From: a virus
Length of the DNA stretch: 64,000 bases
Strand: one strand, 5' to 3'
Virus record (IMG/VR): IMGVR_UViG_3300048839_000196
Location: 1 to 64,000 of that record
The translations under genes were made by a program, and so were the position numbers. Of this stretch, positions 1 through 64,000 are shown one piece after another (the first letter of the stretch is position 1; each line of letters opens with the position of its first letter). The notes under the pieces are model-generated. The model saw nothing but the letters and a program-made list of their open reading frames with translations. It was not told the DNA's origin and ran no database searches.

Positions 1-2165
1 GGGATTCGTCGTTTTCAGGTTCAACGCTGCCCTTTTCTTGCGAACGCATAGAGGTACAATGGCGAGGCGACGAAGCCCGCGAACGGTTCTCCCCCATCAT
101 TGGAAGCGAATGCAGCCTTTCGCTAATTGTTTCAAATTCCGACCTGGAAACGTTTGTTACGGACTTAGTAGGAGCTGAAGAAGGGCGGTTCACCGTAACG
201 GTAGCGATGTTTGCCGGCCTGTCTGCCCCGTTTACATGGTCGGGGTATATCACTACTGATAACGTAAGAATAGAAGATACAACCCTAGAAGTAGGCTACC
301 GGGTTGAAATTCGAGCCGTTGACGGACTGGGGCGGCTTAAAAGCGTGGATTATAATAACGACGGCACACAATACGCCGGAAAGGAAACGTTTGTTCAGCA
401 CGTCCTAAAGGCCCTAAACAAGCTGCCATTTATCACGTCGCTTTTTGGCCCGTCCGATACGCTGCTGAACGTTGTGGCAAACTGGCATGAAAACAGCTAC
501 ACCTACGCAGCGACCATCAACCCGATGAACCGCGCCCGCGTATCACACGGCGCGTTTTACTACCGGGACACGAAGGGCAATAACGTCTATTCAAGCGCAT
601 ACGAGGTATTAGAAGAAATTTGCACGGCATGGGGCGCACGGCTGGTATTTTCTGGTAATGCGTTCTGGTTGATGCAGGTGGGCGAAGGTGACAACCTGGC
701 AAGCGTGAACGTATTCCGATACACGAAAGGCGGAACAGAAAGCGTAGCAACGGCTCAGGACTTAACTATGTTTCACTTTCCGAACGCGGCGGGAAACAAG
801 CTACTCCGGTTTTCAGGCGGAGCTTTCGAGTTCTTTGTCCCGCTGAAAAGCGTTCAAGTTGATTATAGGCATATTCAAAGCCGCAACTTGTTGGCTGGCT
901 ACACCTGGAGCGACATCAACAATACAGAGGTGACGGTAGAAGACATCGACGATAGCGACGGCGAAGGACGGCTATCTTATACCGGAACCCTGACAATTAA
1001 CACCTCGTGGATTAACGTCACCGGCCCGGCATTCCAACCGCACTATGTTGTTCTTGCGTTTAAGGTGCAGGTTGGTAGCTTTTTTCTGAATGGCGATGTA
1101 ATTGCAACGCCCACCGGCCCGGTGGCGGATAATATGGAATGGAATAACGACAGCGCCTCCCGGATGTACGTCGTTACGCCTGTTTTTCAATTCGACGGGC
1201 AAACGATTGCTTTCCCCATCAATTTCATTACACCACCACTTGAACAAAGCGGAGATCTTACTTTTTCGTTCGACAAGTACAAGGCGTACTACGGCGCTGA
1301 TGAAATCGGGTTTGTTGTTGGTGATCCGTACCTGATTTTAGGCTACCAACTGACCAATAACTACCTGGAATTGCTTGGAGATGGGACATTTGAGAATCAA
1401 GCCGACATCTACCGATACAAATCAACAAATGACGCAACCGCATCCAAGCGCGTTGAACTCGTAACAAGCATAGGCGACGGCCCGAACCTGGCAAGCCCCG
1501 GACACATCGAAGTAAAAGATGATACAGATGAATGGGTAATTTCCGACGCGTGGCGCGTTGGGAACTTAGGAGATTACAAGGCATTTTCGCAGTTATTAGC
1601 GAACGAAACCATACGCGGGCAACTTTTGCCAGTGAAAAAATTGTCGGGCATGCCGTTTCAAAACTTGGACAGCCCTAGCAACCCGTTACGCCCGCACCTA
1701 GCGATAGATTACGACAGTGCAAAGTGGCTATTCCTCGCAGGGCGGTACAACGTGCAAACCGAAATTTGGCAGGGCGATTGGTTCAAGGTGCAAAGCGGTA
1801 CAGGCTACACGGAGGAAACCATGCAGCTAATTCCAAAAGATGCAAAGGACGGTGCGCCAACGTCGGGAGGCACAGGAGGCACAGCGCCAACGGGCGGGAC
1901 AAGTACGACAGGGGGCAGCACAGGCAGCGCGGGCAACACGGTACGGGTATTCAGGCAAGAGTTTTTAAACAATAGCGACGGCGAATTACTGATCACTGAA
2001 AACGGCGGCGCGTTGCCATTTGTTGAAATTCAGATTCAGGTGTTTCAGAACGGGCAAAAGCTCCTACCTGTTCAATACGACATTGTAAGTAGCACGATAA
2101 CCATAGACGCAGACACGCACTTTGTAGGGGCAAATTATGAAGTTTACTTTACGATAATCCAATAG
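1..2165 (+). CDS. Tail-tip/baseplate-like protein, 5' end outside window
   Basis: The frame is open from base 3, so the gene begins upstream; the ATG at 207 is internal because the 68 preceding codons read as ordinary protein (EVQWRGDEARERFSPIIGSE is part of it). That N-terminal pattern, a beta-rich segment with W-x-G-D-E followed by FSPIIGSE, is one I associate with tail-tip proteins of Bacteroidota siphophages. A Gly/Thr/Ser-rich linker is encoded at about 1855-1945, followed by a C-terminal domain of about 75 residues that could be a carbohydrate-binding or fibre-docking domain. The stop is two bases before the next ATG, in line with a tail operon. The family assignment is from pattern memory, not a search; the precise role (hub, distal tail or fibre adaptor) is uncertain. 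Confidence 0.75.
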   Translation, partial: DSSFSGSTLPFSCERIEVQWRGDEARERFSPIIGSECSLSLIVSNSDLETFVTDLVGAEEGRFTVTVAMFAGLSAPFTWSGYITTDNVRIEDTTLEVGYRVEIRAVDGLGRLKSVDYNNDGTQYAGKETFVQHVLKALNKLPFITSLFGPSDTLLNVVANWHENSYTYAATINPMNRARVSHGAFYYRDTKGNNVYSSAYEVLEEICTAWGARLVFSGNAFWLMQVGEGDNLASVNVFRYTKGGTESVATAQDLTMFHFPNAAGNKLLRFSGGAFEFFVPLKSVQVDYRHIQSRNLLAGYTWSDINNTEVTVEDIDDSDGEGRLSYTGTLTINTSWINVTGPAFQPHYVVLAFKVQVGSFFLNGDVIATPTGPVADNMEWNNDSASRMYVVTPVFQFDGQTIAFPINFITPPLEQSGDLTFSFDKYKAYYGADEIGFVVGDPYLILGYQLTNNYLELLGDGTFENQADIYRYKSTNDATASKRVELVTSIGDGPNLASPGHIEVKDDTDEWVISDAWRVGNLGDYKAFSQLLANETIRGQLLPVKKLSGMPFQNLDSPSNPLRPHLAIDYDSAKWLFLAGRYNVQTEIWQGDWFKVQSGTGYTEETMQLIPKDAKDGAPTSGGTGGTAPTGGTSTTGGSTGSAGNTVRVFRQEFLNNSDGELLITENGGALPFVEIQIQVFQNGQKLLPVQYDIVSSTITIDADTHFVGANYEVYFTIIQ

Positions 2166-2167
2166 AT

Positions 2168-3388
2168 ATGATACTAAAACCGATAGGGCCTGACTATTAT
2201 TCTGATGTGCGCGTGACAACGGAACGGGACGCTTTCGGGCGCTTTCGTGTATCGGCCCCTGAAACGCTGTTTGATTCCAAGCTCAGTACAGCGAACCATG
2301 CGCTTTTTTGGAACTTCTCGCAAGTTTCGGGAACGTGTACAAACACCTACTCAAAAGACCGTTCGTCTTATACCCTGGCAGTAGCCAACGAAACAGCCGG
2401 GCGCGGGGTATGGCAGACAAAGCAGCGGTTCAACTACCAACCCGGCAAAAGTCAATTGGTAATGATGACCGCCGTCCCCTCTGGAATGAAAGCGGGCATA
2501 ACGTACCGCGTGGGTATTTTTGACGACAATAACGGCCTGTTTTTTGAAATAGATGGGGCGGACGGATTGCGGGCGGTGCGGCGGTCAAGGGTAAGTGGCG
2601 AAGCGGTTGATACTGTGGTCAATTTCCCGCAATTCAATCTGGATGCAATGGATGGGAAATCAGGTTCCAGCGTGCTATTTGACTACACCAAATCACAGAT
2701 TTTTGTAATCGACTTTGAATCTTTACAGGTCGGCAGCGTGCGCTTTGGCCTGGTTGTTGACGGCGTAATTATCTACCTCCATCAGATGAACCACGCCAAT
2801 ATCCTGGATGCGGCGTACTTTTCAACGCCCAACCTGCCCCTCAGATACGAACTTGTGAACGACGGCACAGGCGGCGCGGCAACGCTTGAAGCGATATGTA
2901 GCACGGTAATTAGCGAGGGAGGCAGCCAGGAAACCGGTATCACGCGCTATGTGGGCACGGAAACCCATGTGGACGCGAATAGCACAGCGGCAACTTATGC
3001 GTGCGTAGGGGTACGACTGAAAGCTGCGAACCTGGACAGCGTAGTAAAGATTGCAGCAACTACGCTGATTAATATTGCAGCAAGTACGCAAGACTTTGAA
3101 TGGAAGTTGATTCTTAATCCCACCGTTGCGGGAACGTTCACTTATTCCGACCTGACCAACAGCGCGGTACAGGTGGCCTATGGCGCGACAGCCAACACCG
3201 TCACGGACGGTACAGTCCTTGCTGGCGGCTTTGCGCAGGGCAACGAAACGACGGCGGCCTTAATTAATTCCCTGTACTATCTCGGTGCGACGATCGCAGG
3301 CACGCCGGACAGCATGGTGCTTTGCGTGCGGCCTCTGAGCGCAAACGAGGACATCCATGCAGGGATCACTATTAAAGAAATCGCGTGA
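2168..3388 (+). CDS. Fibre-type structural protein, cytoplasmic paralogue
   Basis: A 406-residue protein without a signal peptide. It carries the sequence signs of a family widespread in tailed phages: DAFGRFRVS near the N-terminus, YQPGKSQLV at about 95, a DAMDG-type stretch, then VIDFESLQVGSVRFGLVVDG and a conserved NHANI. The protein at 8209 is clearly homologous across nearly its whole length (GKSQLV, NLDRMDG, DFQALFVGRVRVGF, NHANIL, STVISEGG/SSVISEGG), but that copy has a signal peptide. Such proteins are usually annotated as structural or tail-fibre proteins. The start lies two bases after the previous stop, and the stop overlaps the next start (TGATG), so it is translated as part of the tail operon. 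The structural role is inferred from family and context. Confidence 0.75.
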   Translation: MILKPIGPDYYSDVRVTTERDAFGRFRVSAPETLFDSKLSTANHALFWNFSQVSGTCTNTYSKDRSSYTLAVANETAGRGVWQTKQRFNYQPGKSQLVMMTAVPSGMKAGITYRVGIFDDNNGLFFEIDGADGLRAVRRSRVSGEAVDTVVNFPQFNLDAMDGKSGSSVLFDYTKSQIFVIDFESLQVGSVRFGLVVDGVIIYLHQMNHANILDAAYFSTPNLPLRYELVNDGTGGAATLEAICSTVISEGGSQETGITRYVGTETHVDANSTAATYACVGVRLKAANLDSVVKIAATTLINIAASTQDFEWKLILNPTVAGTFTYSDLTNSAVQVAYGATANTVTDGTVLAGGFAQGNETTAALINSLYYLGATIAGTPDSMVLCVRPLSANEDIHAGITIKEIA

Positions 3389-6045
3389 TGAAAAACTATA
3401 TCTGTGTTTTTGTTTTACTTTTTGTTGCGGGGGCTGCTTTCGGGCAGTTCCCCAATTCGCCCAACAAAATACGCCTGGGTAACCAGACCACAGGCGACGG
3501 CCTACTTTACCGCACGGCTGGCAGTCCTGCCTACACGCCAACGGGAATTAATAACGCGTGGGTTGCCCTGGACACGGTGACCGGAACGATCTATTATTAT
3601 GAAGGCGGGACGTGGAACGCGATAGCAAGCGGCGGCACGGACATAGATAGCCTTGTCTATGCAAGTGATACGTTATACCTATACACGCCTTCGGAAACGT
3701 TCAAGGTTGAAATCCTTGCTGGCAGCGCAACGCCTGACAGCCTGAGCTACACGGCAACAACACAGGCATTAAGCATCATAGGCTCCAACACTGTTTCGCT
3801 TCTGATGAACACAGACGCAACGCTGTTAGGCAGCAACACCAACGCACAACTCTTGCGGGTTGATACGTCTATAATCGCATCGAAAACGTGGATTGCCGGC
3901 AACGTCCTGGACACTGCCGCAAAGCTGTCTTTTTCCGGCACGCTTGGCCCGATTAAGCTCCGGGCGGGCACGGCTGACACGGTGAACTTCGATGACGGCA
4001 CAGGCACAAGCGTTTCCCAGAGCGCGGGCGTACTTCGCTACAACCTGACCAGCATAGGCACACCGGGAACGTACACGAGCGTTACGGTAGATGCCAACGG
4101 GCGGGTAACGTCGGGGAGCAATCCGGGCTATGTGACGGTAGTAGATTCGACGCGCATCATATCCGACAGCGTAGCGGTGTATTATCAGAATGGCTCCGAG
4201 GTGGGCAGGGACACGATTCGCGTGCCAAGCACAGGCGGGGGCGGAAGCATCACCGGCAGCGGAACAACAAACACCATACCCCTATGGGCAGGCTCAACGG
4301 CGCTTGGAGATTCACCCCTCACCGTAGCAATCGGCGGCGTCACAGCGACGGGCACAGGGTTTTTCAGGCTGCCCAATGGCACCACAGCGCAGAGGCCCGG
4401 AACGCCAGCAGCGGGGCAACTTAGGTACAATACCACAGCCGGAAACCTCGACTTTTACGGGGCGTCGGCGTGGGAGAACCCGGTCAAAAGCGCAACGGCG
4501 ACGGGGTTGGGTACGGCTAATTTTGCAGCGGTATTCGATGCAAACGGAAGGCTTACAACAGGGTCACGAATAGGGTACGACCAGACCGCAGGATTAACCT
4601 ATATAGATGCTGGATATGTTAATGCAGGTGATCCTCAATTTGCGTTTAGGCGCGGCGGGAACAACAATGGATTTGTTTTAAGGGCAATAAATAGCACTAC
4701 TCCATCCGGAGAAGGCTTAGTATGGTGGAACGCTGCGGCATCGGGTAGGATATTTGCATTTTACAGCGATGGTTCGATAGCTTTTGGGCAGGGTAACGGA
4801 AATAATATTACTAATTTTGCGGGCTATATTGGATCAAGTGGCCAATTTTCCGCAGGCAACGCACAGAATTATTTCTTAGGCAACGCCTCTAGCGCGACCG
4901 GCAACAGAAACGTTCTATATTCAGTGCTGGGGGGCCTTGGAAATATCACATCTGGCGCGTATGAGTTGAAAAATATGTACTTGCTTTCTGGTGGCACAGG
5001 TATAAGCGGTACGTTTTCAGGATTTGCCGTTAACTTAGATCAGCTAATGAGCAACAACGATCCGCAAAAAGGCACTTGGTACGGCATCCGTTCGCGTCTT
5101 AATCACCAACCAACCGCCGGAGATTCAAGATCGTATAATATATATGTAGGCGGAACAATTAACCATCGGGGCGAAAATACATCTATTTCTTCTGGCGTGA
5201 CGATAGACCCGACAATAGCAGCAGTAGCATCAGGGAGTTATAGAGGGTTGGAGCTGACGCAAAACAGCCAAACCGCTATATATCAATCCGGTGCAAGCGC
5301 AGTAAATAACCTAGCAGGCTCTACCCGCATCGGCTCCACCTCTGCCCCTGCCCGTCGCCTCCACGTTTCCGGCGTGGTGCGCTTGGATTCACTTGCATCA
5401 TTCACCCCGACGCGCATAGTAGGCGCGGATGCAGATGGGGACTTGGGCGCGCTGACACTAGGCACAGGCGTAACGATCGACGCGGGCGTGTTGAACGTGG
5501 CAGCTTCTGGAGTTTCCGACGGCGACAAAGGCGACATCACCGTGTCAAGCAGCGGAGCGACGTGGACAATAGACAACAACGCGGTGACCACTGCGAAAAT
5601 AGCAGACGCGAATGTAACGGCCGACAAGCTTGCAAGCGGGGCCGCAGGTGGGGCGAAGTTGGGCGGGCTGACTTACTTAAGCGTAGATGACGCAGATGTG
5701 GACTTAAGCAATTATCTGACAATCGACTGGATAAGCAACTATTCGCAGCTTGTTGTCTGGCTGCGCATCGGAAACACCGCAAGCAGGACAGTGACTTTCC
5801 CGGAGCCGTCAAGTACATACGCAGGGAAAATAGTTGAAGTGTTTTTCGGAACAACAAACGGCGGTACGCACTTCGGGCAGATCACAAGCGGCGGCACAAA
5901 CCGCCTGACGTACCGGGATGGAGTAAACGTCGCAACCGCAACAACGTACGACGGAGGACAAACACTGAAATACGCACGGGTTATTTGCAGTCAGGACCCA
6001 AACACGCTCGCGTATCAGTGGCTAATTATGGACGAACGCAATTAA
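3388..6045 (+). CDS. Large tail fibre with N-terminal signal-like segment
   Basis: About 885 residues. An in-frame GTG at 3385 precedes the ATG at 3388; I prefer the ATG because it overlaps the previous stop (TGATG). The N-terminus, MKNYICVFVLLFVAGAAFGQ, looks like a Sec signal peptide. Typical fibre modules follow: TSVTVDANGRVTSGSNP at about 230, a LPNGTTAQRPGTPAAGQLRY module at about 325-345, and a DGDKGDITVSSSGATWTIDN stretch followed by repeated TTAKIADANVTADKL near 715-750, which are all common in phage fibres. The middle (about 4580-5320) is richer in A and T than the flanks and may be an exchanged receptor-binding region. It likely binds the host surface; why a fibre would carry a signal peptide is unclear (see findings). 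Confidence 0.8.
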   Translation: MKNYICVFVLLFVAGAAFGQFPNSPNKIRLGNQTTGDGLLYRTAGSPAYTPTGINNAWVALDTVTGTIYYYEGGTWNAIASGGTDIDSLVYASDTLYLYTPSETFKVEILAGSATPDSLSYTATTQALSIIGSNTVSLLMNTDATLLGSNTNAQLLRVDTSIIASKTWIAGNVLDTAAKLSFSGTLGPIKLRAGTADTVNFDDGTGTSVSQSAGVLRYNLTSIGTPGTYTSVTVDANGRVTSGSNPGYVTVVDSTRIISDSVAVYYQNGSEVGRDTIRVPSTGGGGSITGSGTTNTIPLWAGSTALGDSPLTVAIGGVTATGTGFFRLPNGTTAQRPGTPAAGQLRYNTTAGNLDFYGASAWENPVKSATATGLGTANFAAVFDANGRLTTGSRIGYDQTAGLTYIDAGYVNAGDPQFAFRRGGNNNGFVLRAINSTTPSGEGLVWWNAAASGRIFAFYSDGSIAFGQGNGNNITNFAGYIGSSGQFSAGNAQNYFLGNASSATGNRNVLYSVLGGLGNITSGAYELKNMYLLSGGTGISGTFSGFAVNLDQLMSNNDPQKGTWYGIRSRLNHQPTAGDSRSYNIYVGGTINHRGENTSISSGVTIDPTIAAVASGSYRGLELTQNSQTAIYQSGASAVNNLAGSTRIGSTSAPARRLHVSGVVRLDSLASFTPTRIVGADADGDLGALTLGTGVTIDAGVLNVAASGVSDGDKGDITVSSSGATWTIDNNAVTTAKIADANVTADKLASGAAGGAKLGGLTYLSVDDADVDLSNYLTIDWISNYSQLVVWLRIGNTASRTVTFPEPSSTYAGKIVEVFFGTTNGGTHFGQITSGGTNRLTYRDGVNVATATTYDGGQTLKYARVICSQDPNTLAYQWLIMDERN

Positions 6046-6056
6046 AAATAGCAACC

Positions 6057-6788
6057 ATGAAACGAATATTGATTTTTCTCCTATGCAGCCTATCTGCATT
6101 TCTTGCCAGCGCACAGACCGGCGAATACTCTGATACGATGTATCTGAGCATACAAGGCGAACAGCGCTACTTGTATCACATCCGCACGTTCGAAGACGGC
6201 ACGCAGCGCGGATTGCTTGACGGCGCTTTCCGTATTCCAGTTGACAGCGCAACCGCTGCCAACTATGTAGCAGGGCAGATATGGCAAGTGGCAAATGACT
6301 ACTGGCAGCGGGAAACGGCCCGGATCAACGCGGGAACGTACATCCGCAAGATCACAGAGCTTGACAGCCTATCTATTCAGCAATTCGGCATCAGTGCGCG
6401 CAACGTGGCCAGAGATGCGGCGAAGCCAGAGATATTGACCTACAAAGCCGAAACAGGGCAGGACACGGTTTTTCTATGGCGTTGGCGGATACTTAAGACA
6501 GGCGCTGCGGGCGTGGATGCGCAGATCGTGGAGCGCTTTTCAACCAAGGTACTCCGACTGATACCGGCAGCAGGCCCCGGCGCAGGCACTGAGATCATTT
6601 TCACGGTGGATAATACCAACGTTTTCAGAATGACCTACGACGGCGCAACGCGGTTTTTCCTGCGCAACCCGGCGAACGTTAACGAATGGGTAGCTTTCGA
6701 CGCTAACCGGGGCGTCGCCTACCGATTAGTAAGGGCGGTTAACGCACGGGCAACGGCGGCATTCAAGGCACAAAATACGGCACAATGA
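6057..6788 (+). CDS. Exported protein of the tail operon
   Basis: About 243 residues from the ATG at 6057. The frame is open further upstream to 5985, but that would put 24 polar residues in front of a clean signal peptide (MKRILIFLLCSLSAFLASAQ, cleavage expected after SAQ). The mature part has no motif I recognise; it contains several beta-prone stretches (EIIFTVDNTNVFRMTYDG, TRFFLRNP, WVAFDANRGVAYRL) and may be a small fibre, chaperone or periplasmic protein. Its stop overlaps the next start as ATGA, so it is translationally coupled to the small membrane proteins that follow. Export is supported by the sequence; function is unknown. Confidence 0.7.
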   Translation: MKRILIFLLCSLSAFLASAQTGEYSDTMYLSIQGEQRYLYHIRTFEDGTQRGLLDGAFRIPVDSATAANYVAGQIWQVANDYWQRETARINAGTYIRKITELDSLSIQQFGISARNVARDAAKPEILTYKAETGQDTVFLWRWRILKTGAAGVDAQIVERFSTKVLRLIPAAGPGAGTEIIFTVDNTNVFRMTYDGATRFFLRNPANVNEWVAFDANRGVAYRLVRAVNARATAAFKAQNTAQ

Positions 6789-6913
6789 AAACAATAGCAT
6801 TCATCGTAATCGTAATAGCCATAGCATTCGCAGCTAGTGTATTAGCTCTAGTCATCAACGAAAGCAAAGACTACACTGGAGATGTAAACTCAGGTAAAAC
6901 TTTTGAGAAATGA
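6785..6913 (+). CDS. Small single-pass membrane protein (42 aa)
   Basis: The ATG overlaps the preceding TGA (ATGA) and the stop in turn overlaps the next ATG. Residues 4-25 are almost entirely I, V, A, L and F (KTIAFIVIVIAIAFAASVLA), followed by a charged tail ending in KTFEK. One transmembrane helix with a short polar tail, next to a holin candidate, would suit a lysis accessory protein, but nothing in the sequence proves this. The two ATGA overlaps and the hydrophobic composition are the case for it being a real gene. Confidence 0.65.
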   Translation: MKTIAFIVIVIAIAFAASVLALVINESKDYTGDVNSGKTFEK

Positions 6914-7023
6914 CAGACGTAAGTGTGCTCATACTGGACATTATAAAGTGGGTATCATTGATAATCGCCGCATTCTTCATTGCTGTTGCTTTCTACGCGA
7001 GGCATAAAAAACTACAAAAATGA
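6910..7023 (+). CDS. Small single-pass membrane protein (37 aa)
   Basis: Starts and stops in ATGA overlaps with its neighbours. A hydrophobic helix (about residues 12-30, IKWVSLIIAAFFIAVAFYA) is followed by a basic tail, RHKKLQK, consistent with an N-out/C-in single span by the positive-inside rule. It sits between another micro membrane protein and the gene at 7020. Possible roles are antiholin or spanin-like accessory; unproven. Confidence 0.65.
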   Translation: MTDVSVLILDIIKWVSLIIAAFFIAVAFYARHKKLQK

Positions 7024-7583
7024 GGTACCAAGTAAAGCAAGGTCAGCATGACTTCAAGCCCAATGGGATCAACCAGATCACGCCGATACTTGGGAGGTAT
7101 TCTGAGCTAATCACTCTAGACCTAGACCAGAGTTGCTGGTACGACATCAAGGAGTTCCCCGGGAAGGACTCTTGGAATAAAGCTGGCGGCGTAGGTGCTG
7201 CACTAAGCGCCAACAACAAGAGCGCCTTGCTTCTAGCGTGGAGGCCAGACGAAAATTTCATGCACTTCCGCGCAGCCATATACGAGAATGACGAGAACGG
7301 CGGCTGGGATGTCCATGGCGAGGTGATGTTCTCTCTATATGATACCGCTTGCCTTGCGATTGTAAAGGACGGAGGTAAGTTGAATGCCGAGCTTTTTTAT
7401 GTGACCGCTGGCGATAATCATTCAGAGCGCAACGGAGTTACTTCGTATATTTGGGCTAAGATCCCAAGCATACTCAGACGGCGCGGACCTTGGTTTGGAG
7501 GTAGATTCCCGGCGCCGAATGATATGGAAAAATGGGTCAGCTTTAAGAAATGGAGAAGTTCTGGGTCTGGGCCTTACAAATAA
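7020..7583 (+). CDS. Hypothetical protein (187 aa)
   Basis: A soluble protein without signal peptide or membrane span. It has several Trp-containing beta-like stretches (SCWYDIKEFPGKDSW, LLLAWRPDENFMHFRAAIYE) and a basic C-terminus (IPSILRRRGPWFGGRF). I do not recognise the family. The ATG overlaps the preceding stop, and its last 34 bases overlap the start of the holin-like gene, so translation of the two is likely coupled. Position between membrane proteins suggests an adaptor or lysis-timing function, but this is context only. Confidence 0.6.
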   Translation: MRYQVKQGQHDFKPNGINQITPILGRYSELITLDLDQSCWYDIKEFPGKDSWNKAGGVGAALSANNKSALLLAWRPDENFMHFRAAIYENDENGGWDVHGEVMFSLYDTACLAIVKDGGKLNAELFYVTAGDNHSERNGVTSYIWAKIPSILRRRGPWFGGRFPAPNDMEKWVSFKKWRSSGSGPYK

Positions 7584-7960
7584 CCAAAGAGGAGTGCGTT
7601 GCAATCTTCGGAGGCTTCATTGGTGCTATTGCCTACCTGCAAAATAAGAAGAAGTCCTTCTGGGACAGAGTTATTATTTTAGGCATTGGAGGATCAATGG
7701 CTTATCTAGCCACCCCGTTCTTTGTTTACAAGCTCGGGCTACAAGAAGTCCCCGGGGCAGCAGGATTAATTGGAGCTATCATTGGAGGATCTTCAATGGA
7801 GTTGTTTGAGCTATTCATCGCGCTGCTCGACGAGATACAGAGCAACCCGAAATTCATAATTCAGATCATTAAATCAAAATTAGGAATAAAAGATGAAAAA
7901 GAAGTGCAAAGGAAAGAAAGGAAAAGGAACCAAGATGACTCCGAAGGCGCCGAAAATTAA
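7550..7960 (+). CDS. Holin-like membrane protein
   Basis: 136 residues with three hydrophobic segments (about 16-30, 41-60 and 70-86) and a strongly charged C-terminal tail (KDEKEVQRKERKRNQDD). The NKKKSFWDRV motif between the first two segments resembles that of small three-span holin or LydA-like proteins found in Bacteroidota phages. It lies in a run of overlapping small genes with other membrane proteins. No endolysin is adjacent; the cell-wall hydrolases are at 29837 and 30329 on the other strand, so a pore-forming role is an inference from topology. Confidence 0.55.
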   Translation: MEKFWVWALQITKEECVAIFGGFIGAIAYLQNKKKSFWDRVIILGIGGSMAYLATPFFVYKLGLQEVPGAAGLIGAIIGGSSMELFELFIALLDEIQSNPKFIIQIIKSKLGIKDEKEVQRKERKRNQDDSEGAEN

Positions 7961-7973
7961 GAAGAGCTACTGA
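7893..7973 (+). CDS. Overlapping lysine-rich micro-ORF (26 aa)
   Basis: A 26-codon frame, offset from the holin-like gene and overlapping its last 68 bases, encodes a very basic peptide (MKKKCKGKKGKGTKMTPKAP then KIKKSY). An AGGA stretch lies about 8 bases before the ATG, and the stop overlaps the start of the next gene as TGATG, the same coupling seen throughout this operon. The peptide might bind nucleic acid or merely couple translation. Too short to be certain. Confidence 0.45.
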   Translation: MKKKCKGKKGKGTKMTPKAPKIKKSY

Positions 7974-8212
7974 TGGCAGCTGGGAAGAAGTTCAAAAAAG
8001 TTGTAACCAATCTAAAGACCGGGCGTAAGAAAACTGTTCGCTACGGAGCCAAGGGCTACACTATCGCCCCGGGCACAGAACGTGGCGACTCCTACTGTGC
8101 CCGGTCAGCAGGTCAGATGAAGAAACACCCGGAAGCTGCGAAAGATCCAAACTCACCGCTGCGCCTATCCAGAAAGAAATGGAAATGTAGCGGTAAAAAA
8201 TCCAAGAAATGA
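7973..8212 (+). CDS. Small basic Cys-containing phage protein
   Basis: 79 residues, very rich in Lys and Arg, with the recognisable core GDSYCARSAGQMKKHPEAAK followed by LSRKKWKC. Small proteins with this YCARSxG...LSRKKWKC pattern recur in many phages, always without known function; two conserved cysteines could bind metal or form a disulfide. It could be a DNA- or RNA-binding or virion protein. Start overlaps the micro-ORF stop (TGATG), stop overlaps the next start (ATGA). Confidence 0.7.
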   Translation: MAAGKKFKKVVTNLKTGRKKTVRYGAKGYTIAPGTERGDSYCARSAGQMKKHPEAAKDPNSPLRLSRKKWKCSGKKSKK

Positions 8213-9489
8213 GAACCCTTTTATTGATCGCACTGGTTTGTGTTTCACTAATCAGCCTTAATTCGCAGGTTGTAGAGAATGTGGTCAAGGTGACGATGAA
8301 TGAGCCTCTACCAGCTAGGGATGCGTTCTCGCGGCTAAGGGTTTCAAATGCTACCGGCCTGACCGACCATCAGTTCACATACGACTTGGCGCCACTTTTG
8401 TTCGACACGATCACAGTTGGTACCGGCACAGCCATCTCGCACGACAAGACGAACCGCTGCGCAAAGATGACCATGGCTGCTTCCCCGGCGAACTCTGAGG
8501 TTGCTATGCAGACCTTCGAGTGGTTTAAGTATCAGGCCGGTAAGAGTCAGTTGGTATTCATTACATTTAATCTTCGCGGAGCTAAAGACTCGATTATAAA
8601 GTACGCAGGCTATGGCAATAAAGACAACGCAATACGCCTGCAACTTAATGGCACACAAGCTCAGATCGCCATATTGTCAAAGACTGGGTCAGGAAATGAA
8701 GTAGTGAATCAAGAAGACTGGAACCTTGACCGAATGGACGGGAATGGATGCGGTATCAAGCTAGACTGGAATAAGACGCAGATCTTAGTCCTTGATTTTC
8801 AGGCGCTATTTGTTGGCAGAGTCAGAGTTGGTTTTGATGTGGATGGAGATATCATCTATGCCCACGAATTTAATCACGCGAACATCTTATCTGATCCGTA
8901 CATACAGACTGCAACGCTACCAATCAGAGTTGGGATGATCTCAAGTGCGGCGTCAACTACGGACACATTGGATTTGATATGCTCAAGTGTGATAAGCGAA
9001 GGCGGATCAGAAGATATTTCTGCCTACCAATTTGCATCCTCTACATCCGTGACCGCAGGGAATAATACGGACACGCATGTAATCTCTATACAGCCAGACA
9101 CGTCAATCGAGGGCATTGAGAATCACGAGAAAATTCTGCTGGATGGATTCGACATCATTGTTACAGGGAATAACCCGGTGATATACAAGGTGGTTATCGG
9201 TCAGGAGTTGACCAGCATTACTGCAACCGATGCTAATGCCGCTTACTCTGGCGTCGATGTAGTTGCTGGCACACTATCTGGTTCACCAGCAATTGTCATA
9301 GATCAGGGGTATATAGCATCTGGCGCATCCGTAAAGGGGACGATATCAAGACCAATATCCTTTAAGTACCCGATTACTCTTGGCCATGACGGCCTCCCTA
9401 GAGCGCTAGGCAGGATCACAATACTTGCTCAAGGTATAGGAGGCATATCTGCAATTCAATGTACACTAAAATGGAGAGAGATACGATGA
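8209..9489 (+). CDS. Exported paralogue of the fibre-type protein at 2168
   Basis: 426 residues starting with a signal peptide (MRTLLLIALVCVSLISLNSQ) and continuing with the same fold signature as the protein encoded at 2168: DAFSRLRVSN, YQAGKSQLVF, NLDRMDG, VLDFQALFVGRVRVGFDVDG, FNHANIL and CSSVISEGG in the same order and spacing. The two share no long stretch of DNA identity by eye, so the duplication is old or they were acquired separately. With the signal peptide the product should reach the periplasm or cell surface, where it could assemble into virions during lysis, or occupy the phage receptor. ATGA overlaps link it to both neighbours, including the exported protease downstream. Confidence 0.75.
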   Translation: MRTLLLIALVCVSLISLNSQVVENVVKVTMNEPLPARDAFSRLRVSNATGLTDHQFTYDLAPLLFDTITVGTGTAISHDKTNRCAKMTMAASPANSEVAMQTFEWFKYQAGKSQLVFITFNLRGAKDSIIKYAGYGNKDNAIRLQLNGTQAQIAILSKTGSGNEVVNQEDWNLDRMDGNGCGIKLDWNKTQILVLDFQALFVGRVRVGFDVDGDIIYAHEFNHANILSDPYIQTATLPIRVGMISSAASTTDTLDLICSSVISEGGSEDISAYQFASSTSVTAGNNTDTHVISIQPDTSIEGIENHEKILLDGFDIIVTGNNPVIYKVVIGQELTSITATDANAAYSGVDVVAGTLSGSPAIVIDQGYIASGASVKGTISRPISFKYPITLGHDGLPRALGRITILAQGIGGISAIQCTLKWREIR

Positions 9490-10967
9490 AGAAAATTATC
9501 ATACTGCTATTGCAGTTCTTATGTATTGGGATGCACGCACAGGATGTTGTGCTTCCACCCGAAGAGATCACGCCGGTATATGAGCGTAGCATCTTCTCTA
9601 CCGGCAATTGGGGCAGCGTCTTCTTAGGCGCCCCAAAGAATTATCAGCGCATTCAGTCCATGGCCAAGCGATCTGTGCATATCATTATTGGTGACACCGG
9701 ATCTGGATATGCGCACGATGCACTAAAGAAGGTGACCAGAACTGGAAAGTCTTTTGTTGGCGAACCGGTTGGCCCAGATAAGCAAGGGCACTCCACTCAT
9801 GTAGCTGGTATTGTCGCCGCAAGAAATGGCGTAGATCACCTTGGTATCGCGGAGGCTTTGGTTGATATTGGGATGATCCACATATATCCTTATCAGTATT
9901 TATCATCTCAGGGTTTCGGGAGCTATGCTCAAATTGCAGCAGGTCTAAATCAAGCAGCTATTGACTTTGCGCCAATGGTTCAACGCGGAGATTTTGTTAT
10001 GATAAACCTAAGCCTCGGTGGGGCTGGCACAGATGCCGCTGTTGAAGCTGCGCTTAAGCGCTGTAAGGATGCAGGCATCTTAATCTTCGTCGCAGCTGGA
10101 AATACAGGGCAAGTAGGTGTTCAGTTCCCGGGCAAAAGTATTAGCGTGAAAGCTATTGCCGCGCTAGAGCAAACGGCTGATTATGTTCGACGGGCCGGGT
10201 ACTCCACAATGGGCCCAGAGGTATGGATGAGCGCGCCCGGATCAAATGTCTGGTCAACCTATGTTCCGGGCAATACTTACGCATCGCTATCTGGCACAAG
10301 TATGGCTACTCCGACTATGACTGGACTTGCTGCTATCCTAGCCTCCACTAAAAATAAGTACAACCCAGATCAAGTAGTAGCGGCTCTTGAGCGAATAGCT
10401 ACTGATTTACCTCCTGTCGGCAGGGACCAAGAGACAGGCCACGGCATAACCTTCATCGACAAAATCCTATCACTTCCAGACGACCCGGGCAGCGCTCCTA
10501 AGCCTGATCCTAAGCCAGACCCACAACCAGAGCCAAAGCCTGAGCCTGTATATCCGAAGCAGACGAACTACATAGATATCGGCGCCACTCTATCGGCGCG
10601 CTGGGCTAGCAACGGAAAGAACAACTGGCAGGACACGAAGTTCGAGATGGAGATTGAATACACGCACGGGAAAGAGATCAATTCCGCTATTGCAGAGATC
10701 TCAAAGGTAACGCAGGCGCACTTTACAAACAGAGGGTATTTGCTTCTTGGAGATGACGACCTAGAGGATGCGTTGAAATGGTTCGCCTACTTCTACGAAA
10801 TGATCCTGAAGATGGAGGGCCACGAAGTAAGAGTTGCGAAGATACATACAGCTAGTGCAGACAGGCTTGTAGTCACAAACCCTGTAAGATCAAAGATTTC
10901 CGTGAAGAGCGCAAGGCAAGCAAAGCCCGTGCGACTAGGAGTCACTTCATTTAATTTAATTCGATAA
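9486..10967 (+). CDS. Exported subtilisin-like serine protease (S8 family)
   Basis: 493 residues from the ATG at 9486, which overlaps the preceding stop; an in-frame ATG at 9459 would spoil the signal peptide MKKIIILLLQFLCIGMHAQ. The complete S8 catalytic set is visible: Asp70 in IIIGDTGSG, His102 in GHSTHVAGI, oxyanion Asn206 in VAAGNTG and Ser272 in SGTSMATP. The catalytic domain ends near 330, followed by a Pro/Glu/Lys linker (PKPDPKPDPQPEPKPEP) and a C-terminal domain of about 130 residues of unknown type. A functional, secreted peptidase is therefore well supported. Substrates could be fibre precursors encoded next to it, host surface proteins or S-layer. A subtilase within a phage tail/lysis operon is uncommon. 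Confidence 0.9.
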   Translation: MKKIIILLLQFLCIGMHAQDVVLPPEEITPVYERSIFSTGNWGSVFLGAPKNYQRIQSMAKRSVHIIIGDTGSGYAHDALKKVTRTGKSFVGEPVGPDKQGHSTHVAGIVAARNGVDHLGIAEALVDIGMIHIYPYQYLSSQGFGSYAQIAAGLNQAAIDFAPMVQRGDFVMINLSLGGAGTDAAVEAALKRCKDAGILIFVAAGNTGQVGVQFPGKSISVKAIAALEQTADYVRRAGYSTMGPEVWMSAPGSNVWSTYVPGNTYASLSGTSMATPTMTGLAAILASTKNKYNPDQVVAALERIATDLPPVGRDQETGHGITFIDKILSLPDDPGSAPKPDPKPDPQPEPKPEPVYPKQTNYIDIGATLSARWASNGKNNWQDTKFEMEIEYTHGKEINSAIAEISKVTQAHFTNRGYLLLGDDDLEDALKWFAYFYEMILKMEGHEVRVAKIHTASADRLVVTNPVRSKISVKSARQAKPVRLGVTSFNLIR

Positions 10968-10977
10968 AACATTAATC

Positions 10978-11574
10978 ATGGCTAAAGAGAGAGAACCAAA
11001 ATTGAAGCCGATTGGCGACATCAGTGCAACAATCATGCGGCTTTTCTTGAACTTCACTGGAGCACAGCTTGAGAAGAAGATCGGGAACGAAGACGTAAAG
11101 GACGGAGTCATGCTGGCATTCCCGCTAGCAAAGACTATCATCGAGGTGCTTAATGATGAAATCCCAGAGAACGACAAGCAGGTGCGCGAGGCACTGCTCG
11201 ATCACATTAATGGCCCGGTAGCTGACTTCTTGGACCGTATTCTCGGGCAAAAGATCGAGCCGATCGAGAATGAAGACGTTGAGGCTCTGCTGGTATTTAT
11301 TAAGGACAAGGCTATTAGCGCTCTGCGCCTGATCACGGATGATGACGCACAGAACAAGGCCCAGCTCGATCTGTTCTTTGACGAACTCATGCGTGACCCA
11401 CAGTTCCATGCACTGGTCATAGACCGCATCTTGATCCCGATTGCCGTAAAGGCTGGCGCCACTGAAGAGTGGGTGGAGTTCCTGCGTGAAGTCATACAGA
11501 CGACGCTTGATGGCCTACTCAAGGTAAAGGCGGCTCAGCTTCGCGCTCAGCTTAAGCAAATTCAGGAGGCATGA
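10978..11574 (+). CDS. Hypothetical acidic alpha-helical protein (198 aa)
   Basis: Predicted to be almost entirely helical and soluble, without signal peptide or cysteines; it contains segments such as DVKDGVMLAFPLAKTIIEVL, and a C-terminal helix LLKVKAAQLRAQLKQIQ. I do not recognise it. It starts ten bases after the protease stop and overlaps the next gene as ATGA, which places it in the same operon. Helical bundle scaffolds or chaperones for neighbouring fibre proteins are possible, without direct support. Confidence 0.6.
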   Translation: MAKEREPKLKPIGDISATIMRLFLNFTGAQLEKKIGNEDVKDGVMLAFPLAKTIIEVLNDEIPENDKQVREALLDHINGPVADFLDRILGQKIEPIENEDVEALLVFIKDKAISALRLITDDDAQNKAQLDLFFDELMRDPQFHALVIDRILIPIAVKAGATEEWVEFLREVIQTTLDGLLKVKAAQLRAQLKQIQEA

Positions 11575-11972
11575 GAACACTGGCCATTATTGCAGTGCTC
11601 ATGATACACGGACTGACGCTGAGCGCACAGACGCTTGACCCATTCTACCGGTATGCAATCAGTGATACTATCACTGACACGGAGTCCGACACCATTACAC
11701 TACCGGCGCTTATGCTTTCGCCATGGTCTTATAACTGGACCATACAGACTACACAACTCTCTGGAACACAGAACGTTGCGTGTGTCTTACAGGAAAGCGC
11801 AAGTGCCACAGGGACAGACTGGATTCAGATTGACTCGAAGACTACGACTGGATCTACTGATTTGGATCGTATGGTTGGCGCCTTAATCTATGGCCAGCGA
11901 CAAAGGGTCATACTCACTGGAACCGGCACACAGAGTACTCGATACACCATCTACTTTGTAGCGAAGAAATAA
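11571..11972 (+). CDS. Small exported protein, last gene of the plus-strand tail operon
   Basis: 133 residues with a signal peptide (MRTLAIIAVLMIHGLTLSAQ) and a beta-rich mature part containing WSYNWTIQTTQLSGTQN and VCLQES-like strands, a pattern I have seen in small virion-associated proteins of Bacteroidota phages. Its start overlaps the preceding stop (ATGA), and a strong bidirectional terminator follows 22 bases after its stop. Export is well supported; the role is unknown. Confidence 0.65.
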   Translation: MRTLAIIAVLMIHGLTLSAQTLDPFYRYAISDTITDTESDTITLPALMLSPWSYNWTIQTTQLSGTQNVACVLQESASATGTDWIQIDSKTTTGSTDLDRMVGALIYGQRQRVILTGTGTQSTRYTIYFVAKK

Positions 11973-11994
11973 ACGCTCCTTAACCGTTATAGCA

Positions 11995-12028
11995 AAAGCC
12001 CCGGTCGGTTTGTCCGATCCGGGGCTTT
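11995..12028. terminator. Bidirectional intrinsic terminator between convergent operons
   Basis: AAAGCCCCGG and CCGGGGCTTT form the outer stem, extended inward by TCGG/CCGA with one bulged base, around a short loop. A-tracts flank one side and T-rich sequence the other on each strand. It separates the plus-strand gene ending at 11972 from the giant minus-strand gene ending at 12033, so it can stop transcription from both sides. Confidence 0.85.
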
Positions 12029-12032
12029 GTAT

Positions 12033-15000
12033 TTAATCACCTTTCTCTGCTTCTCGCAACTTCTTACGGAACCCGTCGCGCCCTCCGGATGAAACGATCG
12101 CCATGATCTTCTGGCGGTACGTCTTGCCATCGGAAGCCTTTCGATCAAGCTGACCTGAGCGCTGCATTTCAAGGGCTACGTTTACCATTTGTGAGTTAAT
12201 ATCCTGCTCGCGCAGAAGTTTCTCCCTTCGGATAACCTTAGCTGCTCTTGTCAGGTACTCGATCTCTTGGTCAGTCCAAGTCGGAGGAACAAGCGGAGCC
12301 TTAGCGCCGACGTCTGTCATAGACATAAAGTTATACATATCCTGTCGCTCATTCTGACTCAGGTTGGGCTTGTATGCGATCAGGTTTATTCTGCCCTGAT
12401 CCCACATCCACTCAGTAAAGGTCTTATCCTCTTTGTCTTTGTCGGCGGATTTATTGAAGTCATCCCATGACTTTCCCCATCCGTACGCAAACTTTAGCGG
12501 ATATAGTGTCCTTGTGTACGACTCAATAATATGTTCCATGTGCGTAGGAGATATGCTCAGTCCGGTAGCTGCGTACAACGACGGCGTCAGATCTTTGTAG
12601 AACTGAAGCGTACGCTTGTTTGCCTGTGCGTACATTCGTGTATCTTCTCGGCTAAAGAGAATCTGCCTGCCCATCCAGTCCCGGTTAACAATAACCTCGG
12701 CGAAAGGACGCATCAAGGTAGGCACTGCATTTGTGATCTCACCACTGACAAATCCGATCGGATCGAGCGAAGTGAAGAATGCGCTCTTCACATCACTGGT
12801 CACGCTAAGCAGCGAGCGCTTGCCTAGACTTGCATCTACTACTCCATCAGCCACCAGACCAACAACTCGAAGCGCTCCGTACGGCCTCGGGATTAACACA
12901 GGATCATCCACGTCAAACGGGTTCGGAATAGCTAGGTAAAACTGTCGCATGAATGCAGAGTTCATATAGCGATCGAGCCCGTGTTGCATAGTGATCTCGC
13001 CCTTCTCTTTGGGCTCTTCGTCATCATCTCCAGTGGCATATAGTGCATGAAGCATAACCCTGAAGGCAGTAGATCCCATGCCGTACAAGGCAAGCATCCT
13101 CCGGCCAGCAGGATTGGATAGTTGCTTAACCAGCTTTCGCCCTGACTGAAGACCCGCGTTCAAGAAGAGGTACAAGCCGGAGATAAACCTACCTGCACTA
13201 CCCCTAAAGAACTGCCCTTTCTTCTCGAAGTTCAACGTGATGTTCTTGGCGATAGCTGCTGCGCGAATGGGATCTACGCCAAGATCACGCATAGATGCGT
13301 AGGCGGCAAGGCGGGACACGTTCTCGAACCTAGCTGACAGACCCATCATCATTTCGATCATCGCATTCTTTGAGGTAGCCAGATCTCTTGGAAGCCCAGA
13401 TGCGGCCACCCGCTCTGCGTCACGGATGCGCTCATTTACTTTACCGGCGATATCGGTGAAGATGCCTGAGCTATCAAAGTTCCAGCCCATTGACGCACCT
13501 ATTTGTAGGTACTCTGCGTAGTACCTATCCATATCTGAATGCACGCGCTTGCTTGCTATGAACGGGGTGATCTGCTGAGCAGCAGCTTCTCGCCAGCGCT
13601 TTCTCCAAGCCTTCTTCAGCTTCGTGTTGTTGATCTGCAAGAGATCATTCTCTACGCGGATATTAATCGAGCTTTCTTGTATGTCACGCAGGAAGTTATT
13701 TAGAATAAATGTTGGAGAAAGCGAAGTAATACCGATGCGCATGACTCCAAGTATAGCGGAGTACCACTTCATGAACGTACTCATTTCTCCTTCCACGTCT
13801 GGCGAACGAAGCATCGCCAACATCTGATCGCCCGGGTTGGAGAAGTAGATGTACTTCACCTTACCGCCTTCGTAAAACGGCACAGAGTTCTCAAGGATCT
13901 CTTTTGGTAGCAGGCTTTGCGCGCCAACTATGTTGCCATACTTATCCATCTTGGGTACGTTCCTAGCAGAGAATACCCGAATGCGATCAGTTGCCCCGTG
14001 TTGACGTGCAAGCTCAGCGAACCTACGCAGTGCATCCTGCCGGTGCTTCTGCCGGGTGGCTGAGGCGAGTCTTGCGAACGCCAGCTCTAGTGGTCGCACT
14101 ACATCCTCGGCCTGCATATTCAGCAACTTGTGCCTAGTCTTTTGATCATACGGCTTTGACAAGCCTTCAATGCCATTCAGGTTTACAATGCGCTCGCCAT
14201 TTGTGATCCCAAGTTCGTGATTCACAGCATCCTCCGAGTACATCATTGGCACATAGTACTTCCACTGTATAGTGGATTCATCACTGGTGCCCTTGACTAA
14301 GTGATCATAGCGCTTTTGATCTATGCGACCGGCGGCCATGAGTGCGTCAAGGTATGGCGTCAGCATCTTGTCGCGGAACTCCTCATAGAATTGCATATAC
14401 TTATTGAGTTCCGGGTTCGTGGGTAGTGGCTGACCGGGTTGAATAACTGGGAATGATTGCCCAGATATCCTACTCAAGAACTCAGCCTGTCGGTCAAGTG
14501 CCTTTATGTACGCATCGTTCATTTCAGCTATACGCTGTTGAAGATCATTAAACTTGGCGATAAGCCTAGCTAGGTTTGGATCGACTGAAGCCTGCTGATT
14601 GGCCACCTGCCAGAACTGAGCAGTACCTATTCCGGTAGTTTGTAATGAACTTATACCTTGCTGTGCCGATGCCATTAAGCGCTCTATGTCTGAGAATATA
14701 TCCTTCTGATATTTCTCAAGTAGATCTAGCTTCCTAAGCAACCTCTCTGGCAGGTGTAGCGCCAGAAGAAACTCATTGAATTTATTCACACCGCCAAGTT
14801 GCTTTGTGACGCGTCCAACGAATGACTTATCCTTGGATGACTTACTACCGTTGTCACCCCAGAACCAGAGCGTGTGCGCCTGAAGTTCGTAGATAGATGC
14901 AGAGCTGTAAAGCTGCATAGCATCGTATGCATTGAGCGTCCCGGGTAGAAGTACCCCGATCTGCTTTTCTATATCCCGCTGAAACTTTCTTAATGGCGCT

Positions 15001-18000
15001 AAGAAGTTTCCAAAGCGGAAGTCAAATGAGTAGGCGAAGTCTCGCTTGTTCTTGACTTGACTATCGCCAAGTAACTTGCCCATGCGGCGCCAGAAGCGAT
15101 TAGCTTCTTCCACTGCCCCGGCCATAGGCGACCCCGGTGCCCGGTAGCCTCGGCCAGAAACAACCTCGAATAATTCTTTGGCATCGCTCTCAAACATTCC
15201 GAAGTTCCTCGCCGTATTGCGAACGATCTCTAGGTCAGGTATGCGGTCGTAGTTGTCATTAACGTATTTGCGAGCAGCTTTGTACTCCGGGTATGCGCGA
15301 AGAGCTGGGCTGGCTTTTTGCTGGCGGATATCTATACCACTATCGCCATCCTTTATCGCCATGGCCTGCAACTCAAATCCAAATTCATTCTGTGCCAGCT
15401 CAAAGAAAGCATCATCCCTACTCTGTGCCGGGATCTCATTCCAGATGGCGTTAAAGATCGACTCGACGACTGGTGTCTTCTGCCCGGTGGCCTGAGCAAT
15501 GATGGATGCCCGGCTAGACATAGGTGTGACCTTGTAGTCAACACCCGGCTTTGGAGTGTAGCCCGTGGCGACTTTGTGCAACAGACTGTCTTTTGCTACA
15601 CGACCAAGCCCGACCACGGCAGCAGGTATAGACCTACCTTTCGTGTCGATTTTTGGCGAAATTTTCGACACGTTATACCCTTGTGTAGATTCCGCGTACG
15701 CATCTAATGTCGAATTAATTTTTTCTACGCGATTCTCAGCGGCATTGTCGTAAAGAGAAAGGAGCTGTTTCGCCTCAGCGCTATCCAAACCTCCGGGCGT
15801 GTTAGCAAGAAGAGATACTGCATCTTCAACTCGCACCATTTGCTGACCATCCACGGTCGAAACGAACACATCGTCTATGGCGCCAACCACTCCGAGTACA
15901 TCGTACACCGGAACTGCATCTTTATCCAGCGATGCGACAAGCGCTCCGCGCATCACATCCTCCCGGCTCACCTTTCCATCTTTGACAGTAGAGATTCGCT
16001 CTGTAATCCGGGACACCATTTCATAAAGTGGCCGGGCATTGTCAGATAGGGCAGCCTCCACCTTGGCCACATTGCCAACACTCCCGCCTTTCTCAAAAGC
16101 GACGAACGTCTTTCCAACCCTCTCAAGCGAAGATAAATCGTCGGTCTGTACAGATGAAGGGTGCTTGTCAAACATCGCCTCATAGCGCTGCTTTGACTCC
16201 TGATGGTATGTTTCAGCCCTCTTGTTTGACTTTGCGGTAAAGTCAGATAAGTCAAAGACCGGGGGTTCGGAGCGCAGCTTTTCGGTCGTGTCGATCTTTT
16301 TCTGCTGACGGATATCCACTCCTTCTCCAAAGGTCATATTCGATCCGTCAGCAAGTTTGATCTGATTAGCAAACTCGTCGAACACATGGATATGCGCGGT
16401 CATATCCTGCATGTCCATACTTGGGAAACGTACACTAGCATTTATGATGATGCCATCGTGGCCTAAATTTCTGAAAGTCTGGGCGACAATTTGAGAAGAA
16501 ACTAATCTACCTTCTTCGTCCTCCGCGTATGGCAAGTCTCTACGAATAGCTGCTTCAAGCGCGGCGGTAGATATACTATCTTCATATATCCGATCCTCAA
16601 GAATCTGATCTGCCGTGGTAGTTTCTCTAGGCGCCCACTCGTCAATCGCATCTTGCAGCGCTTGAACTACGGTTAGTTCTTCGCCGGAAAGATCGAGTGC
16701 CCTTTGACGAACATCGAACTCATAATCTTCTAGCGCCTCCTCCGGAGTGATGTCATTCTCGTCAGCCATCTCTTGAGCCGCGTCTTCCATATAGGCAGAC
16801 ACGTCCGGCATCATGTCGATGTATTGATCATCGGCGATGCGCACCGGATTATTCAGCTTGACAAAAAGATCGAGAACTTTGTCCTCTCCTCCGTTGTGAC
16901 GATTGTACGAAATAGCAAGCGCTAAAGACTCAAGGTCATTGCGATCAAATGTTTCGAGCTGAGCGTCCGTCAGGTTGAACATATCAATCACCTCTTCTGG
17001 TGATAGCCCGTCCATATCAAAAGACTGCGACAGGTCATCCGCATCGCGCCTGATCTTATACTCAAGGTCTGGGCCGCCCGTGGTGTAGTTGGCCTGCGCG
17101 TCATACTGATCGGATGTGAAATAATTCACCTTTCCAAACTGGCCACCTATCTCACCTTTCTCATTCGCCTTATCAAAAGAGTAGAAGGAGTTTGTCGTTC
17201 CATGGAAGGCTTGGATAACTACCGGCTGCCCGGTCTGAATTTCTAGGACATCCTCGCCATCGACAATAGGTGCATCGCCCACCCATTTTCTGAAGTTCTC
17301 CTGCCCTTCAGGGCCGAGCCATTCAAAGTCTTCGACGGATAGTTTTTGCTGGCGGATTTCTGGTTGCTGATTAACGGCGCTCTGGACTTCGCTCAAAAAA
17401 ATAATTGACTCTGTAGCAATATCGTAAAACTCAGATATTGGCATGACTTTCCGCTCTACATCTGTCAACTTTCTTCTTTGCTGAGCAGCCCTAGATTCAA
17501 CTTCGCCAGCGGTTGCACGGTAAGCTGCGAAAGAATCCAAAATGCCTTTTAGTGGCCCTGTCAATTTCGACTTCTCACCATCTAGCTTAGCTTGCTCTTC
17601 CCTTCCTTTTCGGTAGTAATCATCAGCCATGCCGCTATCCTCCCATCTCTTCCTGAAGCTAGCAAGCATATCAGGGATATAACTATACTCAACAGTGATA
17701 GGAACGAACGTTTCTGAAAATATCCTATACTGCATTATAGTTATCTTTTTATTCGCTAAATCTGGGTCTTGATTCAGCTTGTCTTCAGCAGCCATGAGTT
17801 CTTTCTCGTACTTAATTGCATCAAAAAATGCTCTTAAGTACCTAGACTCTAGGCGCCCAACTCGTTCCAAGATACTTTGGTAGTAGTTTGAATTAGCGCC
17901 AGATTCGAAGCCCTCGATGTATTGTATCGCGTGCTGGACTTCATGCGTAAAAGTTGAGTTTAAGTCATCTATGGACTTGGCTAACTTTTCATCGGACATC

Positions 18001-21000
18001 AATTTATCCCAAGCCTCATCCTTATGTACGAGATAGTAATTCTTGGCCATCGACATCGCATATCCATACACATCTGGATTTATGTTTATGGTGCCAAATC
18101 CAGTCCGGCTCGGAGGCTTTCTAAATGCCCCTCGCCATGAACTATCATCTTCTTCTTGGAAGGTAACTCGGAACCTATCCTCAATAACATTTTCAGAGCG
18201 CACGATTAATTCGTCATTGTATAGGCGCACTATCTCTGAATCCGTACCAAGCGCAGCTCTCAGTCCGATAGAATTACCTCTGTCTAATCCTCGCGCAATC
18301 CTCGGCAGCGATTCCTTGCTTATTAAATCTTGATATGGCACTTCATATCTCCACTTCCCATCAACTCCCTTCTCCCATCCAGTTTGATTCCATATAGCTC
18401 GTCTTGATTTCTCGTACTCATCGCCAGATTTTTCGGCCAACTTCTTGGCGAACTCCAAGTTCTCTAGTATATCCGCCCTTAAGTCGGCGCGTTCGCCAAC
18501 TATTTGCTTATACACCTTAAGCTTATCTTCTTTAGCTGCGTCAATACCTTCTTTCTCGACAGCCCCTACATTGGCCTCCGTACTTGCAAACACCCCTCTC
18601 CTACCTTCAGCCGCCCGCCCAAACATCTGCATGGCCTGCTGCACGGCTTGACGGTCACCATACTGAAGACCTTTCTGCATGGTATTGAAAAGTGCTACCG
18701 CATCTCCAGATGTGGTAAGCCGGATCACCAACTTATTCTCTCCAATGATTGCAGCGATAAAGTCATTGATCGCCTTCTCTATACGGCCAAGCGCGGTCTT
18801 ATCTTTAACCTCGGCTAGTCCTTGAGAAACAACGGCGCCAAGTTCGGCAAGGTATTCTTCGCTCTGTACGTCTTGTCGATCCTTGTATTGAGCAACAAAG
18901 AGATCTAGGTATTCGCCAACAGTTATCGTCCTGCCGTCCTTGAGTTTCACTGGCGTGCGCTGATTGACGTGCGGCTTTATCTTCTGCACAAGCGCATCTA
19001 CCTCTTCTGGGCGCTGCGTGGCTGCGTGTTCTATGATAACGTGGAAGCCTTCATGTAATGCAGAGTCAGATGTTGCAGCGCCCCTATTTAGCATGATGAT
19101 CTTCGACTTCCCTTTGCCGCCACTAGCGTACACAGCCCGGCTTCCGAGTACATTATCGGCACCCTCTTTGCCAAGCGTCTGCTCCAGCTTCGGCCTTGAA
19201 GACTCATCTACCACGAGCACCGGCACGCCAAGTCCTTTAAGCGCATCGGCTACGCGGTATGCAGACGAAAGAACCGGGTCATTGTTTAGCTCGCCCATGT
19301 CCATGGCCTGCACATTCTGTACGGTGCGCCCATCAGTAAGTCCGAAGTCGCCCTTGTCTTTGGCCTGCATCCGGCCTATGAGGTCCGTCTCTGCGTCGCG
19401 GCGCTCCTGCTCAAGCCTAGCCCTTGTTTCTGGCGTGATACCCTGATCAGCCAATACCTCATCCAAGTACTCCACCCGCATCACGCTCTCGCGTATGTCG
19501 TTAGCTGCTGCTTTCTCTTCTGTTAGGAATGCGACAACCTCCTCGCCACGGGTCACAGCTTGACGGTATTCAGGGCTTTCTTGTCCGAATTGCGCCTCTA
19601 CTTTATCAAGGTGTGCATCGTATGCAACCTTCACCCCTTCGGCGTCGTCTGTTTCAGACACCGGGATCTGGGTTGCAATCATCTTCGCTTCGTCGGAGTA
19701 CTGCCTGCCGGTAGGCTGAGCTACCTCCTGCTGCTCTTGAATAGCATCGGCCTGCGCGTTCCTTCCTTGAGTAATACGACCGGCCTCTTCGCGCATGATA
19801 TCTGCCCTAGCTTGATAGTCCTCTTGAGTTGGCGTAGTTCCTGCCATCATCTGGTCTGCGGCAGCACGACCTACTACCGGAGCTGCACCAATCGCTGCGC
19901 CAGTTGAAGTGACACCTCCACCGGCTATACCGCCAATGACCGCTGCATCGAGCACGCCTTCGAATATATTCCTGCCTTTGTCTATCGTAGCCTTGTCCAC
20001 AATATTCTCCGCCAACTGAGCAAGCGCTTCACTGCCAGCTTCTTCAAGCGTGTTCCCTGCAATTCTGCCTAGCGTGTTTACAATGGCAGCCTTTACACCT
20101 TTGACGGCGAAATCCCTGCCGTAGCGGGTGGCCATCTTCAGCGCCTCCTTGCCAATCTTACCACTCACTGCTTCCGTTATCCCCTCGAATGCTCCAGTGA
20201 GCACAGAGTTCAAGGCTTCCTTCGCTCCAATGTCATACCCTTCTTCGACGAGCTGTTCGTACTTCCCCTTACCGGCAGACAGACCAACAGCAGTTGTCCC
20301 AACCCCGGGCACCATGGCCATCATCATATATGGCATAGATCCGATGGCTTCGATACTTGCCTTCCTGAATCCCTCGCTGATCCTACCTTGAGAAACTAGA
20401 CTAGTGAATGTTTCATCTGCGTTCTCTAGCTTCGCACGAACTACTTTCGTGTTTGCGCGCTGACGATCCGCCCACTTATCAAGACCTCCAAATTCATCAG
20501 AGATGTATTCTGCTGCTTTGAGCATAGCGGGGCCGGGTGTCCAGTCCAACCCTCGCTCAACATTCCTTCTAATTGTTTCTTTTTTCTCGTCATGTTGCGC
20601 TTGAGTTATCTCCCCGCGCTTCAACCTCCTGTCTTCTTTCATCATCGCCACATCCGTCATTAAGGCGTAGTACACATCACGGATGTATTCTGGCGCTTCA
20701 AGTGCATTAGCTACTGCTTCTTTCCCAACAGCTCCAATCATTGCTGAGCCTTGCTCTAGCACAGACTTTTCACTCAGCGGCCTAGCTCTTTCCTCCGCTT
20801 TCATTTTTTCCACAACGGGCGACGACTCCTCTACCCGGACGCCCGGATATGGAGACACCTGTCTGCGTGCGTTACGCGCCTGCCTTACCTCTTCGATTGC
20901 CTGATCGGCGCCTTTTATACCGAACTCAGAGAGCGTGGGGTTGCTCTTGACGCCTGCTGACGGGGTGGAGGGTGTGCCCGGTAGCCCAGCTATGTTTGTG

Positions 21001-21350
21001 GTCGCCACTGGAGCTACACCCTCCTCTATAAATTGCTTCTCTCTTCCAACTGCTACCGGCGCAGGAACCTCCTGCCCCGCAAAAGTCCTAGTGCCCAGAC
21101 CTGAGCCAGCGGTTTCCACTGAGCCAGTCCCAGATTCTTGCACTGATGGATTTTTTTTTTCAACGGTCGTCAGGTGACCACGAACGAAAACATCTTCCGG
21201 ATCAGCCGTGAGCTTATTCTCTAGCATAAATCCATGGAGTTTCCTCAATCCGTCTTCTGTGGACACATTATCCCTGAATGACTTCTCGTCGATCTCGCCA
21301 AGTTTGCCGGTACCCTTGAGGTAGGCGTATAAATTTTTAATTGGGTCCAT
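12033..21350 (-). CDS. Giant polyvalent virion protein (3105 aa)
   Basis: One uninterrupted frame of 3105 codons. In order: a short N-terminal helical module (1-60); a low-complexity linker; a hydrophobic Ala/Gly-rich region (about 320-500) that could touch membranes; a zincin-like domain with HEGFH at 766-770; a second zincin-like domain with HEVQH at 1136-1140 (FTHEVQHAIQ followed by EGF, as in other large polyvalent proteins); an ADP-ribosyltransferase-like domain starting QAFHGTTN (His1383-Gly1384) and ending near 1675; a segment of unknown fold to about 2007; and a long C-terminal region with an LPD38-like stretch near 2750-2850. The sequence IRQQK occurs three times (1332, 1680, 2008), each at a module boundary. 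By analogy with other phage polyvalent proteins it is probably packaged and ejected with the DNA to act on the host. The enzymatic activities are predicted from motifs only. Confidence 0.85.
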   Translation of the reverse strand: MDPIKNLYAYLKGTGKLGEIDEKSFRDNVSTEDGLRKLHGFMLENKLTADPEDVFVRGHLTTVEKKNPSVQESGTGSVETAGSGLGTRTFAGQEVPAPVAVGREKQFIEEGVAPVATTNIAGLPGTPSTPSAGVKSNPTLSEFGIKGADQAIEEVRQARNARRQVSPYPGVRVEESSPVVEKMKAEERARPLSEKSVLEQGSAMIGAVGKEAVANALEAPEYIRDVYYALMTDVAMMKEDRRLKRGEITQAQHDEKKETIRRNVERGLDWTPGPAMLKAAEYISDEFGGLDKWADRQRANTKVVRAKLENADETFTSLVSQGRISEGFRKASIEAIGSMPYMMMAMVPGVGTTAVGLSAGKGKYEQLVEEGYDIGAKEALNSVLTGAFEGITEAVSGKIGKEALKMATRYGRDFAVKGVKAAIVNTLGRIAGNTLEEAGSEALAQLAENIVDKATIDKGRNIFEGVLDAAVIGGIAGGGVTSTGAAIGAAPVVGRAAADQMMAGTTPTQEDYQARADIMREEAGRITQGRNAQADAIQEQQEVAQPTGRQYSDEAKMIATQIPVSETDDAEGVKVAYDAHLDKVEAQFGQESPEYRQAVTRGEEVVAFLTEEKAAANDIRESVMRVEYLDEVLADQGITPETRARLEQERRDAETDLIGRMQAKDKGDFGLTDGRTVQNVQAMDMGELNNDPVLSSAYRVADALKGLGVPVLVVDESSRPKLEQTLGKEGADNVLGSRAVYASGGKGKSKIIMLNRGAATSDSALHEGFHVIIEHAATQRPEEVDALVQKIKPHVNQRTPVKLKDGRTITVGEYLDLFVAQYKDRQDVQSEEYLAELGAVVSQGLAEVKDKTALGRIEKAINDFIAAIIGENKLVIRLTTSGDAVALFNTMQKGLQYGDRQAVQQAMQMFGRAAEGRRGVFASTEANVGAVEKEGIDAAKEDKLKVYKQIVGERADLRADILENLEFAKKLAEKSGDEYEKSRRAIWNQTGWEKGVDGKWRYEVPYQDLISKESLPRIARGLDRGNSIGLRAALGTDSEIVRLYNDELIVRSENVIEDRFRVTFQEEDDSSWRGAFRKPPSRTGFGTININPDVYGYAMSMAKNYYLVHKDEAWDKLMSDEKLAKSIDDLNSTFTHEVQHAIQYIEGFESGANSNYYQSILERVGRLESRYLRAFFDAIKYEKELMAAEDKLNQDPDLANKKITIMQYRIFSETFVPITVEYSYIPDMLASFRKRWEDSGMADDYYRKGREEQAKLDGEKSKLTGPLKGILDSFAAYRATAGEVESRAAQQRRKLTDVERKVMPISEFYDIATESIIFLSEVQSAVNQQPEIRQQKLSVEDFEWLGPEGQENFRKWVGDAPIVDGEDVLEIQTGQPVVIQAFHGTTNSFYSFDKANEKGEIGGQFGKVNYFTSDQYDAQANYTTGGPDLEYKIRRDADDLSQSFDMDGLSPEEVIDMFNLTDAQLETFDRNDLESLALAISYNRHNGGEDKVLDLFVKLNNPVRIADDQYIDMMPDVSAYMEDAAQEMADENDITPEEALEDYEFDVRQRALDLSGEELTVVQALQDAIDEWAPRETTTADQILEDRIYEDSISTAALEAAIRRDLPYAEDEEGRLVSSQIVAQTFRNLGHDGIIINASVRFPSMDMQDMTAHIHVFDEFANQIKLADGSNMTFGEGVDIRQQKKIDTTEKLRSEPPVFDLSDFTAKSNKRAETYHQESKQRYEAMFDKHPSSVQTDDLSSLERVGKTFVAFEKGGSVGNVAKVEAALSDNARPLYEMVSRITERISTVKDGKVSREDVMRGALVASLDKDAVPVYDVLGVVGAIDDVFVSTVDGQQMVRVEDAVSLLANTPGGLDSAEAKQLLSLYDNAAENRVEKINSTLDAYAESTQGYNVSKISPKIDTKGRSIPAAVVGLGRVAKDSLLHKVATGYTPKPGVDYKVTPMSSRASIIAQATGQKTPVVESIFNAIWNEIPAQSRDDAFFELAQNEFGFELQAMAIKDGDSGIDIRQQKASPALRAYPEYKAARKYVNDNYDRIPDLEIVRNTARNFGMFESDAKELFEVVSGRGYRAPGSPMAGAVEEANRFWRRMGKLLGDSQVKNKRDFAYSFDFRFGNFLAPLRKFQRDIEKQIGVLLPGTLNAYDAMQLYSSASIYELQAHTLWFWGDNGSKSSKDKSFVGRVTKQLGGVNKFNEFLLALHLPERLLRKLDLLEKYQKDIFSDIERLMASAQQGISSLQTTGIGTAQFWQVANQQASVDPNLARLIAKFNDLQQRIAEMNDAYIKALDRQAEFLSRISGQSFPVIQPGQPLPTNPELNKYMQFYEEFRDKMLTPYLDALMAAGRIDQKRYDHLVKGTSDESTIQWKYYVPMMYSEDAVNHELGITNGERIVNLNGIEGLSKPYDQKTRHKLLNMQAEDVVRPLELAFARLASATRQKHRQDALRRFAELARQHGATDRIRVFSARNVPKMDKYGNIVGAQSLLPKEILENSVPFYEGGKVKYIYFSNPGDQMLAMLRSPDVEGEMSTFMKWYSAILGVMRIGITSLSPTFILNNFLRDIQESSINIRVENDLLQINNTKLKKAWRKRWREAAAQQITPFIASKRVHSDMDRYYAEYLQIGASMGWNFDSSGIFTDIAGKVNERIRDAERVAASGLPRDLATSKNAMIEMMMGLSARFENVSRLAAYASMRDLGVDPIRAAAIAKNITLNFEKKGQFFRGSAGRFISGLYLFLNAGLQSGRKLVKQLSNPAGRRMLALYGMGSTAFRVMLHALYATGDDDEEPKEKGEITMQHGLDRYMNSAFMRQFYLAIPNPFDVDDPVLIPRPYGALRVVGLVADGVVDASLGKRSLLSVTSDVKSAFFTSLDPIGFVSGEITNAVPTLMRPFAEVIVNRDWMGRQILFSREDTRMYAQANKRTLQFYKDLTPSLYAATGLSISPTHMEHIIESYTRTLYPLKFAYGWGKSWDDFNKSADKDKEDKTFTEWMWDQGRINLIAYKPNLSQNERQDMYNFMSMTDVGAKAPLVPPTWTDQEIEYLTRAAKVIRREKLLREQDINSQMVNVALEMQRSGQLDRKASDGKTYRQKIMAIVSSGGRDGFRKKLREAEKGD

Positions 21351-21420
21351 CCGTTATTATTTGAGCGGCAACTCCTGTCACCATGAATATCAATAGTAAT
21401 ATGCCAAATAGCGCGATCAC
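21337..21420 (-). CDS. GTG-started micro membrane protein (27 aa)
   Basis: A GTG overlaps the stop of the 536-residue gene (GTGA, the same geometry as the ATGA overlaps elsewhere) and opens a 27-codon frame reading (V/M)IALFGILLLIFMVTGVAA then a short polar tail. The frame overlaps the first 14 bases of the giant gene. One hydrophobic helix fills most of the peptide. It would bridge the otherwise unoccupied gap between these two genes and couple their translation. No similarity can be judged at this size. Confidence 0.4.
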   Translation of the reverse strand: MIALFGILLLIFMVTGVAAQIITDGPN

Positions 21421-23027
21421 TGAGATCCGGGCGTTTTGTACATGAGTGGGACTGTGGGCCCGGTAACTTTCACTGGCTCTGGCGCCTTGAATAACTCCGA
21501 CACATTGCTGGCCTTTTTTTCCGGCTGCGCTTGAGCTGGCTTTGCTGCGCCACCTTTCGTTCTAATTGGGTAAGAGAAGGTGGACATTCCATAGCCAGTG
21601 ATGATTTGATTATACGAACTCCTTGAGTTTGCGTCACGAAGAGCGCCATCGAACAAAGATGGCGAGAATGGCAAGAACTCTGGGCGATTAGACACCGTTA
21701 CTGTTTCAGAGTAAGAGTCGCCCTCAGTACCATCAACGCCTATCGAACGCTTTACATCCTTGGCGTAGGCTTCCATCCAAGCGTTCCCTTCTTGATCCAC
21801 AAGCATCCTTCCGAACCGATAGGTCGGAGTTTCAATCCCTTGAGGAATGAGGCTTGACTGGCCGAGAAGTTTTGCTCCTGAAGCCGGTATAACTATGCGC
21901 TCGCCGTACTTCTCTGGCCGTTCTCCGGGCTTCAGCGGTTGGCCGGTTTCTTTATTAATTACCTTGCCTTCGTGATTCCGCACATACTGCGCCTCATTGA
22001 AGCGGATATTTGCGAGATCCCATGCGCCGCGCTTCTCTTCGATAGTCTTGGCCGCGACGATTGCATTCGTAGCAAGTATCAGCGCATCCCCCGATGGCTG
22101 ATCACCACCTCTTGCTGCCATCCTTGCTATGTTGTTCCGCTCGCGCTCAAGAGCTTGTTCAATCGCTGGATTCTTAACAAAGGTTCTCTTAATATCCCTT
22201 GTCACTTTGGCGCTGGTGTACGGAGCAAGAACTCTTGGAAGCTCAGCCAAACGATTGTCCTCGGTGAGTTCTACACCTCTGTCAGATAGGCGCCTATCGA
22301 CAATGGCCTGTACGCGCTTGTCTGAAAGTAGTGCATCTGCGATGCCGCTATCCACAAGACCTTGTGGATCTTTGATCTTCACTGTGCCGGTGGAAGTATC
22401 ATACTCCATGACATTCGAGAACTCCATCTTGAAGGTCTCCTCGTCCATGCCAAAGTAGTGACGTGCGGCTGCGCCCTGTGCTGGCGTCAGGTTGCCCGGG
22501 GTGGTGATCTCACTGACCACTTTGCCGATCTGATCTAGCCGGTTCTTCATTACAATATCCTCATTGAGGGCGCCGGGTGTTTTGAGTAGCACGTCCTCTG
22601 CGTCCATGCCATTCATTATGTTTTTCTCCAGCTCGTCAAGCGTCCCTTCTTTAACATACTGCGCACGGATAGCCGCTAGCGCTGTTGGTGTATTCACCTC
22701 ATTGTCAGCCTTATATACTGCTGCACTCTGTTCAATGAAGTCCTTGAACTGCTCTGAGTAGCCATACACTTTGGCGTACTCAGCCGCAGCCGCAGATACC
22801 TTTTGCTGATCCACGTCAAGGCTATCCCCGATCGCTTTGATCTGATCGGTCAGTAGCTTTGATGCCTGCTCAGCATACGGGCCATAGATCTGCTTAGCAT
22901 CCATGATGCCTTGCAGTTTTTCCGTAGCTACGTCCTTGCGCTGACGTTGCCGCTTGGCTACATCTGCAAAGATTTCACTAAAGGACGGGTCTTGCCCGGA
23001 GAAATATGATCTGATTCCTGATCTCAT
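21417..23027 (-). CDS. Putative internal virion protein (536 aa)
   Basis: Soluble, mostly helical N-terminal half with coiled-coil-prone stretches (KRQRQRKDVATEKLQGIMDA, YAEQASKLLTDQIKAI), more mixed C-terminal half. It begins one base after the stop of the 236-residue gene and precedes the giant polyvalent gene. In podovirus-like phages this position, between the neck/hub genes and the giant protein, is usually occupied by ejected internal proteins; that is the basis of the call. No enzyme motif is visible. Confidence 0.6.
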   Translation of the reverse strand: MRSGIRSYFSGQDPSFSEIFADVAKRQRQRKDVATEKLQGIMDAKQIYGPYAEQASKLLTDQIKAIGDSLDVDQQKVSAAAAEYAKVYGYSEQFKDFIEQSAAVYKADNEVNTPTALAAIRAQYVKEGTLDELEKNIMNGMDAEDVLLKTPGALNEDIVMKNRLDQIGKVVSEITTPGNLTPAQGAAARHYFGMDEETFKMEFSNVMEYDTSTGTVKIKDPQGLVDSGIADALLSDKRVQAIVDRRLSDRGVELTEDNRLAELPRVLAPYTSAKVTRDIKRTFVKNPAIEQALERERNNIARMAARGGDQPSGDALILATNAIVAAKTIEEKRGAWDLANIRFNEAQYVRNHEGKVINKETGQPLKPGERPEKYGERIVIPASGAKLLGQSSLIPQGIETPTYRFGRMLVDQEGNAWMEAYAKDVKRSIGVDGTEGDSYSETVTVSNRPEFLPFSPSLFDGALRDANSRSSYNQIITGYGMSTFSYPIRTKGGAAKPAQAQPEKKASNVSELFKAPEPVKVTGPTVPLMYKTPGSQ

Positions 23028-23028
23028 A

Positions 23029-23739
23029 TTAAATATATGGACTATTCGTAGGGAATGGAGCGTGCATTCCAGTGAATTTTGGCGCCCTCTTATTATTCAT
23101 AAACAATCCCATCAGCGTTGACACCACCTTGTTATCCGCCTCAGCGGAGTACAGGTTCCCAAAGGTCGATCCAAGCGAGCGCAAGCCTCCGTAAACATTT
23201 GCCCCGCCCATGCCCATCATCTCAAGGCCAAGCGAAGAGCGCTGTTCGAAAGGCTGCATCTCGTTTATATCAAATGCCTTCTGCCGTTCACCGATCATTA
23301 CACGCTGCGCTCCTTCAAGTCCGGACAAGCGCTCCTGATATGCGGCATCCTCCTGCATAGCTGTCTGACGAAGTGCCCGGTTTGTTTCAGCTTGGGTCGT
23401 TCCAATGGCGCCAAGTAGTGCAGCACTGCCGGGGGCAGCTTGCCGGGCGTTGTAGATAGTCCCTGCCTGATTGGCAAAGATATCATTCTCCAGATCACGG
23501 AAAGCACCGGGCGTTGCGTTGAGCGTAGCTTGCCGCATACCCATCATCTGTCTAGCTTCCGGGGCGATGTCATACGTTGGTCGATTAGCGAACGAATCCT
23601 CAAACATCTTGCGACCACGGCGGCGATCGGCAATACCCTGAAAGATTCCATAAAGAGACGATCCTATATCGAACGCAGCCCCAATTCCACCGAGTGCTGC
23701 CATAGTTCCCATTTGAGTAGGTCCAGTAGGTCCAGCCAT
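23029..23739 (-). CDS. Putative internal/ejection protein (236 aa)
   Basis: Small protein rich in Ala, Gly, Met and Gln. The N-terminus has a Gly/Ala hydrophobic segment (TMAALGGIGAAFDIGSSLYG) followed by a basic patch (ADRRRGRKMF) and a long helical middle (QAETNRALRQTAMQEDAAYQ). This composition is typical of small ejected proteins of short-tailed phages such as those analogous to T7 gp14. It is the first of three likely internal proteins encoded leftward. A possible -7 element TATATTTG lies just upstream (23765-23772) but lacks a well-spaced TTG. Confidence 0.6.
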   Translation of the reverse strand: MAGPTGPTQMGTMAALGGIGAAFDIGSSLYGIFQGIADRRRGRKMFEDSFANRPTYDIAPEARQMMGMRQATLNATPGAFRDLENDIFANQAGTIYNARQAAPGSAALLGAIGTTQAETNRALRQTAMQEDAAYQERLSGLEGAQRVMIGERQKAFDINEMQPFEQRSSLGLEMMGMGGANVYGGLRSLGSTFGNLYSAEADNKVVSTLMGLFMNNKRAPKFTGMHAPFPTNSPYI

Positions 23740-23775
23740 AGCTTTAAATTTTGCTGTAAATATACAAATATAGTT

Positions 23776-26700
23776 TTAACTTTGCAACATGGCGTGTCCT
23801 CTCGATACGTCATATTGAACAACAACGGTATTCATAGCAAAGTTCTGATCGAACTGTATTGCCAGTGGAAGATAAAGTCCCCTGACTTGTTCGCCAAAGA
23901 TCAGAGCTTCTTCGTATGTCGTGTGCCCCGGGGACAATCTGTCCCTAAGAAAGGATGCGTAGAACATACTCTCCATGTGCGCGTATTCATCGGCCACTAG
24001 GTCGGTGCCCTGAATGAATGGCTGATCGCTCTTCAGGTGTGTCCACTCTGGCGCAACAGAAGAGGCTATACCTATACTTTGCGGTAGCTTCACCTCTATA
24101 TCTCCGCTTCCAATCGGGAAGGATATGATCGACTTGAATGCCTGACCGTAGTAACTCATGCTACTACTGTCATGAATATAAAGGTCGGCGCCATTAAATG
24201 ACAGAACGTACCTACTCACACAGGCCATCCAAGAGGGAATAAAATCCTGCGCTGTTGACCAGCCATTTACCTCCGGGTGATAGCGCCACACCTGACCGGC
24301 AGCAGGCTCATGCGGGTCGATCACCGTGGTGTCGTAGCCAAGTAGGCTATTAACCCCGATCTCATTTGGGATAAACACACAGTACTCGCTAGTCCTGCCG
24401 TCCACCGTGGCGTATAGCCTGTTCGATGAGTCTAGTTCGTACAAATTCTCCGTAAAGAACCGGGCCATGCCGTTCTCGCTGATTGGTGTGAGTCCGTTTT
24501 GCGAGTACTGTACAACAAGGCCATTGATGCGATCTACGAAATATACCCTGCCTTCATCGACCGCTACGCTTTCCGGGTTCACTGTGCCGTAGCTTCCGCG
24601 TAGGTTATTAATGGTACCTATGACAGCGCCAGACGTAGCAAGAATGGCTGCTCCTGCATTGTCAACCAGTCTTGTTTCGCCAAGGTAGATTGAGCTTGTC
24701 TCTGTTTCACAGATGGCGAGCATAATTGATCCATACTCTTGTGTCCGGATGGTTAGCTTGAGTGACCTGAGTGGACCAGCGTTGCTATCTAGGTCCACAT
24801 AATCCAGCGCATCAAAGCTACTCAGCCCATTTACCTGTGTGTCAGCGAGGCGAACGTTCGAGTAGCAGATACTCCCGGGGCGAACCGATCTTGACCCATC
24901 AAGTATAACAATATTGGGGCGTCCTATGTCTGTGATCCACTGCTTCCAGTGCTGATCCGATGGGTTCATGGTTTCGACAAGACCATCTCCGGTAAGTTCG
25001 TATGTTCGTTCCTTGATGGTTATGTCGCCAGATAGAACTACAGACGTAGCAGATAGAGATCTTGTTGGCGATCCGGGGTTCGTTACCGGGTGTACAGAGG
25101 CGACCTCATAGAATGTTTCCTCAAGGAATCCCCGCTTAGGTGTGATGATCTCGAACAAATGATTCTTGCCCGCCGAGGTCAATGACCCTATATCCTTGCC
25201 CTGAATAACAACATACGAACCGACCGTATCAATAATCTCTGCGGTGTATTTCTCGCCTGACTCAAAGTACAGCTTGAGCACATCGCCTTCAAGGAAAGAG
25301 TAACCCATGCCGAATGAAACAGCAGGAGATATGTTTATGGCAACGCCCTGTACTTTACTGGTGTCGAACGTGTCGGTCAGTACAGCCCCGGGCGTGTCGG
25401 CGAACTGCCAATTCCCATCCTTGTCTTTGCCAACATACTGAATGTCAGTGCCAAACCCTTGCAGGAATGACTGATGCGTTAGTGACTTGGTGCGAACGAC
25501 CTGATAATGTGTTGCCCACTCTGGGATCTGATTTGAAGTGAAGCTCAGTGTCACCGCTATATTCGGCGCTGCTGTTGGGCGCTGATAATCCCGATCTGGG
25601 ATCAGGACCACTGCATCTTCTGGCGAATAAACCCCTGAGTTGCGACCAGCGAAGTCGTAGAAGACTACACCCACGCGATACCGGGCACCTGATTTGAATG
25701 CTGCGCCAGAGTCGAATACAGATGGCGTGCCGTCGATACCGTAGACGAGTGCATCCCCGTCTGGAGTACCGCCTGCGTATGTGCGGTTCACCAAGAATAC
25801 TTCGACGGTTTGAAACTCCGGTGATATAGTGAGCTGATTCCTCAAGTAAAGCTCAAGTAGTGTGTCATCATCCCCTTCAGCTAGAGTTAGCACGCGCTTC
25901 AGTGGATCGAGTACAATGTTTGCCGGTAGGCTATTGGTAAAAAACCCGTTGTAAGAGATACTGTCTAGTCGGTAATATCCGTTGATCGAATCATCAAGAC
26001 TATCTACCCTAATGAATAGCATATTGCTGGTTAGTTCACCAGCGCCAAAGACTGCGTTAGGGTCGCCCGGGTTGAACAGGTTTACGATGAGTGACGCATA
26101 TACATACGTTCCCCAGATCGAAGACTCACCTACCTCCCCTGCTTCCGCTTGAGCCGTGATCGTGCCCTGCGTAACCGCCTCGTAACCGAATACGTTGTTT
26201 CCAAGGAAAAGGCGATTTTTCGCTGCTGCCAGAGCGCGAGAAGAGATTGGTACGTTGTCAAATAGTTTTGCTGAATACTCCTCCGATATTGCAATCCCAT
26301 TCGTGTCGTTGTAAAAATTGTAGGAAAGCGATTGAACTCCTTGATTGTGTAGGTCTATGGCCTGACTATCTCGATCCTTGCGCCACTCCTTAATGGTGAA
26401 AAACGAACCGGTATTGCCAAGCCTGACATGCAAGCGTATCTTATCTACCTCGTAGTCAATGTTTTGCCTAGAGTCCATGGTCACAACGATCGTGTCGAAC
26501 TCTTCGTCTTCGCTGTTTTGAAGTGCGGCTCTTGAGTATGGAGAGATCACAGAGAACTCATAATCCCTGTACACAAATGAAAACGCGAACTGAAAGGCAT
26601 CGTCGTCTATGAGATTGAGCTCCCGATTGTTGTCCTGCTTTGAAACAAGTGGCGCATAACGTGGGTATGGCCGAATAAGTTCTACATCTTCTGCTGTTGG

Positions 26701-27192
26701 GCTGACATATATAACCGGCACTGATCCGTTTGGCGAAACGTAGGTTGCATTGTATGTACGAAGCCCGCGCTCTACATTTATTTTCTTTGGAGGCTTGTCA
26801 TCTTGAACCCAATAGAGGATATCTCCAACCTTATCAACCCCGGTGATCGGTGTGTCGCCAAGCCCAAGGTATGCGCCGGTCGCAACAATTCGGATGGCCT
26901 CGGTGCGCTCATCGAACATCATAATGCGGTGTTCGGTAGATGCGTTGTACAGGAAATAGTACAGGCGACCCAGTTCTTTTTCTTCATAGGCGCCAACAAC
27001 CACTGATCCGGCAAGCTGTATGCGCTCTGTGATCTTCCTATTCCCCGGCGTCGGCTTGACGCTGGTTATACTCCCGTCCTGAGCGATGACATAGCTGACG
27101 TTCTCCGCATTAAGCAGATCGGTTTCCGGGAACACGGAAAGGTCGGCATCACTATTAACCCTGCCGCTGAATATTTTCCTTTGTGTCTTCAT
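23776..27192 (-). CDS. Tail hub/stabilisation protein, P22 gp10-like
   Basis: 1138 residues, largely beta-rich. The N-terminus (KIFSGRVNSDADLSVFPETD, followed by NAENVSYV and a GSITSVKPTPGN stretch) matches the start of tail-hub or stabilisation proteins in crAss-like and related phages, which open with G-R/M-N-x-D-x-D...L-N-x-x and a GNR turn. The body repeats short beta strands as in propeller-like tail proteins. It overlaps the upstream gene by ATGA and forms, with the three genes above, the usual neck-to-hub series. The call rests on N-terminal pattern, size and gene order. Confidence 0.7.
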   Translation of the reverse strand: MKTQRKIFSGRVNSDADLSVFPETDLLNAENVSYVIAQDGSITSVKPTPGNRKITERIQLAGSVVVGAYEEKELGRLYYFLYNASTEHRIMMFDERTEAIRIVATGAYLGLGDTPITGVDKVGDILYWVQDDKPPKKINVERGLRTYNATYVSPNGSVPVIYVSPTAEDVELIRPYPRYAPLVSKQDNNRELNLIDDDAFQFAFSFVYRDYEFSVISPYSRAALQNSEDEEFDTIVVTMDSRQNIDYEVDKIRLHVRLGNTGSFFTIKEWRKDRDSQAIDLHNQGVQSLSYNFYNDTNGIAISEEYSAKLFDNVPISSRALAAAKNRLFLGNNVFGYEAVTQGTITAQAEAGEVGESSIWGTYVYASLIVNLFNPGDPNAVFGAGELTSNMLFIRVDSLDDSINGYYRLDSISYNGFFTNSLPANIVLDPLKRVLTLAEGDDDTLLELYLRNQLTISPEFQTVEVFLVNRTYAGGTPDGDALVYGIDGTPSVFDSGAAFKSGARYRVGVVFYDFAGRNSGVYSPEDAVVLIPDRDYQRPTAAPNIAVTLSFTSNQIPEWATHYQVVRTKSLTHQSFLQGFGTDIQYVGKDKDGNWQFADTPGAVLTDTFDTSKVQGVAINISPAVSFGMGYSFLEGDVLKLYFESGEKYTAEIIDTVGSYVVIQGKDIGSLTSAGKNHLFEIITPKRGFLEETFYEVASVHPVTNPGSPTRSLSATSVVLSGDITIKERTYELTGDGLVETMNPSDQHWKQWITDIGRPNIVILDGSRSVRPGSICYSNVRLADTQVNGLSSFDALDYVDLDSNAGPLRSLKLTIRTQEYGSIMLAICETETSSIYLGETRLVDNAGAAILATSGAVIGTINNLRGSYGTVNPESVAVDEGRVYFVDRINGLVVQYSQNGLTPISENGMARFFTENLYELDSSNRLYATVDGRTSEYCVFIPNEIGVNSLLGYDTTVIDPHEPAAGQVWRYHPEVNGWSTAQDFIPSWMACVSRYVLSFNGADLYIHDSSSMSYYGQAFKSIISFPIGSGDIEVKLPQSIGIASSVAPEWTHLKSDQPFIQGTDLVADEYAHMESMFYASFLRDRLSPGHTTYEEALIFGEQVRGLYLPLAIQFDQNFAMNTVVVQYDVSRGHAMLQS

Positions 27193-27929
27193 CCCTTGAT
27201 GGACATTTTAATGTTGTCGCGCTCGATGTTCAACAAATCTTCTTTTGTTAGTGCGTAGTTAGCTGCCCGCATCTTGCGCTCAGCGTTGCGGTAGTCTCGC
27301 TGAAGGCGCTCTACTTCTCCGATCCGCTTGCCGGATAGCTTAGCTAGTTGCAAAGAGATGTAGGTTTCCACCGTCTCTTCTGCATATGCAGGAATGAAAG
27401 CTCCTGCGCTTGCGTACTGCGTCTGTCCGATGTACTCCACAACCACGGTCTCGCCAGCAGGAATGTGCTCCCCGATAAGCATGGCGTTCCTTTCTGGGAT
27501 TACTTTAAAAACATCCGTCTTCGTGCCTGTGCCAAGGCCATACAGGCGCCCAAGTTGTTCGCCATACTGAGAGATGTAGGAAGAGTTATACGGGTCGTAT
27601 ATGCCTGATATGCCGTAGCTATCGAACGGCACCTGATCGTTCGTCCTGATGGACGGACGGCGGCTGTACGATACATTCTGACTCATAGGTACAACATAAC
27701 GCCCGCGCTTGTGTCCGACCTTGATATAGTCGATATAATTGGCTGGCAGTTTAATCTCGCCGTTGTCGTCCACGGTTAGCTCTGCTGTCATAATAACGCC
27801 AGAGTGCAGCAAGTGGATCTCGCGAAGACAGCGGAGTGCCATCTGAAGTACGTTGACATAGTAGTGCATGGTCAATCCATTTGACGCTAGGGATGAACGC
27901 ACTATTGAGTCTATGGTTGTTTGGTACAT
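27189..27929 (-). CDS. Neck/tail adaptor protein (246 aa)
   Basis: The segment ELTVDDNGEIKLPANYIDYI followed by KVGHKRGRYVVP is a hallmark of a structural family that precedes the tail hub gene in Bacteroidota podovirus-like and crAss-like phages. The C-terminal half is helical with many basic residues (SGKRIGEVERLQRDYRNAER). It shares ATGA/one-base overlaps with both neighbours. Likely part of the head-tail connector; the exact ring position cannot be read from sequence. Confidence 0.7.
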   Translation of the reverse strand: MYQTTIDSIVRSSLASNGLTMHYYVNVLQMALRCLREIHLLHSGVIMTAELTVDDNGEIKLPANYIDYIKVGHKRGRYVVPMSQNVSYSRRPSIRTNDQVPFDSYGISGIYDPYNSSYISQYGEQLGRLYGLGTGTKTDVFKVIPERNAMLIGEHIPAGETVVVEYIGQTQYASAGAFIPAYAEETVETYISLQLAKLSGKRIGEVERLQRDYRNAERKMRAANYALTKEDLLNIERDNIKMSIKG

Positions 27930-29059
27930 TATTGAATAGGTTGTTTATCGGTTCGTAAATCCGCTGGCCCATCCGCACTCAGGATATTTAGCACTGCTTC
28001 GATGACTGAGGACTCATAGTCAGCAGGGATGGGCAGCAAGTCGTTCTCTCCGATCTGTTCCGGGTCAACCACTACGAGTCGAACACGCACTGTGCTAGGC
28101 ATGACCGATGCTGGCTTATTAAATACTACGGTCTTGTGCCCGTACCACTCATAGGCTATCTGATCTGCCAAGATATCTGAAAGGCCGGTATGTGATACGC
28201 CAGACATAACCGACATCTCGTTTGGCTGTACCGGAATGTAAGCAGAAAAGTGATCAGTCGGATGGCCGATGTTCCAGATTCCCATGCCATGCGGCAAAGA
28301 GATCGGCTGAGTGGGCAGTGTGATCTTAGCCCGGCCTCTTGTGTCGGTGATTACTACATCGCAGCGCTGAAGGCTTGAGATATTCTCGTAGTAGGTGTTG
28401 TTACCTACAAGGATGTTGTTCGTCTCGCCAACTAAAGTAAGCACCTCCTGCTCTAGCGTTAGTGAGTCCTGCCAGAAGTATTCAAAGCGCAGGAAGTTTT
28501 CGCCGACAACTATATCGCTCATGGCTATCAGTGCGAACTTACTTGGCGTTCCGTCTTGGGCGCCAACGAGTTCAATGTATGAATTGTCTGTTCCCGCCCG
28601 GATGAATGACTCAAGGTTATCTGGAGTCTTGCCTTCGGGGAGTGTGAATCCAGAGATCAGAATGGTGTATTGTGCCTGAGATACTTCGGTTACTGCGATG
28701 GTCAATCCCTGACCACCTAATGCCCAATAGTCATCATCTTCCGTGGACCAGCCCTCTCCGTCCTGTATTGCCCAGACTTGGGACGAGTACTTAAACTGTC
28801 CGAAGTCGTAACACTTTTGGTTGGTGACCCTTCCGCCTGTGTCTGAGGTGACGGCTAATTCATAGGTGGCAATCGCAGATCCGTTGACATAGCGCTCAAC
28901 TAGTGGGATGTGGATATTGGTGTACTCCGTCTTGATCATGGCGTTGATTGACTTTATGATCAGGTCGTACACTTCCCGCTCGTCGATGTTCGCATCATCA
29001 GTGTAAGCAGCGCCATATCTCCTAAGCAGAATTTGCTCTGCCATTTGCTTTAGTGTCAT
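27929..29059 (-). CDS. Head-tail connector/structural protein (376 aa)
   Basis: N-terminus MTLKQMAEQILLRRYGAAYT followed by an acidic helix ending in NAMIKTEY resembles structural proteins lying between terminase-portal genes and the tail hub in Bacteroidota phages. The remainder is beta-rich (repeated V-x-L-x strands, QPISLPHGMGIWNIGH). Overlaps the neighbours by one to four bases. No enzymatic signs. The assignment is from gene order and recalled family pattern. Confidence 0.65.
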   Translation of the reverse strand: MTLKQMAEQILLRRYGAAYTDDANIDEREVYDLIIKSINAMIKTEYTNIHIPLVERYVNGSAIATYELAVTSDTGGRVTNQKCYDFGQFKYSSQVWAIQDGEGWSTEDDDYWALGGQGLTIAVTEVSQAQYTILISGFTLPEGKTPDNLESFIRAGTDNSYIELVGAQDGTPSKFALIAMSDIVVGENFLRFEYFWQDSLTLEQEVLTLVGETNNILVGNNTYYENISSLQRCDVVITDTRGRAKITLPTQPISLPHGMGIWNIGHPTDHFSAYIPVQPNEMSVMSGVSHTGLSDILADQIAYEWYGHKTVVFNKPASVMPSTVRVRLVVVDPEQIGENDLLPIPADYESSVIEAVLNILSADGPADLRTDKQPIQ

Positions 29060-29751
29060 TGGTTCGCTTTTTGGTAATTAGAGATCGCCAAGTCTTCTCG
29101 CATAGTCTCGCCGAGTAAAGCAATGGCTCTTTGAATAACGCGCACCATGGCCGAATCATTCCAAGGCATCTGTGTGGAGTTTGTTGCGTTGTATGTCACC
29201 GTGCGGCCATTGATTGTGCCCTGCCAATACGGTACAGGCGGGCGCTTTAGATAGTACACCTCACCCTCAAATGGCCGTTCTGGAAATATCTGTATGCGCC
29301 GGTGGCCAGAAGTGGATGACTCAGACAGGATGGCGATTGGCCGGGTTGCTGTCGGCATGCGTAGTACAGAGGTAAGTCGATGCGGAAGTTCGTCCTCGGA
29401 TATAAACTTCACCGGTCTGAGGTCGCAATTCATGCCGGTGAGATACATGAAATCACTTGGGAGTGTAACAATGCCTGCTGGCCCTGATCCCATAGGTGAT
29501 AGGGACTCATTGTAATTGTCGGCTGTGAATGCTAGTTTAGCTTTAAACGGTTGTAGGTCTATGTGTATTTTATAGGTAGCTCCGAAACTAACCAGCGGCA
29601 TAGGCATCTTCCTATCGTCGCCATATAGGTGTGTGAACTCCTGCATCTGCGCTAAGTCAAGAGCCAAGTCTATCTGCCCGGGAGTCAGGTACCCTCCCTG
29701 ATCCTTATTGAAGGCTTGTCGTACCTGTTTGTGGATGATGTCGAGATCCAT
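29056..29751 (-). CDS. Neck protein, first gene of the structural minus-strand operon (231 aa)
   Basis: Begins MDLDIIHKQVRQAFNKDQGG with a helical N-terminus, followed by beta-rich sequence (GPAGIVTLPSDFMYLTGMNC) and a C-terminal helix (VIQRAIALLGETMREDLAIS). The FNxxQGGYLTPGQ pattern is shared by connector-like proteins of Bacteroidota phages. It is preceded by a terminator at 29781-29817 that separates it from the lysis genes; no canonical promoter is visible in the 30 bases in between, so transcription may come from read-through or a late promoter I cannot recognise. Confidence 0.65.
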   Translation of the reverse strand: MDLDIIHKQVRQAFNKDQGGYLTPGQIDLALDLAQMQEFTHLYGDDRKMPMPLVSFGATYKIHIDLQPFKAKLAFTADNYNESLSPMGSGPAGIVTLPSDFMYLTGMNCDLRPVKFISEDELPHRLTSVLRMPTATRPIAILSESSTSGHRRIQIFPERPFEGEVYYLKRPPVPYWQGTINGRTVTYNATNSTQMPWNDSAMVRVIQRAIALLGETMREDLAISNYQKANQ

Positions 29752-29780
29752 TGTGCTTTATTATACCGCTAATGTAAAAC

Positions 29781-29817
29781 AAAAAGCCGCCAACCGAGAA
29801 ACGGCTGACGGCTTTTG
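29781..29817 (-). terminator. Intrinsic terminator downstream of glucosaminidase gene
   Basis: On the minus strand a 15-bp stem (AAAAGCCGTCAGCCG paired with CGGTTGGCGGCTTTT, two G-U pairs) with a five-base loop runs into TTTTTGTTTT. On the plus strand the two G-U pairs become A-C mismatches, which indicates minus-strand function. It closes the lysis/replication operon. Confidence 0.8.
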
Positions 29818-29836
29818 TCTGCGGGGTAGCTAAAAT

Positions 29837-30310
29837 TTAATCGTATTTGCGTAGCCCCTCCCGGTTAATGACGTTCATAACTTTGTCTCTATACCGCTTC
29901 TTGGCTTCGGCACTTGCGTACACGCCAACGTACGATTCGGATATACAGTCAACCCACTCTTCTGAAGTGGTGCAACTTTTGCACCTGTTGTAGTATGGCT
30001 TGGTTGTAATGTGAATTCCAAAGTCGTTAAAGGATTCCCAAGCATTCGGATAGGCCCGGGTTTCGCCATCTTGACTGATCCAATAGGAGCTATTGTACCG
30101 GCCCGAGATACCGAAGTAGGCGTTGTGCTTGCGTGCGCCCTCACTCGTGCCCCATCCGGACTCTACTGCGGAGATGCCGAGTTGTACACTAGCGGGGATT
30201 CCATAGCGCTCGCTCATGGATTGGGCCAGTGGAGCGAAGCGCTCCTGAAAAGAGGTCACATGCGCCGGTGTGGCAAAGAATAAGGTAATGATAAATAAAA
30301 TCAGATTCAT
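29837..30310 (-). CDS. Exported N-acetylglucosaminidase (GH73/FlgJ type)
   Basis: 157 residues with a signal peptide (MNLILFIITLFFATPAHVTS). The glucosaminidase core is clear: ISAVESGWGTSEGARKHNAY with catalytic Glu50, followed by FGI, and later a YASAEAKKRYRDKVMNVI C-terminal helix. It should cleave the glycan backbone of peptidoglycan from the periplasmic side and so act as an endolysin. It follows a second muralytic gene at 30329, giving a two-enzyme lysis pair. Confidence 0.85.
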   Translation of the reverse strand: MNLILFIITLFFATPAHVTSFQERFAPLAQSMSERYGIPASVQLGISAVESGWGTSEGARKHNAYFGISGRYNSSYWISQDGETRAYPNAWESFNDFGIHITTKPYYNRCKSCTTSEEWVDCISESYVGVYASAEAKKRYRDKVMNVINREGLRKYD

Positions 30311-30328
30311 AGTTGTTCTGTTTTTGAG

Positions 30329-31309
30329 TTAAAAAACAATGTCAATAAATTCATTCCGTCTAATTACCAGCTTCGCCCGGTCAAACTTCCCACGAGAGTA
30401 AAATATAACTAGCTGCGTGAGAAATTTCTGTGGATCTTTTCGCGTATCGAAGTCTAGTTTTTCGGTCAGCGATATCTGTCTGACGTGCGTGGCGACCGAA
30501 TCCTTGACGACCTTATACACACTGGTCTTGCCATGCGCAGATAGGATCAAGAAGCCTTCTCTCATTTCAAGATAGCCGCCATCCATGGAGGATGATCGCT
30601 TACCTTTCTTTGAGAGCTGCGTGTACAGAATATCCGTTCGCTCTATATTCTCATAGCTGTAATCTTCGTGCGGATCTACCGTCAAGTATCTGGGCACTTG
30701 AGCTTCAGTTAAGCTACAAACAAACAACAGTGTGAACACAGCAAACAATCGGAGCGCTAAGCCCTTAACATACTCGTACACCTGCTGTGTGCGACGCAGC
30801 CAGCCGGTCAGAAACACACGGAGTGATGGGCGCCGGGTGACAAGGTTGCGATAAAATGCTTCGCGGACTGCGCGGTACTCAGAGTTTACCTCATCGCAGC
30901 CTTTGGCCCTGCAAAGATTGTTGATCGCCTGTATAGTTACCGGGCCGATCTTCCCATCCTTCGTCACACCCGTCATGCTCTGGATAGCCCGGATGGCCGT
31001 GGCGCCTGCGTTTACATGCCAGTCAAACACCTGTATTGCGAGTCCTTCGCATTCGATTTGATCTGCACGAATAGGTAGCCAGTACAGGGCGTGGTAGATA
31101 TCCTTGGCGGTTTCGAGCGACATCTCACGCATGTCTTGCTCTGTTGGCGGGCGCTTCAGATATCGCTCATAAGTCGGCGCAGCAATACCGTGGTTAGTGC
31201 CGACCAATTCTTTACGGGAGTTGTAGTTCCCGCTATCGTTCTTGTGCTTCTGATACCCGCCTTCTTTTTTAAGGACGAGCGCCACGGCTCTATCGAATCT
31301 TGTTTCCAT
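30329..31309 (-). CDS. Endolysin: GH108 muramidase + peptidoglycan-binding, with internal signal-like segment
   Basis: 326 residues. The N-terminal 175 form a canonical ZliS-type (GH108) muramidase: Glu16 in VLKKEGGYQ, then HGIAAPTY, followed by a PG_binding_3-type region (FDWHVNAGATAIRAIQSMTG, KIGPVTIQAIN). Unusually, residues about 183-206 (LALRLFAVFTLLFVCSLTEA) look like a signal peptide with a TEAQ cleavage site in the middle of the protein, followed by about 120 residues of unknown type. In-frame GTG codons lie just before it, so a shorter secreted protein could be made from the same gene. Otherwise the segment anchors the enzyme in the membrane. Confidence 0.8.
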   Translation of the reverse strand: METRFDRAVALVLKKEGGYQKHKNDSGNYNSRKELVGTNHGIAAPTYERYLKRPPTEQDMREMSLETAKDIYHALYWLPIRADQIECEGLAIQVFDWHVNAGATAIRAIQSMTGVTKDGKIGPVTIQAINNLCRAKGCDEVNSEYRAVREAFYRNLVTRRPSLRVFLTGWLRRTQQVYEYVKGLALRLFAVFTLLFVCSLTEAQVPRYLTVDPHEDYSYENIERTDILYTQLSKKGKRSSSMDGGYLEMREGFLILSAHGKTSVYKVVKDSVATHVRQISLTEKLDFDTRKDPQKFLTQLVIFYSRGKFDRAKLVIRRNEFIDIVF

Positions 31310-31771
31310 CTAGCGTTCTTTTACATCGAACTCACCAGCGCCGCCCATTAGGGCTAGGCACATGATTTCGCCGATGTTGTTAAAGAAATCTTCGCAAGAC
31401 TGCGAAGTAATAAGGTCTTCCATGTCTGCTATCGCCCCTGCATCGAACCCAATATCAACCAGTAAGATCCCGTCGTTCCAGACAAAGAACACATCCTTGT
31501 CGTTAACCCCTGTCAGGATCATAAGCTGAGCGGGTATGCCGTTTACTTCGATGTCGGTCATGCTCCTCTCCCTTGTCGGTAAGACACTGATACAGCGCCA
31601 CACCTTTTCGGGCAAGTCCTTGCTGTCGATATACTTTACGATGATCTGATGGGGAACTTCGCAAGAGGCGATCTCGAAGCTGAATCCATCCTCGGATTTC
31701 AGCGTGCTGATGACCTCCTTTTCCATGAGGAGCGCTTCGTCCTCGCCTATAAATTCAAAGCTGTAATTCAT
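31310..31771 (-). CDS. Hypothetical protein (153 aa)
   Basis: I prefer the ATG at 31771 (MNYSFEFIGEDEALLMEKEV) over the ATG at 31804, because the latter falls inside a perfect hairpin at 31784-31811. An acidic protein with alternating helix and strand, including FVWNDGILLVDIGFDAGA; no family recognised. It abuts the endolysin gene (stop and start adjacent) and follows the SSB-like gene. Confidence 0.6.
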   Translation of the reverse strand: MNYSFEFIGEDEALLMEKEVISTLKSEDGFSFEIASCEVPHQIIVKYIDSKDLPEKVWRCISVLPTRERSMTDIEVNGIPAQLMILTGVNDKDVFFVWNDGILLVDIGFDAGAIADMEDLITSQSCEDFFNNIGEIMCLALMGGAGEFDVKER

Positions 31772-31783
31772 GGCTGTGTGGTT

Positions 31784-31811
31784 AGGGCGCATGACTACTG
31801 CCATGCGCCCT
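31784..31811 (-). other. Stem-loop between SSB-like gene and next gene
   Basis: AGGGCGCATG and CATGCGCCCT are perfect 10-base arms around an 8-base loop. No T-tract follows on either strand, so it is more likely an mRNA-stability or translation-control element than a terminator. It lies 13 bases upstream of the preferred ATG at 31771. Confidence 0.6.
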
Positions 31812-31816
31812 GAGTT

Positions 31817-32737
31817 TTAGAATGGGAGATCGTCGTCGCCTACTGGCTCTGGATCAGGCTCGAAGCCGATCTTGCTGAGTTCCGCAGCAGCGGCCTTAAG
31901 CAGGTCTGCCTTGTCTTCAGCGGCAGGAGCAGCAGATTCTTTGGTGGCAGTAGCGGGTACGTCTCCGCGCTTACCAGCAAGGCGCTCATGGAGTACGCCA
32001 AGATAAGAGGCTTTAGCCTCGACGGCTTCGGTGAAGACATCAGCGGATTCTGGCGTGACCTTGGCAATCTGGAAGACAGGCGCAATGTAGCCCTCGCCTT
32101 TACCAGCATGGTCCTTGCCATCAGCATCAAGCATCACAAGATCTCCTTTGTACACGACAACATAAAAGCGGCGGTCATTCCCGTCGATCGCCCAGAGATT
32201 CGCGTTGGGCTGAACAGGTTTGCCCGGGTTTTCAAGCACAAAGAAAGCCCGGCGCACTGCGTTGTCCACCGTGTTGTTCATTTGTACGGTGACCAATTTC
32301 TTTGTGACTGGAGAGAAGAGCAGTAAGTAGCGGTAAGCACGGGTTTCCTTGGATGGAAACTCTTCTTTCAGATCGCTATACAACCCGGACTTCCATTTCT
32401 CTCCGGCTCGATATAGCGTCATGACATCGCGCTTGATGTCAAGCACAGGAGAAGAAGTAATTTTGATGGCGCCTTGCCCGGTGAAGGTGTCAACTCTCCA
32501 GAATGTGCCGAGCAGGATCATCTCAAACTTGCTAACAGGAATGGATCTGGAATCCTCGGAGTTCCAATACGAGAATCCAGCATCTCCAGCGGTTGACATG
32601 GATGCAAGGTCTTTTGCGACACGCTGCACCATGTTGGCTTGGATTTTCCCGCCTTTAAAACTGACCTGCATAGTTGCCGGAAGGCTAGCTCCAGACTTGG
32701 GTGCATCCTCTGCGGATGCTTCTTGATACCAACTCAT
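31817..32737 (-). CDS. SSB-like single-stranded DNA-binding protein
   Basis: 306 residues. The main evidence is the C-terminal acidic tip ending DDDLPF after a Pro/Ala/Lys-rich linker, the classical interaction tail of single-stranded DNA-binding proteins. The N-terminal body is beta-rich with an aromatic pattern (FSYWNSEDSR, FVLENPGKPVQPNANLWAID) and is longer than bacterial SSB, as in some phage SSBs. It is driven by a well-formed promoter (32776-32806) and sits beside the primase-helicase gene, which fits a replication role. The fold itself is not recognisable by eye. Confidence 0.7.
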   Translation of the reverse strand: MSWYQEASAEDAPKSGASLPATMQVSFKGGKIQANMVQRVAKDLASMSTAGDAGFSYWNSEDSRSIPVSKFEMILLGTFWRVDTFTGQGAIKITSSPVLDIKRDVMTLYRAGEKWKSGLYSDLKEEFPSKETRAYRYLLLFSPVTKKLVTVQMNNTVDNAVRRAFFVLENPGKPVQPNANLWAIDGNDRRFYVVVYKGDLVMLDADGKDHAGKGEGYIAPVFQIAKVTPESADVFTEAVEAKASYLGVLHERLAGKRGDVPATATKESAAPAAEDKADLLKAAAAELSKIGFEPDPEPVGDDDLPF

Positions 32738-32775
32738 ACAATATGGTTTTGTGCAATGAAAAAATACTTACAACT

Positions 32776-32806
32776 CAAAGGTAAGAAAAAATACAATCCC
32801 GCGCAA
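32776..32806 (-). promoter_or_regulatory. Bacteroidota-type promoter for SSB-like gene
   Basis: On the minus strand TTG (32806-32804), 20 bp, then TACCTTTG (32783-32776). The expected start of transcription is about 30 bases before the ATG at 32737. It partly precedes the 3' end of the primase gene, so SSB can be expressed independently of it. Confidence 0.75.
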
Positions 32807-32813
32807 GTTTTTA

Positions 32814-34649
32814 TCAGTCAAAATTTAAAACTTCTTGTCGGTTTGGCTCAATCTTCATATCCTTTACAAGCTGAGCCACTTCCCTAAAGGAATCGAATTG
32901 AAATTCCTCCAGCTCCTTTGTGTTCTTCATCCTAGCAAGCTCAGCCTTTGATACCTCGGTATAGTTCCCACCAGACTTCCAGTCAAACTGGATAGTGCGA
33001 GCACCCAGATCATGGATCGGGGCAACGAACTCCATGTTCTTTATTTTGCGGGTGACGACTTCCACTGCCGTGCTATCACGCCTAGCCATGGCGATGATGT
33101 TGTCGGTCAGGTTGTAGTAGTGACCTGATCCAAGGATGTCATACCCACTTGGAACCGGGAACTGACCAGACATATCGGCCTCTAGCTTTCTTGGATGCGC
33201 CACTAGGAATGTAGCAAGCCGGTACTTCTTTGTAAACGCTTTCACCTTTGCCATTAGCGCAGCAGCAGCATCGGATATGTTGTTCGCATTCGGCTGCTTA
33301 ACATACGATAGGTTGTCAATCACAAGGATCTTTATCCCTCTTGACTTAACAAGCTGTTCGGCTCTATGCAGGATGTCTTCAATAGTCAACAGCCCATCGC
33401 TGGATATGTAGAAGAAGTGGTCATTTAAGTGCGCTAATGCTGGCATAACCTCTTCTGTTGACACCTCTGCCTTGTTTAGATACTTGCGCACAAGGCCGGT
33501 AATGTGCAAGGCTGATGACTTCTCGGCGCTCAGAACTCCAGAGCGCATGCCGGTTCTCGACATATTAACCGTAATGGCGTCAACCAAATTTGATTTACCT
33601 GCGCCCGGAGGAGCCACGACAATTGTCACTTCTGACGGGTAGATTGTGAAAAGGTCATCAAGCCCCGGCACGCCTGTGTACAGTGTCTCTGGATAGCCAT
33701 GAATAAGGTAGCGATACGCCTCATCCATGTTGTCCTGTACAGTTTCGATCCCGTCGATAGGAAACGGTACCGCTGACGCGAAGCAGTCTTTAAGTACAGG
33801 TACGCCATACTCAAGGCCAAATCGCTGGAGGACTTCGTTGCTGTCCTTTATGCCATCGGGGAATTTAATCAGCTTGCATTTCTCCCTGCCGATCCTATCG
33901 GCTAGTGTCAACGCAAGCTCAGTCCCTTTATTATCTGAGTCGGCTGCGATATAGACCGACTCGATCCTGTTGAAGATGTCCATGCTATCATCCAAGTACG
34001 ATGTATTGGATGATGCACCATTCGGAACTGACACCACGAGCTGATAGCCAGCAGCCCGCCAAGACAAAGCATCGAGTTCACCTTCGGTGATGATGGCGTA
34101 CTTGTCGGCCAGCTTCAAATGGTCGATCAAATAGAGTGACAGCTTCGCGCCTCGCTCTAGTTGAAACGCCTTTTGCTTGAGGCTGCGGTACTTTGTATTG
34201 ATGTGAACGCCGTTTTCATGGTAGTTAAAGGCGATGTACCCTTCTTTTGAAGTGGGGTGCAAATAGTACCCCACTTCACGCATCTCAGCGATATCCTCTG
34301 GAAGGTTCCTGCTTTTCAGGAAAGCAATCAGATCTGGGTGTACCTCTGTGTACTCATGCTTCGGGCGCTGGTACAACTTCTCAGACTTACTTTTAAGTAG
34401 GGCGCCTTTACGGTCGCAGTGATGGCAGTGGTACAAACCATTACCCACATTGATAGACAGGCTCCTGTCTTTTGGGTTAGATCGCGTGTCAATACAGAAT
34501 GGGCAGACGACCTTTACGTTCTGACTCGGGCCCGGATTAGGGATGGGAATCCACTTCCCCGACTCCTGTTGGAGTAACATGGACAACTCCTGTGTATTCA
34601 TGATGGCTGGATTTTTAAAAAGAAGTGGGTCCCAATTTAACTCGTCCAA
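32814..34649 (-). CDS. Bifunctional primase-helicase (T7 gp4-like)
   Basis: 611 residues with the complete order of a phage primase-helicase: zinc ribbon Cys49-x2-Cys52...Cys75-x2-Cys78 (CPFC, CHHC), a TOPRIM domain with Glu189 (IITEGELDAL) and Asp237/Asp239 (YIAADSDNKG), a linker, and a RecA/DnaB-like ATPase with Walker A APPGAGKS at 346-353 and Walker B ILVIDNLSY near 440. It should synthesise primers and unwind the fork. An alternative start at residue 17 (MNTQEL) would leave all domains intact. Confidence 0.92.
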   Translation of the reverse strand: MDELNWDPLLFKNPAIMNTQELSMLLQQESGKWIPIPNPGPSQNVKVVCPFCIDTRSNPKDRSLSINVGNGLYHCHHCDRKGALLKSKSEKLYQRPKHEYTEVHPDLIAFLKSRNLPEDIAEMREVGYYLHPTSKEGYIAFNYHENGVHINTKYRSLKQKAFQLERGAKLSLYLIDHLKLADKYAIITEGELDALSWRAAGYQLVVSVPNGASSNTSYLDDSMDIFNRIESVYIAADSDNKGTELALTLADRIGREKCKLIKFPDGIKDSNEVLQRFGLEYGVPVLKDCFASAVPFPIDGIETVQDNMDEAYRYLIHGYPETLYTGVPGLDDLFTIYPSEVTIVVAPPGAGKSNLVDAITVNMSRTGMRSGVLSAEKSSALHITGLVRKYLNKAEVSTEEVMPALAHLNDHFFYISSDGLLTIEDILHRAEQLVKSRGIKILVIDNLSYVKQPNANNISDAAAALMAKVKAFTKKYRLATFLVAHPRKLEADMSGQFPVPSGYDILGSGHYYNLTDNIIAMARRDSTAVEVVTRKIKNMEFVAPIHDLGARTIQFDWKSGGNYTEVSKAELARMKNTKELEEFQFDSFREVAQLVKDMKIEPNRQEVLNFD

Positions 34650-34662
34650 GATTTCGCCCGGT

Positions 34663-34686
34663 CTTAAGCTGCCGTCGCAGCTTAAG
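34663..34686. other. Perfect 10-bp hairpin upstream of primase gene
   Basis: CTTAAGCTGC, loop CGTC, GCAGCTTAAG. It lies in the 136-bp gap between the primase start and the end of the gene at 34786, which also holds a smaller GCGCC/GGCGC hairpin near 34765. No T-tract follows the 10-bp stem on the minus strand. It could be an RNA processing site, an attenuator, or a protein-binding palindrome. Confidence 0.6.
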
Positions 34687-34785
34687 CACAGCTAATGCCC
34701 GGGGTACTCTCCCTCAAATTGTGTCCTGTCTGGCTAAGGGACCAGAAGCCGCTCTACTTTTCTGCGCCGAAGCGGGCGCCTCTAT

Positions 34786-35652
34786 CTAATCCTCTTCAGT
34801 GTCCTGCGCCTTCGCCTCTGCGGCGAGTCTCTGATAGACCCGCTGCTCTACGTTTTCTGGATCGTATGCAAATAGCTGGTCGGACTTCGTTTGCATCGCT
34901 TTTTCAACGATGTTGATGTGCTTTTGGGCGGCAATCAATCGCTCTGGGAATTTTGCTGGATCGCAGGCGCGCACGATATTGATAAGGTGCTTGTACTTGT
35001 TGTCCCAATCGTACCGCATCCAGCGGAGAACGCCCATGACCTGAGTGATGCGAACCTCTGTGTGTCTATACATGAGCGCTTCAAGCGCAGCGTCTATGCT
35101 ATCATCGGATGATAAGTACTGAGGGTTGCGACTTTTGATGTCAATCTTTTCCGCATACGTCTTCAGAACTTCCCTCCACTTGGTCCACTTCTCCGGGGTC
35201 GGAAGCTCCATGAGGTATGACCTGCCATTGAGGTATGTCGAGAAGTGCATTTTAAACACTCCTGTTACTTGGCAGTATCGGTTGTATCGAACTATCGCCT
35301 TGAGAACTTTCTCTTGCGTCTTCACGGACAGTCGGCGCCATGCTTTCTCGGCCCGCTGTTTTGACCCCATACTATACCCGTATAGCTCCCATGCTGTCTC
35401 AAACGGGATGTTGTCTTTCTTTTTTTCGTACTCTGCGAGCGCTTCAAGCGCCATGCCTGACTGAATGAATGCCTCTAGCATGGCCACCTCATCAAGGCCA
35501 AAGCCCATGGCGCCTAGCTTTCTCACCCAGCCGTCCACGGTCTGCGGCCACTTAGAGAAATTCTGTGCCTTGATAGCAGCGCTGTCGCTAACTATCTCAG
35601 CTTCTTCTAGCGCCAGCGTTACTTGGTCGGTGTATTTTCTTTTAGCGGGCAT
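34786..35652 (-). CDS. Replication-associated protein of unknown function (288 aa)
   Basis: Helical protein containing the recognisable stretch FETAWELYGYSMGSKQRAEK followed by AWRRLS and an HFSTYLNGRSY motif. A YG-x-x-GSK...W-x-x-LS...HF-x-x-YL arrangement recurs in small proteins encoded beside phage helicases and primases, where they are suspected helicase loaders or replisome organisers. The long C-terminal helix is basic. Position immediately upstream of the primase-helicase supports the general role. Confidence 0.6.
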   Translation of the reverse strand: MPAKRKYTDQVTLALEEAEIVSDSAAIKAQNFSKWPQTVDGWVRKLGAMGFGLDEVAMLEAFIQSGMALEALAEYEKKKDNIPFETAWELYGYSMGSKQRAEKAWRRLSVKTQEKVLKAIVRYNRYCQVTGVFKMHFSTYLNGRSYLMELPTPEKWTKWREVLKTYAEKIDIKSRNPQYLSSDDSIDAALEALMYRHTEVRITQVMGVLRWMRYDWDNKYKHLINIVRACDPAKFPERLIAAQKHINIVEKAMQTKSDQLFAYDPENVEQRVYQRLAAEAKAQDTEED

Positions 35653-36043
35653 GGCTTTTTATTTTGATCTTCACGCTGTGTGAAGACATGTTTCCAATAA
35701 AGACATTCAAATGTTCACGGCATTCCTCACAGCAGGAATGCTGCGTCTTGTCGCGTACATTTATATACGAGCTCGACGATATGTACCAAACTGAGAAGTG
35801 CCTGCCTCCACAGGTACCACAGATAAAGTGCGGCTTCTGTGCCCGGCGAAGGAAGATGTGACAGTACTTTGATAGGTAGCACTGCCGAGCAACTGGCAGT
35901 AGCGCCGGGTGTATGTTTGCAAACAGCCTTTCCTCTTCTTCTGCAAAGAACTTCTGCAAGTCCTCTGCATACCGGTCTGGCATGTACGAAGCCATGGATC
36001 TGGCTTCCGGGTAGTCAAGTTCTATCTTCAGTTTGTTGCTCAT
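35642..36043 (-). CDS. Zinc-finger-like small protein (133 aa)
   Basis: The preferred start is MSNKLKIELDYPEARSMASY at 36043 (the frame extends to 36067). A four-cysteine cluster, ICGTCGGRHF...CCEECREH, looks like a treble-clef or ribbon zinc site. The N-terminus is helical. It overlaps the gene at 36015 by 29 bases and the next gene by 11. Probably a nucleic-acid or protein-binding accessory factor of replication. Confidence 0.55.
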   Translation of the reverse strand: MSNKLKIELDYPEARSMASYMPDRYAEDLQKFFAEEEERLFANIHPALLPVARQCYLSKYCHIFLRRAQKPHFICGTCGGRHFSVWYISSSSYINVRDKTQHSCCEECREHLNVFIGNMSSHSVKIKIKSHAR

Positions 36044-36230
36044 TGATCTTGTTTCTTTCATTCTCAAGATGTGATATCTTCTCCTGCCAGCGAGCGATCT
36101 CCAATTCGGATCGCTCTTTGTCCCCGGTGCCTTCAGCTATGGATAGTCTTGCCATAGCTATGGCGAATTTACATCGGAAGATCTCTCTGTTTATCCGGTT
36201 TGTTTCGATCCACTTGAATAGGTCATTCAT
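36015..36230 (-). CDS. Small coiled-coil protein (71 aa)
   Basis: A single helical, highly charged protein (ELEIARWQEKISHLENERNK). The length and heptad-like spacing suggest a coiled coil. Start overlaps the preceding stop by eight bases. No function recognised. Confidence 0.55.
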   Translation of the reverse strand: MNDLFKWIETNRINREIFRCKFAIAMARLSIAEGTGDKERSELEIARWQEKISHLENERNKINEQQTEDRT

Positions 36231-36627
36231 TGTATTTTATTTTCAAAATGGTACTACTTTCACTCATGTTTCTGAGCGTGAGCGACACCGCGATCATTGC
36301 CCGTCTGACACCGGGCAAGTCTTCGCTAGAATGCTCGATTAGCTTATGCCACTTTCGGCGAAGCTGATCAAGGCGAAAGGTATTCTGCTGCCGAGTATCG
36401 CCAATAAGGAGAGGTGAGCACTGCTCCATAGCTGAGCGGTCAATGCGGTACATCTCGGCGATGCCGAAGACAACGACCTTTGGAAGCTCGTCCGTCCTGA
36501 TTTTTAATTCAGGCAGTTGTACTACATCCGAAATGTCAGGTCTTCCCTTTAATTCACCCTCCCGAATTGCAAATGTTTTCCGGGTTGCTTTTACAATGGC
36601 GTCGAGTACTTGCGCTTGGTCTTTCAT
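36223..36627 (-). CDS. Possible DnaA-C-like DNA-binding protein (134 aa)
   Basis: Mostly helical. The order TFAIREGELKGRP...VVVFGIAEMYRIDRSAMEQC...IGDTRQQNTFRLDQL vaguely recalls the C-terminal DNA-binding domain of DnaA, but the diagnostic histidine signature is not evident. It follows the YqaJ exonuclease gene by a four-base overlap. I consider it a hypothetical protein with a possible DNA-binding role. Confidence 0.5.
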   Translation of the reverse strand: MKDQAQVLDAIVKATRKTFAIREGELKGRPDISDVVQLPELKIRTDELPKVVVFGIAEMYRIDRSAMEQCSPLLIGDTRQQNTFRLDQLRRKWHKLIEHSSEDLPGVRRAMIAVSLTLRNMSESSTILKIKYNE

Positions 36628-37643
36628 CTTTGCTCTGTTATTGTCAAATACTTTTTGTTCATTATTCTGTATCGGTCACTGATGACTAAGTCGGCTCCGA
36701 CCTTCTCCATGGCTAGGCGGATATGGTTCTTAGCTGCTTCAAGTTCTTTCTCTACGGCCTTCTTATCGGCATCGAGTTTCTTGATGCGCTCGGCCAGTGC
36801 GTCAAGGGCATCAGATTTGATCGTACTGTAAGGGTTGTCCGTCCGTAGCCCGGATAACATATCCTTGCTTCGGTCGGTGACGTAAAGCACATCGCTGTAC
36901 CTGAGCATCAGCTCAAGTACTTCCGTTCGCTTTTCGTCTGAACTCAGGGTTGACGCCATAACATCGCGCCCTTCTTGTATGGCGTCAAAGAACTTAGGAA
37001 GGCGCCAGAAATGGCCAATGAAAGCCTTGTACTCAGGCATGCCTTTGTCAATCGTTCTGACATTCAGCTTCACCCCATCTTCGAGCAGGGCTATGCGCCC
37101 GAAGTCAAGGCCCAAGAAGTAGATGTAGCTACAAAGCTGGGCCAGATAGTACGTAGGAACTCCGCCGGGGTATTTACCAGCAGACATGCCATTTATCTTC
37201 TTAGCTTCTGCCACGCCCGTCATTCCGGGGTAGTCTTTATCACTCAGTATAATGCCGTCCACATTGAGCGCCATGTATGGAGCGCTTAGCGGTAAGAAAG
37301 TAACCGCTGGCTTATCTACCTTGCGGAACTTAACGCCAGCCTGATGATGGCTAGCCCAGACGTTGCCATCCCAGTGCTCAAGGCGCTCGATGATTCCGCC
37401 TTCGTCTATGTGCCCACCTTGAACGGCCTCCGATGTAATGAAGTTGTCCTCAATGAAGCCAATCTTCTTAGCCCACAATGACAAGGCATCCTGATATGGA
37501 TTTAGATTAAGGATCGCTCCTACCTCTGACCCGCCAATGTGTATCGACGCCTTTCTATACACCTGCCAGTCTTGTTGGCTCATTCCGCTCAGATCAATGG
37601 CGTCAATATATCTATCCCCTAGTTGGTACTTCAATGTCGTCAT
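36624..37643 (-). CDS. YqaJ-type viral exonuclease/recombinase
   Basis: 339 residues. The YqaJ hallmark GGSEVGAILNLNPY lies at 37-50, followed by the PD-(D/E)XK active site: Asp129 in LNVDGI, Glu146-x-Lys148 in VAEAKK, and the later YLAQLCSYIYFLGLDFGRIA motif. The C-terminus is a long coiled coil. This 5'-3' exonuclease resects double-strand ends so that the annealase encoded upstream (37640) can pair the strands, as in other phage recombination pairs. Genes overlap by four bases. Confidence 0.88.
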   Translation of the reverse strand: MTTLKYQLGDRYIDAIDLSGMSQQDWQVYRKASIHIGGSEVGAILNLNPYQDALSLWAKKIGFIEDNFITSEAVQGGHIDEGGIIERLEHWDGNVWASHHQAGVKFRKVDKPAVTFLPLSAPYMALNVDGIILSDKDYPGMTGVAEAKKINGMSAGKYPGGVPTYYLAQLCSYIYFLGLDFGRIALLEDGVKLNVRTIDKGMPEYKAFIGHFWRLPKFFDAIQEGRDVMASTLSSDEKRTEVLELMLRYSDVLYVTDRSKDMLSGLRTDNPYSTIKSDALDALAERIKKLDADKKAVEKELEAAKNHIRLAMEKVGADLVISDRYRIMNKKYLTITEQR

Positions 37644-38134
37644 AGCACACTTTCTGAGGCAAAGAAGAGCGCCTGCTTTGATAATAACTTATTTAGGTGG
37701 TCGAGCGCAGTAGGCTTGAGTTCATCGCTCAAACTATCGACGTACCTGCGCGCCTCGATCTCAGAGATGGCGAGCTTGCCGGACACATTTGACAAGACAT
37801 AGATCAAGTGCTGATTCATGTCTTCTTCAGATGCGATTTCTTCCTCTCCCTCCAGTAGGAAGCCCATCGCCCTGCTAACAGCCATTGTTTCTGCGGCTGA
37901 GTAGGCGGAGGTGTCCTTGATGCCTGAAATTTCCTCCTTAAAGTACACCATCTTGTGCCCTGTCGCGGAGAACAAAACTCCATCACCGGGGTCAGTGATT
38001 TTGACCTTGGCTTTGGCTAAGACATAATCACCAATGATCTGGACTTCGGTATCTATGGCGTAGTACGCATTTAGGCTGGCGCACAATTCATGGAATCGCT
38101 TACGGCGATCTGCGAACGTTTCTCTTTTTAACAT
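37640..38134 (-). CDS. ERF/Rad52-like single-strand annealing protein
   Basis: About 164 residues from the ATG at 38134; the frame extends upstream to 38239 but that part overlaps the neighbouring gene. The core YVLAKAKVKI...FSATGHKMVYF...GIKDTSAYSAAETMAVSRAM followed by GFLL and IASEEDMNQ matches the conserved pattern of ERF-type annealases (ATG, AETxAxxRALGFL, IASxE). It presumably loads on single-stranded DNA made by the YqaJ nuclease to promote recombination. Confidence 0.75.
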   Translation of the reverse strand: MLKRETFADRRKRFHELCASLNAYYAIDTEVQIIGDYVLAKAKVKITDPGDGVLFSATGHKMVYFKEEISGIKDTSAYSAAETMAVSRAMGFLLEGEEEIASEEDMNQHLIYVLSNVSGKLAISEIEARRYVDSLSDELKPTALDHLNKLLSKQALFFASESVL

Positions 38135-38399
38135 GGTATTGTTTTTGCTTTGACATGGCGAGATAAATGATGGACTTCGTAAGGTCATGGAGCAGGCATC
38201 CTTGCCAGTCCACCTGTCTAACCTCCGTGGTTGTTTCACTGGAGAATAAACCTTTTGGTGGGGTCGTTTGAATCCCTGTCTTCACAACAAACGCATCCAG
38301 AATGGATGGGTATGTCGTAATTAGGAGTTTCTTCGCATCCTCAATTGGGATGCGAAGATCTCCAAGTACAATAGTGTTATGCCTGAGCTCAGCCTTCAT
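38100..38399 (-). CDS. Hypothetical protein (99 aa), first gene of recombination operon
   Basis: Begins MKAELRHNTIVLGDLRIPIE; alternating short strands and a helix (HDLTKSIIYLAMSK). No family recognised. It starts 16 bases downstream of a strong promoter and overlaps the annealase gene by 35 bases, so both are likely made together. Confidence 0.6.
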   Translation of the reverse strand: MKAELRHNTIVLGDLRIPIEDAKKLLITTYPSILDAFVVKTGIQTTPPKGLFSSETTTEVRQVDWQGCLLHDLTKSIIYLAMSKQKQYHVKKRNVRRSP

Positions 38400-38414
38400 C
38401 TGATTTATTTCTTA

Positions 38415-38445
38415 CAAAGGTAGTGTTTTGTGCCGAGAAAAGCAA
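38415..38445 (-). promoter_or_regulatory. Bacteroidota-type promoter for the recombination/replication operon
   Basis: Minus strand: TTG (38445-38443), 20 bp, TACCTTTG (38422-38415). The expected transcript starts about 10 bases before the ATG at 38399, with almost no leader. Confidence 0.8.
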
Positions 38446-38466
38446 GAGGTGCGTGTATTTTTTTAC

Positions 38467-38528
38467 GCATAACTTTAGCTTTGTGTATATGCGCCTATGC
38501 GGCGCACATCGCAAATGCTGGAGTTAGC
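38467..38528 (-). repeat. attC-like imperfect hairpin downstream of cassette gene
   Basis: Arms GCATAACTTTAGCTTTGTG... (29 bases) and ...GCAAATGCTGGAGTTAGC (28 bases) pair imperfectly around a five-base loop. Outer ends are GTTAGC/GCATAAC, close to integron core sites (RYYYAAC...GTTRRRY) but not exact. Length (62 bp), unpaired bulges and location just after a stop codon are as in attC sites. Confidence 0.5.
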
Positions 38529-38535
38529 AGCAACC

Positions 38536-38847
38536 TTAGCGGACACTGTCTAACCATTCAAAATCTTCTTTTGTACCATATTCCCAATCGTGGGACAAAA
38601 CCTTCGGTTTGTAATTCAAATCAAGCAGACACATCACAAGGTTTAAAACAAAACCTTCTGCGTATTGACCACTTACACCAAATGAGCCACTTACTCTTAT
38701 GTAATGTGGGTTATCAAAATTCACATCACAAACAGGTAATCCAGCTAAACCTTGTTTATTAAACTTTGACAAATTAACCATTGCCGTATCAAAATCATTT
38801 TGACTAATCGGCTTTTCTTTACTTGCTATATAAAAAGAATATCCCAT
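38536..38847 (-). CDS. Cassette-borne hypothetical protein (103 aa)
   Basis: Start chosen at MGYSFYIASKEKPISQNDFD (38847); upstream codons read through hairpin sequence. The C-terminal half, FGVSGQYAEGFVLNLVMCLL followed by DLNYKPKVLSHDW and WEYGTKEDFEWL, resembles hypothetical proteins I associate with Bacteroidota chromosomes and not with phages. Base composition is AT-richer than the adjacent replication genes. No promoter of the phage type precedes it. Function unknown. Confidence 0.6.
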   Translation of the reverse strand: MGYSFYIASKEKPISQNDFDTAMVNLSKFNKQGLAGLPVCDVNFDNPHYIRVSGSFGVSGQYAEGFVLNLVMCLLDLNYKPKVLSHDWEYGTKEDFEWLDSVR

Positions 38848-38932
38848 AATAAAAGGCTGCTGCCAACACCTGCTTTGCAAAAAAGGGGCAGACGGATGTA
38901 AGTCAGCGTTTGTTTATAAATCAACTTTTGTA

Positions 38933-38990
38933 GTTATGCCAAGCGAAGTGCAATAAATCCCCTTCTTCGCAAAGCATTGTAACGTTATGC
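38933..38990. repeat. Second attC-like hairpin upstream of the cassette gene
   Basis: GTTATGCCAAGCGAAG pairs with CTTCGCAAAGCATTGTAAC (GTTA/TAAC, TGC/GCA and GCGAAG/CTTCGC matched, the rest bulged), followed directly by another GTTATGC at 38984. TAACGTTA at 38980-38987 is the kind of junction left when cassette ends meet. Confidence 0.4.
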
Positions 38991-39058
38991 GAAAATAATT
39001 TGCATTAACCAGTTAAAAAATCAGCCACAATCTCTGGTGACTAAGTATAGATTCATGG

Positions 39059-40204
39059 CTATTTATTTATCTCGTCATCAAATAATCCCTCCATACTCTC
39101 AAGAATGCGTGCATCCCGGCTGCCAGCTCTGCCAGTAACGATCTCATTGTACCCGTAAAGCGCCTTCGCCGTTTCATTGAAGGCAAAGTCCTTTACGAAT
39201 GATGCGCGCTGTGTCACCGGGTCAACGTAGAACTCGCGTAAAGTTTTGATGTCATCGTGCCCGGTGTATAAGGCAGCTATAGTCTCAAGACTCATACCCA
39301 TTGCTGCGTAGTAAGTTGCGCCTGACCTGCGCAGTAGGTGAGCAGCACGCGAGTATCTAGGGATGCTTATGTAAGAAGGCTCCCCCTTGAATGATACTGT
39401 CTTGATCGTTGCATCCGCACCAAAAGCAGTAGCCAGTGCTTTCCTAACGTCATGCACAAAGCGCCTTGACCTCGGATCGCCAGACACACAGGGCGTATCG
39501 AACTTCAGGAGGTACTTTGACTCCAAGTTCGGATCGCTCGGATCGTGCCCGAAGTATTTGAAGATGCGCGTCATCAGAGCGAAAGGCACAGGTGTGCTCA
39601 TCCGTTTCTTTGTCTTTTCTGTAATGCGGGTGATCCAGTACGTCCTCCCATCTTTGGATAACTCTACATCGCCGACCCTCAAGCTGACAAGATCATTGAC
39701 CCGCCAGCAGGTTATGAGTGCCAGCTTGGTGTTGATACTGGCTGAGCTGGTGTTTGGGAGTTGCAGGATTTTTTCTACCTGCTCTACACTCAAGGCAACC
39801 ACCCGATCTTTCGGACGGATCTTTGTCTTAAAGAAATCGGGTACAGGTATCTGAAGTTTCACCCGCTTGAAGTTTCGCCAGTTCAGGAACACAACCAAGT
39901 TGGTTCTATGTTGATTGATTGTGCTGTGTTGCAGCCCCTCAATTGTATCAAGGAAATCCCGGAAGCCAAGAAAGAAATCTTCGAGCCACTGTCCCTTATC
40001 AAGGCGCTCTTGTGGTGAGCGGTTTACGGTGAAATCATAGTCGAACAGATCGAAATCTTCGATAAGTTCAGCCTGCATGTACGCCAGCATCTTGTGGTAT
40101 GTGCTTTGCCTATTGGTAGCTGTACTCGACGTGACGCGATTGCCGGTTTTTTGGTCGTCGCTCCACGCTTTCATTTGTTCAAGGAACATAAGTTTACTAT
40201 TCAT
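39059..40204 (-). CDS. int: Tyrosine recombinase (phage integrase)
   Basis: 381 residues with an N-terminal SAM-like core-binding part (to about 130) and a complete catalytic domain: Arg168 (CWRVNDLVSL), Lys199/200 (TEKTKKRM), His289-x2-Arg292 (HLLRRSGATYY), His316 (LYTGHDDIKTL) and nucleophile Tyr326 (REFYVD). This makes the phage temperate in principle. No excisionase is recognisable nearby, and the attP core cannot be defined from one sequence, although the hairpin-rich segment 38848-39058 just downstream is a good place for it. Its start overlaps a small membrane-protein gene. Confidence 0.92.
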   Translation of the reverse strand: MNSKLMFLEQMKAWSDDQKTGNRVTSSTATNRQSTYHKMLAYMQAELIEDFDLFDYDFTVNRSPQERLDKGQWLEDFFLGFRDFLDTIEGLQHSTINQHRTNLVVFLNWRNFKRVKLQIPVPDFFKTKIRPKDRVVALSVEQVEKILQLPNTSSASINTKLALITCWRVNDLVSLRVGDVELSKDGRTYWITRITEKTKKRMSTPVPFALMTRIFKYFGHDPSDPNLESKYLLKFDTPCVSGDPRSRRFVHDVRKALATAFGADATIKTVSFKGEPSYISIPRYSRAAHLLRRSGATYYAAMGMSLETIAALYTGHDDIKTLREFYVDPVTQRASFVKDFAFNETAKALYGYNEIVTGRAGSRDARILESMEGLFDDEINK

Positions 40205-40346
40205 AGTTGCGTTTGTTTTTTACGAACATCACTGCGAAGGCAGTGAACAGCCCGATGATTGGTAAGAACGCCCAGAATTGTTCGGGCGATTCGAGATATA
40301 TCGACGCCATGACGGCGACGAAAATTGAGGTTAATAGCTTGCCCAT
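40197..40346 (-). CDS. Small membrane protein upstream of integrase (49 aa)
   Basis: Opens at ATG 40346 and ends eight bases inside the integrase gene (ATGAATAG). Two hydrophobic segments (KLLTSIFVAVMASIYL and FWAFLPIIGLFTAFAVMFV) and a basic tail KNKRNYE predict a two-span hairpin. The overlap suggests translational coupling to the integrase. Function unknown; superinfection immunity proteins can look like this. Confidence 0.6.
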   Translation of the reverse strand: MGKLLTSIFVAVMASIYLESPEQFWAFLPIIGLFTAFAVMFVKNKRNYE

Positions 40347-40384
40347 CTTTAAAGTATTATGTGATCTTGAATAACCATATTAGC

Positions 40385-41134
40385 TTAGGATTTATTTTCG
40401 CGCATGAATAGGTTTGCATAAGCCATGATCGCAAGCGGCCAACTAAGCGAGAAGATGACGTGCGAAATCATCTCCGACTTAATTACGCCCGTGACGCACA
40501 GATCGGTGATGATCTGTACGACGAAGAACGCCGTAAGCCAGATAGACCGAAGCGAAATCTCGTCTCCTCCAATAGTAATTTTCCGGTCATTAAAGTTGGC
40601 GCCGAAGAATACGCCGACCATCTCAAAGACCAGCGCTGCGGCCATGACTAGCCAGAACACAGCGCTCGCAATAGTGATGATGATACCCATGTCTTTGAAG
40701 ACGTCAATCGACAGCATCGCATACATGAACGCTTGGAATGCAAGCGCCAGTATAGCAAATACCATGTGTACAGTTGCGCTGCGCAGGAACACCATCCCGA
40801 AGTGTTCGCTGCTGATGTTCGGGAATGTAGCCGAAGTGGCAGGTTGCGTAGGCTGCTGGCTCTGAGCCTGTGCCTTTTGCGAGCTGTCTTCCATGATCCC
40901 TAACTGTATCAGTTTGGCCCGGAGTTCTGGTCGGGACAAAGCGATCAGGTCAGCGGCTTTTGCACGTGTGTCCGGGTGCTGAGCGGCGGCGGCGACCTGA
41001 TTGAGCAAAGCCTCGGCCTGCTCTATCGAGATCATTCCGGCCGTAGTTCCTCCTCGGTTCTTCCGAGAGAGGAAAGTGTCGGCACTGTCGTAGGTAGTGC
41101 CGAGATGGTCCGTGAGTAATTGGAGGTTGATCAT
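40385..41134 (-). CDS. Four-span membrane protein (249 aa)
   Basis: N-terminal 115 residues are soluble and helical with a Gln/Ala/Pro-rich linker (SQKAQAQSQQPTQPATSATF). The C-terminal half has four hydrophobic spans (about 120-140, 150-175, 195-215 and 225-243). The architecture, a cytoplasmic domain plus membrane domain, fits a sensor or exclusion protein. Not recognised. Overlaps the gene at 41131 by ATGA. Confidence 0.6.
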   Translation of the reverse strand: MINLQLLTDHLGTTYDSADTFLSRKNRGGTTAGMISIEQAEALLNQVAAAAQHPDTRAKAADLIALSRPELRAKLIQLGIMEDSSQKAQAQSQQPTQPATSATFPNISSEHFGMVFLRSATVHMVFAILALAFQAFMYAMLSIDVFKDMGIIITIASAVFWLVMAAALVFEMVGVFFGANFNDRKITIGGDEISLRSIWLTAFFVVQIITDLCVTGVIKSEMISHVIFSLSWPLAIMAYANLFMRENKS

Positions 41135-41397
41135 ACAGGTATTGTTTTGACTTCTGAAAAATCAGGGAATTTTCGCCGAAATCTATTGGTCAGATTCACA
41201 ATCTCCCGGCTTTTACCATATAAAGTTCGGCATATACACGGGCTGCCTTCGTTGTCAAGCGCAAGGTACGGCAGGGTTCCATTCTGACTAGGCTGCCAAG
41301 AGCCAAGATAGCACCATTCTGACTTATCCTTTCCGACCTTGGCGGCATTCAACACAAGTCCAGATTTGTTTATGTAGAGATCAAATGAGTATGCCAT
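41131..41397 (-). CDS. Hypothetical protein (88 aa)
   Basis: Compact beta-rich protein starting MAYSFDLYINKSGLVLNAAK, followed by WCYLGSWQPSQNG and a basic C-terminus (RFRRKFPDF). A-rich leader before the ATG. No family recognised. Confidence 0.55.
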   Translation of the reverse strand: MAYSFDLYINKSGLVLNAAKVGKDKSEWCYLGSWQPSQNGTLPYLALDNEGSPCICRTLYGKSREIVNLTNRFRRKFPDFSEVKTIPV

Positions 41398-41415
41398 AAT
41401 GTTTTACTTTTGTTT

Positions 41416-41439
41416 GCCCCGACCTGTGAAAGCCGGGGC
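41416..41439. other. Stem-loop in intergenic leader
   Basis: GCCCCG and CGGGGC arms with a 12-base loop that can extend by one further pair. It lies between the stop of the 224-residue gene and the start of the 88-residue gene. There is no T-tract on the minus strand, so a role in processing or partial attenuation is more likely than strong termination. Confidence 0.5.
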
Positions 41440-41446
41440 TATGTGT

Positions 41447-42121
41447 TTATAAATCAAGGAACTCCGACTCTTTATACACCTTAAATCCGGGGCGCATGAC
41501 AGCAACCGTGGGATTATAGCAGCCGCTCGTATTTTGCTCTTCCCGATGGATCACTTCAAAACCAAACGGAAGTTTTGATGCTTCAACTCCGTAGTTGACC
41601 GAAGATGTCCCGATGTCGCAGATCGCAATTTCGTCGCCGGGGACGAGCACAAAATGCTGGCATGTTCCCCACTTCTCTTGCGTTGTGAACTCCGTAGTCA
41701 TCGCGCCTTGGTGTACGCCTCTCCTGCCCCTGATTTGCTTTTCAAATCTCTTGGGATAGTGCACAACTACCCTATCGTCATAAGCCCTGAGCTCGTTTCC
41801 ATGTTTCTCGCGATAGCTCTGAGTGACAGTGGTCCGCATCCAGCCTCTAGCCTCAGCAGGATTGTCACTGCTCGGCCATTTAGACGGGTACATGAAGTCA
41901 AACTCGGCTCTTGATTCTCGCTTAAACAGGGCCAGATTATCTTGCTGGCTGATTGGCATGTTGTCGTCAGGAGAAAGCGCCTCAATGAACTCGATGTTTG
42001 AAATGTTCTCATCTCTAGTTCTCGATGGAGAAACCACCCGGTTCTCAACGTACTTGCCATTGATTCTGAGCTGTGTCCCGCCGAACGCAGGTTTCCAAGT
42101 GCCGAAATCATAGATTTTCAT
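41447..42121 (-). CDS. Hypothetical protein (224 aa)
   Basis: Soluble mixed alpha/beta protein; starts MKIYDFGTWKPAFGGTQLRI. Contains basic stretches (PKRFEKQIRGRRGVHQGAMT) and a beta-rich end (CYNPTVAVMRPGFKVYKES). No recognisable motif. Part of the accessory operon read from 44193. Confidence 0.55.
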   Translation of the reverse strand: MKIYDFGTWKPAFGGTQLRINGKYVENRVVSPSRTRDENISNIEFIEALSPDDNMPISQQDNLALFKRESRAEFDFMYPSKWPSSDNPAEARGWMRTTVTQSYREKHGNELRAYDDRVVVHYPKRFEKQIRGRRGVHQGAMTTEFTTQEKWGTCQHFVLVPGDEIAICDIGTSSVNYGVEASKLPFGFEVIHREEQNTSGCYNPTVAVMRPGFKVYKESEFLDL

Positions 42122-42139
42122 ATTGATTGTTTTTTTGGT

Positions 42140-42505
42140 TTACAGATAGTTTACAATTTTCGTGGTCACGAACCCGTCCTCCGGGTCCATACTAAAGAGA
42201 ACCCCTCTGACGAAAATCTCATCGTCATTCTTACAGAACGCCTCACCGAAACCCTGCTCGAAGTGGCGAAGCCTGAGCTTTGCTACCCTTAGCTGGTTTT
42301 CAAGGCGACGAACTTCCTGCTCGGCCTCGATTAATATTTCAACATCTACTGGATTATCGAACCCAACATATCCGCCCTCAGTGATATGCCCTTCGTCGAG
42401 TGGTTCAATGCAGTGAGCCATGTTTACTGACAACTGCCAGTCTGAATCGGCGAGAGCAAGGCAAACATCGCCCGTTTCCGGGTTGAAAAATAAGTCTTTC
42501 TTCAT
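42140..42505 (-). CDS. Hypothetical protein (121 aa)
   Basis: Short beta-rich start (DVCLALADSDWQLSVNMAHC) followed by a helix (EILIEAEQEVRRLENQLRVA) and a beta C-terminus (FSMDPEDGFVTTKIVNYL). Reminiscent of small regulatory proteins but not identifiable. Confidence 0.55.
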   Translation of the reverse strand: MKKDLFFNPETGDVCLALADSDWQLSVNMAHCIEPLDEGHITEGGYVGFDNPVDVEILIEAEQEVRRLENQLRVAKLRLRHFEQGFGEAFCKNDDEIFVRGVLFSMDPEDGFVTTKIVNYL

Positions 42506-42524
42506 AGCTATTCAGGTTTTGCGT

Positions 42525-42896
42525 TTACAATTTATCCCCAAGTTTTGGCTCGCCCACTCCGGGTGGACTGACAAGGACATCCAAATAGCCATCGCCTCCG
42601 GACTGCCCAAGATTCATTGTCTTGGCGATTACTCCTTTACGAAGGAGAGCATGCTCTTCTTCCGGCAGAAAGTCGATCAGTTGCAGGATGAACTGCTTGA
42701 GATCGGCCACCGGGATATGGATTTCGCAGCTTGCCGGGCCACGGCTATTGATCGGAGTGATCTTTACATACAGTAGCGCGCCTTCGTACCCGCCTATAAA
42801 TTCTGCTGTGTCAATCAGGTCAACGGCTTTGGAGGTCGCCCATCCTGAGCGGCCCCAATATGAGGCGGGGTGGGCGAATGGAATTACTCTTCTCAT
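42525..42896 (-). CDS. Hypothetical protein (123 aa)
   Basis: Begins MRRVIPFAHPASYWGRSGWA; a beta-rich first half (ALLYVKITPINSRGPASCEI) and a helical segment near HIPVADLKQFILQLIDFLPE. Not recognised. Lies 20 bases upstream of the gene ending at 42505 in the same operon. Confidence 0.55.
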   Translation of the reverse strand: MRRVIPFAHPASYWGRSGWATSKAVDLIDTAEFIGGYEGALLYVKITPINSRGPASCEIHIPVADLKQFILQLIDFLPEEEHALLRKGVIAKTMNLGQSGGDGYLDVLVSPPGVGEPKLGDKL

Positions 42897-42924
42897 GGTT
42901 GGTTGGGTTGCTAGGTTATTAAAA

Positions 42925-43146
42925 TTACTGCGCGTATCGCTCCATCTCTTTGTGGATTACTGCACTTGGGTATTCATACACGGCATGCTGGTATTCAAGG
43001 CTAGCCAGCAAGTCTTCGTATGACTTTTCATCCTCGATGACCGCTCGCGGCAATTCGTCGTGGTCAATGACCACGACTCGTGAGGATTCGGAGGTAATCA
43101 CATTCTGTACAATTCCTCCCTCTACAATAATGATTATGGTATTCAT
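42925..43146 (-). CDS. Hypothetical protein (73 aa)
   Basis: Starts with a beta-alpha pattern (MNTIIIIVEGGIVQNVITSE, VVVIDHDELP), a start common to many small phage accessory proteins. Helical C-terminus. The A-rich leader CAAAAACAAAACCAC precedes the ATG. Function unknown. Confidence 0.55.
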   Translation of the reverse strand: MNTIIIIVEGGIVQNVITSESSRVVVIDHDELPRAVIEDEKSYEDLLASLEYQHAVYEYPSAVIHKEMERYAQ

Positions 43147-43165
43147 GTGGTTTTGTTTTTACAAT

Positions 43166-43411
43166 TCAAAACTTTGGCATTGGCCGGAAGGCCATGTCGA
43201 TGAAAACGATCTGTATATCCCATCCAGTTTTTTGTTTCGTGTATTCCAGCATTCTTTCTGGTATCTGAATGTTTTTATTGCATTGGGCCGTGTCATTGAA
43301 GAAAATTGCCTGCTTCTCATCTCCATCCTTACAGAGCCAGTACACTTCTCGAACTACAACCCAGCCTTGCTTGGGGTTGGTAACGTCAATGGTATTATAT
43401 CCTTTATTCAT
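43166..43411 (-). CDS. Hypothetical protein (81 aa)
   Basis: Starts MNKGYNTIDVTNPKQGWVVV; contains FNDTAQCNKNIQIPERMLEY and a hydrophobic C-terminal strand (DIQIVFIDMAF). No motif recognised. Member of the same accessory operon. Confidence 0.5.
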   Translation of the reverse strand: MNKGYNTIDVTNPKQGWVVVREVYWLCKDGDEKQAIFFNDTAQCNKNIQIPERMLEYTKQKTGWDIQIVFIDMAFRPMPKF

Positions 43412-43457
43412 GGTCTATTGGATTCACGGGGCCAGCCGAAAGGCCGCCCTGATTTGG

Positions 43458-44171
43458 TTAATTCATTACTGCTGCGTAAACGCGCTGATTGACTTCCTCG
43501 TACGTCTTAGCTGAGCGCAGCCGACCTGCTGGGCGTTTCATGCCCGGAGCTTTGAACCCGCCATTGAGGATGCGCTCTTGAAGTACATTGAGCACGGTCC
43601 AGCGGTCCATGCCCTCATCTTCAGGGCGTGCCCTTTCGAGAAGGATTCGGGCCTGCTCAGGCGTGAAGGCTTTCTTCCAGCGGGCGGCGCTGGCTTTCAT
43701 AGCCAGATTAATGGCCTGTTCCTCAGTGATCTCTTCGGCCTGCGCTTTCTCGATCTTTTGGCGCAGCTCTTGGATTTTCTCAACCATTAATTTGGTGGAT
43801 TCGATGGCGATTGACGCCTCATCACCTATGTGACGGACGGTGTACGCGCCAAATTCCTGATCTACGATGGTCATTCCGTTACTGCAAACCAGCCGGAAGA
43901 TACCGACCTGAACTGAGAACTTGGAGTTCCCGTTGTAAGAGTTCCGGATGACGATTTCGGGGTACAGAATTTCCCCTTTTGTGTTTGGAACGGCCTTGTC
44001 AAGGCGCATACGCACTATGTGGACGCCGCCTTTCTTACTAAGCCCCATTTGTTGCCGGAATTGCCAGCCGATAGTCGTCAAGTGCCCGACGAGGGCGTTT
44101 GTGCTTATGGTCCGGTAGAGTTTGGAGCGGCCAATTGGCCTTTCGTCGTAAGGTTGGAATTGATTTTGCAT
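43458..44171 (-). CDS. DUF932-like phage/plasmid protein (237 aa)
   Basis: The segment KFSVQVGIFRLVCSNGMTIV is the diagnostic core of DUF932-type proteins (G-x-x-RLVCSNG). Before it stands PEIVIRNSYNGNSKFS, the equally typical E-x-x-I/V-x-N-S-x-DG/NG. Helical, charged C-terminal half with an AEEITEEQAINLAMKAS stretch. Proteins of this type are abundant in phages and plasmids; biochemical function is not established. First gene after the promoter at 44193-44223. Confidence 0.75.
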   Translation of the reverse strand: MQNQFQPYDERPIGRSKLYRTISTNALVGHLTTIGWQFRQQMGLSKKGGVHIVRMRLDKAVPNTKGEILYPEIVIRNSYNGNSKFSVQVGIFRLVCSNGMTIVDQEFGAYTVRHIGDEASIAIESTKLMVEKIQELRQKIEKAQAEEITEEQAINLAMKASAARWKKAFTPEQARILLERARPEDEGMDRWTVLNVLQERILNGGFKAPGMKRPAGRLRSAKTYEEVNQRVYAAVMN

Positions 44172-44192
44172 GGTGGTTTGATTTTGTTTTTA

Positions 44193-44223
44193 CAAAGGTA
44201 TTAAACTTTATCTGAATTGTCAA
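44193..44223 (-). promoter_or_regulatory. Bacteroidota-type promoter for the 40-44 kb accessory operon
   Basis: Minus strand: TTG (44223-44221), 20 bp, TACCTTTG (44200-44193), about 22 bases from the ATG at 44171. Confidence 0.78.
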
Positions 44224-44272
44224 GTGTTTTGTGATATTTTTTTTTGAAATTTAATTTATCTATGTTAAATTT

Positions 44273-44408
44273 TAGCCCGGCAGGTGGGATTCAAACCCAC
44301 AACCCAGCCTTATTTTGCGCCGCTAAGCGCAACTTCTAGCCGGTTTTTTAGAGCAGCTTGGCCTTCGCCACTCATCATCGCGTCTGCGCAGTTTCCGCCA
44401 CTGCCGGG
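44273..44408 (-). ncRNA. Expanded tRNA-like RNA 1 (136 nt)
   Basis: On the minus strand the ends form a perfect acceptor-like stem, CCCGGCAG with CTGCCGGG (8 bp). A tRNA-Leu-like D region (TGGCGGAAACTGCGCAGACGC) follows the 5' strand, and a T-arm (GTGGG-TTTGAAT-CCCAC) directly precedes the 3' strand. Between them lie about 75 bases, far more than a tRNA needs, including hairpins AGCTG/CGGCT and TTGCGC/GCGCAA. The 3' end reads G-CTA instead of CCA. No normal anticodon arm can be drawn, so it is either a degenerate or intron-bearing class II tRNA or a distinct tRNA-mimicking RNA. Confidence 0.55.
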
Positions 44409-44414
44409 TATTTC

Positions 44415-44642
44415 TTACATCCAGCCCTGATCTACGATCTTAGGTTTGTTGTCTATGATTCGCCATACTTCCCGCCATTCGCCCCATTGGCCGCGGCGCT
44501 TGCGGAAAATCACCGCCTCGCTGTTTGCAGATGCGTCAATCATTCGCCGCACTGCCTTTAAAGCAGCCTTGTAATTTTTAAAGCATTCCCATACATGCGA
44601 TCCTTTATCTTCGATCCAAATAGTTGGCCCGTTATGTTTCAT
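44415..44642 (-). CDS. Hypothetical protein (75 aa)
   Basis: Begins MKHNGPTIWIEDKGSHVWEC and is basic in the middle (RKRRGQWGEWREVWRIID). Its stop lies seven bases before the tRNA-like RNA. Start overlaps the upstream stop by four bases. No family recognised. Confidence 0.5.
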   Translation of the reverse strand: MKHNGPTIWIEDKGSHVWECFKNYKAALKAVRRMIDASANSEAVIFRKRRGQWGEWREVWRIIDNKPKIVDQGWM

Positions 44643-44959
44643 GGTAAGTTGTTTTTGATTTTTGTCCTGTAATTTTTGCGGTCAAACTCAGTGGCCACAT
44701 AAGCAGCTATGCACTGCGTCCTGAACTCCTGATCATTTTTCTTGGCCAAGTTTTGAAGTAAATGCTTGCTCCTGATAGCCAGAAAACCACTTCCAGTTGC
44801 ATTTGAGCAAAGCCTAACTAGCGCTAGGTTAATAATAAACCTCATTCGCTTAGGCAGGATGGGTACTTTTTCAAATAAGGAGCTGTAACGATCCATAGCG
44901 CAGGCGGTAGGGGTTTTTGAACGCGTTGGTGTATTACGGTCTGGTTTTTTGTTATACAT
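44639..44959 (-). CDS. Hypothetical protein (106 aa)
   Basis: Basic, helical protein (PILPKRMRFIINLALVRLCS, RSKHLLQNLAKK) with two Cys in the second half. No motif recognised. Overlaps the gene at 44415 by ATGA and lies 12 bases downstream of the gene at 44972. Confidence 0.5.
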   Translation of the reverse strand: MYNKKPDRNTPTRSKTPTACAMDRYSSLFEKVPILPKRMRFIINLALVRLCSNATGSGFLAIRSKHLLQNLAKKNDQEFRTQCIAAYVATEFDRKNYRTKIKNNLP

Positions 44960-44971
44960 GGCAGGTTCTTT

Positions 44972-45235
44972 TTAAAGTCCATAATAATTTAAAGCATTCT
45001 CCAGCGTTCCTTTTGTTCCGGGCTGTAATTCCGACCTTGCTGGAATGTAGTTTCTGTAGTAATCGCGTGTTGGTTTGTCTGGCAGCCAGCAAGCGCCAGA
45101 CGTCAGGGCGACCATAGCTGCACGGCCCATTGATCCTTCAAATTTCCAGATTTCGCCGCTGTTAATAAGGCTTTGCATTTGGTCGTTTCCGGCTGCCTTT
45201 TGAGCCTTAATAAGCGCTTTAGTTGGGTTTTTCAT
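44972..45235 (-). CDS. Hypothetical protein (87 aa)
   Basis: N-terminal helix (MKNPTKALIKAQKAAGNDQM) followed by a mixed region (GRAAMVALTSGACWLPDKPT). Charged and soluble. No recognisable family. Part of the unit read from the promoter at 46278. Confidence 0.5.
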   Translation of the reverse strand: MKNPTKALIKAQKAAGNDQMQSLINSGEIWKFEGSMGRAAMVALTSGACWLPDKPTRDYYRNYIPARSELQPGTKGTLENALNYYGL

Positions 45236-45246
45236 GTTAGTAACCT

Positions 45247-45798
45247 TTACTTGCTGTGAATAAATATCCTGTCTAATGGATTTCTGTTTTGAACTCTTTT
45301 AATGTGTTCAAACATCCAGTCTGAAGGAGGGGCCGCGCATTCGTTCGCCACTAACAGCTTTAGCATGTCGTCGGCTGCCTTATTAAGCGCGTAGTCTTTA
45401 AAATCCATCTCCAAATCTTTGCATACACGCGCAAACTTTCCATAAATCTTATTTATTTTTGGCCCGCAATTTTCACGGGCAAATCTCCATTGGGATTGAC
45501 TAGTCTTGCGATTATTTTTTACCCATGCTACAATATTTTCAAATTCGTTTTTTGCGTCAGGCTCATTGTCAAGCCACATAAAGAATTGATCTATAATATA
45601 GTAAGGTTGACCAGTATAGTTGAAGGCATTGCATATCCTTATTTCCCTTTCGGGGTAAAAGTACGCATTCCAACTGCCATTCTTTAGGTTTTGCTTATGA
45701 AATTCGCACAACCCTTCGCGAAGGGTTAAACAATCGCCGTAATTTCCAATAAAGATAGCCGTATTATTTGACAGCACAAAATAAATATCTTCTTTCAT
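45247..45798 (-). CDS. Hypothetical protein (183 aa)
   Basis: Start placed at ATG 45798 (MKEDIYFVLSNNTAIFIGNY); codons upstream to 45828 would overlap the tRNA-like RNA. Aromatic-rich, mixed fold (WNAYFYPEREIRICNAFNYT) with four Cys. No family recognised. Confidence 0.55.
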   Translation of the reverse strand: MKEDIYFVLSNNTAIFIGNYGDCLTLREGLCEFHKQNLKNGSWNAYFYPEREIRICNAFNYTGQPYYIIDQFFMWLDNEPDAKNEFENIVAWVKNNRKTSQSQWRFARENCGPKINKIYGKFARVCKDLEMDFKDYALNKAADDMLKLLVANECAAPPSDWMFEHIKRVQNRNPLDRIFIHSK

Positions 45799-45818
45799 GG
45801 ATTTTGTTTTTAATGCTT

Positions 45819-45947
45819 TAGCCCCCACCGGACGGCTCGAACGTCCTAAGTTTTTCCCGCAAGACTTACTTTATCTGATACGCTTCCAACGCTTTCCTCC
45901 GAAAGCCTCGCAGTACTCAACTATCTTGCCCTGTTGCAATGGTGGGG
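45819..45947 (-). ncRNA. Expanded tRNA-like RNA 2 (129 nt)
   Basis: Minus strand: acceptor-like stem CCCCACC/GGTGGGG (7 bp, perfect), a D-like hairpin TTGC-AACAGG-GCAA right after the 5' strand, and a canonical T-arm GGACG-TTCGAGC-CGTCC just before the 3' strand. The middle contains GATA/TATC enclosing a GCTTTC/GAAAGC hairpin, then a variable-arm-like hairpin TAAGT...ACTTA. As in RNA 1 the 3' end is G followed by CTAAA. It fills the gap between two genes without overlapping either (45798 and 45960). Confidence 0.55.
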
Positions 45948-45959
45948 TAAGGGATGGTA

Positions 45960-46256
45960 TTATTTAACGTCTGTCAAGCTTCCATCCCACTTTTGGCCGT
46001 TCAGATACAATTTACCGCGTTTTTGCCATACCGAAACGCCGGGGATGCCATTCAGGCGGTCTCTAGTTGTTACAGTATTCCAGTATGCCGTTGTTACTGT
46101 CAGAGTCCTTTCAGGATCATTGTAACGATATGCAATTTCATTCCCATGTAACTTGAGGATTGTTACGTTTGGCAGTACTTCCACAGAAGTATTGGAAGAC
46201 CGGAATTTTTTGCCGTTCATAAAAGCGTCAATTGCTTGTCTTGTTACTTTTCTCAT
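45960..46256 (-). CDS. Conserved small phage protein (98 aa)
   Basis: The order SSNTSVEVLPNVTILKLHGN followed by TTAYWNTVTTRDRLNGIPGV and YLNGQKWDG belongs to a small-protein family repeatedly found in accessory regions of phages (LHGN-x-I, TTRDRLN, W-x-x-G). Function unknown. It has its own promoter at 46278-46308. Confidence 0.7.
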   Translation of the reverse strand: MRKVTRQAIDAFMNGKKFRSSNTSVEVLPNVTILKLHGNEIAYRYNDPERTLTVTTAYWNTVTTRDRLNGIPGVSVWQKRGKLYLNGQKWDGSLTDVK

Positions 46257-46277
46257 TTTAGTTGCTTTTTGATGGTA

Positions 46278-46308
46278 TAAAGATACGAAAATTTATCTAA
46301 CTTGTCAA
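46278..46308 (-). promoter_or_regulatory. Bacteroidota-type promoter (variant -7)
   Basis: Minus strand: TTG (46308-46306), 20 bp, TATCTTTA (46285-46278). The last base of the -7 element differs from the usual G. The upstream TTG overlaps the end of the inverted repeat at 46307-46343. Confidence 0.65.
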
Positions 46309-46343
46309 TAGGTAGGGTGAAAAAATTTTCACCCTACCTATTT
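46307..46343. terminator. Perfect 17-bp inverted repeat, terminator or operator
   Basis: AATAGGTAGGGTGAAAA and TTTTCACCCTACCTATT around an AA(T) centre. T-rich sequence follows it only on the plus strand; on the minus strand the next bases are the promoter TTGACAAG. It is therefore a doubtful terminator for the minus-strand gene ending at 46351 and could instead control the promoter it touches. Confidence 0.6.
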
Positions 46344-46350
46344 TTTTGCT

Positions 46351-46632
46351 TCAAATTACAATATATTCCTTTCCGGCAAATTTCACAAATCGGATTGTAT
46401 TTAAGTCTATGCGAATGAATCCGCCTTTGTTTACGTCAAAGGCTGTAAGGTAGTCAAGCGCAATTTTCCGGCGAATTTCGGCGCTTTGCACGCCTTTGAC
46501 GCCTTTTTTAACGCCTTTTCGGATTGTCGCACAGCGTATTTCGCCGTCTTTTTTGGTGAAAATTACACGCGCAAACTTCCCATTGGTTTGATTCAACAAG
46601 TTAACCGCACCTGCTTTGCTTATCGTTTTCAT
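46351..46632 (-). CDS. Conserved small phage protein (93 aa)
   Basis: FARVIFTKKDGEIRCATIRK followed by GVKKGVKGV and a FDVNKGGFIRIDLNTIRFVK tail forms a small SH3-like beta pattern seen in many phage accessory regions (G-x-x-F-x-V-x-F-x-K-x-DG...R-x-GV-KG). Function unknown. Immediately follows the 249-residue gene. Confidence 0.7.
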   Translation of the reverse strand: MKTISKAGAVNLLNQTNGKFARVIFTKKDGEIRCATIRKGVKKGVKGVQSAEIRRKIALDYLTAFDVNKGGFIRIDLNTIRFVKFAGKEYIVI

Positions 46633-46643
46633 TGTTTTGATTT

Positions 46644-47393
46644 TTAGTGCTCAATGATGAAAATATTTTTACGTTTGTCGTTTTCCTTGCGCCCATTACA
46701 TAGGCCACAATCTTCACAGGTTGTTTTATAACCGCTTTCTTTTGATGCGGGGCAATTAATAATGCCATTCCCTTTTTCCGGCGCTGTTTTTGTAGCCTGA
46801 AAACATCTCCAGCCCATAGCAGACGCCAAAAAAGTTTCTGAAATGTTATTTGTACTCGCCATAAAATACGATAGGTAAGGCTGAGCAAGGTCTGTTTTCC
46901 ATTGGTGTGTATAACCTGTCCAATTTTTGGCATTTTTAGTCAGTGCTTCAACCCAAACAACAGGTAAAATAATAGACTCGCCATACACACCAAATCGCAT
47001 ATACTTATCTTTGACATCATTAATAATGCCGCTTTCCGGCAGTTCTGGCAGTTCTGGTAGTTGTTCAAAAGTAGGGTAATTTTTTTTGACGTCATTTAAG
47101 ACGTTCAAAAATGATAAGAATGAGTGAAATTTGTGCGTATAACAACCTCCGCCATTACCGGACGAAAAAGGACAATCAAAGCAAACATCTTTGTCAGCGC
47201 TGAAAAACGCCTTTAGGGGTTGCTTTTGGTCTTTTTTTTCAGCTTGTTCAAATTGACCTTTGGAAAATGAGTATTGTTGAACAATTGGCGTTTTTGAGGA
47301 TGTTATTTTATCGTTACTGGATGGCGCAACTTTAAAAATTATTATTGCGCCGTCCTTGCGATATGCGAAAATTTTCTTTTTAGCTGTTTTCAT
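46644..47393 (-). CDS. Cys-rich phage protein, DUF7227-like (249 aa)
   Basis: Two cysteine clusters, CFDCPFSSGNGGGCYTHKF and, near the end, NCPASKESGYKTTCEDCGLC, surround a conserved core RFGVYGESIILPVVW...WTGYTHQWK...YFMASTNN. This combination is well known from phages and plasmids and looks like two zinc sites around an alpha/beta domain; no biochemical role is established. Starts 24 bases after the promoter at 47417. Confidence 0.72.
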   Translation of the reverse strand: MKTAKKKIFAYRKDGAIIIFKVAPSSNDKITSSKTPIVQQYSFSKGQFEQAEKKDQKQPLKAFFSADKDVCFDCPFSSGNGGGCYTHKFHSFLSFLNVLNDVKKNYPTFEQLPELPELPESGIINDVKDKYMRFGVYGESIILPVVWVEALTKNAKNWTGYTHQWKTDLAQPYLSYFMASTNNISETFLASAMGWRCFQATKTAPEKGNGIINCPASKESGYKTTCEDCGLCNGRKENDKRKNIFIIEH

Positions 47394-47416
47394 CTCTTGT
47401 TTTGTTTTTGATGAAA

Positions 47417-47447
47417 CAAAGGTAAAACAATTTACCTAATTTGTCAA
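47417..47447 (-). promoter_or_regulatory. Bacteroidota-type promoter
   Basis: Minus strand: TTG (47447-47445), 20 bp, TACCTTTG (47424-47417). Drives the 249- and 93-residue genes. Confidence 0.78.
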
Positions 47448-47452
47448 GTGTT

Positions 47453-47486
47453 GACCGCAAATATTTTTTATTTATTTTTTGCGGTC
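47453..47486. other. Inverted repeat overlapping a stop codon
   Basis: GACCGCAAA and TTTGCGGTC form 9-bp arms around a 16-base AT-only loop. It covers the stop of the gene at 47468 and ends just upstream of the next promoter. Lacking a T-tract on the minus strand, it is a weak terminator at best. Confidence 0.45.
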
Positions 47487-47692
47487 CTTTTCCGCCTGAA
47501 ATAAACTAAAGTAAATTTCAGGCTTTCCACTGCTCTATCAGGAGTATCACCATGACCATACATATTTGGAAATTCACCGCCTAATAATAAGGCGTAATAC
47601 AACCCCGTAAAAACATTATAGCTTAAATGGTATCTGATAGAGTGACTGCCGTTTTTGTCCGTCCACTGATGGATAAAAATATTATTTTCCAT
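47468..47692 (-). CDS. Hypothetical protein (74 aa)
   Basis: MENNIFIHQWTDKNGSHSIR start, beta-rich, with a helical end (RAVESLKFTLVYFRRKR) where GDTPDRAVESLK recalls the helix of small HicB-like folds. No HicA partner is visible. Has its own promoter (47719). Confidence 0.55.
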   Translation of the reverse strand: MENNIFIHQWTDKNGSHSIRYHLSYNVFTGLYYALLLGGEFPNMYGHGDTPDRAVESLKFTLVYFRRKRTAKNK

Positions 47693-47707
47693 TACTTTCC
47701 TTTTTTT

Positions 47708-47783
47708 ATTGAATACTGCAAAGCTATTTGTTTATTTGATACGGCACAAGTAATTAGGTAAATTTATTTTTGTTGGTGGTGTA
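47708..47783. repeat. 76-bp promoter repeat, copy A
   Basis: Matches 48439-48514 at 69 of 76 positions. Contains a complete minus-strand promoter (47719-47749) and an AT-rich upstream part ending ATTTTTGTTGGTGGTGTA. The two copies lie 731 bp apart upstream of different small genes. Confidence 0.85.
47719..47749 (-). promoter_or_regulatory. Bacteroidota-type promoter in repeat copy A
   Basis: Minus strand: TTG (47749-47747), 20 bp, TAGCTTTG (47726-47719), 27 bases upstream of the ATG at 47692. Confidence 0.78.
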
Positions 47784-47858
47784 TTTTACTGGTTATTAGT
47801 TGTTTGTTATTGCGTGTATATACATTGATTGTTGTTGCGGGAATATAGTAAAAAAAAA

Positions 47859-47885
47859 TGCCGTAACTTTTAATAAGACACGGCA
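47859..47885 (-). terminator. Intrinsic terminator after gene 47911
   Basis: On the minus strand TGCCGT and ACGGCA pair around a 15-base loop and are followed by nine T residues. Lies 26 bases after the stop at 47911. Confidence 0.75.
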
Positions 47886-47910
47886 ATTTTTAGCGGATAT
47901 TCTCAGCGAG

Positions 47911-48138
47911 TTATTTTAACATCTGTTTTAACTCGCTTTTTATCCGTTTTGCAGTTTCGCCTTTCCATGTTTGTGCGTTGGCAAGAAAGTACAAAACAAT
48001 ACTTTTGCCGGAGTCTTCGTAAAAATTGTCAGTGATTTTTTGGAGGGATTGCATTGCATCCAAATAAGGTACCGCCCCGAAATAGGGTTTTTCCCAATCG
48101 GCTTTAATTTCGCGCGCAATTTCGTTTAACGTTCTCAT
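47911..48138 (-). CDS. Hypothetical protein (75 aa)
   Basis: Helical protein (MRTLNEIAREIKADWEKPYF, YLDAMQSLQKITDNFYEDSG, AKRIKSELKQML). The pattern I-A-x-E-I-x-x-DW...YLxAM is found in many small phage proteins of unknown function. The A-rich leader AAAAACTAAAACA precedes the ATG. Confidence 0.65.
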   Translation of the reverse strand: MRTLNEIAREIKADWEKPYFGAVPYLDAMQSLQKITDNFYEDSGKSIVLYFLANAQTWKGETAKRIKSELKQMLK

Positions 48139-48159
48139 TGTTTTAGTTTTTGTTAGTTG

Positions 48160-48420
48160 TTAAATATCCAAAGTGTAAAACGTGGTATATTTTCCCGCTT
48201 CGCCGTTACAATTGTAAAACTCAAACGAGTTAACAATTTGATCGAATGGCGTGAAATAGTGGTTATCTACCTCAGCGCCAATACTCCACGGTCCGAATGG
48301 CTTAAAATTTACGGGGCAAAGATGGATTTTTGTACCGCTGTTATATAGTTTCTTTGCAGTAGGTTTAGATACTTGTTTCCAATATCTGCCTGCACTGTCT
48401 TTGAACCTTAAATTTCTCAT
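48160..48420 (-). CDS. Hypothetical protein (86 aa)
   Basis: MRNLRFKDSAGRYWKQVSKP then a KKLYNSGTKIHLCPVNF stretch, a small beta-rich protein in which a DxxGRYWKQ-x-SKxxAKKLYxxG pattern resembles other phage accessory proteins. First gene of the unit controlled by promoter 48450 and the operator array at 48535. Confidence 0.65.
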   Translation of the reverse strand: MRNLRFKDSAGRYWKQVSKPTAKKLYNSGTKIHLCPVNFKPFGPWSIGAEVDNHYFTPFDQIVNSFEFYNCNGEAGKYTTFYTLDI

Positions 48421-48438
48421 TGTTTTGGCTGTTTTGTT

Positions 48439-48514
48439 ATTGAATACTGCAAAGCTATGTATTTATTTAATACGGAGCAAGTAATTGGATAAATTTATTT
48501 TTGTTGGTGGTGTA
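48439..48514. repeat. 76-bp promoter repeat, copy B
   Basis: Partner of 47708-47783 (seven differences, none in the promoter boxes). Only this copy has an operator array directly upstream. Confidence 0.85.
48450..48480 (-). promoter_or_regulatory. Bacteroidota-type promoter in repeat copy B
   Basis: Minus strand: TTG (48480-48478), 20 bp, TAGCTTTG (48457-48450), about 30 bases upstream of the ATG at 48420. Confidence 0.78.
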
Positions 48515-48534
48515 ATGCTTTTGTTTATTGGTAT

Positions 48535-48590
48535 AACTAAACTTTCGTTGCTGTGACTAAAGGTTTAGTTGTGTAACTAAAGTTTTAGTT
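48535..48590. promoter_or_regulatory. Tandem palindromic operator array (three sites, 20-bp period)
   Basis: Three sites of the form AACTAAA-NN-TTTAGTT: 48535-48549 (AACTAAACTTTCGTT, degenerate right half), 48555-48570 (one mismatch) and 48575-48590 (perfect 7-bp arms). Starts are exactly 20 bp apart, so proteins would sit nearly on one face of the helix. The array lies 55 bp upstream of the minus-strand promoter 48450-48480. Confidence 0.7.
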
Positions 48591-48941
48591 ATACTCCATA
48601 GGTGCACCCTACCATAAGTATTTTTAATTCCTACTAAAAAGATAGGAATATCTTTTTTTATTACCTTTATATAACTTCTCCACAAAGTTAGTCTATGTAC
48701 AAACCAATGAACACGCGCAAAAAGAACTGTTTAACTGAATTGTATTGCAGTGGAGTATATTTTTCTCATCGTCGCAAGGCCAAAAAACGGAAATTTGTAG
48801 GTGTGCCCGGACGAGAATCCGCAAAGCCCAACGCGAGCGACACCCGCCCGATCCATAGATCCGCTCCCACTCCCCATTCGATGTAACCCCTGCAAGAATC
48901 TTCAAAAATCTCCCCAACAAAATTCTTCGCCAAAAACAAAA
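48591..48941. other. Non-coding control stretch with GC-rich core
   Basis: No convincing gene. An AT-rich part with a TTCTCCACA (one change from a DnaA box) at about 48674 is followed by a GC-rich core (about 48790-48900) that can fold locally (GATCCATAGATC, GCGAGCG/CACCCGC). Frames in this core on both strands exceed 60 codons but have unnatural composition. It might hold a structured RNA or replication signals; neither is demonstrated. Confidence 0.35.
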
Positions 48942-48974
48942 GCGGCGCCGTCACATCCCTGTAACAAGCGCCGC
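48942..48974 (-). terminator. Strong intrinsic terminator of the 49-51 kb operon
   Basis: On the minus strand GCGGCGC pairs with GCGCCGC, continued inward by GTTAC/GTGAC, around a short loop and followed by TTTTGTTTTT. It ends the transcription unit that starts at 51437. Confidence 0.85.
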
Positions 48975-48999
48975 CCTAACGACCAACCTAAATTCCAAC

Positions 49000-49131
49000 C
49001 TAATTACCAGCTATCCTCCACCGAGTCGGCGGATCATACTCGTGATCTACGATTATCTGCGGTGGCCGTGCTGACATCCAGATCTTGAGCATGAGGGTGT
49101 AGCACACCACTGCAAATAAAAATGAGATCAT
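49000..49131 (-). CDS. Small membrane protein (43 aa)
   Basis: ATG at 49131 overlaps the upstream stop as ATGA. One hydrophobic segment (MISFLFAVVCYTLMLKIWM) is followed by a polar tail with DPPTRWR. Last gene of its operon, 26 bases before a strong terminator. Function unknown. Confidence 0.6.
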   Translation of the reverse strand: MISFLFAVVCYTLMLKIWMSARPPQIIVDHEYDPPTRWRIAGN

Positions 49132-49619
49132 AAGCGAATAATTTTTGCGTGAGCTAATCTAATGAATGCGTTCTCTCTTATTGCAGACCCGCCATTAATG
49201 GTAGCCTGCGTCCTTGTTACTTCAGTTCGGTAGTCCATCTCGGCGCCCGTCTTGTAGTCGTAAGCGGTAAAGATCGCTAAGCAATCAGACATCTCGAAGT
49301 ACACAATGATGAAGTAATTAATCTGATGCGCCTTGGCGTGGGCCACGCCACCTTTGATCTTCTCAGCGGTGATCAGATATTCATCATACGCCTTCCCGTT
49401 GTACACCACCCGGCACTGCTCGTCTATCCCTGCGTTCCGGGACTTGGTTTCAAAGATGCCGGTGATCACGCCATTGACTACCACATACCCGTCATACGGG
49501 GAAGAGGAGTAGTCAGGGAACCAAACAAAGCGCGGATGGCTCGCTTCAAATCTAGTCAGTGCTTCCTTTGCCCGTACTGCCGCATCGCGGCCTTTTCTAG
49601 TGTTGACCGCAAGCGCCAT
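49128..49619 (-). CDS. PD-(D/E)XK nuclease-like protein (163 aa)
   Basis: SSPYDGYVVVNGVITGIFETKSRN has the spacing of a restriction-like active site: Asp in YDGY, then Glu-x-Lys in FETKSR. Small phage nucleases of this sort act in recombination or host DNA degradation. It lies two genes downstream of a RusA-type resolvase, so a recombination role is plausible. Overlaps the upstream start by one base (TAATG-like junction). Confidence 0.65.
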   Translation of the reverse strand: MALAVNTRKGRDAAVRAKEALTRFEASHPRFVWFPDYSSSPYDGYVVVNGVITGIFETKSRNAGIDEQCRVVYNGKAYDEYLITAEKIKGGVAHAKAHQINYFIIVYFEMSDCLAIFTAYDYKTGAEMDYRTEVTRTQATINGGSAIRENAFIRLAHAKIIRL

Positions 49620-50350
49620 TATACGTTGCTTTTAGGGAAGTTGTTTGCAATGAACTCGACATACTGATGAGCAATAACTGCCCGATACTTCCAGCCTTTG
49701 CCAGTGTAGTAGCCTGCTTTCTTCAGACAGGCGCAAGTGTCGTCAATTTGTCGGCGCTTGCAATCCTTATACCGCTCTGAGTTAAAGACCTCCGCCCAAT
49801 AATGCACCGCTTGGTCAAAGCTAGAGAACGACTCAAACGCGCAAGGTACCGGCCCGCAGTCGTCTTTCGCCATAACCACATTGGCTCTACCCCTGTACTT
49901 GATCCCTCCCGGGTTCCAGTGATCTGCCCAGAGGTCGGACTCCCTGCCTTCGATCGTGGCCTCTATGATAAAGTAAGCAAACACAACCGGCTCAGCAATC
50001 CCTGACTTTCGGGCAACCCGCTCATAGAGCGCTTTATAGTGCCAAGCTAGAAACAGACGCCGCATCATACTTAAGCTGAGATCGTCAACGCCACGGAAGC
50101 CAGCCTCGCTGAGCATGGTGCGCAGCTCTGTCTCGGACATCTCTGCAATTGCCCTGCCAGCCTTATTGTGAGGCGGTGTGTTGGAGTGATAGTACGCCAA
50201 AGGCGCGGCTACCAGTTCCGTACCGGGTACATCAGACTCTACTGTTTCTGCCTTTCCTAATACGGCTACCCAGAAGATGCTAGAAATCACGAAGATCCCT
50301 AGCGCCATCTGTTTCACCTGATTTTCTGAGTAGTATCTCTCTGTCTTCAT
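49619..50350 (-). CDS. Membrane-anchored glucosaminidase-like protein (243 aa)
   Basis: A transmembrane segment at 13-31 (KQMALGIFVISSIFWVAV) is followed by a linker and a muralytic domain: AYFIIEATIEGRESDLW with likely catalytic Glu130, then NPGGIKYRG, FSSFDQAVHYWAEVF and CLKKAGYYTGKGW, the order found in FlgJ/GH73-like glucosaminidases. It would be the third peptidoglycan hydrolase in the window and differs from the other two by being anchored and placed in a DNA-metabolism operon. It could act during entry, lysis or prophage life. Confidence 0.72.
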   Translation of the reverse strand: MKTERYYSENQVKQMALGIFVISSIFWVAVLGKAETVESDVPGTELVAAPLAYYHSNTPPHNKAGRAIAEMSETELRTMLSEAGFRGVDDLSLSMMRRLFLAWHYKALYERVARKSGIAEPVVFAYFIIEATIEGRESDLWADHWNPGGIKYRGRANVVMAKDDCGPVPCAFESFSSFDQAVHYWAEVFNSERYKDCKRRQIDDTCACLKKAGYYTGKGWKYRAVIAHQYVEFIANNFPKSNV

Positions 50351-50723
50351 CTGTCATTTTTTTGATTTGGACTCCGCCATAGATCGACCAAATCTTAGTG
50401 GCGAATATGGTGTGCACACCTGCGTCATCAATAAGCATGGCGTCCATGAGTCCTTTTACAAAGTTATCTATATCTGGTTTTTGTTTGTGCGGCTTGCCAA
50501 GCATTTCACTATACTTCCTACCTGACCAAGATTTCGGCATCGGAATATAGAATACAGCGAACATCATACCGCTTGGTGTGAAGTCACACACATCCATGGC
50601 GGATTTCACTATGTCTTTAAACGACCAGTAGCGCTGCACGCATGGCCTCTTGGCCCAGCGATCGCGCTGAGTCATACGAGGCTTGGGCGCCGGGGCCACT
50701 GGTATGTACATGGAATCACTCAT
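50280..50723 (-). CDS. RusA-family Holliday-junction resolvase
   Basis: 147 residues with the RusA signature: PKPRMTQRDRW at 13-23 and KPDIDNFVKGLMDAMLIDDAG with the catalytic Asp residues (84, 86, 99/100), followed by the beta strand YGGVQIKK. It should cut Holliday junctions produced in recombination or replication before packaging. It overlaps the glucosaminidase start by 71 bases. Confidence 0.85.
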   Translation of the reverse strand: MSDSMYIPVAPAPKPRMTQRDRWAKRPCVQRYWSFKDIVKSAMDVCDFTPSGMMFAVFYIPMPKSWSGRKYSEMLGKPHKQKPDIDNFVKGLMDAMLIDDAGVHTIFATKIWSIYGGVQIKKMTDEDREILLRKSGETDGARDLRDF

Positions 50724-50919
50724 GCTCCTCTGAGTTTCTCAGGTCCTCCTCAAGCGCAGCGCGCCAAGACTGCTGTGCGTAACCAAGCCCAAGCACGATA
50801 GCTTTCAGTACATCCAAGACATCATAGATATCGTGATCGCTGCCCGGCATCTCTATGGTGATCTTACGCCCATGACTTTCGCCGGTGAAAATAGTGTTGT
50901 TTTCTGCTGTCATTACCAT
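50716..50919 (-). CDS. Hypothetical protein (67 aa)
   Basis: A small protein with an N-terminal beta hairpin (NTIFTGESHGRKITIEMPGS) and a helix (DVLDVLKAIVLGLGYAQQSW). Overlaps both neighbours. No family recognised. Confidence 0.6.
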   Translation of the reverse strand: MVMTAENNTIFTGESHGRKITIEMPGSDHDIYDVLDVLKAIVLGLGYAQQSWRAALEEDLRNSEEHE

Positions 50920-51194
50920 ATTGTTTCGTCTAGGAACTTATCAACCAGTTCGGCGCTCGTACAGCGCTGGCCACTAATGCGACCATTAAGTACCCAGATA
51001 TCTCCAGAAGCTATCTGGCTGTGCTGGTGGTTTTCTTTGGCCATCCAATCAAGAAGATCAATAGCGAGCATACGCCTGAGCTCCATGTATGTGTCTTTAA
51101 TCTGAAGCACATTACGCTCAAGCTCATTGAGCTTTTCCTGTCTATCTTCGCTCTCTTTGAGTAGCTGAAGAAACGCCTGTTCTGTGATCACCAT
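50913..51194 (-). CDS. Coiled-coil small protein (93 aa)
   Basis: N-terminal half forms an extended heptad-like helix (AFLQLLKESEDRQEKLNELE, RNVLQIKDTYMELRR); C-terminal half contains GDIWVLNGRISG, a short beta stretch typical of small DNA-binding regulators, but without a clear helix-turn-helix. First protein gene after the tRNAs in the operon from promoter 51437. Confidence 0.55.
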   Translation of the reverse strand: MVITEQAFLQLLKESEDRQEKLNELERNVLQIKDTYMELRRMLAIDLLDWMAKENHQHSQIASGDIWVLNGRISGQRCTSAELVDKFLDETIW

Positions 51195-51210
51195 AAGATT
51201 TTGTTTTTTG

Positions 51211-51282
51211 ACGCGCAGCCGAGAGTCGAACTCGGGGCTGGGGATTATGAGACCCCTGTGTTACCAGCTACACCACCGCGCA
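51211..51282 (-). tRNA. tRNA-Met (CAT)
   Basis: 72 nt on the minus strand. Acceptor TGCGCGG/CTGCGCG (two wobble pairs), D-arm GTGT-AGCTGGTA-ACAC, anticodon arm GGGG(T)-CTCATAA-(T)CCCC with CAT anticodon, T-arm CCGAG-TTCGACT-CTCGG. CCA is not encoded. Elongator Met versus Ile(CAU) cannot be told apart by eye. Confidence 0.8.
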
Positions 51283-51288
51283 AGTTTT

Positions 51289-51357
51289 GGCCCGCAGCCG
51301 GAATCGAACCGGACTCTGGGAGCGACCCAGCTATGCTACCATTACACCACTGCGAGC
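51289..51357 (-). tRNA. Compact tRNA, anticodon probably CGC (Ala)
   Basis: 69 nt on the minus strand, seven bases from the Met tRNA. Acceptor GCTCGCA/TGCGGGC, D-arm with TAATGGTA loop, T-arm CCGG-TTCGATT-CCGG. Anticodon arm GCTGG-GTCGCTC-CCAGA gives CGC with an unusual T at position 37. The variable region is only one to two bases, shorter than normal, so identity and function are less certain. Confidence 0.6.
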
Positions 51358-51436
51358 AAATTACCCAACCGCCGCCACACGCCGCTCGTCCCCACTTACC
51401 TCAGACAAAGCCGGGCACATCACGGTTGGGATAGGA

Positions 51437-51467
51437 CAAAGGTAAGGAATTTTTTAATACGATGCAA
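51437..51467 (-). promoter_or_regulatory. Bacteroidota-type promoter for tRNA/RusA operon
   Basis: Minus strand: TTG (51467-51465), 20 bp, TACCTTTG (51444-51437). Only 54 bp from the plus-strand promoter at 51521, so the two form a divergent pair. Confidence 0.8.
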
Positions 51468-51520
51468 TAGCTGCGGTGAAAAAATCTCAAAACTTTTTTA
51501 CGATAAAGTGCGTCAGCTAT

Positions 51521-51551
51521 TTGCATCTTAACGCAGAATGGCGTATATTTG
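51521..51551 (+). promoter_or_regulatory. Bacteroidota-type promoter of leaderless gene
   Basis: TTG (51521-51523), 20 bp, TATATTTG (51544-51551). The expected start of transcription is within about five bases of the ATG at 51556, which would give a leaderless mRNA. Confidence 0.8.
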
Positions 51552-51555
51552 TGGC

Positions 51556-52629
51556 ATGATGAACCGTATCGAATATCACAAGCACACTATGCCGGTAAAC
51601 ATCGGCAGGTGGGCCTTGGCCGAAGGGCGCCACAGGGAACTGTTGGTGTACCTCTATGCCCGGGCCATAGCTAGTGTCAATGCGGGCTACATCCAAGATG
51701 ACAAGCTGATCCTTATTCAAAGCGCTCTTGGCTGGACTAAGAAGCGCTTTGCTCGTTGGTTCGACCGGACCGTTGAGTGTGGACTCATTGAGCGCCATGG
51801 TGCAAAGTGGCACGTTGTGGCCGCTCAAGTATTCCATGGCCGGTTGCTCACGGATTACTTCAAGGACAAGCGTTACGCCAAGATGAAGGTGAACGTGAAT
51901 CCGGAGTGGTACAAGGATCTGTCTGTCACACAATTCAAGGGGCTTTTGTATGGCTGGCTTAAAAGTGCTGACGCCAAACAGAAGTATCACCTTGAGAAGT
52001 TCCGCAATCCCGACGCATATAAGAGAGCGCAGTCGGTAAAAGAGTACGCTGAAGATGGCCTCTTGGCAGTTGCCAAGGATCGCGGAAATGCTTCCTATCG
52101 TTATTTCGCTGACGCACACATGAACATCGGGCTGCCGCTTTCCACGCAGTCTCGCCTGATGAAGGTGTGTGTAAGTAAGGGCTGGCTCTGGCGCAGCCTT
52201 GAGTGTGACCCGGAGTGTGACGCAAAGAAGATCACGACTTACGACGAGATGTCGGAGTTTCTGATCTCTAAGCGGCGCTTAGGTCACCTAGAGGGCTACG
52301 AGTCAAGCAGGGTGTTCCGCATGAATACCGGGCCATACGCCGGTCAGTTGCGGATCTTGCGCAGGGTGTACTCCCGGGCGAAGACGAAGGAGGTGACTGT
52401 GTTTTCTTCAAAGGTGGGCATACCTAAAGGGTTATCATACGATGAACCTAAAAAAGTGATCGCGCCAATTTTTGAAGCTATTAGGACTGTTGGAGGGTTT
52501 GGAGAGTTTAAATCAAGTGGAGATCTCTTCTCTTTCTTGGATGAATTAGTAGAAGTAAAGCAAAGTAATAAATGCTCCTCTAATTCTTCTCCTTCTACTT
52601 CTAATAATTATTATAGTAATATAGTATAA
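51556..52629 (+). CDS. Putative regulator or replication initiator (357 aa)
   Basis: Starts at ATGATG (51556/51559); an in-frame ATG at 51538 is excluded because it lies within the promoter. Two helix-rich regions (VYLYARAIASVNAGYIQDDK, LGWTKKRFARWFDRTVECGL and later LPLSTQSRLMKVCVSKGWLW) read like winged-helix DNA-binding modules: short helix, turn, recognition helix and a basic wing. A Ser/Asn-rich tail closes the protein. It is the only gene of its unit, transcribed alone from a divergent control region and followed by a terminator, as expected for a switch or replication-initiation protein. No family is recognised. Confidence 0.55.
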   Translation: MMNRIEYHKHTMPVNIGRWALAEGRHRELLVYLYARAIASVNAGYIQDDKLILIQSALGWTKKRFARWFDRTVECGLIERHGAKWHVVAAQVFHGRLLTDYFKDKRYAKMKVNVNPEWYKDLSVTQFKGLLYGWLKSADAKQKYHLEKFRNPDAYKRAQSVKEYAEDGLLAVAKDRGNASYRYFADAHMNIGLPLSTQSRLMKVCVSKGWLWRSLECDPECDAKKITTYDEMSEFLISKRRLGHLEGYESSRVFRMNTGPYAGQLRILRRVYSRAKTKEVTVFSSKVGIPKGLSYDEPKKVIAPIFEAIRTVGGFGEFKSSGDLFSFLDELVEVKQSNKCSSNSSPSTSNNYYSNIV

Positions 52630-52660
52630 GAGCCCCATCCCCGGAGAAGGGTACTCTTTT
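52628..52660 (+). terminator. Intrinsic terminator of the 51556 unit
   Basis: AAGAG-x-CCC pairs with GGG-xx-CTCTT around a GGAGAA-containing loop and runs into TTTTATTA. It overlaps the stop codon. Confidence 0.65.
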
Positions 52661-52759
52661 ATTAGTTCCAATTTAGGCAATGCACCAAAGCAAAGCCTGA
52701 TTTTCTATTTTACAAAAGAAGCAAACCGAAACAAAGTGAAAATAAATCCAAAAATAAAC

Positions 52760-52790
52760 TTGCGCAAGACCAAACAAAGGTTTATCTTTG
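52760..52790 (+). promoter_or_regulatory. Bacteroidota-type promoter of the MazG operon
   Basis: TTG (52760-52762), 20 bp, TATCTTTG (52783-52790), 22 bases before the ATG at 52813. Confidence 0.8.
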
Positions 52791-52812
52791 TCGGAGCAAA
52801 AACAAAAATGAT

Positions 52813-53043
52813 ATGACACATCAAGAGATGCAAGATCAATACAATCAAGACATCATTGAGTTCCACCGGAAGAAAGGATGGAGCGAAGAGCGGTTAAAGG
52901 CTCTGCCGCAATTGCCACTTCCGCATCTAATTGTTGATGAAAAGCGCGAGATACTTTGCCATGATGATGAAAAGGAGTTCCCGGAAGAAATAGCTAAGGA
53001 GACTGAACAATTCATTAATAGACTAAAAGAAAGAATGCCATGA
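52813..53043 (+). CDS. Hypothetical protein (76 aa)
   Basis: Helical, charged (MTHQEMQDQYNQDIIEFHRK, EEIAKETEQFINRLKERMP) with a Pro-rich middle (LPQLPLPHLIVD). An ATG five bases earlier runs into a stop, so 52813 is the start. Overlaps the MazG-like gene by ATGA. Confidence 0.6.
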   Translation: MTHQEMQDQYNQDIIEFHRKKGWSEERLKALPQLPLPHLIVDEKREILCHDDEKEFPEEIAKETEQFINRLKERMP

Positions 53044-53573
53044 CAAACCTTATCGAAAAAGTAATCGACTGGGCAAACGAAAGAAGCCTAGTCAAGCCAT
53101 ACGCCCAATACGCTCAGACGGTCAAGTTATCCGAAGAGCTTGGCGAGATATCAAGAGCAATCCTGAAAGAAGATCACGACGCACTCAAAGACGGCATCGG
53201 TGATGTCCTTGTCGTCTTGATCATCCTCTGTGCGCAAAAAGGAATCGACATCAGGCCATTCTTTAGTGAAAGTAACTTTGCCAAATGGAATGAGTCTTAC
53301 CGTTTTTATGAAACCCACAAAGAAAAAATCTTCGATTGGAAGTACGGATTCGTTATCGGACTTCAAAGCGATGTCGGGTTAATCTCGCAATCTATATACA
53401 AGCTTAGGCTTGATTCATTCACCGACCAATTGAAAGAAACACTTATAAGCCTCCACCACCTAGCCAAGCAGCACGATCTCACACTAGAAGAATGCCTACA
53501 AGCCGCCTACGATGAGATCAAAGACCGCAAAGGACAAACCATAAACGGAACCTTTATAAAGCAACAGCAATGA
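53040..53573 (+). CDS. MazG-like NTP pyrophosphohydrolase
   Basis: 177 residues. KLSEELGEISRAILKED and DGIGDVLVVLIIL are the metal-binding EExxE and GD(V/I) elements of the MazG helical fold; the second half repeats the fold and ends CLQAAYDEIKDRKGQTINGT, the usual MazG C-terminus. The enzyme would hydrolyse nucleoside triphosphates or (p)ppGpp to alter host physiology; this is inferred from family. Overlaps both neighbours by four bases. Confidence 0.82.
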   Translation: MTNLIEKVIDWANERSLVKPYAQYAQTVKLSEELGEISRAILKEDHDALKDGIGDVLVVLIILCAQKGIDIRPFFSESNFAKWNESYRFYETHKEKIFDWKYGFVIGLQSDVGLISQSIYKLRLDSFTDQLKETLISLHHLAKQHDLTLEECLQAAYDEIKDRKGQTINGTFIKQQQ

Positions 53574-53890
53574 GCGGAGGAAGATTTGACTATGATCAAT
53601 ACAGGATCAAGGATATCGCCGAGAAGATCGACCTGATCTTGAGGAGACAGGGCGATAAAAAATATCCAGAGGATCACTGGCAGGCAGATCTCTTCAGGCA
53701 ATACCCGGAGCTTGGATTTTACGAAACATATTCACCGGAGGTTCAAGAGGCGATGAAGAAAGCGGTGAACATTTTAAATGAATCTTTTGTTTACGCACAA
53801 AGAATCGACTACTTCCTATCTTCCGATGATTCCGAGGAGTCCTTTCTGAAGCGGCTTAAAGAAGACTTAGATAAACTAAAGAAGCTATAA
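53570..53890 (+). CDS. Conserved small phage protein (106 aa)
   Basis: The opening MSGGRFDYDQYRIKDIAEKI with MSGGxFxY...D-I-A is seen in many phage proteins of unknown function. Helical C-terminus (ESFLKRLKEDLDKLKKL). Last gene of its unit; a terminator follows. Confidence 0.7.
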   Translation: MSGGRFDYDQYRIKDIAEKIDLILRRQGDKKYPEDHWQADLFRQYPELGFYETYSPEVQEAMKKAVNILNESFVYAQRIDYFLSSDDSEESFLKRLKEDLDKLKKL

Positions 53891-53894
53891 CTGC

Positions 53895-53916
53895 TTGTTT
53901 TGTTTTGTTTTGTTTT
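53895..53916. repeat. Short TTTTG microsatellite
   Basis: Four to five copies of TTTTG between a stop codon and the terminator. Probably neutral; may vary in length by replication slippage. Confidence 0.6.
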
Positions 53917-53926
53917 CATATTTTAG

Positions 53927-53963
53927 ATCCCGGGCAGCCGTAGAGCTTCCGGGATTTTTTTTT
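53927..53963 (+). terminator. Intrinsic terminator after MazG operon
   Basis: ATCCCGG and CCGGGAT arms, internal GC/GC pairing in the loop, then nine T residues. Separates the MazG unit from the next promoter ten bases downstream. Confidence 0.82.
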
Positions 53964-53972
53964 GAAAAAGAC

Positions 53973-54003
53973 TTGACAAGAACGGAATAAAAGACTATCT
54001 TTG
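53973..54003 (+). promoter_or_regulatory. Bacteroidota-type promoter leading to packaging genes
   Basis: TTG (53973-53975), 20 bp, TATCTTTG (53996-54003), 15 bases before the ATG at 54019. It probably drives the run of overlapping genes to at least the terminase. Confidence 0.8.
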
Positions 54004-54018
54004 TAGAAACAAAAGGAC

Positions 54019-54210
54019 ATGGATGAATTGCAGACCAATAATATCCCGATACTCAATGAAAAGCAGATCAAAGAAGAGATGGAGCGCATGTTCTGGGATG
54101 GGGTAGAATTGTTCTGGAGGCAAGAAGGCCATAATAATAAGCCAGACCAAGAGGTCGCGAAAGAACTTGAAGACAGGTACGAGCAGATTATCAACTTACT
54201 AGAATCTTAA
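54019..54210 (+). CDS. Hypothetical protein (63 aa)
   Basis: Acidic, helical (MDELQTNNIPILNEKQIKEE, QEVAKELEDRYEQIINLLES). First gene after the promoter at 53973. No family recognised. Confidence 0.6.
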   Translation: MDELQTNNIPILNEKQIKEEMERMFWDGVELFWRQEGHNNKPDQEVAKELEDRYEQIINLLES

Positions 54211-54215
54211 AGGAC

Positions 54216-54356
54216 ATGATCGGACACTGGACAGAACACGTTAAGCAATGGCACATCAAGAGCGTTGCATTCTTAGCCTTGATAGGCGCCATAGCCTTAG
54301 TGGCCGTTGCAATTGAAACTCTTTTATTGATCATCGAAACAATCAGAGCACTATGA
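54216..54356 (+). CDS. Small membrane protein (46 aa)
   Basis: ATG at 54216 preceded by an AGGA site five bases away; stop overlaps the next ATG. Residues 17-43 form one long hydrophobic helix (VAFLALIGAIALVAVAIETL then LLIIETI). Small single-span protein of unknown role. Confidence 0.6.
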   Translation: MIGHWTEHVKQWHIKSVAFLALIGAIALVAVAIETLLLIIETIRAL

Positions 54357-54571
54357 GCAACCAATTTTTCTGGGCAGTGCCGAAATGGCGCACGAACAAA
54401 GAAGTTGTGGAGTATAACCCACGCTCGAACGCATATTTCAGACCCGGTTTTGAGGAGATATACTTGGAAAAAGACTTCGACTGGATCTCAGACACGCCGA
54501 TCCAAATGCCGGATATTCAAACCAAAACCTGTGCAAACTACGAAGCCGACTATGATGAAGTCCCCGAGTAA
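54353..54571 (+). CDS. Hypothetical protein (72 aa)
   Basis: MSNQFFWAVPKWRTNKEVVE start, aromatic and acidic, no cysteine pair apart from one near the end (TKTCANYEADYDEVPE). Overlaps the preceding and following genes. Confidence 0.5.
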   Translation: MSNQFFWAVPKWRTNKEVVEYNPRSNAYFRPGFEEIYLEKDFDWISDTPIQMPDIQTKTCANYEADYDEVPE

Positions 54572-55151
54572 CCACTACATTGTCGCCTTTCCAAAGGAAC
54601 GTAAAGTTGGCAGCTTATTCCTGCCGACGCACCTTGGCGAAGAAGAGGGACTCTTTGCTCCAGAGGTAGGCCGGGTAGTTGGACTTCCTATGAAGTTCAC
54701 GAATAAGATGGCCATCCCATGCTCAGCGTTCGGCGAGTCCATGACCGTCAAGGATATCGAGCATAGCTTCTCGAACATTAAACTCGGCGATCAGGTCTTC
54801 TGTTCTTACCTTGCAACAGCGGATGAAGACAAACACATCATGGATGATGGCGATGATATGATCTACGCAGTACCAGCACACCTGCTTATAGCCATTGTCA
54901 ACGGAGAAGAACTCATCCCAACGGCGGACAAGGTAATTGTCATCCCGGCGGAAAAGCAGCTCAGTCAAATCGTTAAAGGCATCGAAGGCAAGGACTACGG
55001 CATGGGCACCATTGCCTTTAATTGCGATGGATTCACCAAAGGTCAGCGCGTAGTGTACTTAGAGAAATTCTCCTATGAGTTTAAATTTAAAAACCAAGCA
55101 TACGAAGCGGTGTATTCATCCGAGGTGTATGCTACAATTGAAAACAAATGA
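54552..55151 (+). CDS. GroES-like co-chaperonin, two-domain (199 aa)
   Basis: Start is at ATG 54552 or 54555. Two GroES-type halves are visible. The first holds a mobile-loop-like stretch (PKERKVGSLFLPTHLGEEEG), then GRVVGLP, LGDQVFCSY and YAVPAHLLIAIV. The second runs GEELIPTADKVIVIPAEK, GMGTIAFNC, KGQRVVYLEK and ends SSEVYATIE, as co-chaperonins end with a strand from D(D/E)ILAV. It likely adapts the host chaperonin to fold the capsid or other phage proteins, like T4 gp31. Located shortly upstream of packaging genes. Confidence 0.6.
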   Translation: MMKSPSNHYIVAFPKERKVGSLFLPTHLGEEEGLFAPEVGRVVGLPMKFTNKMAIPCSAFGESMTVKDIEHSFSNIKLGDQVFCSYLATADEDKHIMDDGDDMIYAVPAHLLIAIVNGEELIPTADKVIVIPAEKQLSQIVKGIEGKDYGMGTIAFNCDGFTKGQRVVYLEKFSYEFKFKNQAYEAVYSSEVYATIENK

Positions 55152-55240
55152 GCAGTTTCCCAATCTATCTATTCTTTGCGATACTCGCAGTTTGCGTGGT
55201 GCTGAGTATCAAGCTGGCTAAAGAAATGAGCCAGTGGTAG
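55148..55240 (+). CDS. Micro membrane protein (30 aa)
   Basis: ATGA overlap with the co-chaperonin stop. Almost entirely one hydrophobic helix (FPIYLFFAILAVCVVLSI) with a short KLAKEMSQW tail. Stop overlaps the GTG start of the next gene. Confidence 0.5.
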   Translation: MSSFPIYLFFAILAVCVVLSIKLAKEMSQW

Positions 55241-55461
55241 AGTACACGCGACTTGCCACAAACGCGCCTCCGCTTCCAGATAAGATCGAGGTGTACACCA
55301 GAACATACGAGGTGCTAGGGTACTACCGGCAACAATCCGGAAAGAAAGTTACGGTGCATAAAGACAAGGTTGTTCTGAAGAACATGAAAACAGAAGACAT
55401 AATTATTACCAACTGGCCGATGAACATCCGATTCGGTCACTACAAAGAGATCTATGGTTAG
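55234..55461 (+). CDS. Hypothetical protein (75 aa), GTG start
   Basis: The frame opens at GTG 55234; no ATG is available before residue 50. Basic, beta-rich (IEVYTRTYEVLGYYRQQSGK, KKVTVHKDKVVLKNMKTEDI). Overlaps both neighbours. Confidence 0.55.
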   Translation: MVEYTRLATNAPPLPDKIEVYTRTYEVLGYYRQQSGKKVTVHKDKVVLKNMKTEDIIITNWPMNIRFGHYKEIYG

Positions 55462-55963
55462 GCTGACAATAATAGAAACAGGCGACAAGGTACAGATCGA
55501 CGAAACAAAAGCAGCGATCTATAAGGTCAGTAATGGCGATGAAATTTCGCTTGCTCGCTGGCACGAGATTATTTCGTCTGACCTGCACGACGTCATAATG
55601 AATTACGCGGAAGATCAAAACAACTTATCTGACGCCCAGAAAACCATCAGTAGGCTCTGGAGTGAGCTAGGACGAACGATCGGTATAGAGGTGGAGTATA
55701 GTGACCTCCTTCATGCAATCATCAAACCAGAGGCTTCTGATGACGCTGTGGTGTTGCTTGCCGATTACTTCCTAACCATCAGAACATCTCTGATCGGGAA
55801 TATCGAGCTGGTCTTCCCAGCTAAGCGATACGAAGCGTATGCCAGAAACCACAGACAGTGGTTCATAGACTATATCGCAGATATGGACAAACAGACAAAA
55901 AAACTATTCCGCTCTAAATTAGAGCAGACACTTAAAAATCAGGAGCAATGCACGGAAAGATAA
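55454..55963 (+). CDS. Hypothetical protein (169 aa)
   Basis: Starts MVRLTIIETGDKVQIDETKA, mixed beta then helical. Contains helices LHDVIMNYAEDQNNLSDAQ and KKLFRSKLEQTLKNQEQ. Not recognised. Overlaps the dNMP-kinase gene by 16 bases. Confidence 0.55.
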   Translation: MVRLTIIETGDKVQIDETKAAIYKVSNGDEISLARWHEIISSDLHDVIMNYAEDQNNLSDAQKTISRLWSELGRTIGIEVEYSDLLHAIIKPEASDDAVVLLADYFLTIRTSLIGNIELVFPAKRYEAYARNHRQWFIDYIADMDKQTKKLFRSKLEQTLKNQEQCTER

Positions 55964-56496
55964 TCGGTATCACTGGCCTATATGGTGCAGGTAAAGACAC
56001 AGTAGCGGATATCATCTGTATGATGTACCCGGAGTTCGGCTTCTCCAAGCTATCTTTGGCTGATGGAGTACGCCGGGTTTTCACTCAGATCACAGGCGAG
56101 GATGTGCCAAACGAGTACACACAGGACTGGAAGGCGCAATACAACTCGGTGATCGGAAAGACGAATCGGGAGATCCTTGAAGGGATCGGCAACGGCCTCC
56201 GGGAATCTATCTCCCCGGATATCTGGATAAACAGCCTGCTCATTCAGTTAAAGCGCGGCGGGAACTATGTCATCCCGGATGTCCGTTACGAGAATGAACT
56301 CCGCGCTATTGAGCAGCGCGGCGGGCTGATGATCCGGGTGGTTCGGCCAGACAATCCTACACCGCAAACAAACTCAGCTTCCAACAGCGATCTGAGTGGG
56401 TTTGATATGATCACGATTGAAAACTCCGGGCAAGTTGGCGACCTACTTAGCAAAGTGATTTCCGTAACCGAACAATACATAACAGGTGGCAAATAA
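55948..56496 (+). CDS. Deoxynucleoside monophosphate kinase
   Basis: 182 residues with a P-loop at 10-18 (GLYGAGKDT) and the conserved later elements of the T4 gp1-like kinase family: LSLADGVRRVF, a DVRYENELRAIEQRGG motif and RVVRP. It would phosphorylate dNMPs to supply replication. Well conserved in size. Overlaps the next gene by 11 bases. Confidence 0.85.
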   Translation: MHGKIIGITGLYGAGKDTVADIICMMYPEFGFSKLSLADGVRRVFTQITGEDVPNEYTQDWKAQYNSVIGKTNREILEGIGNGLRESISPDIWINSLLIQLKRGGNYVIPDVRYENELRAIEQRGGLMIRVVRPDNPTPQTNSASNSDLSGFDMITIENSGQVGDLLSKVISVTEQYITGGK

Positions 56497-56749
56497 ATTC
56501 ATCGAGTCGATCCAGCAAAAGGAGTTCACCTCTGGAGCAGAAGTGATGGCTTTATTCAACGAATGCAAGAAGTACTGGAGTCACAGCGACCTGATCTTTA
56601 TTGGTGAGGACTTCGGCGCCTTTAACACAGCAACGCTGAACGATGAGGCTATCATACTTGCGTTCCTAGAAAACAATAGCTTACATGAGTTCATAGAGGA
56701 CTCCAAGATAAGTAAAGGCGGTGGATTCAAGTTCAAAATCACGGTATAA
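56486..56749 (+). CDS. Hypothetical protein (87 aa), GTG start
   Basis: Opens at GTG 56486 inside the kinase gene (MANKFIESIQQKEFTSGAEV). Helical and acidic in the second half (LENNSLHEFIEDSKIS). Stop overlaps the next start (one base). Confidence 0.5.
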   Translation: MANKFIESIQQKEFTSGAEVMALFNECKKYWSHSDLIFIGEDFGAFNTATLNDEAIILAFLENNSLHEFIEDSKISKGGGFKFKITV

Positions 56750-57357
56750 TGAGCAGTATATTCAAGGCATCCGATTTTCACAAGATGCGCTGGAATGCGT
56801 ATAGGGCCAAGGACGAAGAGTCTCTTGGCCTTTCGCGTGATGTTCCGGCGGCTAAACGAATAATCAGTAACAAGCTCGAAGTACAAAAGTACTTCTGCTT
56901 TATGTACGATGTGAACTCTCCCCTGAATAAGCGGATTCAGAATGTCATGGAGCGAAAAGAAATGGCAGCACAGATGGCTGGCTTTGATCGCACGCTTGTT
57001 TCGACGATCAACGCTTTGCAGCAGCTTTTTAAGCTGGCGCTACCGATTCATCAGGAGGTTCTAGCTCAGATGCTTCGCGTACAGCACAATAGATCCTTTG
57101 ATCGGATCGTTGCTGAAGAGAACCTATTCTACCAATGCGTCGAGATCATCAACACGCCCCTTGAGTTTGGTGAAGATGTCGATCCGGAGAAAACCATTAA
57201 AGCGCTCAATGCGAAGCAGGTAACCCGTAAGATTATGGCGGAAACGGACGAGGCGTTACTCGCTCTACGGGCAAAGGTATTCTTTAATGAAGATGACCCA
57301 GCAAATGCAGTGGTCGAGAAGATGATCTCTTGGTCGCCAGAGGGAGTATCAGAGTAG
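56749..57357 (+). CDS. Candidate small terminase subunit (202 aa)
   Basis: All-helical, acidic/basic protein directly upstream of the terminase large subunit gene, eight bases apart. Length, helicity and position fit a small terminase subunit (DNA-recognition), but no helix-turn-helix can be named with confidence. The alternative is a replication accessory protein. Confidence 0.45.
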   Translation: MSSIFKASDFHKMRWNAYRAKDEESLGLSRDVPAAKRIISNKLEVQKYFCFMYDVNSPLNKRIQNVMERKEMAAQMAGFDRTLVSTINALQQLFKLALPIHQEVLAQMLRVQHNRSFDRIVAEENLFYQCVEIINTPLEFGEDVDPEKTIKALNAKQVTRKIMAETDEALLALRAKVFFNEDDPANAVVEKMISWSPEGVSE

Positions 57358-57365
57358 TATGAAAT

Positions 57366-59426
57366 ATGGAAAATAAAGATTGGTCACTCTGTGGACAGGG
57401 GCACGAGTCCTACATTTCTTGCCCGCTACCGGATGACTGGAGCTACGAGATCATTCAGGGTGTGCAGTGCGCCATACCTCCGGTTGGCTATGTACTCATG
57501 CCCGGGACTTCCGATCTGATATATATAGGCATAGACAAGAAGAACAAAGAGGAGGATGACTTCTACTGGATTCGCAATGGCCTACCTGATAACTACGAAG
57601 AAAAGCGAGCCGAGGAGATAATTAAGAAAGGCGAAGAGGAGAACTACGCCGATCCGGAGCTAGAGGCTTTCAGACAAGCGGCTTGGATTCGTAGGATATC
57701 CGGATGTTGGTTTGCTAACGGGCCAAAAGGAGAGCCCGTGTACATCTCAGGGAATCATTACTTCTACCTTGAATGGTGTTTCATCGCTGCCGAAGAGAAC
57801 AACGGCTACCCATCTTTCCGGGAAACAGACCGGCGCCTATTCCTTTTCCTAGAACACTGTGTCCAAAATCCAAACTCATACGGCATCCTTCTACTAACAA
57901 AGCGACGGAACGGGAAGACGCAAGCCAGCGCTTCGTTCGGGCTTAATCGGGTGACTAGAAAGAAGTATGCCAACTTAGGCATTCAGTCAAAGACTGCCGA
58001 GGATGCAGAAAAGGTAGTCTTCAAGGATGCAGTCATGCGCATGTTCCAACGCATGCCGCACTTCTTTCAACCAATACATGACTTTAGGAGAGCGGCCAAT
58101 GCTAAGAACACCTTTGTCTTCAAGCCAGCTCAAGGGGACATAAAGGCTATACAAGAAAAAAAATTCTTGGGTGGATGGATCGAGTGGAGGTCTTCCTCAG
58201 AAACAGCATTCGATGGTACCAAACTATCCGCATACATAGGCGATGAAATCTTCAAGACGCCCGTGGAAGTAGATATTTACAGCCGTTGGAATATTGTCAA
58301 GTACTGTTTGATCAATAACGGTCAGATATTCGGGAAGGCTATGCTTACCTCCACAGTAGAAGAGATTGAAGGCGCCATTGACGTGTACACAAAGTTCTGG
58401 AGAGATAGCGATCACCTGTACGCCAAAGGTAATGGCAAGTCAAAGACCGGTCTTTTCCGCTTCTTCATCCCCGGGGACGAGGCAAGGAATTATGACAAGT
58501 ACGGATATACAGACAAGACAAAGAACCGCAGTGAGATCCTTCAGGAGCGCGAGATGTTTAAGACGGATGTGCAGGTGTACAACTCCATTGTGCGCAAAGA
58601 CCCGCTTAGTGTGGATGAAGCGTTCCGATTTGTCTCCCGGGAATCTTTGTTCAACACGATAAAAATCTCAGACCAACTTGATGCCATTGCTTGGCGTGAA
58701 GACGAACTCCTAGAGCGGGGCAACCTGATCTGGACGGAGCACATGAAAGACTGCAAGTGGGTTCCATCACAGTCTGGTCGCTGGGTTCGCGTTCGTAAGA
58801 TTCAGTGGCCAGACGGGCCACTCACCACAGTGAAGGAGGAATATTCCAAGTCGTATATCCTTAACGGCGAGACTAAGTTCGTCATGGGCGTAGACCCTTA
58901 CAGGCACTCAAAGACGGAGTCCGGTTCTGGCTCTGATGGCGTTGGGTATATTCGCCTGAAGCACAATCCGCTCGATCCGGACAACTCAGATATGCCGGTC
59001 ATGTGCTATGCCTACCGGCACAAGATCGTAGATAAATTCCATGACGATATCTTAATCACGGCATTTTACTTGGGCTGCAAGGTGCTCTTCGAGAATCAGA
59101 TCATGGGGCTTGGCGAGTACTTCGAGGAGTACGGAGCCAGACAATTCCTTATAAAGGTTGGCGGAAACTCCAACTACGGCATAGCCGCTTCAAAGAAAAC
59201 GCTAGTTACTATGTGTAGCCTGATTGAAACAGACATAGAGAATAACTGCGACAAGAACTACTTCCCGGTACTTCTGCGTGACATAGCGAATTTTGACATA
59301 AACAACACGCAGCGATTTGACCACACCATGGCCTACGGATATTCTCTGCTTGCTGACAACCGAGTGCTAATCACCAAGAAAAAGCACGAATCGCTTAAGA
59401 TGATAGACATCGGCGATTTATTCTAA
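57366..59426 (+). CDS. terL: Terminase large subunit
   Basis: 686 residues. ATPase: Walker A-like LLLTKRRNGKTQ with Lys184, Walker B YIGDE (Asp293-Glu294). Nuclease: Asp510 in FVMGVDPYR, Glu576 in VLFENQ, Asp652 in FDHTMAYGY. The N-terminal YISGNHYFYLEW...PSFRETDRRLFLFLEH pattern is characteristic of a terminase group common in Bacteroidota phages. It packages DNA into the procapsid. Long insertions are absent. Confidence 0.92.
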   Translation: MENKDWSLCGQGHESYISCPLPDDWSYEIIQGVQCAIPPVGYVLMPGTSDLIYIGIDKKNKEEDDFYWIRNGLPDNYEEKRAEEIIKKGEEENYADPELEAFRQAAWIRRISGCWFANGPKGEPVYISGNHYFYLEWCFIAAEENNGYPSFRETDRRLFLFLEHCVQNPNSYGILLLTKRRNGKTQASASFGLNRVTRKKYANLGIQSKTAEDAEKVVFKDAVMRMFQRMPHFFQPIHDFRRAANAKNTFVFKPAQGDIKAIQEKKFLGGWIEWRSSSETAFDGTKLSAYIGDEIFKTPVEVDIYSRWNIVKYCLINNGQIFGKAMLTSTVEEIEGAIDVYTKFWRDSDHLYAKGNGKSKTGLFRFFIPGDEARNYDKYGYTDKTKNRSEILQEREMFKTDVQVYNSIVRKDPLSVDEAFRFVSRESLFNTIKISDQLDAIAWREDELLERGNLIWTEHMKDCKWVPSQSGRWVRVRKIQWPDGPLTTVKEEYSKSYILNGETKFVMGVDPYRHSKTESGSGSDGVGYIRLKHNPLDPDNSDMPVMCYAYRHKIVDKFHDDILITAFYLGCKVLFENQIMGLGEYFEEYGARQFLIKVGGNSNYGIAASKKTLVTMCSLIETDIENNCDKNYFPVLLRDIANFDINNTQRFDHTMAYGYSLLADNRVLITKKKHESLKMIDIGDLF

Positions 59427-59465
59427 TGGCGAACAATAGTTTACTTTTGTAGCAAACAGGTTTTT

Positions 59466-61775
59466 ATGCAGGAATTTCCTAAGCTCGATATAGATGCCCG
59501 CAAGAAAGACAAGGCTTGGGGCATATCATTTGCAAAAGCTGCGTTTGATAATTATCACACCGGCGGATGGGGTTCGCTATTTGCGAATCGCAATCGCTAT
59601 CGGGAGTTCGCCGACTACTCCATGAACCGGCAGAGCGTAGAGCGCTACAAGCGTATGCTTAAGGTGGACGAGTCGCCAGACCCAACGTTCCAGAATCTAA
59701 ACTGGACACCACTGCCAATCCTCCCAAAGATTATAGAGCTTGCTCTCGCTATCACAAAGAAGGCAGACTTCGATATCATCGCTACACCTATAGATCCTAT
59801 GTCTAGGCTGGAAACTCAGCGCTTCTTTGCTCAGCAAGAAGCAAAGATCAGGATTCGTAAAGAGCTTGAGCGAATGGCGCCGGGCCTTGCTGAGCAATCG
59901 CCAATCCGAAAACAGGAGAACGAACCAAGCGATCTTGAAGAGCTGGAGATCCAGCGCATGTTTACATATAAACACGCAGCCGCAACAGAGATCGAGCAGT
60001 TCCTCAGTGTAGTTTCTCTCCAGAATAACATGGAGGAGATCAGGGCAGAGATAAAGCGCTCCGTACTTGTAAATGGGATCTCAGCCGTAAAGGAGTATGT
60101 TGATACAGATGGGATTATCCGGATAAGGAATGTCAACCCAGCAAACATGATATGCTCCCGCGTGATCCGAAGGGACTTCAAGGACGCTGCATTTATCGGC
60201 GAAGTGATCGAACTAAACCCATCAGATGTAATGGAGATGGCAGCAGGTGAAGTAACGCCGGAGCAACTAAAGGATATGCAGAACGGCATAAATAGAACCG
60301 CTTCTGCCTATGGCCTTCCAGCAGCTACCGTGTCACCGGGATCTTTCTTCGACGGTAAGATCAGGGTACTTGACCTAGAGTGGCTGGCCTATGATCCGAT
60401 TGCTATGGTGGTAAATACGGACAAGTATGGCAACAAGCATGTCAGCAGGACTAGCCCTGAGAAGGCTTCAAAGGTACAGTACGTCAAGACAATCTACAAA
60501 ATAAAGTGGGTGATCGGCACAGACATCTGCTTTGACTTTGGCCGGGTTACAAACATGAAGCGCAAGTCTTCATCACTCTCCGAGACAAGTCTTTCTTATC
60601 ACGTCTTCGCCCCTAGTTTTGATTACTTCTCTATGTCTGCTACCAGTAAGGTCGAGCAGGTCATGGGTATTGTCGATCAGATCAATCTGGCATGGTATCA
60701 GCTTCAGCACGCTATTGCTAAGTCAAGGCCAAAAGGGGTGACTATTGAGATTGGCGCCCTTGAAGATGTGAACGTAGGTAAAGGCGGGCAGGCTTTAACG
60801 CCAAAGGATCTTATTGAAGTGTACAATCAGACCGGCAACGTGTACTATCGTCAACGCGACCTAGAGGGTAATATGTCGAACTATCGTCCGATCACAGAAC
60901 TTCAGGGCGGTATGGGCGTAGTTGCTCAGGAGTTTATGACCCTGATGCAGTATAACATCGGGCTACTCAAAGAGGTAGTTGGAATCAACGACGCAACAGA
61001 TGGGTTTACCGGGCAAAGATCGTACTCAGCCGCCGTTAATGCTGGGGTAGAGGCGACAAACAATGCACTCTACTCGATCATAGAGTCGGATAGAGAGATC
61101 CTTCAGTCGCTTGCTGATGCGCTTGTTCTCCGCATTCAGTCGCTCGCCCGGTCAAAGAACATCAATCCAACCTATATCGCATCACTAGGAAAGCCATCCA
61201 TGGATTTCTTTAAATCCATCGGCGATATATCTGCTATTGAGTTCGGTATATCGCTAGACCCAAGGCCGAATCAACTAGAGCGCGAGCTATTCTTCCAAGA
61301 CTTAAACAAGCTGATAGATGCCGGGCAGGTAGATGTAGATGATGCAATCTATCTCAGGCAGATCCCATCACTCAAAGCGGCCACTGCGCTTCTGGCCTAT
61401 AAGGTGAAGAAGAAGCGCGAAAAGGCATTTGAGCAGCAGCAGCAGATGATGACGCAGAATGCGCAAGTGCAACAGCAGAGCGCCATGATGAATGAGCAGG
61501 CTAAGCAACAGACAATACAGATGCAGGCCGAGCTTGAATCACAAATCCTGCAACTCAAGCACCAGCAAGCCATGGAGCTTAAACAAATGGATATGCAGAT
61601 ACAGGCCATGAAAGCACAGATTGTTGCAGCTCAGACCATTGATGCGGAACAACTGAAGAGTGAAAGCAAGGAGTATATCGCTGAGCTTGCAGCAGAGGCA
61701 AGAAAGACAATGACTGAGCAACAGGGATCAGCTTCTAGGCGCCCATCACAGACGCTTAGTGATGCTGTTCGCTAA
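59466..61775 (+). CDS. Portal protein
   Basis: 769 residues, the size of large podovirus/crAss-like portals. Diagnostic segments are SATSKVEQVMGIVDQINLAW, VVGINDATDGFTGQRSYSAA (the portal wing/crown pattern) and NQLERELFFQDLNKLID. The C-terminal 120 residues are a Gln/Met/Lys-rich coiled coil (QQQQMMTQNAQVQQQSAMMN). It forms the DNA-entry vertex with TerL. A TACTTTTG -7-like element precedes it (59442-59449) without a proper -33. Confidence 0.88.
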   Translation: MQEFPKLDIDARKKDKAWGISFAKAAFDNYHTGGWGSLFANRNRYREFADYSMNRQSVERYKRMLKVDESPDPTFQNLNWTPLPILPKIIELALAITKKADFDIIATPIDPMSRLETQRFFAQQEAKIRIRKELERMAPGLAEQSPIRKQENEPSDLEELEIQRMFTYKHAAATEIEQFLSVVSLQNNMEEIRAEIKRSVLVNGISAVKEYVDTDGIIRIRNVNPANMICSRVIRRDFKDAAFIGEVIELNPSDVMEMAAGEVTPEQLKDMQNGINRTASAYGLPAATVSPGSFFDGKIRVLDLEWLAYDPIAMVVNTDKYGNKHVSRTSPEKASKVQYVKTIYKIKWVIGTDICFDFGRVTNMKRKSSSLSETSLSYHVFAPSFDYFSMSATSKVEQVMGIVDQINLAWYQLQHAIAKSRPKGVTIEIGALEDVNVGKGGQALTPKDLIEVYNQTGNVYYRQRDLEGNMSNYRPITELQGGMGVVAQEFMTLMQYNIGLLKEVVGINDATDGFTGQRSYSAAVNAGVEATNNALYSIIESDREILQSLADALVLRIQSLARSKNINPTYIASLGKPSMDFFKSIGDISAIEFGISLDPRPNQLERELFFQDLNKLIDAGQVDVDDAIYLRQIPSLKAATALLAYKVKKKREKAFEQQQQMMTQNAQVQQQSAMMNEQAKQQTIQMQAELESQILQLKHQQAMELKQMDMQIQAMKAQIVAAQTIDAEQLKSESKEYIAELAAEARKTMTEQQGSASRRPSQTLSDAVR

Positions 61776-61835
61776 TTGATTACAACTATACGCAAGAAGG
61801 TTATAATATTTGCACATCGGTAAAACACACACAAT

Positions 61836-62924
61836 ATGCCCAAAATTGGAAACATTGAATTTAACGTCGGTTCGTCGCCGCAGGATCAGACGCCTGCTGC
61901 ACCAAGTGCTCAGGAAGGAACGGCAACTGCGCCTACTGCCGAGGCTAATACAGCTCCAGTTGCAAGCGCAACTGAGTCACCCGAAGGCACAAATGCTACT
62001 GCTGCACAGCAACCGGAGCAAGCTCAGTATAGTGCTGAGCAACCGAAAGCGCAGGCTGCAAGCACAGATCAACCGGCTGTTGTCCCACGGGAATGGGAGA
62101 TCCTACTAGCTGACGAAACATTCAAGTCACTTGCTCAGTCATTCTTGGCTGGTGACGAAGATGCAGTACTCAGCGTAATGTCCGAGCAGGTCGGACGCTT
62201 GAAAGAATTAAGGACGGATTATAAGTCCATGGATGCTGACTCAGTTATCCGGGCGAAAGTCCAGAAAGAATATCCTGACCTGTATGGCCGGGCGCTAGAG
62301 AAAGCCATAGAGCGGTATCATGCCGCAAACTTTGGCGAGGCGCCAGATCCAGACAGTGATGATGACGGAGACATCTCTCTTTACAACTCCACCAAGAACC
62401 GCCATGCGCAGAAATTGCGGGCAGAACTATTGGCAGAGCAAGAAAAGCTGAGATCGAAGTCCATTGATCATTTGAAATTAGAGGTAGAAGAGCACCTGAG
62501 TAAACAAAAGCAAGAGCAAGAAAAAGCGCAAAAGGCGTGGGAAGCTCAGCTCATGGGTAATCAGGTGATTGCATCAGCGATTAAAGATGGCTCCATTAAT
62601 GTTGGTAAACCCGACAAGCCAGTGCTTTTTAAGCTCCCCGATCAGGAGCGATTCAAAAAAGCAGTCGCAGAAGATGCAGAGTTCTTCAGCCTATTTGCTA
62701 CCGGCGATAAAGAAAAGCCGGTTGACTTATCACGCTGGGCGAGAGTAGTTGCCTTTGCGCTTGACCCAGAAGGGTACGATGCTGCGATCTTGGCAGCCGG
62801 AAGTTCTTCAGGCAAAGAAGCCATCATGGATGAACTAATCAATCCGGCTAAACCAAACCCGACATCACCTCCTTCACCGTCAACGCTTGGCGACGCAATC
62901 TTGTCGGCAATTCGTAAACGATAA
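61836..62924 (+). CDS. Scaffold-like capsid assembly protein (362 aa)
   Basis: Low-complexity N-terminus rich in Ala, Thr, Pro, Gln and Glu (residues 10-85), a helical, charged middle with a long coiled coil (QEKLRSKSIDHLKLEVEEHL) and an Ala/Pro C-terminus. Placement between portal and capsid genes is that of scaffolding proteins. No protease triad is visible. Confidence 0.7.
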   Translation: MPKIGNIEFNVGSSPQDQTPAAPSAQEGTATAPTAEANTAPVASATESPEGTNATAAQQPEQAQYSAEQPKAQAASTDQPAVVPREWEILLADETFKSLAQSFLAGDEDAVLSVMSEQVGRLKELRTDYKSMDADSVIRAKVQKEYPDLYGRALEKAIERYHAANFGEAPDPDSDDDGDISLYNSTKNRHAQKLRAELLAEQEKLRSKSIDHLKLEVEEHLSKQKQEQEKAQKAWEAQLMGNQVIASAIKDGSINVGKPDKPVLFKLPDQERFKKAVAEDAEFFSLFATGDKEKPVDLSRWARVVAFALDPEGYDAAILAAGSSSGKEAIMDELINPAKPNPTSPPSPSTLGDAILSAIRKR

Positions 62925-62937
62925 AAAGTAAACTCAA

Positions 62938-64000
62938 ATGCCTACATTTGGAACTACCACTAAGGGCCGCGTATCTGCCCTAACCGTGCCGAACATCATC
63001 GACCGGCGCGAAATCTTGAACCACGTTCTGAACGTGACGAACGAAGAGATCTCCTTTGTCGAGGTCATGCAGCTCATGGGCCGCATGGTGCCTACCGACC
63101 AAGTCGAGTACTACAACCTCATCAACGAGGAACTTAGCGTGAATGTAACCGTAACTGCGATTGACGACAGCACATACAGCACTGCTCGCCCACTCGTTAC
63201 GCTCAGTGCTGGCGACTATGCGAAAGTCCGTGAAGGCGAATTGGTTATATGTCCGAACAAGCAAGTTGGTTACATTGTAGCCAAGTCCAGCTACGGGTCA
63301 GTAACTCTTGGCGCCAATCAAATCGAACTCAAGAACGGCGCTGACGGCGTTAGCCTTGGTCTTGCAATTGGCTCAAAGCTCGCTGTGTTCTCCAACGCAT
63401 CCGGTGAAGGAAGCTCTGCCCCTGCGAATCGTCGCTACGATGTCTCCAAGGAAGTAAACCACATCCAGACCTTTAAGGAGAGCTACAAGGTCACGGATAT
63501 CGAAATGGGCAGCAAGGCCGAGTTCGAGTTTGAAGGCAAGCCAATGTACTTCAGCTACGAGCAGGCTCAAGTGTATGCCAAGTTCTTGCAGGCGGTTTCC
63601 GCTGGCTTGCTTTTTGGCCGTCAGTCCACCGATACCTTCAACGATGCCGTGACTTCTGCTACGCTTACCGACAAGTCCGGGAACATTGTCTCCCTGACCA
63701 AAGGTTTGAACCAGTACTGCGAAGAAGGCATCTCTGTTTCCGGCTCTGGAATCTCCACGACGACCTATGCTGACTACGCTCGCTTGCTTGCAAAGGCTCG
63801 TGCTCCGAAGCAGTATATGATCCTCATGGGTACCGAGATGAGCATAGCTCACGATAACATGTTAAAAGCGCTCAACGACACAGACGCGATCTCGCCTCTG
63901 GCGAGATTCTCCGTTGACGGCAAGAGCCTTGACTTCGGCGCCGATGCGTTTAAGCTGTATGGTTTCACTTTCACCAAAAAAGTGATGCCTGTCTTTGATC
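62938..64000 (+). CDS. Major capsid protein, 3' end outside window
   Basis: ATG at 62938; 354 codons are open to the window edge. Sequence MPTFGTTTKGRVSALTVPNI then KEVNHIQTFKESYKVTDIEM and KPMYFSYEQAQVYAKFLQAV, highly expressed-type codon use, and location after portal and scaffold identify the capsid subunit. Total length is unknown because the gene runs off the window. Confidence 0.85.
   Translation, partial: MPTFGTTTKGRVSALTVPNIIDRREILNHVLNVTNEEISFVEVMQLMGRMVPTDQVEYYNLINEELSVNVTVTAIDDSTYSTARPLVTLSAGDYAKVREGELVICPNKQVGYIVAKSSYGSVTLGANQIELKNGADGVSLGLAIGSKLAVFSNASGEGSSAPANRRYDVSKEVNHIQTFKESYKVTDIEMGSKAEFEFEGKPMYFSYEQAQVYAKFLQAVSAGLLFGRQSTDTFNDAVTSATLTDKSGNIVSLTKGLNQYCEEGISVSGSGISTTTYADYARLLAKARAPKQYMILMGTEMSIAHDNMLKALNDTDAISPLARFSVDGKSLDFGADAFKLYGFTFTKKVMPVFD

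Follow-up and report, generated by a model that had tools for sequence, protein, structure and literature searches.

The DNA analysed here (the window) covers 64 kb of a virus record that is 73.9 kb long. Its terminase and portal proteins are 18-29% identical to those of phages of Flavobacterium, Cellulophaga, Tenacibaculum and Maribacter, assigned to Elemovirus, Pachyviridae and Pervagoviridae, and one window protein matches the crAss muzzle family; the source is a crAss-related Bacteroidota podovirus. On the minus strand, within a single stretch of small co-oriented genes, lie two intergenic RNAs with tRNA ends, RNA A (131 nt) and RNA B (125 nt), each between ORFs on the coding strand, with the upstream flanking ORF ~6-25 nt away (Table 1). 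The flanking genes encode small proteins of unknown function, a Kyano_Gp96 family protein and a DUF932 protein. Near-identical promoter-like repeats (TTGACAA...TAnCTTT) occur here and elsewhere in the window, which holds five matches compared with 1.1 in shuffled sequences, and these repeats probably mark early transcription units. Between the copy at 46279-46308 and that at 44194-44223 the order is a gene at 45960-46256, RNA B, small genes and, last, RNA A, so that A and B are probably carried on one transcript.

Both RNAs have a perfect 7-bp acceptor stem and a perfect 5-bp T-arm with the TTYRANY loop of canonical tRNAs, together with a D-like hairpin placed as in a tRNA; neither contains a 7-nt anticodon loop. 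The acceptor stem of A (C-CCGGCAG / CTGCCGG-G) has an eighth base pair if C44408 pairs with the discriminator G, and G-CTAAA directly follows the 3' strand in both A and B. The original prediction had described two tRNA-like RNAs with perfect acceptor and T-arms and no normal anticodon arm, and sequence, pattern scanning and folding agree with it; the G-CTAAA ends and the placement in intergenic gaps on the transcribed strand are likewise borne out by the sequence and the ORF positions.

Table 1. Positions in the window of RNAs A and B, their parts, and the associated promoter-like and tRNA-like elements.
Feature	Position	Strand	Basis or remark
RNA A, whole (131 nt)	44277-44407	-	
RNA A 5' acceptor strand (C)CCGGCAG	44401-44408	-	perfect pairing with 44276-44283
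RNA A D-like hairpin GCGG-AAA-CTGC	44388-44398	-	MFE and centroid
RNA A hairpin at anticodon-arm position, 7-bp stem, 9-nt loop GAAGGCCAA	44351-44373	-	MFE and centroid
RNA A long hairpin at variable-arm position, 13 bp with 5x5 internal loop, after TAAAAAA	44304-44343	-	MFE and centroid
RNA A T-arm GTGGG-TTTGAAT-CCCAC	44284-44300	-	5-bp stem perfect, tRNA-type loop
RNA A 3' acceptor strand CTGCCGG and discriminator G	44276-44283	-	sequence and scan
CTAAA directly after RNA A	44271-44275	-	sequence; compare N-CTAA of related phages
RNA B, whole (125 nt)	45823-45947	-	
RNA B 5' acceptor strand CCCCACC	45941-45947	-	sequence and scan
RNA B D-like hairpin TTGC-AACAGG-GCAA	45926-45939	-	sequence and fold
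RNA B possible middle hairpin with GCTTTC-GGAG-GAAAGC	45879-45915	-	by eye; not in MFE
RNA B possible variable-arm-like hairpin TAAGT-(12 nt)-ACTTA	45847-45868	-	by eye; not in MFE
RNA B T-arm GGACG-TTCGAGC-CGTCC	45830-45846	-	sequence and scan
RNA B 3' acceptor strand GGTGGGG and discriminator G	45822-45829	-	sequence and scan
CTAAA directly after RNA B	45817-45821	-	sequence; compare N-CTAA of related phages
Promoter-like TTGACA-(17)-TATCTTT, upstream of the gene set with B then A	46279-46308	-	near-copies elsewhere
Promoter-like copy, ~50 nt downstream of RNA A, before DUF932 gene	44194-44223	-	near-copy of 46279-46308
Promoter-like near-copy	47418-47447	-	near-identical repeat
Promoter-like near-copy	53973	+	near-identical repeat
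Odd tRNA, anticodon stem CTGGG/CCCAG closed by 5 nt (TCGCT)	51290-51357	-	tRNA ends

A scan of the 64 kb for the perfect acceptor and T-arm pattern returned A, B and two matches inside coding sequence, compared with 0.03 matches per shuffled window. In 2.5 Mb of phage DNA, 21 matches of at least 90 nt were found (13 intergenic), against two in the reversed sequence (none intergenic), a ratio that is indicative, as the set was partly picked through T-loops some matches overlap ordinary tRNA genes and one match is a T4 RNA C homologue; the reversed-sequence control is unaffected by this choice. Ends of this form arise by chance only very rarely, and the tRNA-like ends of A and B are secure.

Neither RNA is a recognizable tRNA or tmRNA. 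ARAGORN made no call in A or B in its default, anticodon-intron (0-3000) or tmRNA modes, and with lowered thresholds only did it return forced and dissimilar 'introns' of 49 and 45 nt; Rfam gave no match in either RNA even at E<=10 apart from unrelated chance matches. No anticodon arm with a 5-bp stem and a 7-nt loop containing U33 is present, and removal of an anticodon-loop insert (ARAGORN -i0,3000) does not restore a cloverleaf. The canonical cloverleaf that would contradict the original prediction was thus sought in both spans with ARAGORN and Rfam and not found, and the intron-mode, tmRNA-mode and Rfam searches proposed with it were negative for both RNAs. A and B resemble tmRNAs in combining tRNA-like ends with a large insert; however, the true tmRNAs of phages phi38:1 and Calle were detected separately, whereas A and B gave no ARAGORN call, matched no tmRNA model and showed no tag reading frame, and a tmRNA identity was rejected. 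A reading of A as an amber-suppressor tRNA through TCTAAAA was also rejected, as no anticodon stem surrounds this sequence. The tmRNA calls of ARAGORN in related phages lie in NC_062744 (Calle_1, ~42950-43309) and NC_021796 (phi38:1), with the tag AQIEANMEAVNAILNLEVAVGV, and in Maribacter phage Panino.

The enlarged middles differ in how well their structure is predicted. Whole-molecule folding gave z-scores of -2.5 for A and -2.6 for B, and the middles alone gave -1.6 and -1.4. For A the MFE and centroid structures nearly agree, and the predicted order of parts is acceptor stem, D-like hairpin, a hairpin with a 9-nt loop flanked by linkers on both sides, the linker TAAAAAA, the 13-bp hairpin and the T-arm. 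The ensemble of B is diffuse, and its possible middle hairpin competes with a long-range fold. By these predictions the middle of A is reasonably defined and that of B has no well-defined fold. Comparison with 166 phage tRNAs placed the D-arm stretch of A closest to a tRNA-Leu D-arm (TGGCGGAA...AGACGCG), by a small margin, with tRNA-Cys second. A search for antisense pairing between the loops of A or B and phage start regions found nothing notable.

The 3' tail, which the original prediction had noted as differing from CCA, turned out to be commonplace. N-CTAA follows the ordinary CCA-less tRNA genes and the tmRNAs of related phages, so the tail of A and B is the local tRNA 3' flank, and CTAAA was rejected as a special 3' mark. 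The shared flank suggests that A and B may undergo ordinary tRNA 3' processing.

Close relatives were sought through the DUF932 gene, the terminase (its alignment being too divergent for use in a scan), an exact T-arm/acceptor pattern and genome contigs, and none was found, nor was any homologue of A or B; the predicted middles consequently rest on single sequences. RNAs of a similar kind are present in other Bacteroidota phages: odd intergenic tRNA-ended RNAs occur in four related lineages, Calle/phi38:1/phi40:1, Gundel_1, Panino and MW202828. In the Cellulophaga phages phi38:1, phi40:1 and Calle, an unannotated 139-nt RNA that ARAGORN misses lies between genes of a gene run, in Calle and phi38:1 directly upstream of the RtcB gene. 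The Calle RNA shares with A the succession of acceptor stem, D arm, a hairpin with the 9-nt loop GAAGNNCAA, an A-rich linker, a long hairpin and the T-arm, but is otherwise unrelated in sequence and differs in its RtcB neighbour, an acceptor stem that starts with U-A and a discriminator A. The Calle and phi38:1 copies differ at nine positions, eight of which lie in loops or keep the pairing and one of which breaks a pair; among the pairing-neutral differences one pair is changed on both sides, and this pair of sequences alone gives no significant covariation score (261 of 500 shuffles scored as high). The loop form GAAGNNCAA is common to the Calle/phi38:1 RNA and the anticodon-position hairpin of A, a match that is suggestive, simple counting putting it at about 1 in 1000 for one comparison.

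Tenacibaculum phage Gundel_1 encodes an RNA of about 109-110 nt annotated as tRNA-Tyr (M1M25_gt001), which is intergenic and has a perfect acceptor stem and T-arm, an N-CTAAA tail and the same D-loop, AACAGG, as B; it differs in being shorter than A and B, in containing a second T-arm-like hairpin and in its annotation. Maribacter phage Panino has a 91-nt tRNA-ended RNA, and MW202828 a 107-nt RNA with an enlarged anticodon loop that the Rfam tRNA model accepts (47 bits). A scan of IMG/VR with the motif GAAGNNCAA plus a T-arm gave 38 matches, the architecture being present only in phi38:1 and Calle, and 158 IMG/VR loci adjoining an RtcB gene or the Gundel SSB gene yielded only self-matches and one further locus, L125, so that this kind of tRNA-ended RNA appears to be rare and fast-changing. 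The L125 RNA (L125:3131-3245, IMGVR_UViG_3300010218_000007) is called by ARAGORN in intron mode as tRNA-Leu(tag) with a 36-nt intron, and its contig also encodes RtcB, with a permuted tmRNA and a tRNA-Asn nearby. Another locus, L074:2870-2979 (minus strand), holds a 110-nt Leu-like tRNA whose ~19-nt anticodon loop, with AAAGTACAC, is reminiscent of the Calle loop.

The closest counterpart of A and B is in phage T4. Stable RNA C (species 1 RNA, rnaC) is annotated at NC_000866 70908-71046 and spans 136 nt between its acceptor ends, with a tRNA T-arm adjoining the acceptor-like 3' strand. T4 RNAC and RNAD are expressed late and were checked by Northern blot, their function being unknown as of 2022, and RNAC is known to build up in infected cells as a discrete stable RNA (PMC9697503). 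In an alignment of RNA C from six T4-like phages, 91.5% of cells are paired and 23 of 49 pairs are changed on both sides, compared with 7.2 in shuffles, and this covariation supports the fold. The acceptor stem pairs fully in Yersinia phage fHe-Yen9-01 and contains two U-U mismatches in the other five. Like A, RNA C has a large middle hairpin, an A-rich linker and, before the T-arm, a further hairpin (10 bp), in the same order, and like A and B it is of similar length, has no anticodon and has no Rfam match. Unlike them, it lacks a D-arm, carries acceptor mismatches in most relatives and sits in a tRNA gene cluster. A and B have the features that define this kind, namely a T-arm beside an end-joining acceptor-like stem, a large middle that is not an anticodon arm and a length of 110-140 nt. 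Outside the tRNA-like parts no sequence similarity of RNA C to A or B was found, and among A, B and the Gundel, Calle and T4 RNAs similarity is confined to these parts and one loop. The resemblance is one of kind, with a similar order of parts, as distinct from demonstrated descent, and the common layout could reflect convergence.

The explanation that we favour, with middling confidence, is that A and B are tRNA-ended, stable small RNAs of the RNA C kind, which tRNA enzymes process out of a single early transcript and which serve as tRNA decoys. The acceptor/T-arm half of a tRNA is the part recognised by RNase P, tRNase Z, the CCA-adding enzyme and EF-Tu. As this half is complete in A and B, they should be released and kept like tRNAs, whereas decoding is precluded by the enlarged middle, which has no anticodon loop. 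We infer transcription, processing, stability and a decoy role on this basis. A and B would be transcribed in one early gene set from the promoter-like site at 46.3 kb, with B after the first gene and A at the end; host RNase P, tRNase Z and CCA-adding enzyme would recognise the acceptor/T-arm half, and the RNAs would be cut out and stabilised like tRNAs. By mimicking tRNA they would then most likely occupy a host tRNA-binding protein, for example an enzyme of tRNA-cutting defence, of repair or of surveillance. Such a role would fit the RtcB neighbour of the Calle RNA, the short anticodon-less tRNA at 51290-51357, and the suggestion that the tRNA-like domain of YrlA is a competitive inhibitor of an anticodon nuclease (PMC7790460). 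The RtcB gene is absent from the record of the window phage, and the RtcB link of the Calle/phi38:1 RNA is thus not general.

Of the two readings originally put forward, intron-bearing or degraded class II tRNAs and a new class of tRNA-mimicking phage RNA, the second is closer, but the kind is not wholly new, given the similar RNAs in other Bacteroidota phages and the order of parts in T4 RNA C. The class II reading keeps some support, above all for A, and is the main rival: A and B would be class II tRNAs, A deriving from tRNA-Leu, with insertions in the anticodon and variable arms, and would be pseudogenes in decay or else genes whose short introns are removed by some enzyme. We consider this possible though rather unlikely. 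The best match of the A D-arm is tRNA-Leu, other phages have Leu-like tRNAs with enlarged anticodon loops (MW202828, L074 and L125), and the window phage itself has another tRNA with a 5-nt anticodon loop; against this, the intron mode of ARAGORN is empty for A and B at normal thresholds, no 5-bp stem and 7-nt anticodon loop assembles around one insertion, the acceptor and T-arms are perfect, unlike those of decaying genes, a search for group I introns gave no match, and the window phage is without RtcB. A and B might alternatively be cut sites at which RNase P and tRNase Z cleave the polycistronic phage mRNA between genes, so that only the ends matter. Their complete acceptor/T halves and their position in one run of co-oriented small genes close to the upstream ORFs would suit such a role, which we nevertheless judge improbable, since a short tRNA-like element would suffice and the 13-bp hairpin of A, together with the Calle hairpin with its one double-sided pair change, suggests that the middle is kept too.

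A very improbable reading makes A and B phage counterparts of the bacterial Y RNAs, tRNA mimics encoded beside RtcB that work with the Ro60 protein. YrlA resembles them as a non-decoding tRNA mimic that is RtcB-linked in some bacteria, the Salmonella Y RNAs being encoded in the rtcBA operon (PMC7790460), and the Calle/phi38:1 RNA adjoins RtcB; however, no Ro60/TROVE gene (PF05731) was found in the window phage or seven relatives, with a control genome positive, and A, B and the Calle RNA do not match the Rfam YrlA model. The least credible reading is that A and B are chance inverted repeats in coding-dense DNA. The two further perfect end-pattern matches inside coding sequence and the weak z-scores of the middles alone point that way, whereas two intergenic coding-strand matches in 64 kb stand against none in 2.5 Mb of reversed sequence, and both A and B have a D-like hairpin where a tRNA would carry it, as well as the 3' flank of local tRNA genes.

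A and B extend a neglected, T4 RNA C-like kind of RNA to unrelated phages. If tRNA-ended, anticodon-less RNAs recur in unrelated phages, one of them next to a gene for an RNA ligase, a function for the kind is probable, and its recurrence would make a comparative study possible. Standard annotation overlooks such RNAs or labels them as odd tRNAs, as with the 110-nt 'tRNA-Tyr' of Gundel_1. More speculatively, and in our view with a low probability, such RNAs could be widespread and overlooked among unrelated phages (T4-like phages, Pervagoviridae, Pachyviridae and the crAss-related window phage), acting as tRNA decoys or as RtcB repair partners against host tRNA-cutting defences, with RNA C as the first known.

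Three of the four tRNA-like genes in the window are without a normal anticodon loop. The gene at 51290-51357, which ARAGORN misses, adjoins a tRNA-Met gene and scores 22.3 bits with the Rfam tRNA-Sec model, below the cut-off. A tRNA nested in a tRNA was observed at another IMG/VR locus (L042, IMGVR_UViG_2602041664_000003; minus strand, ~183 nt), where another tRNA-like unit, which has a D-arm and a T-arm of its own, occupies the anticodon-loop position of a tRNA-Leu-like gene.
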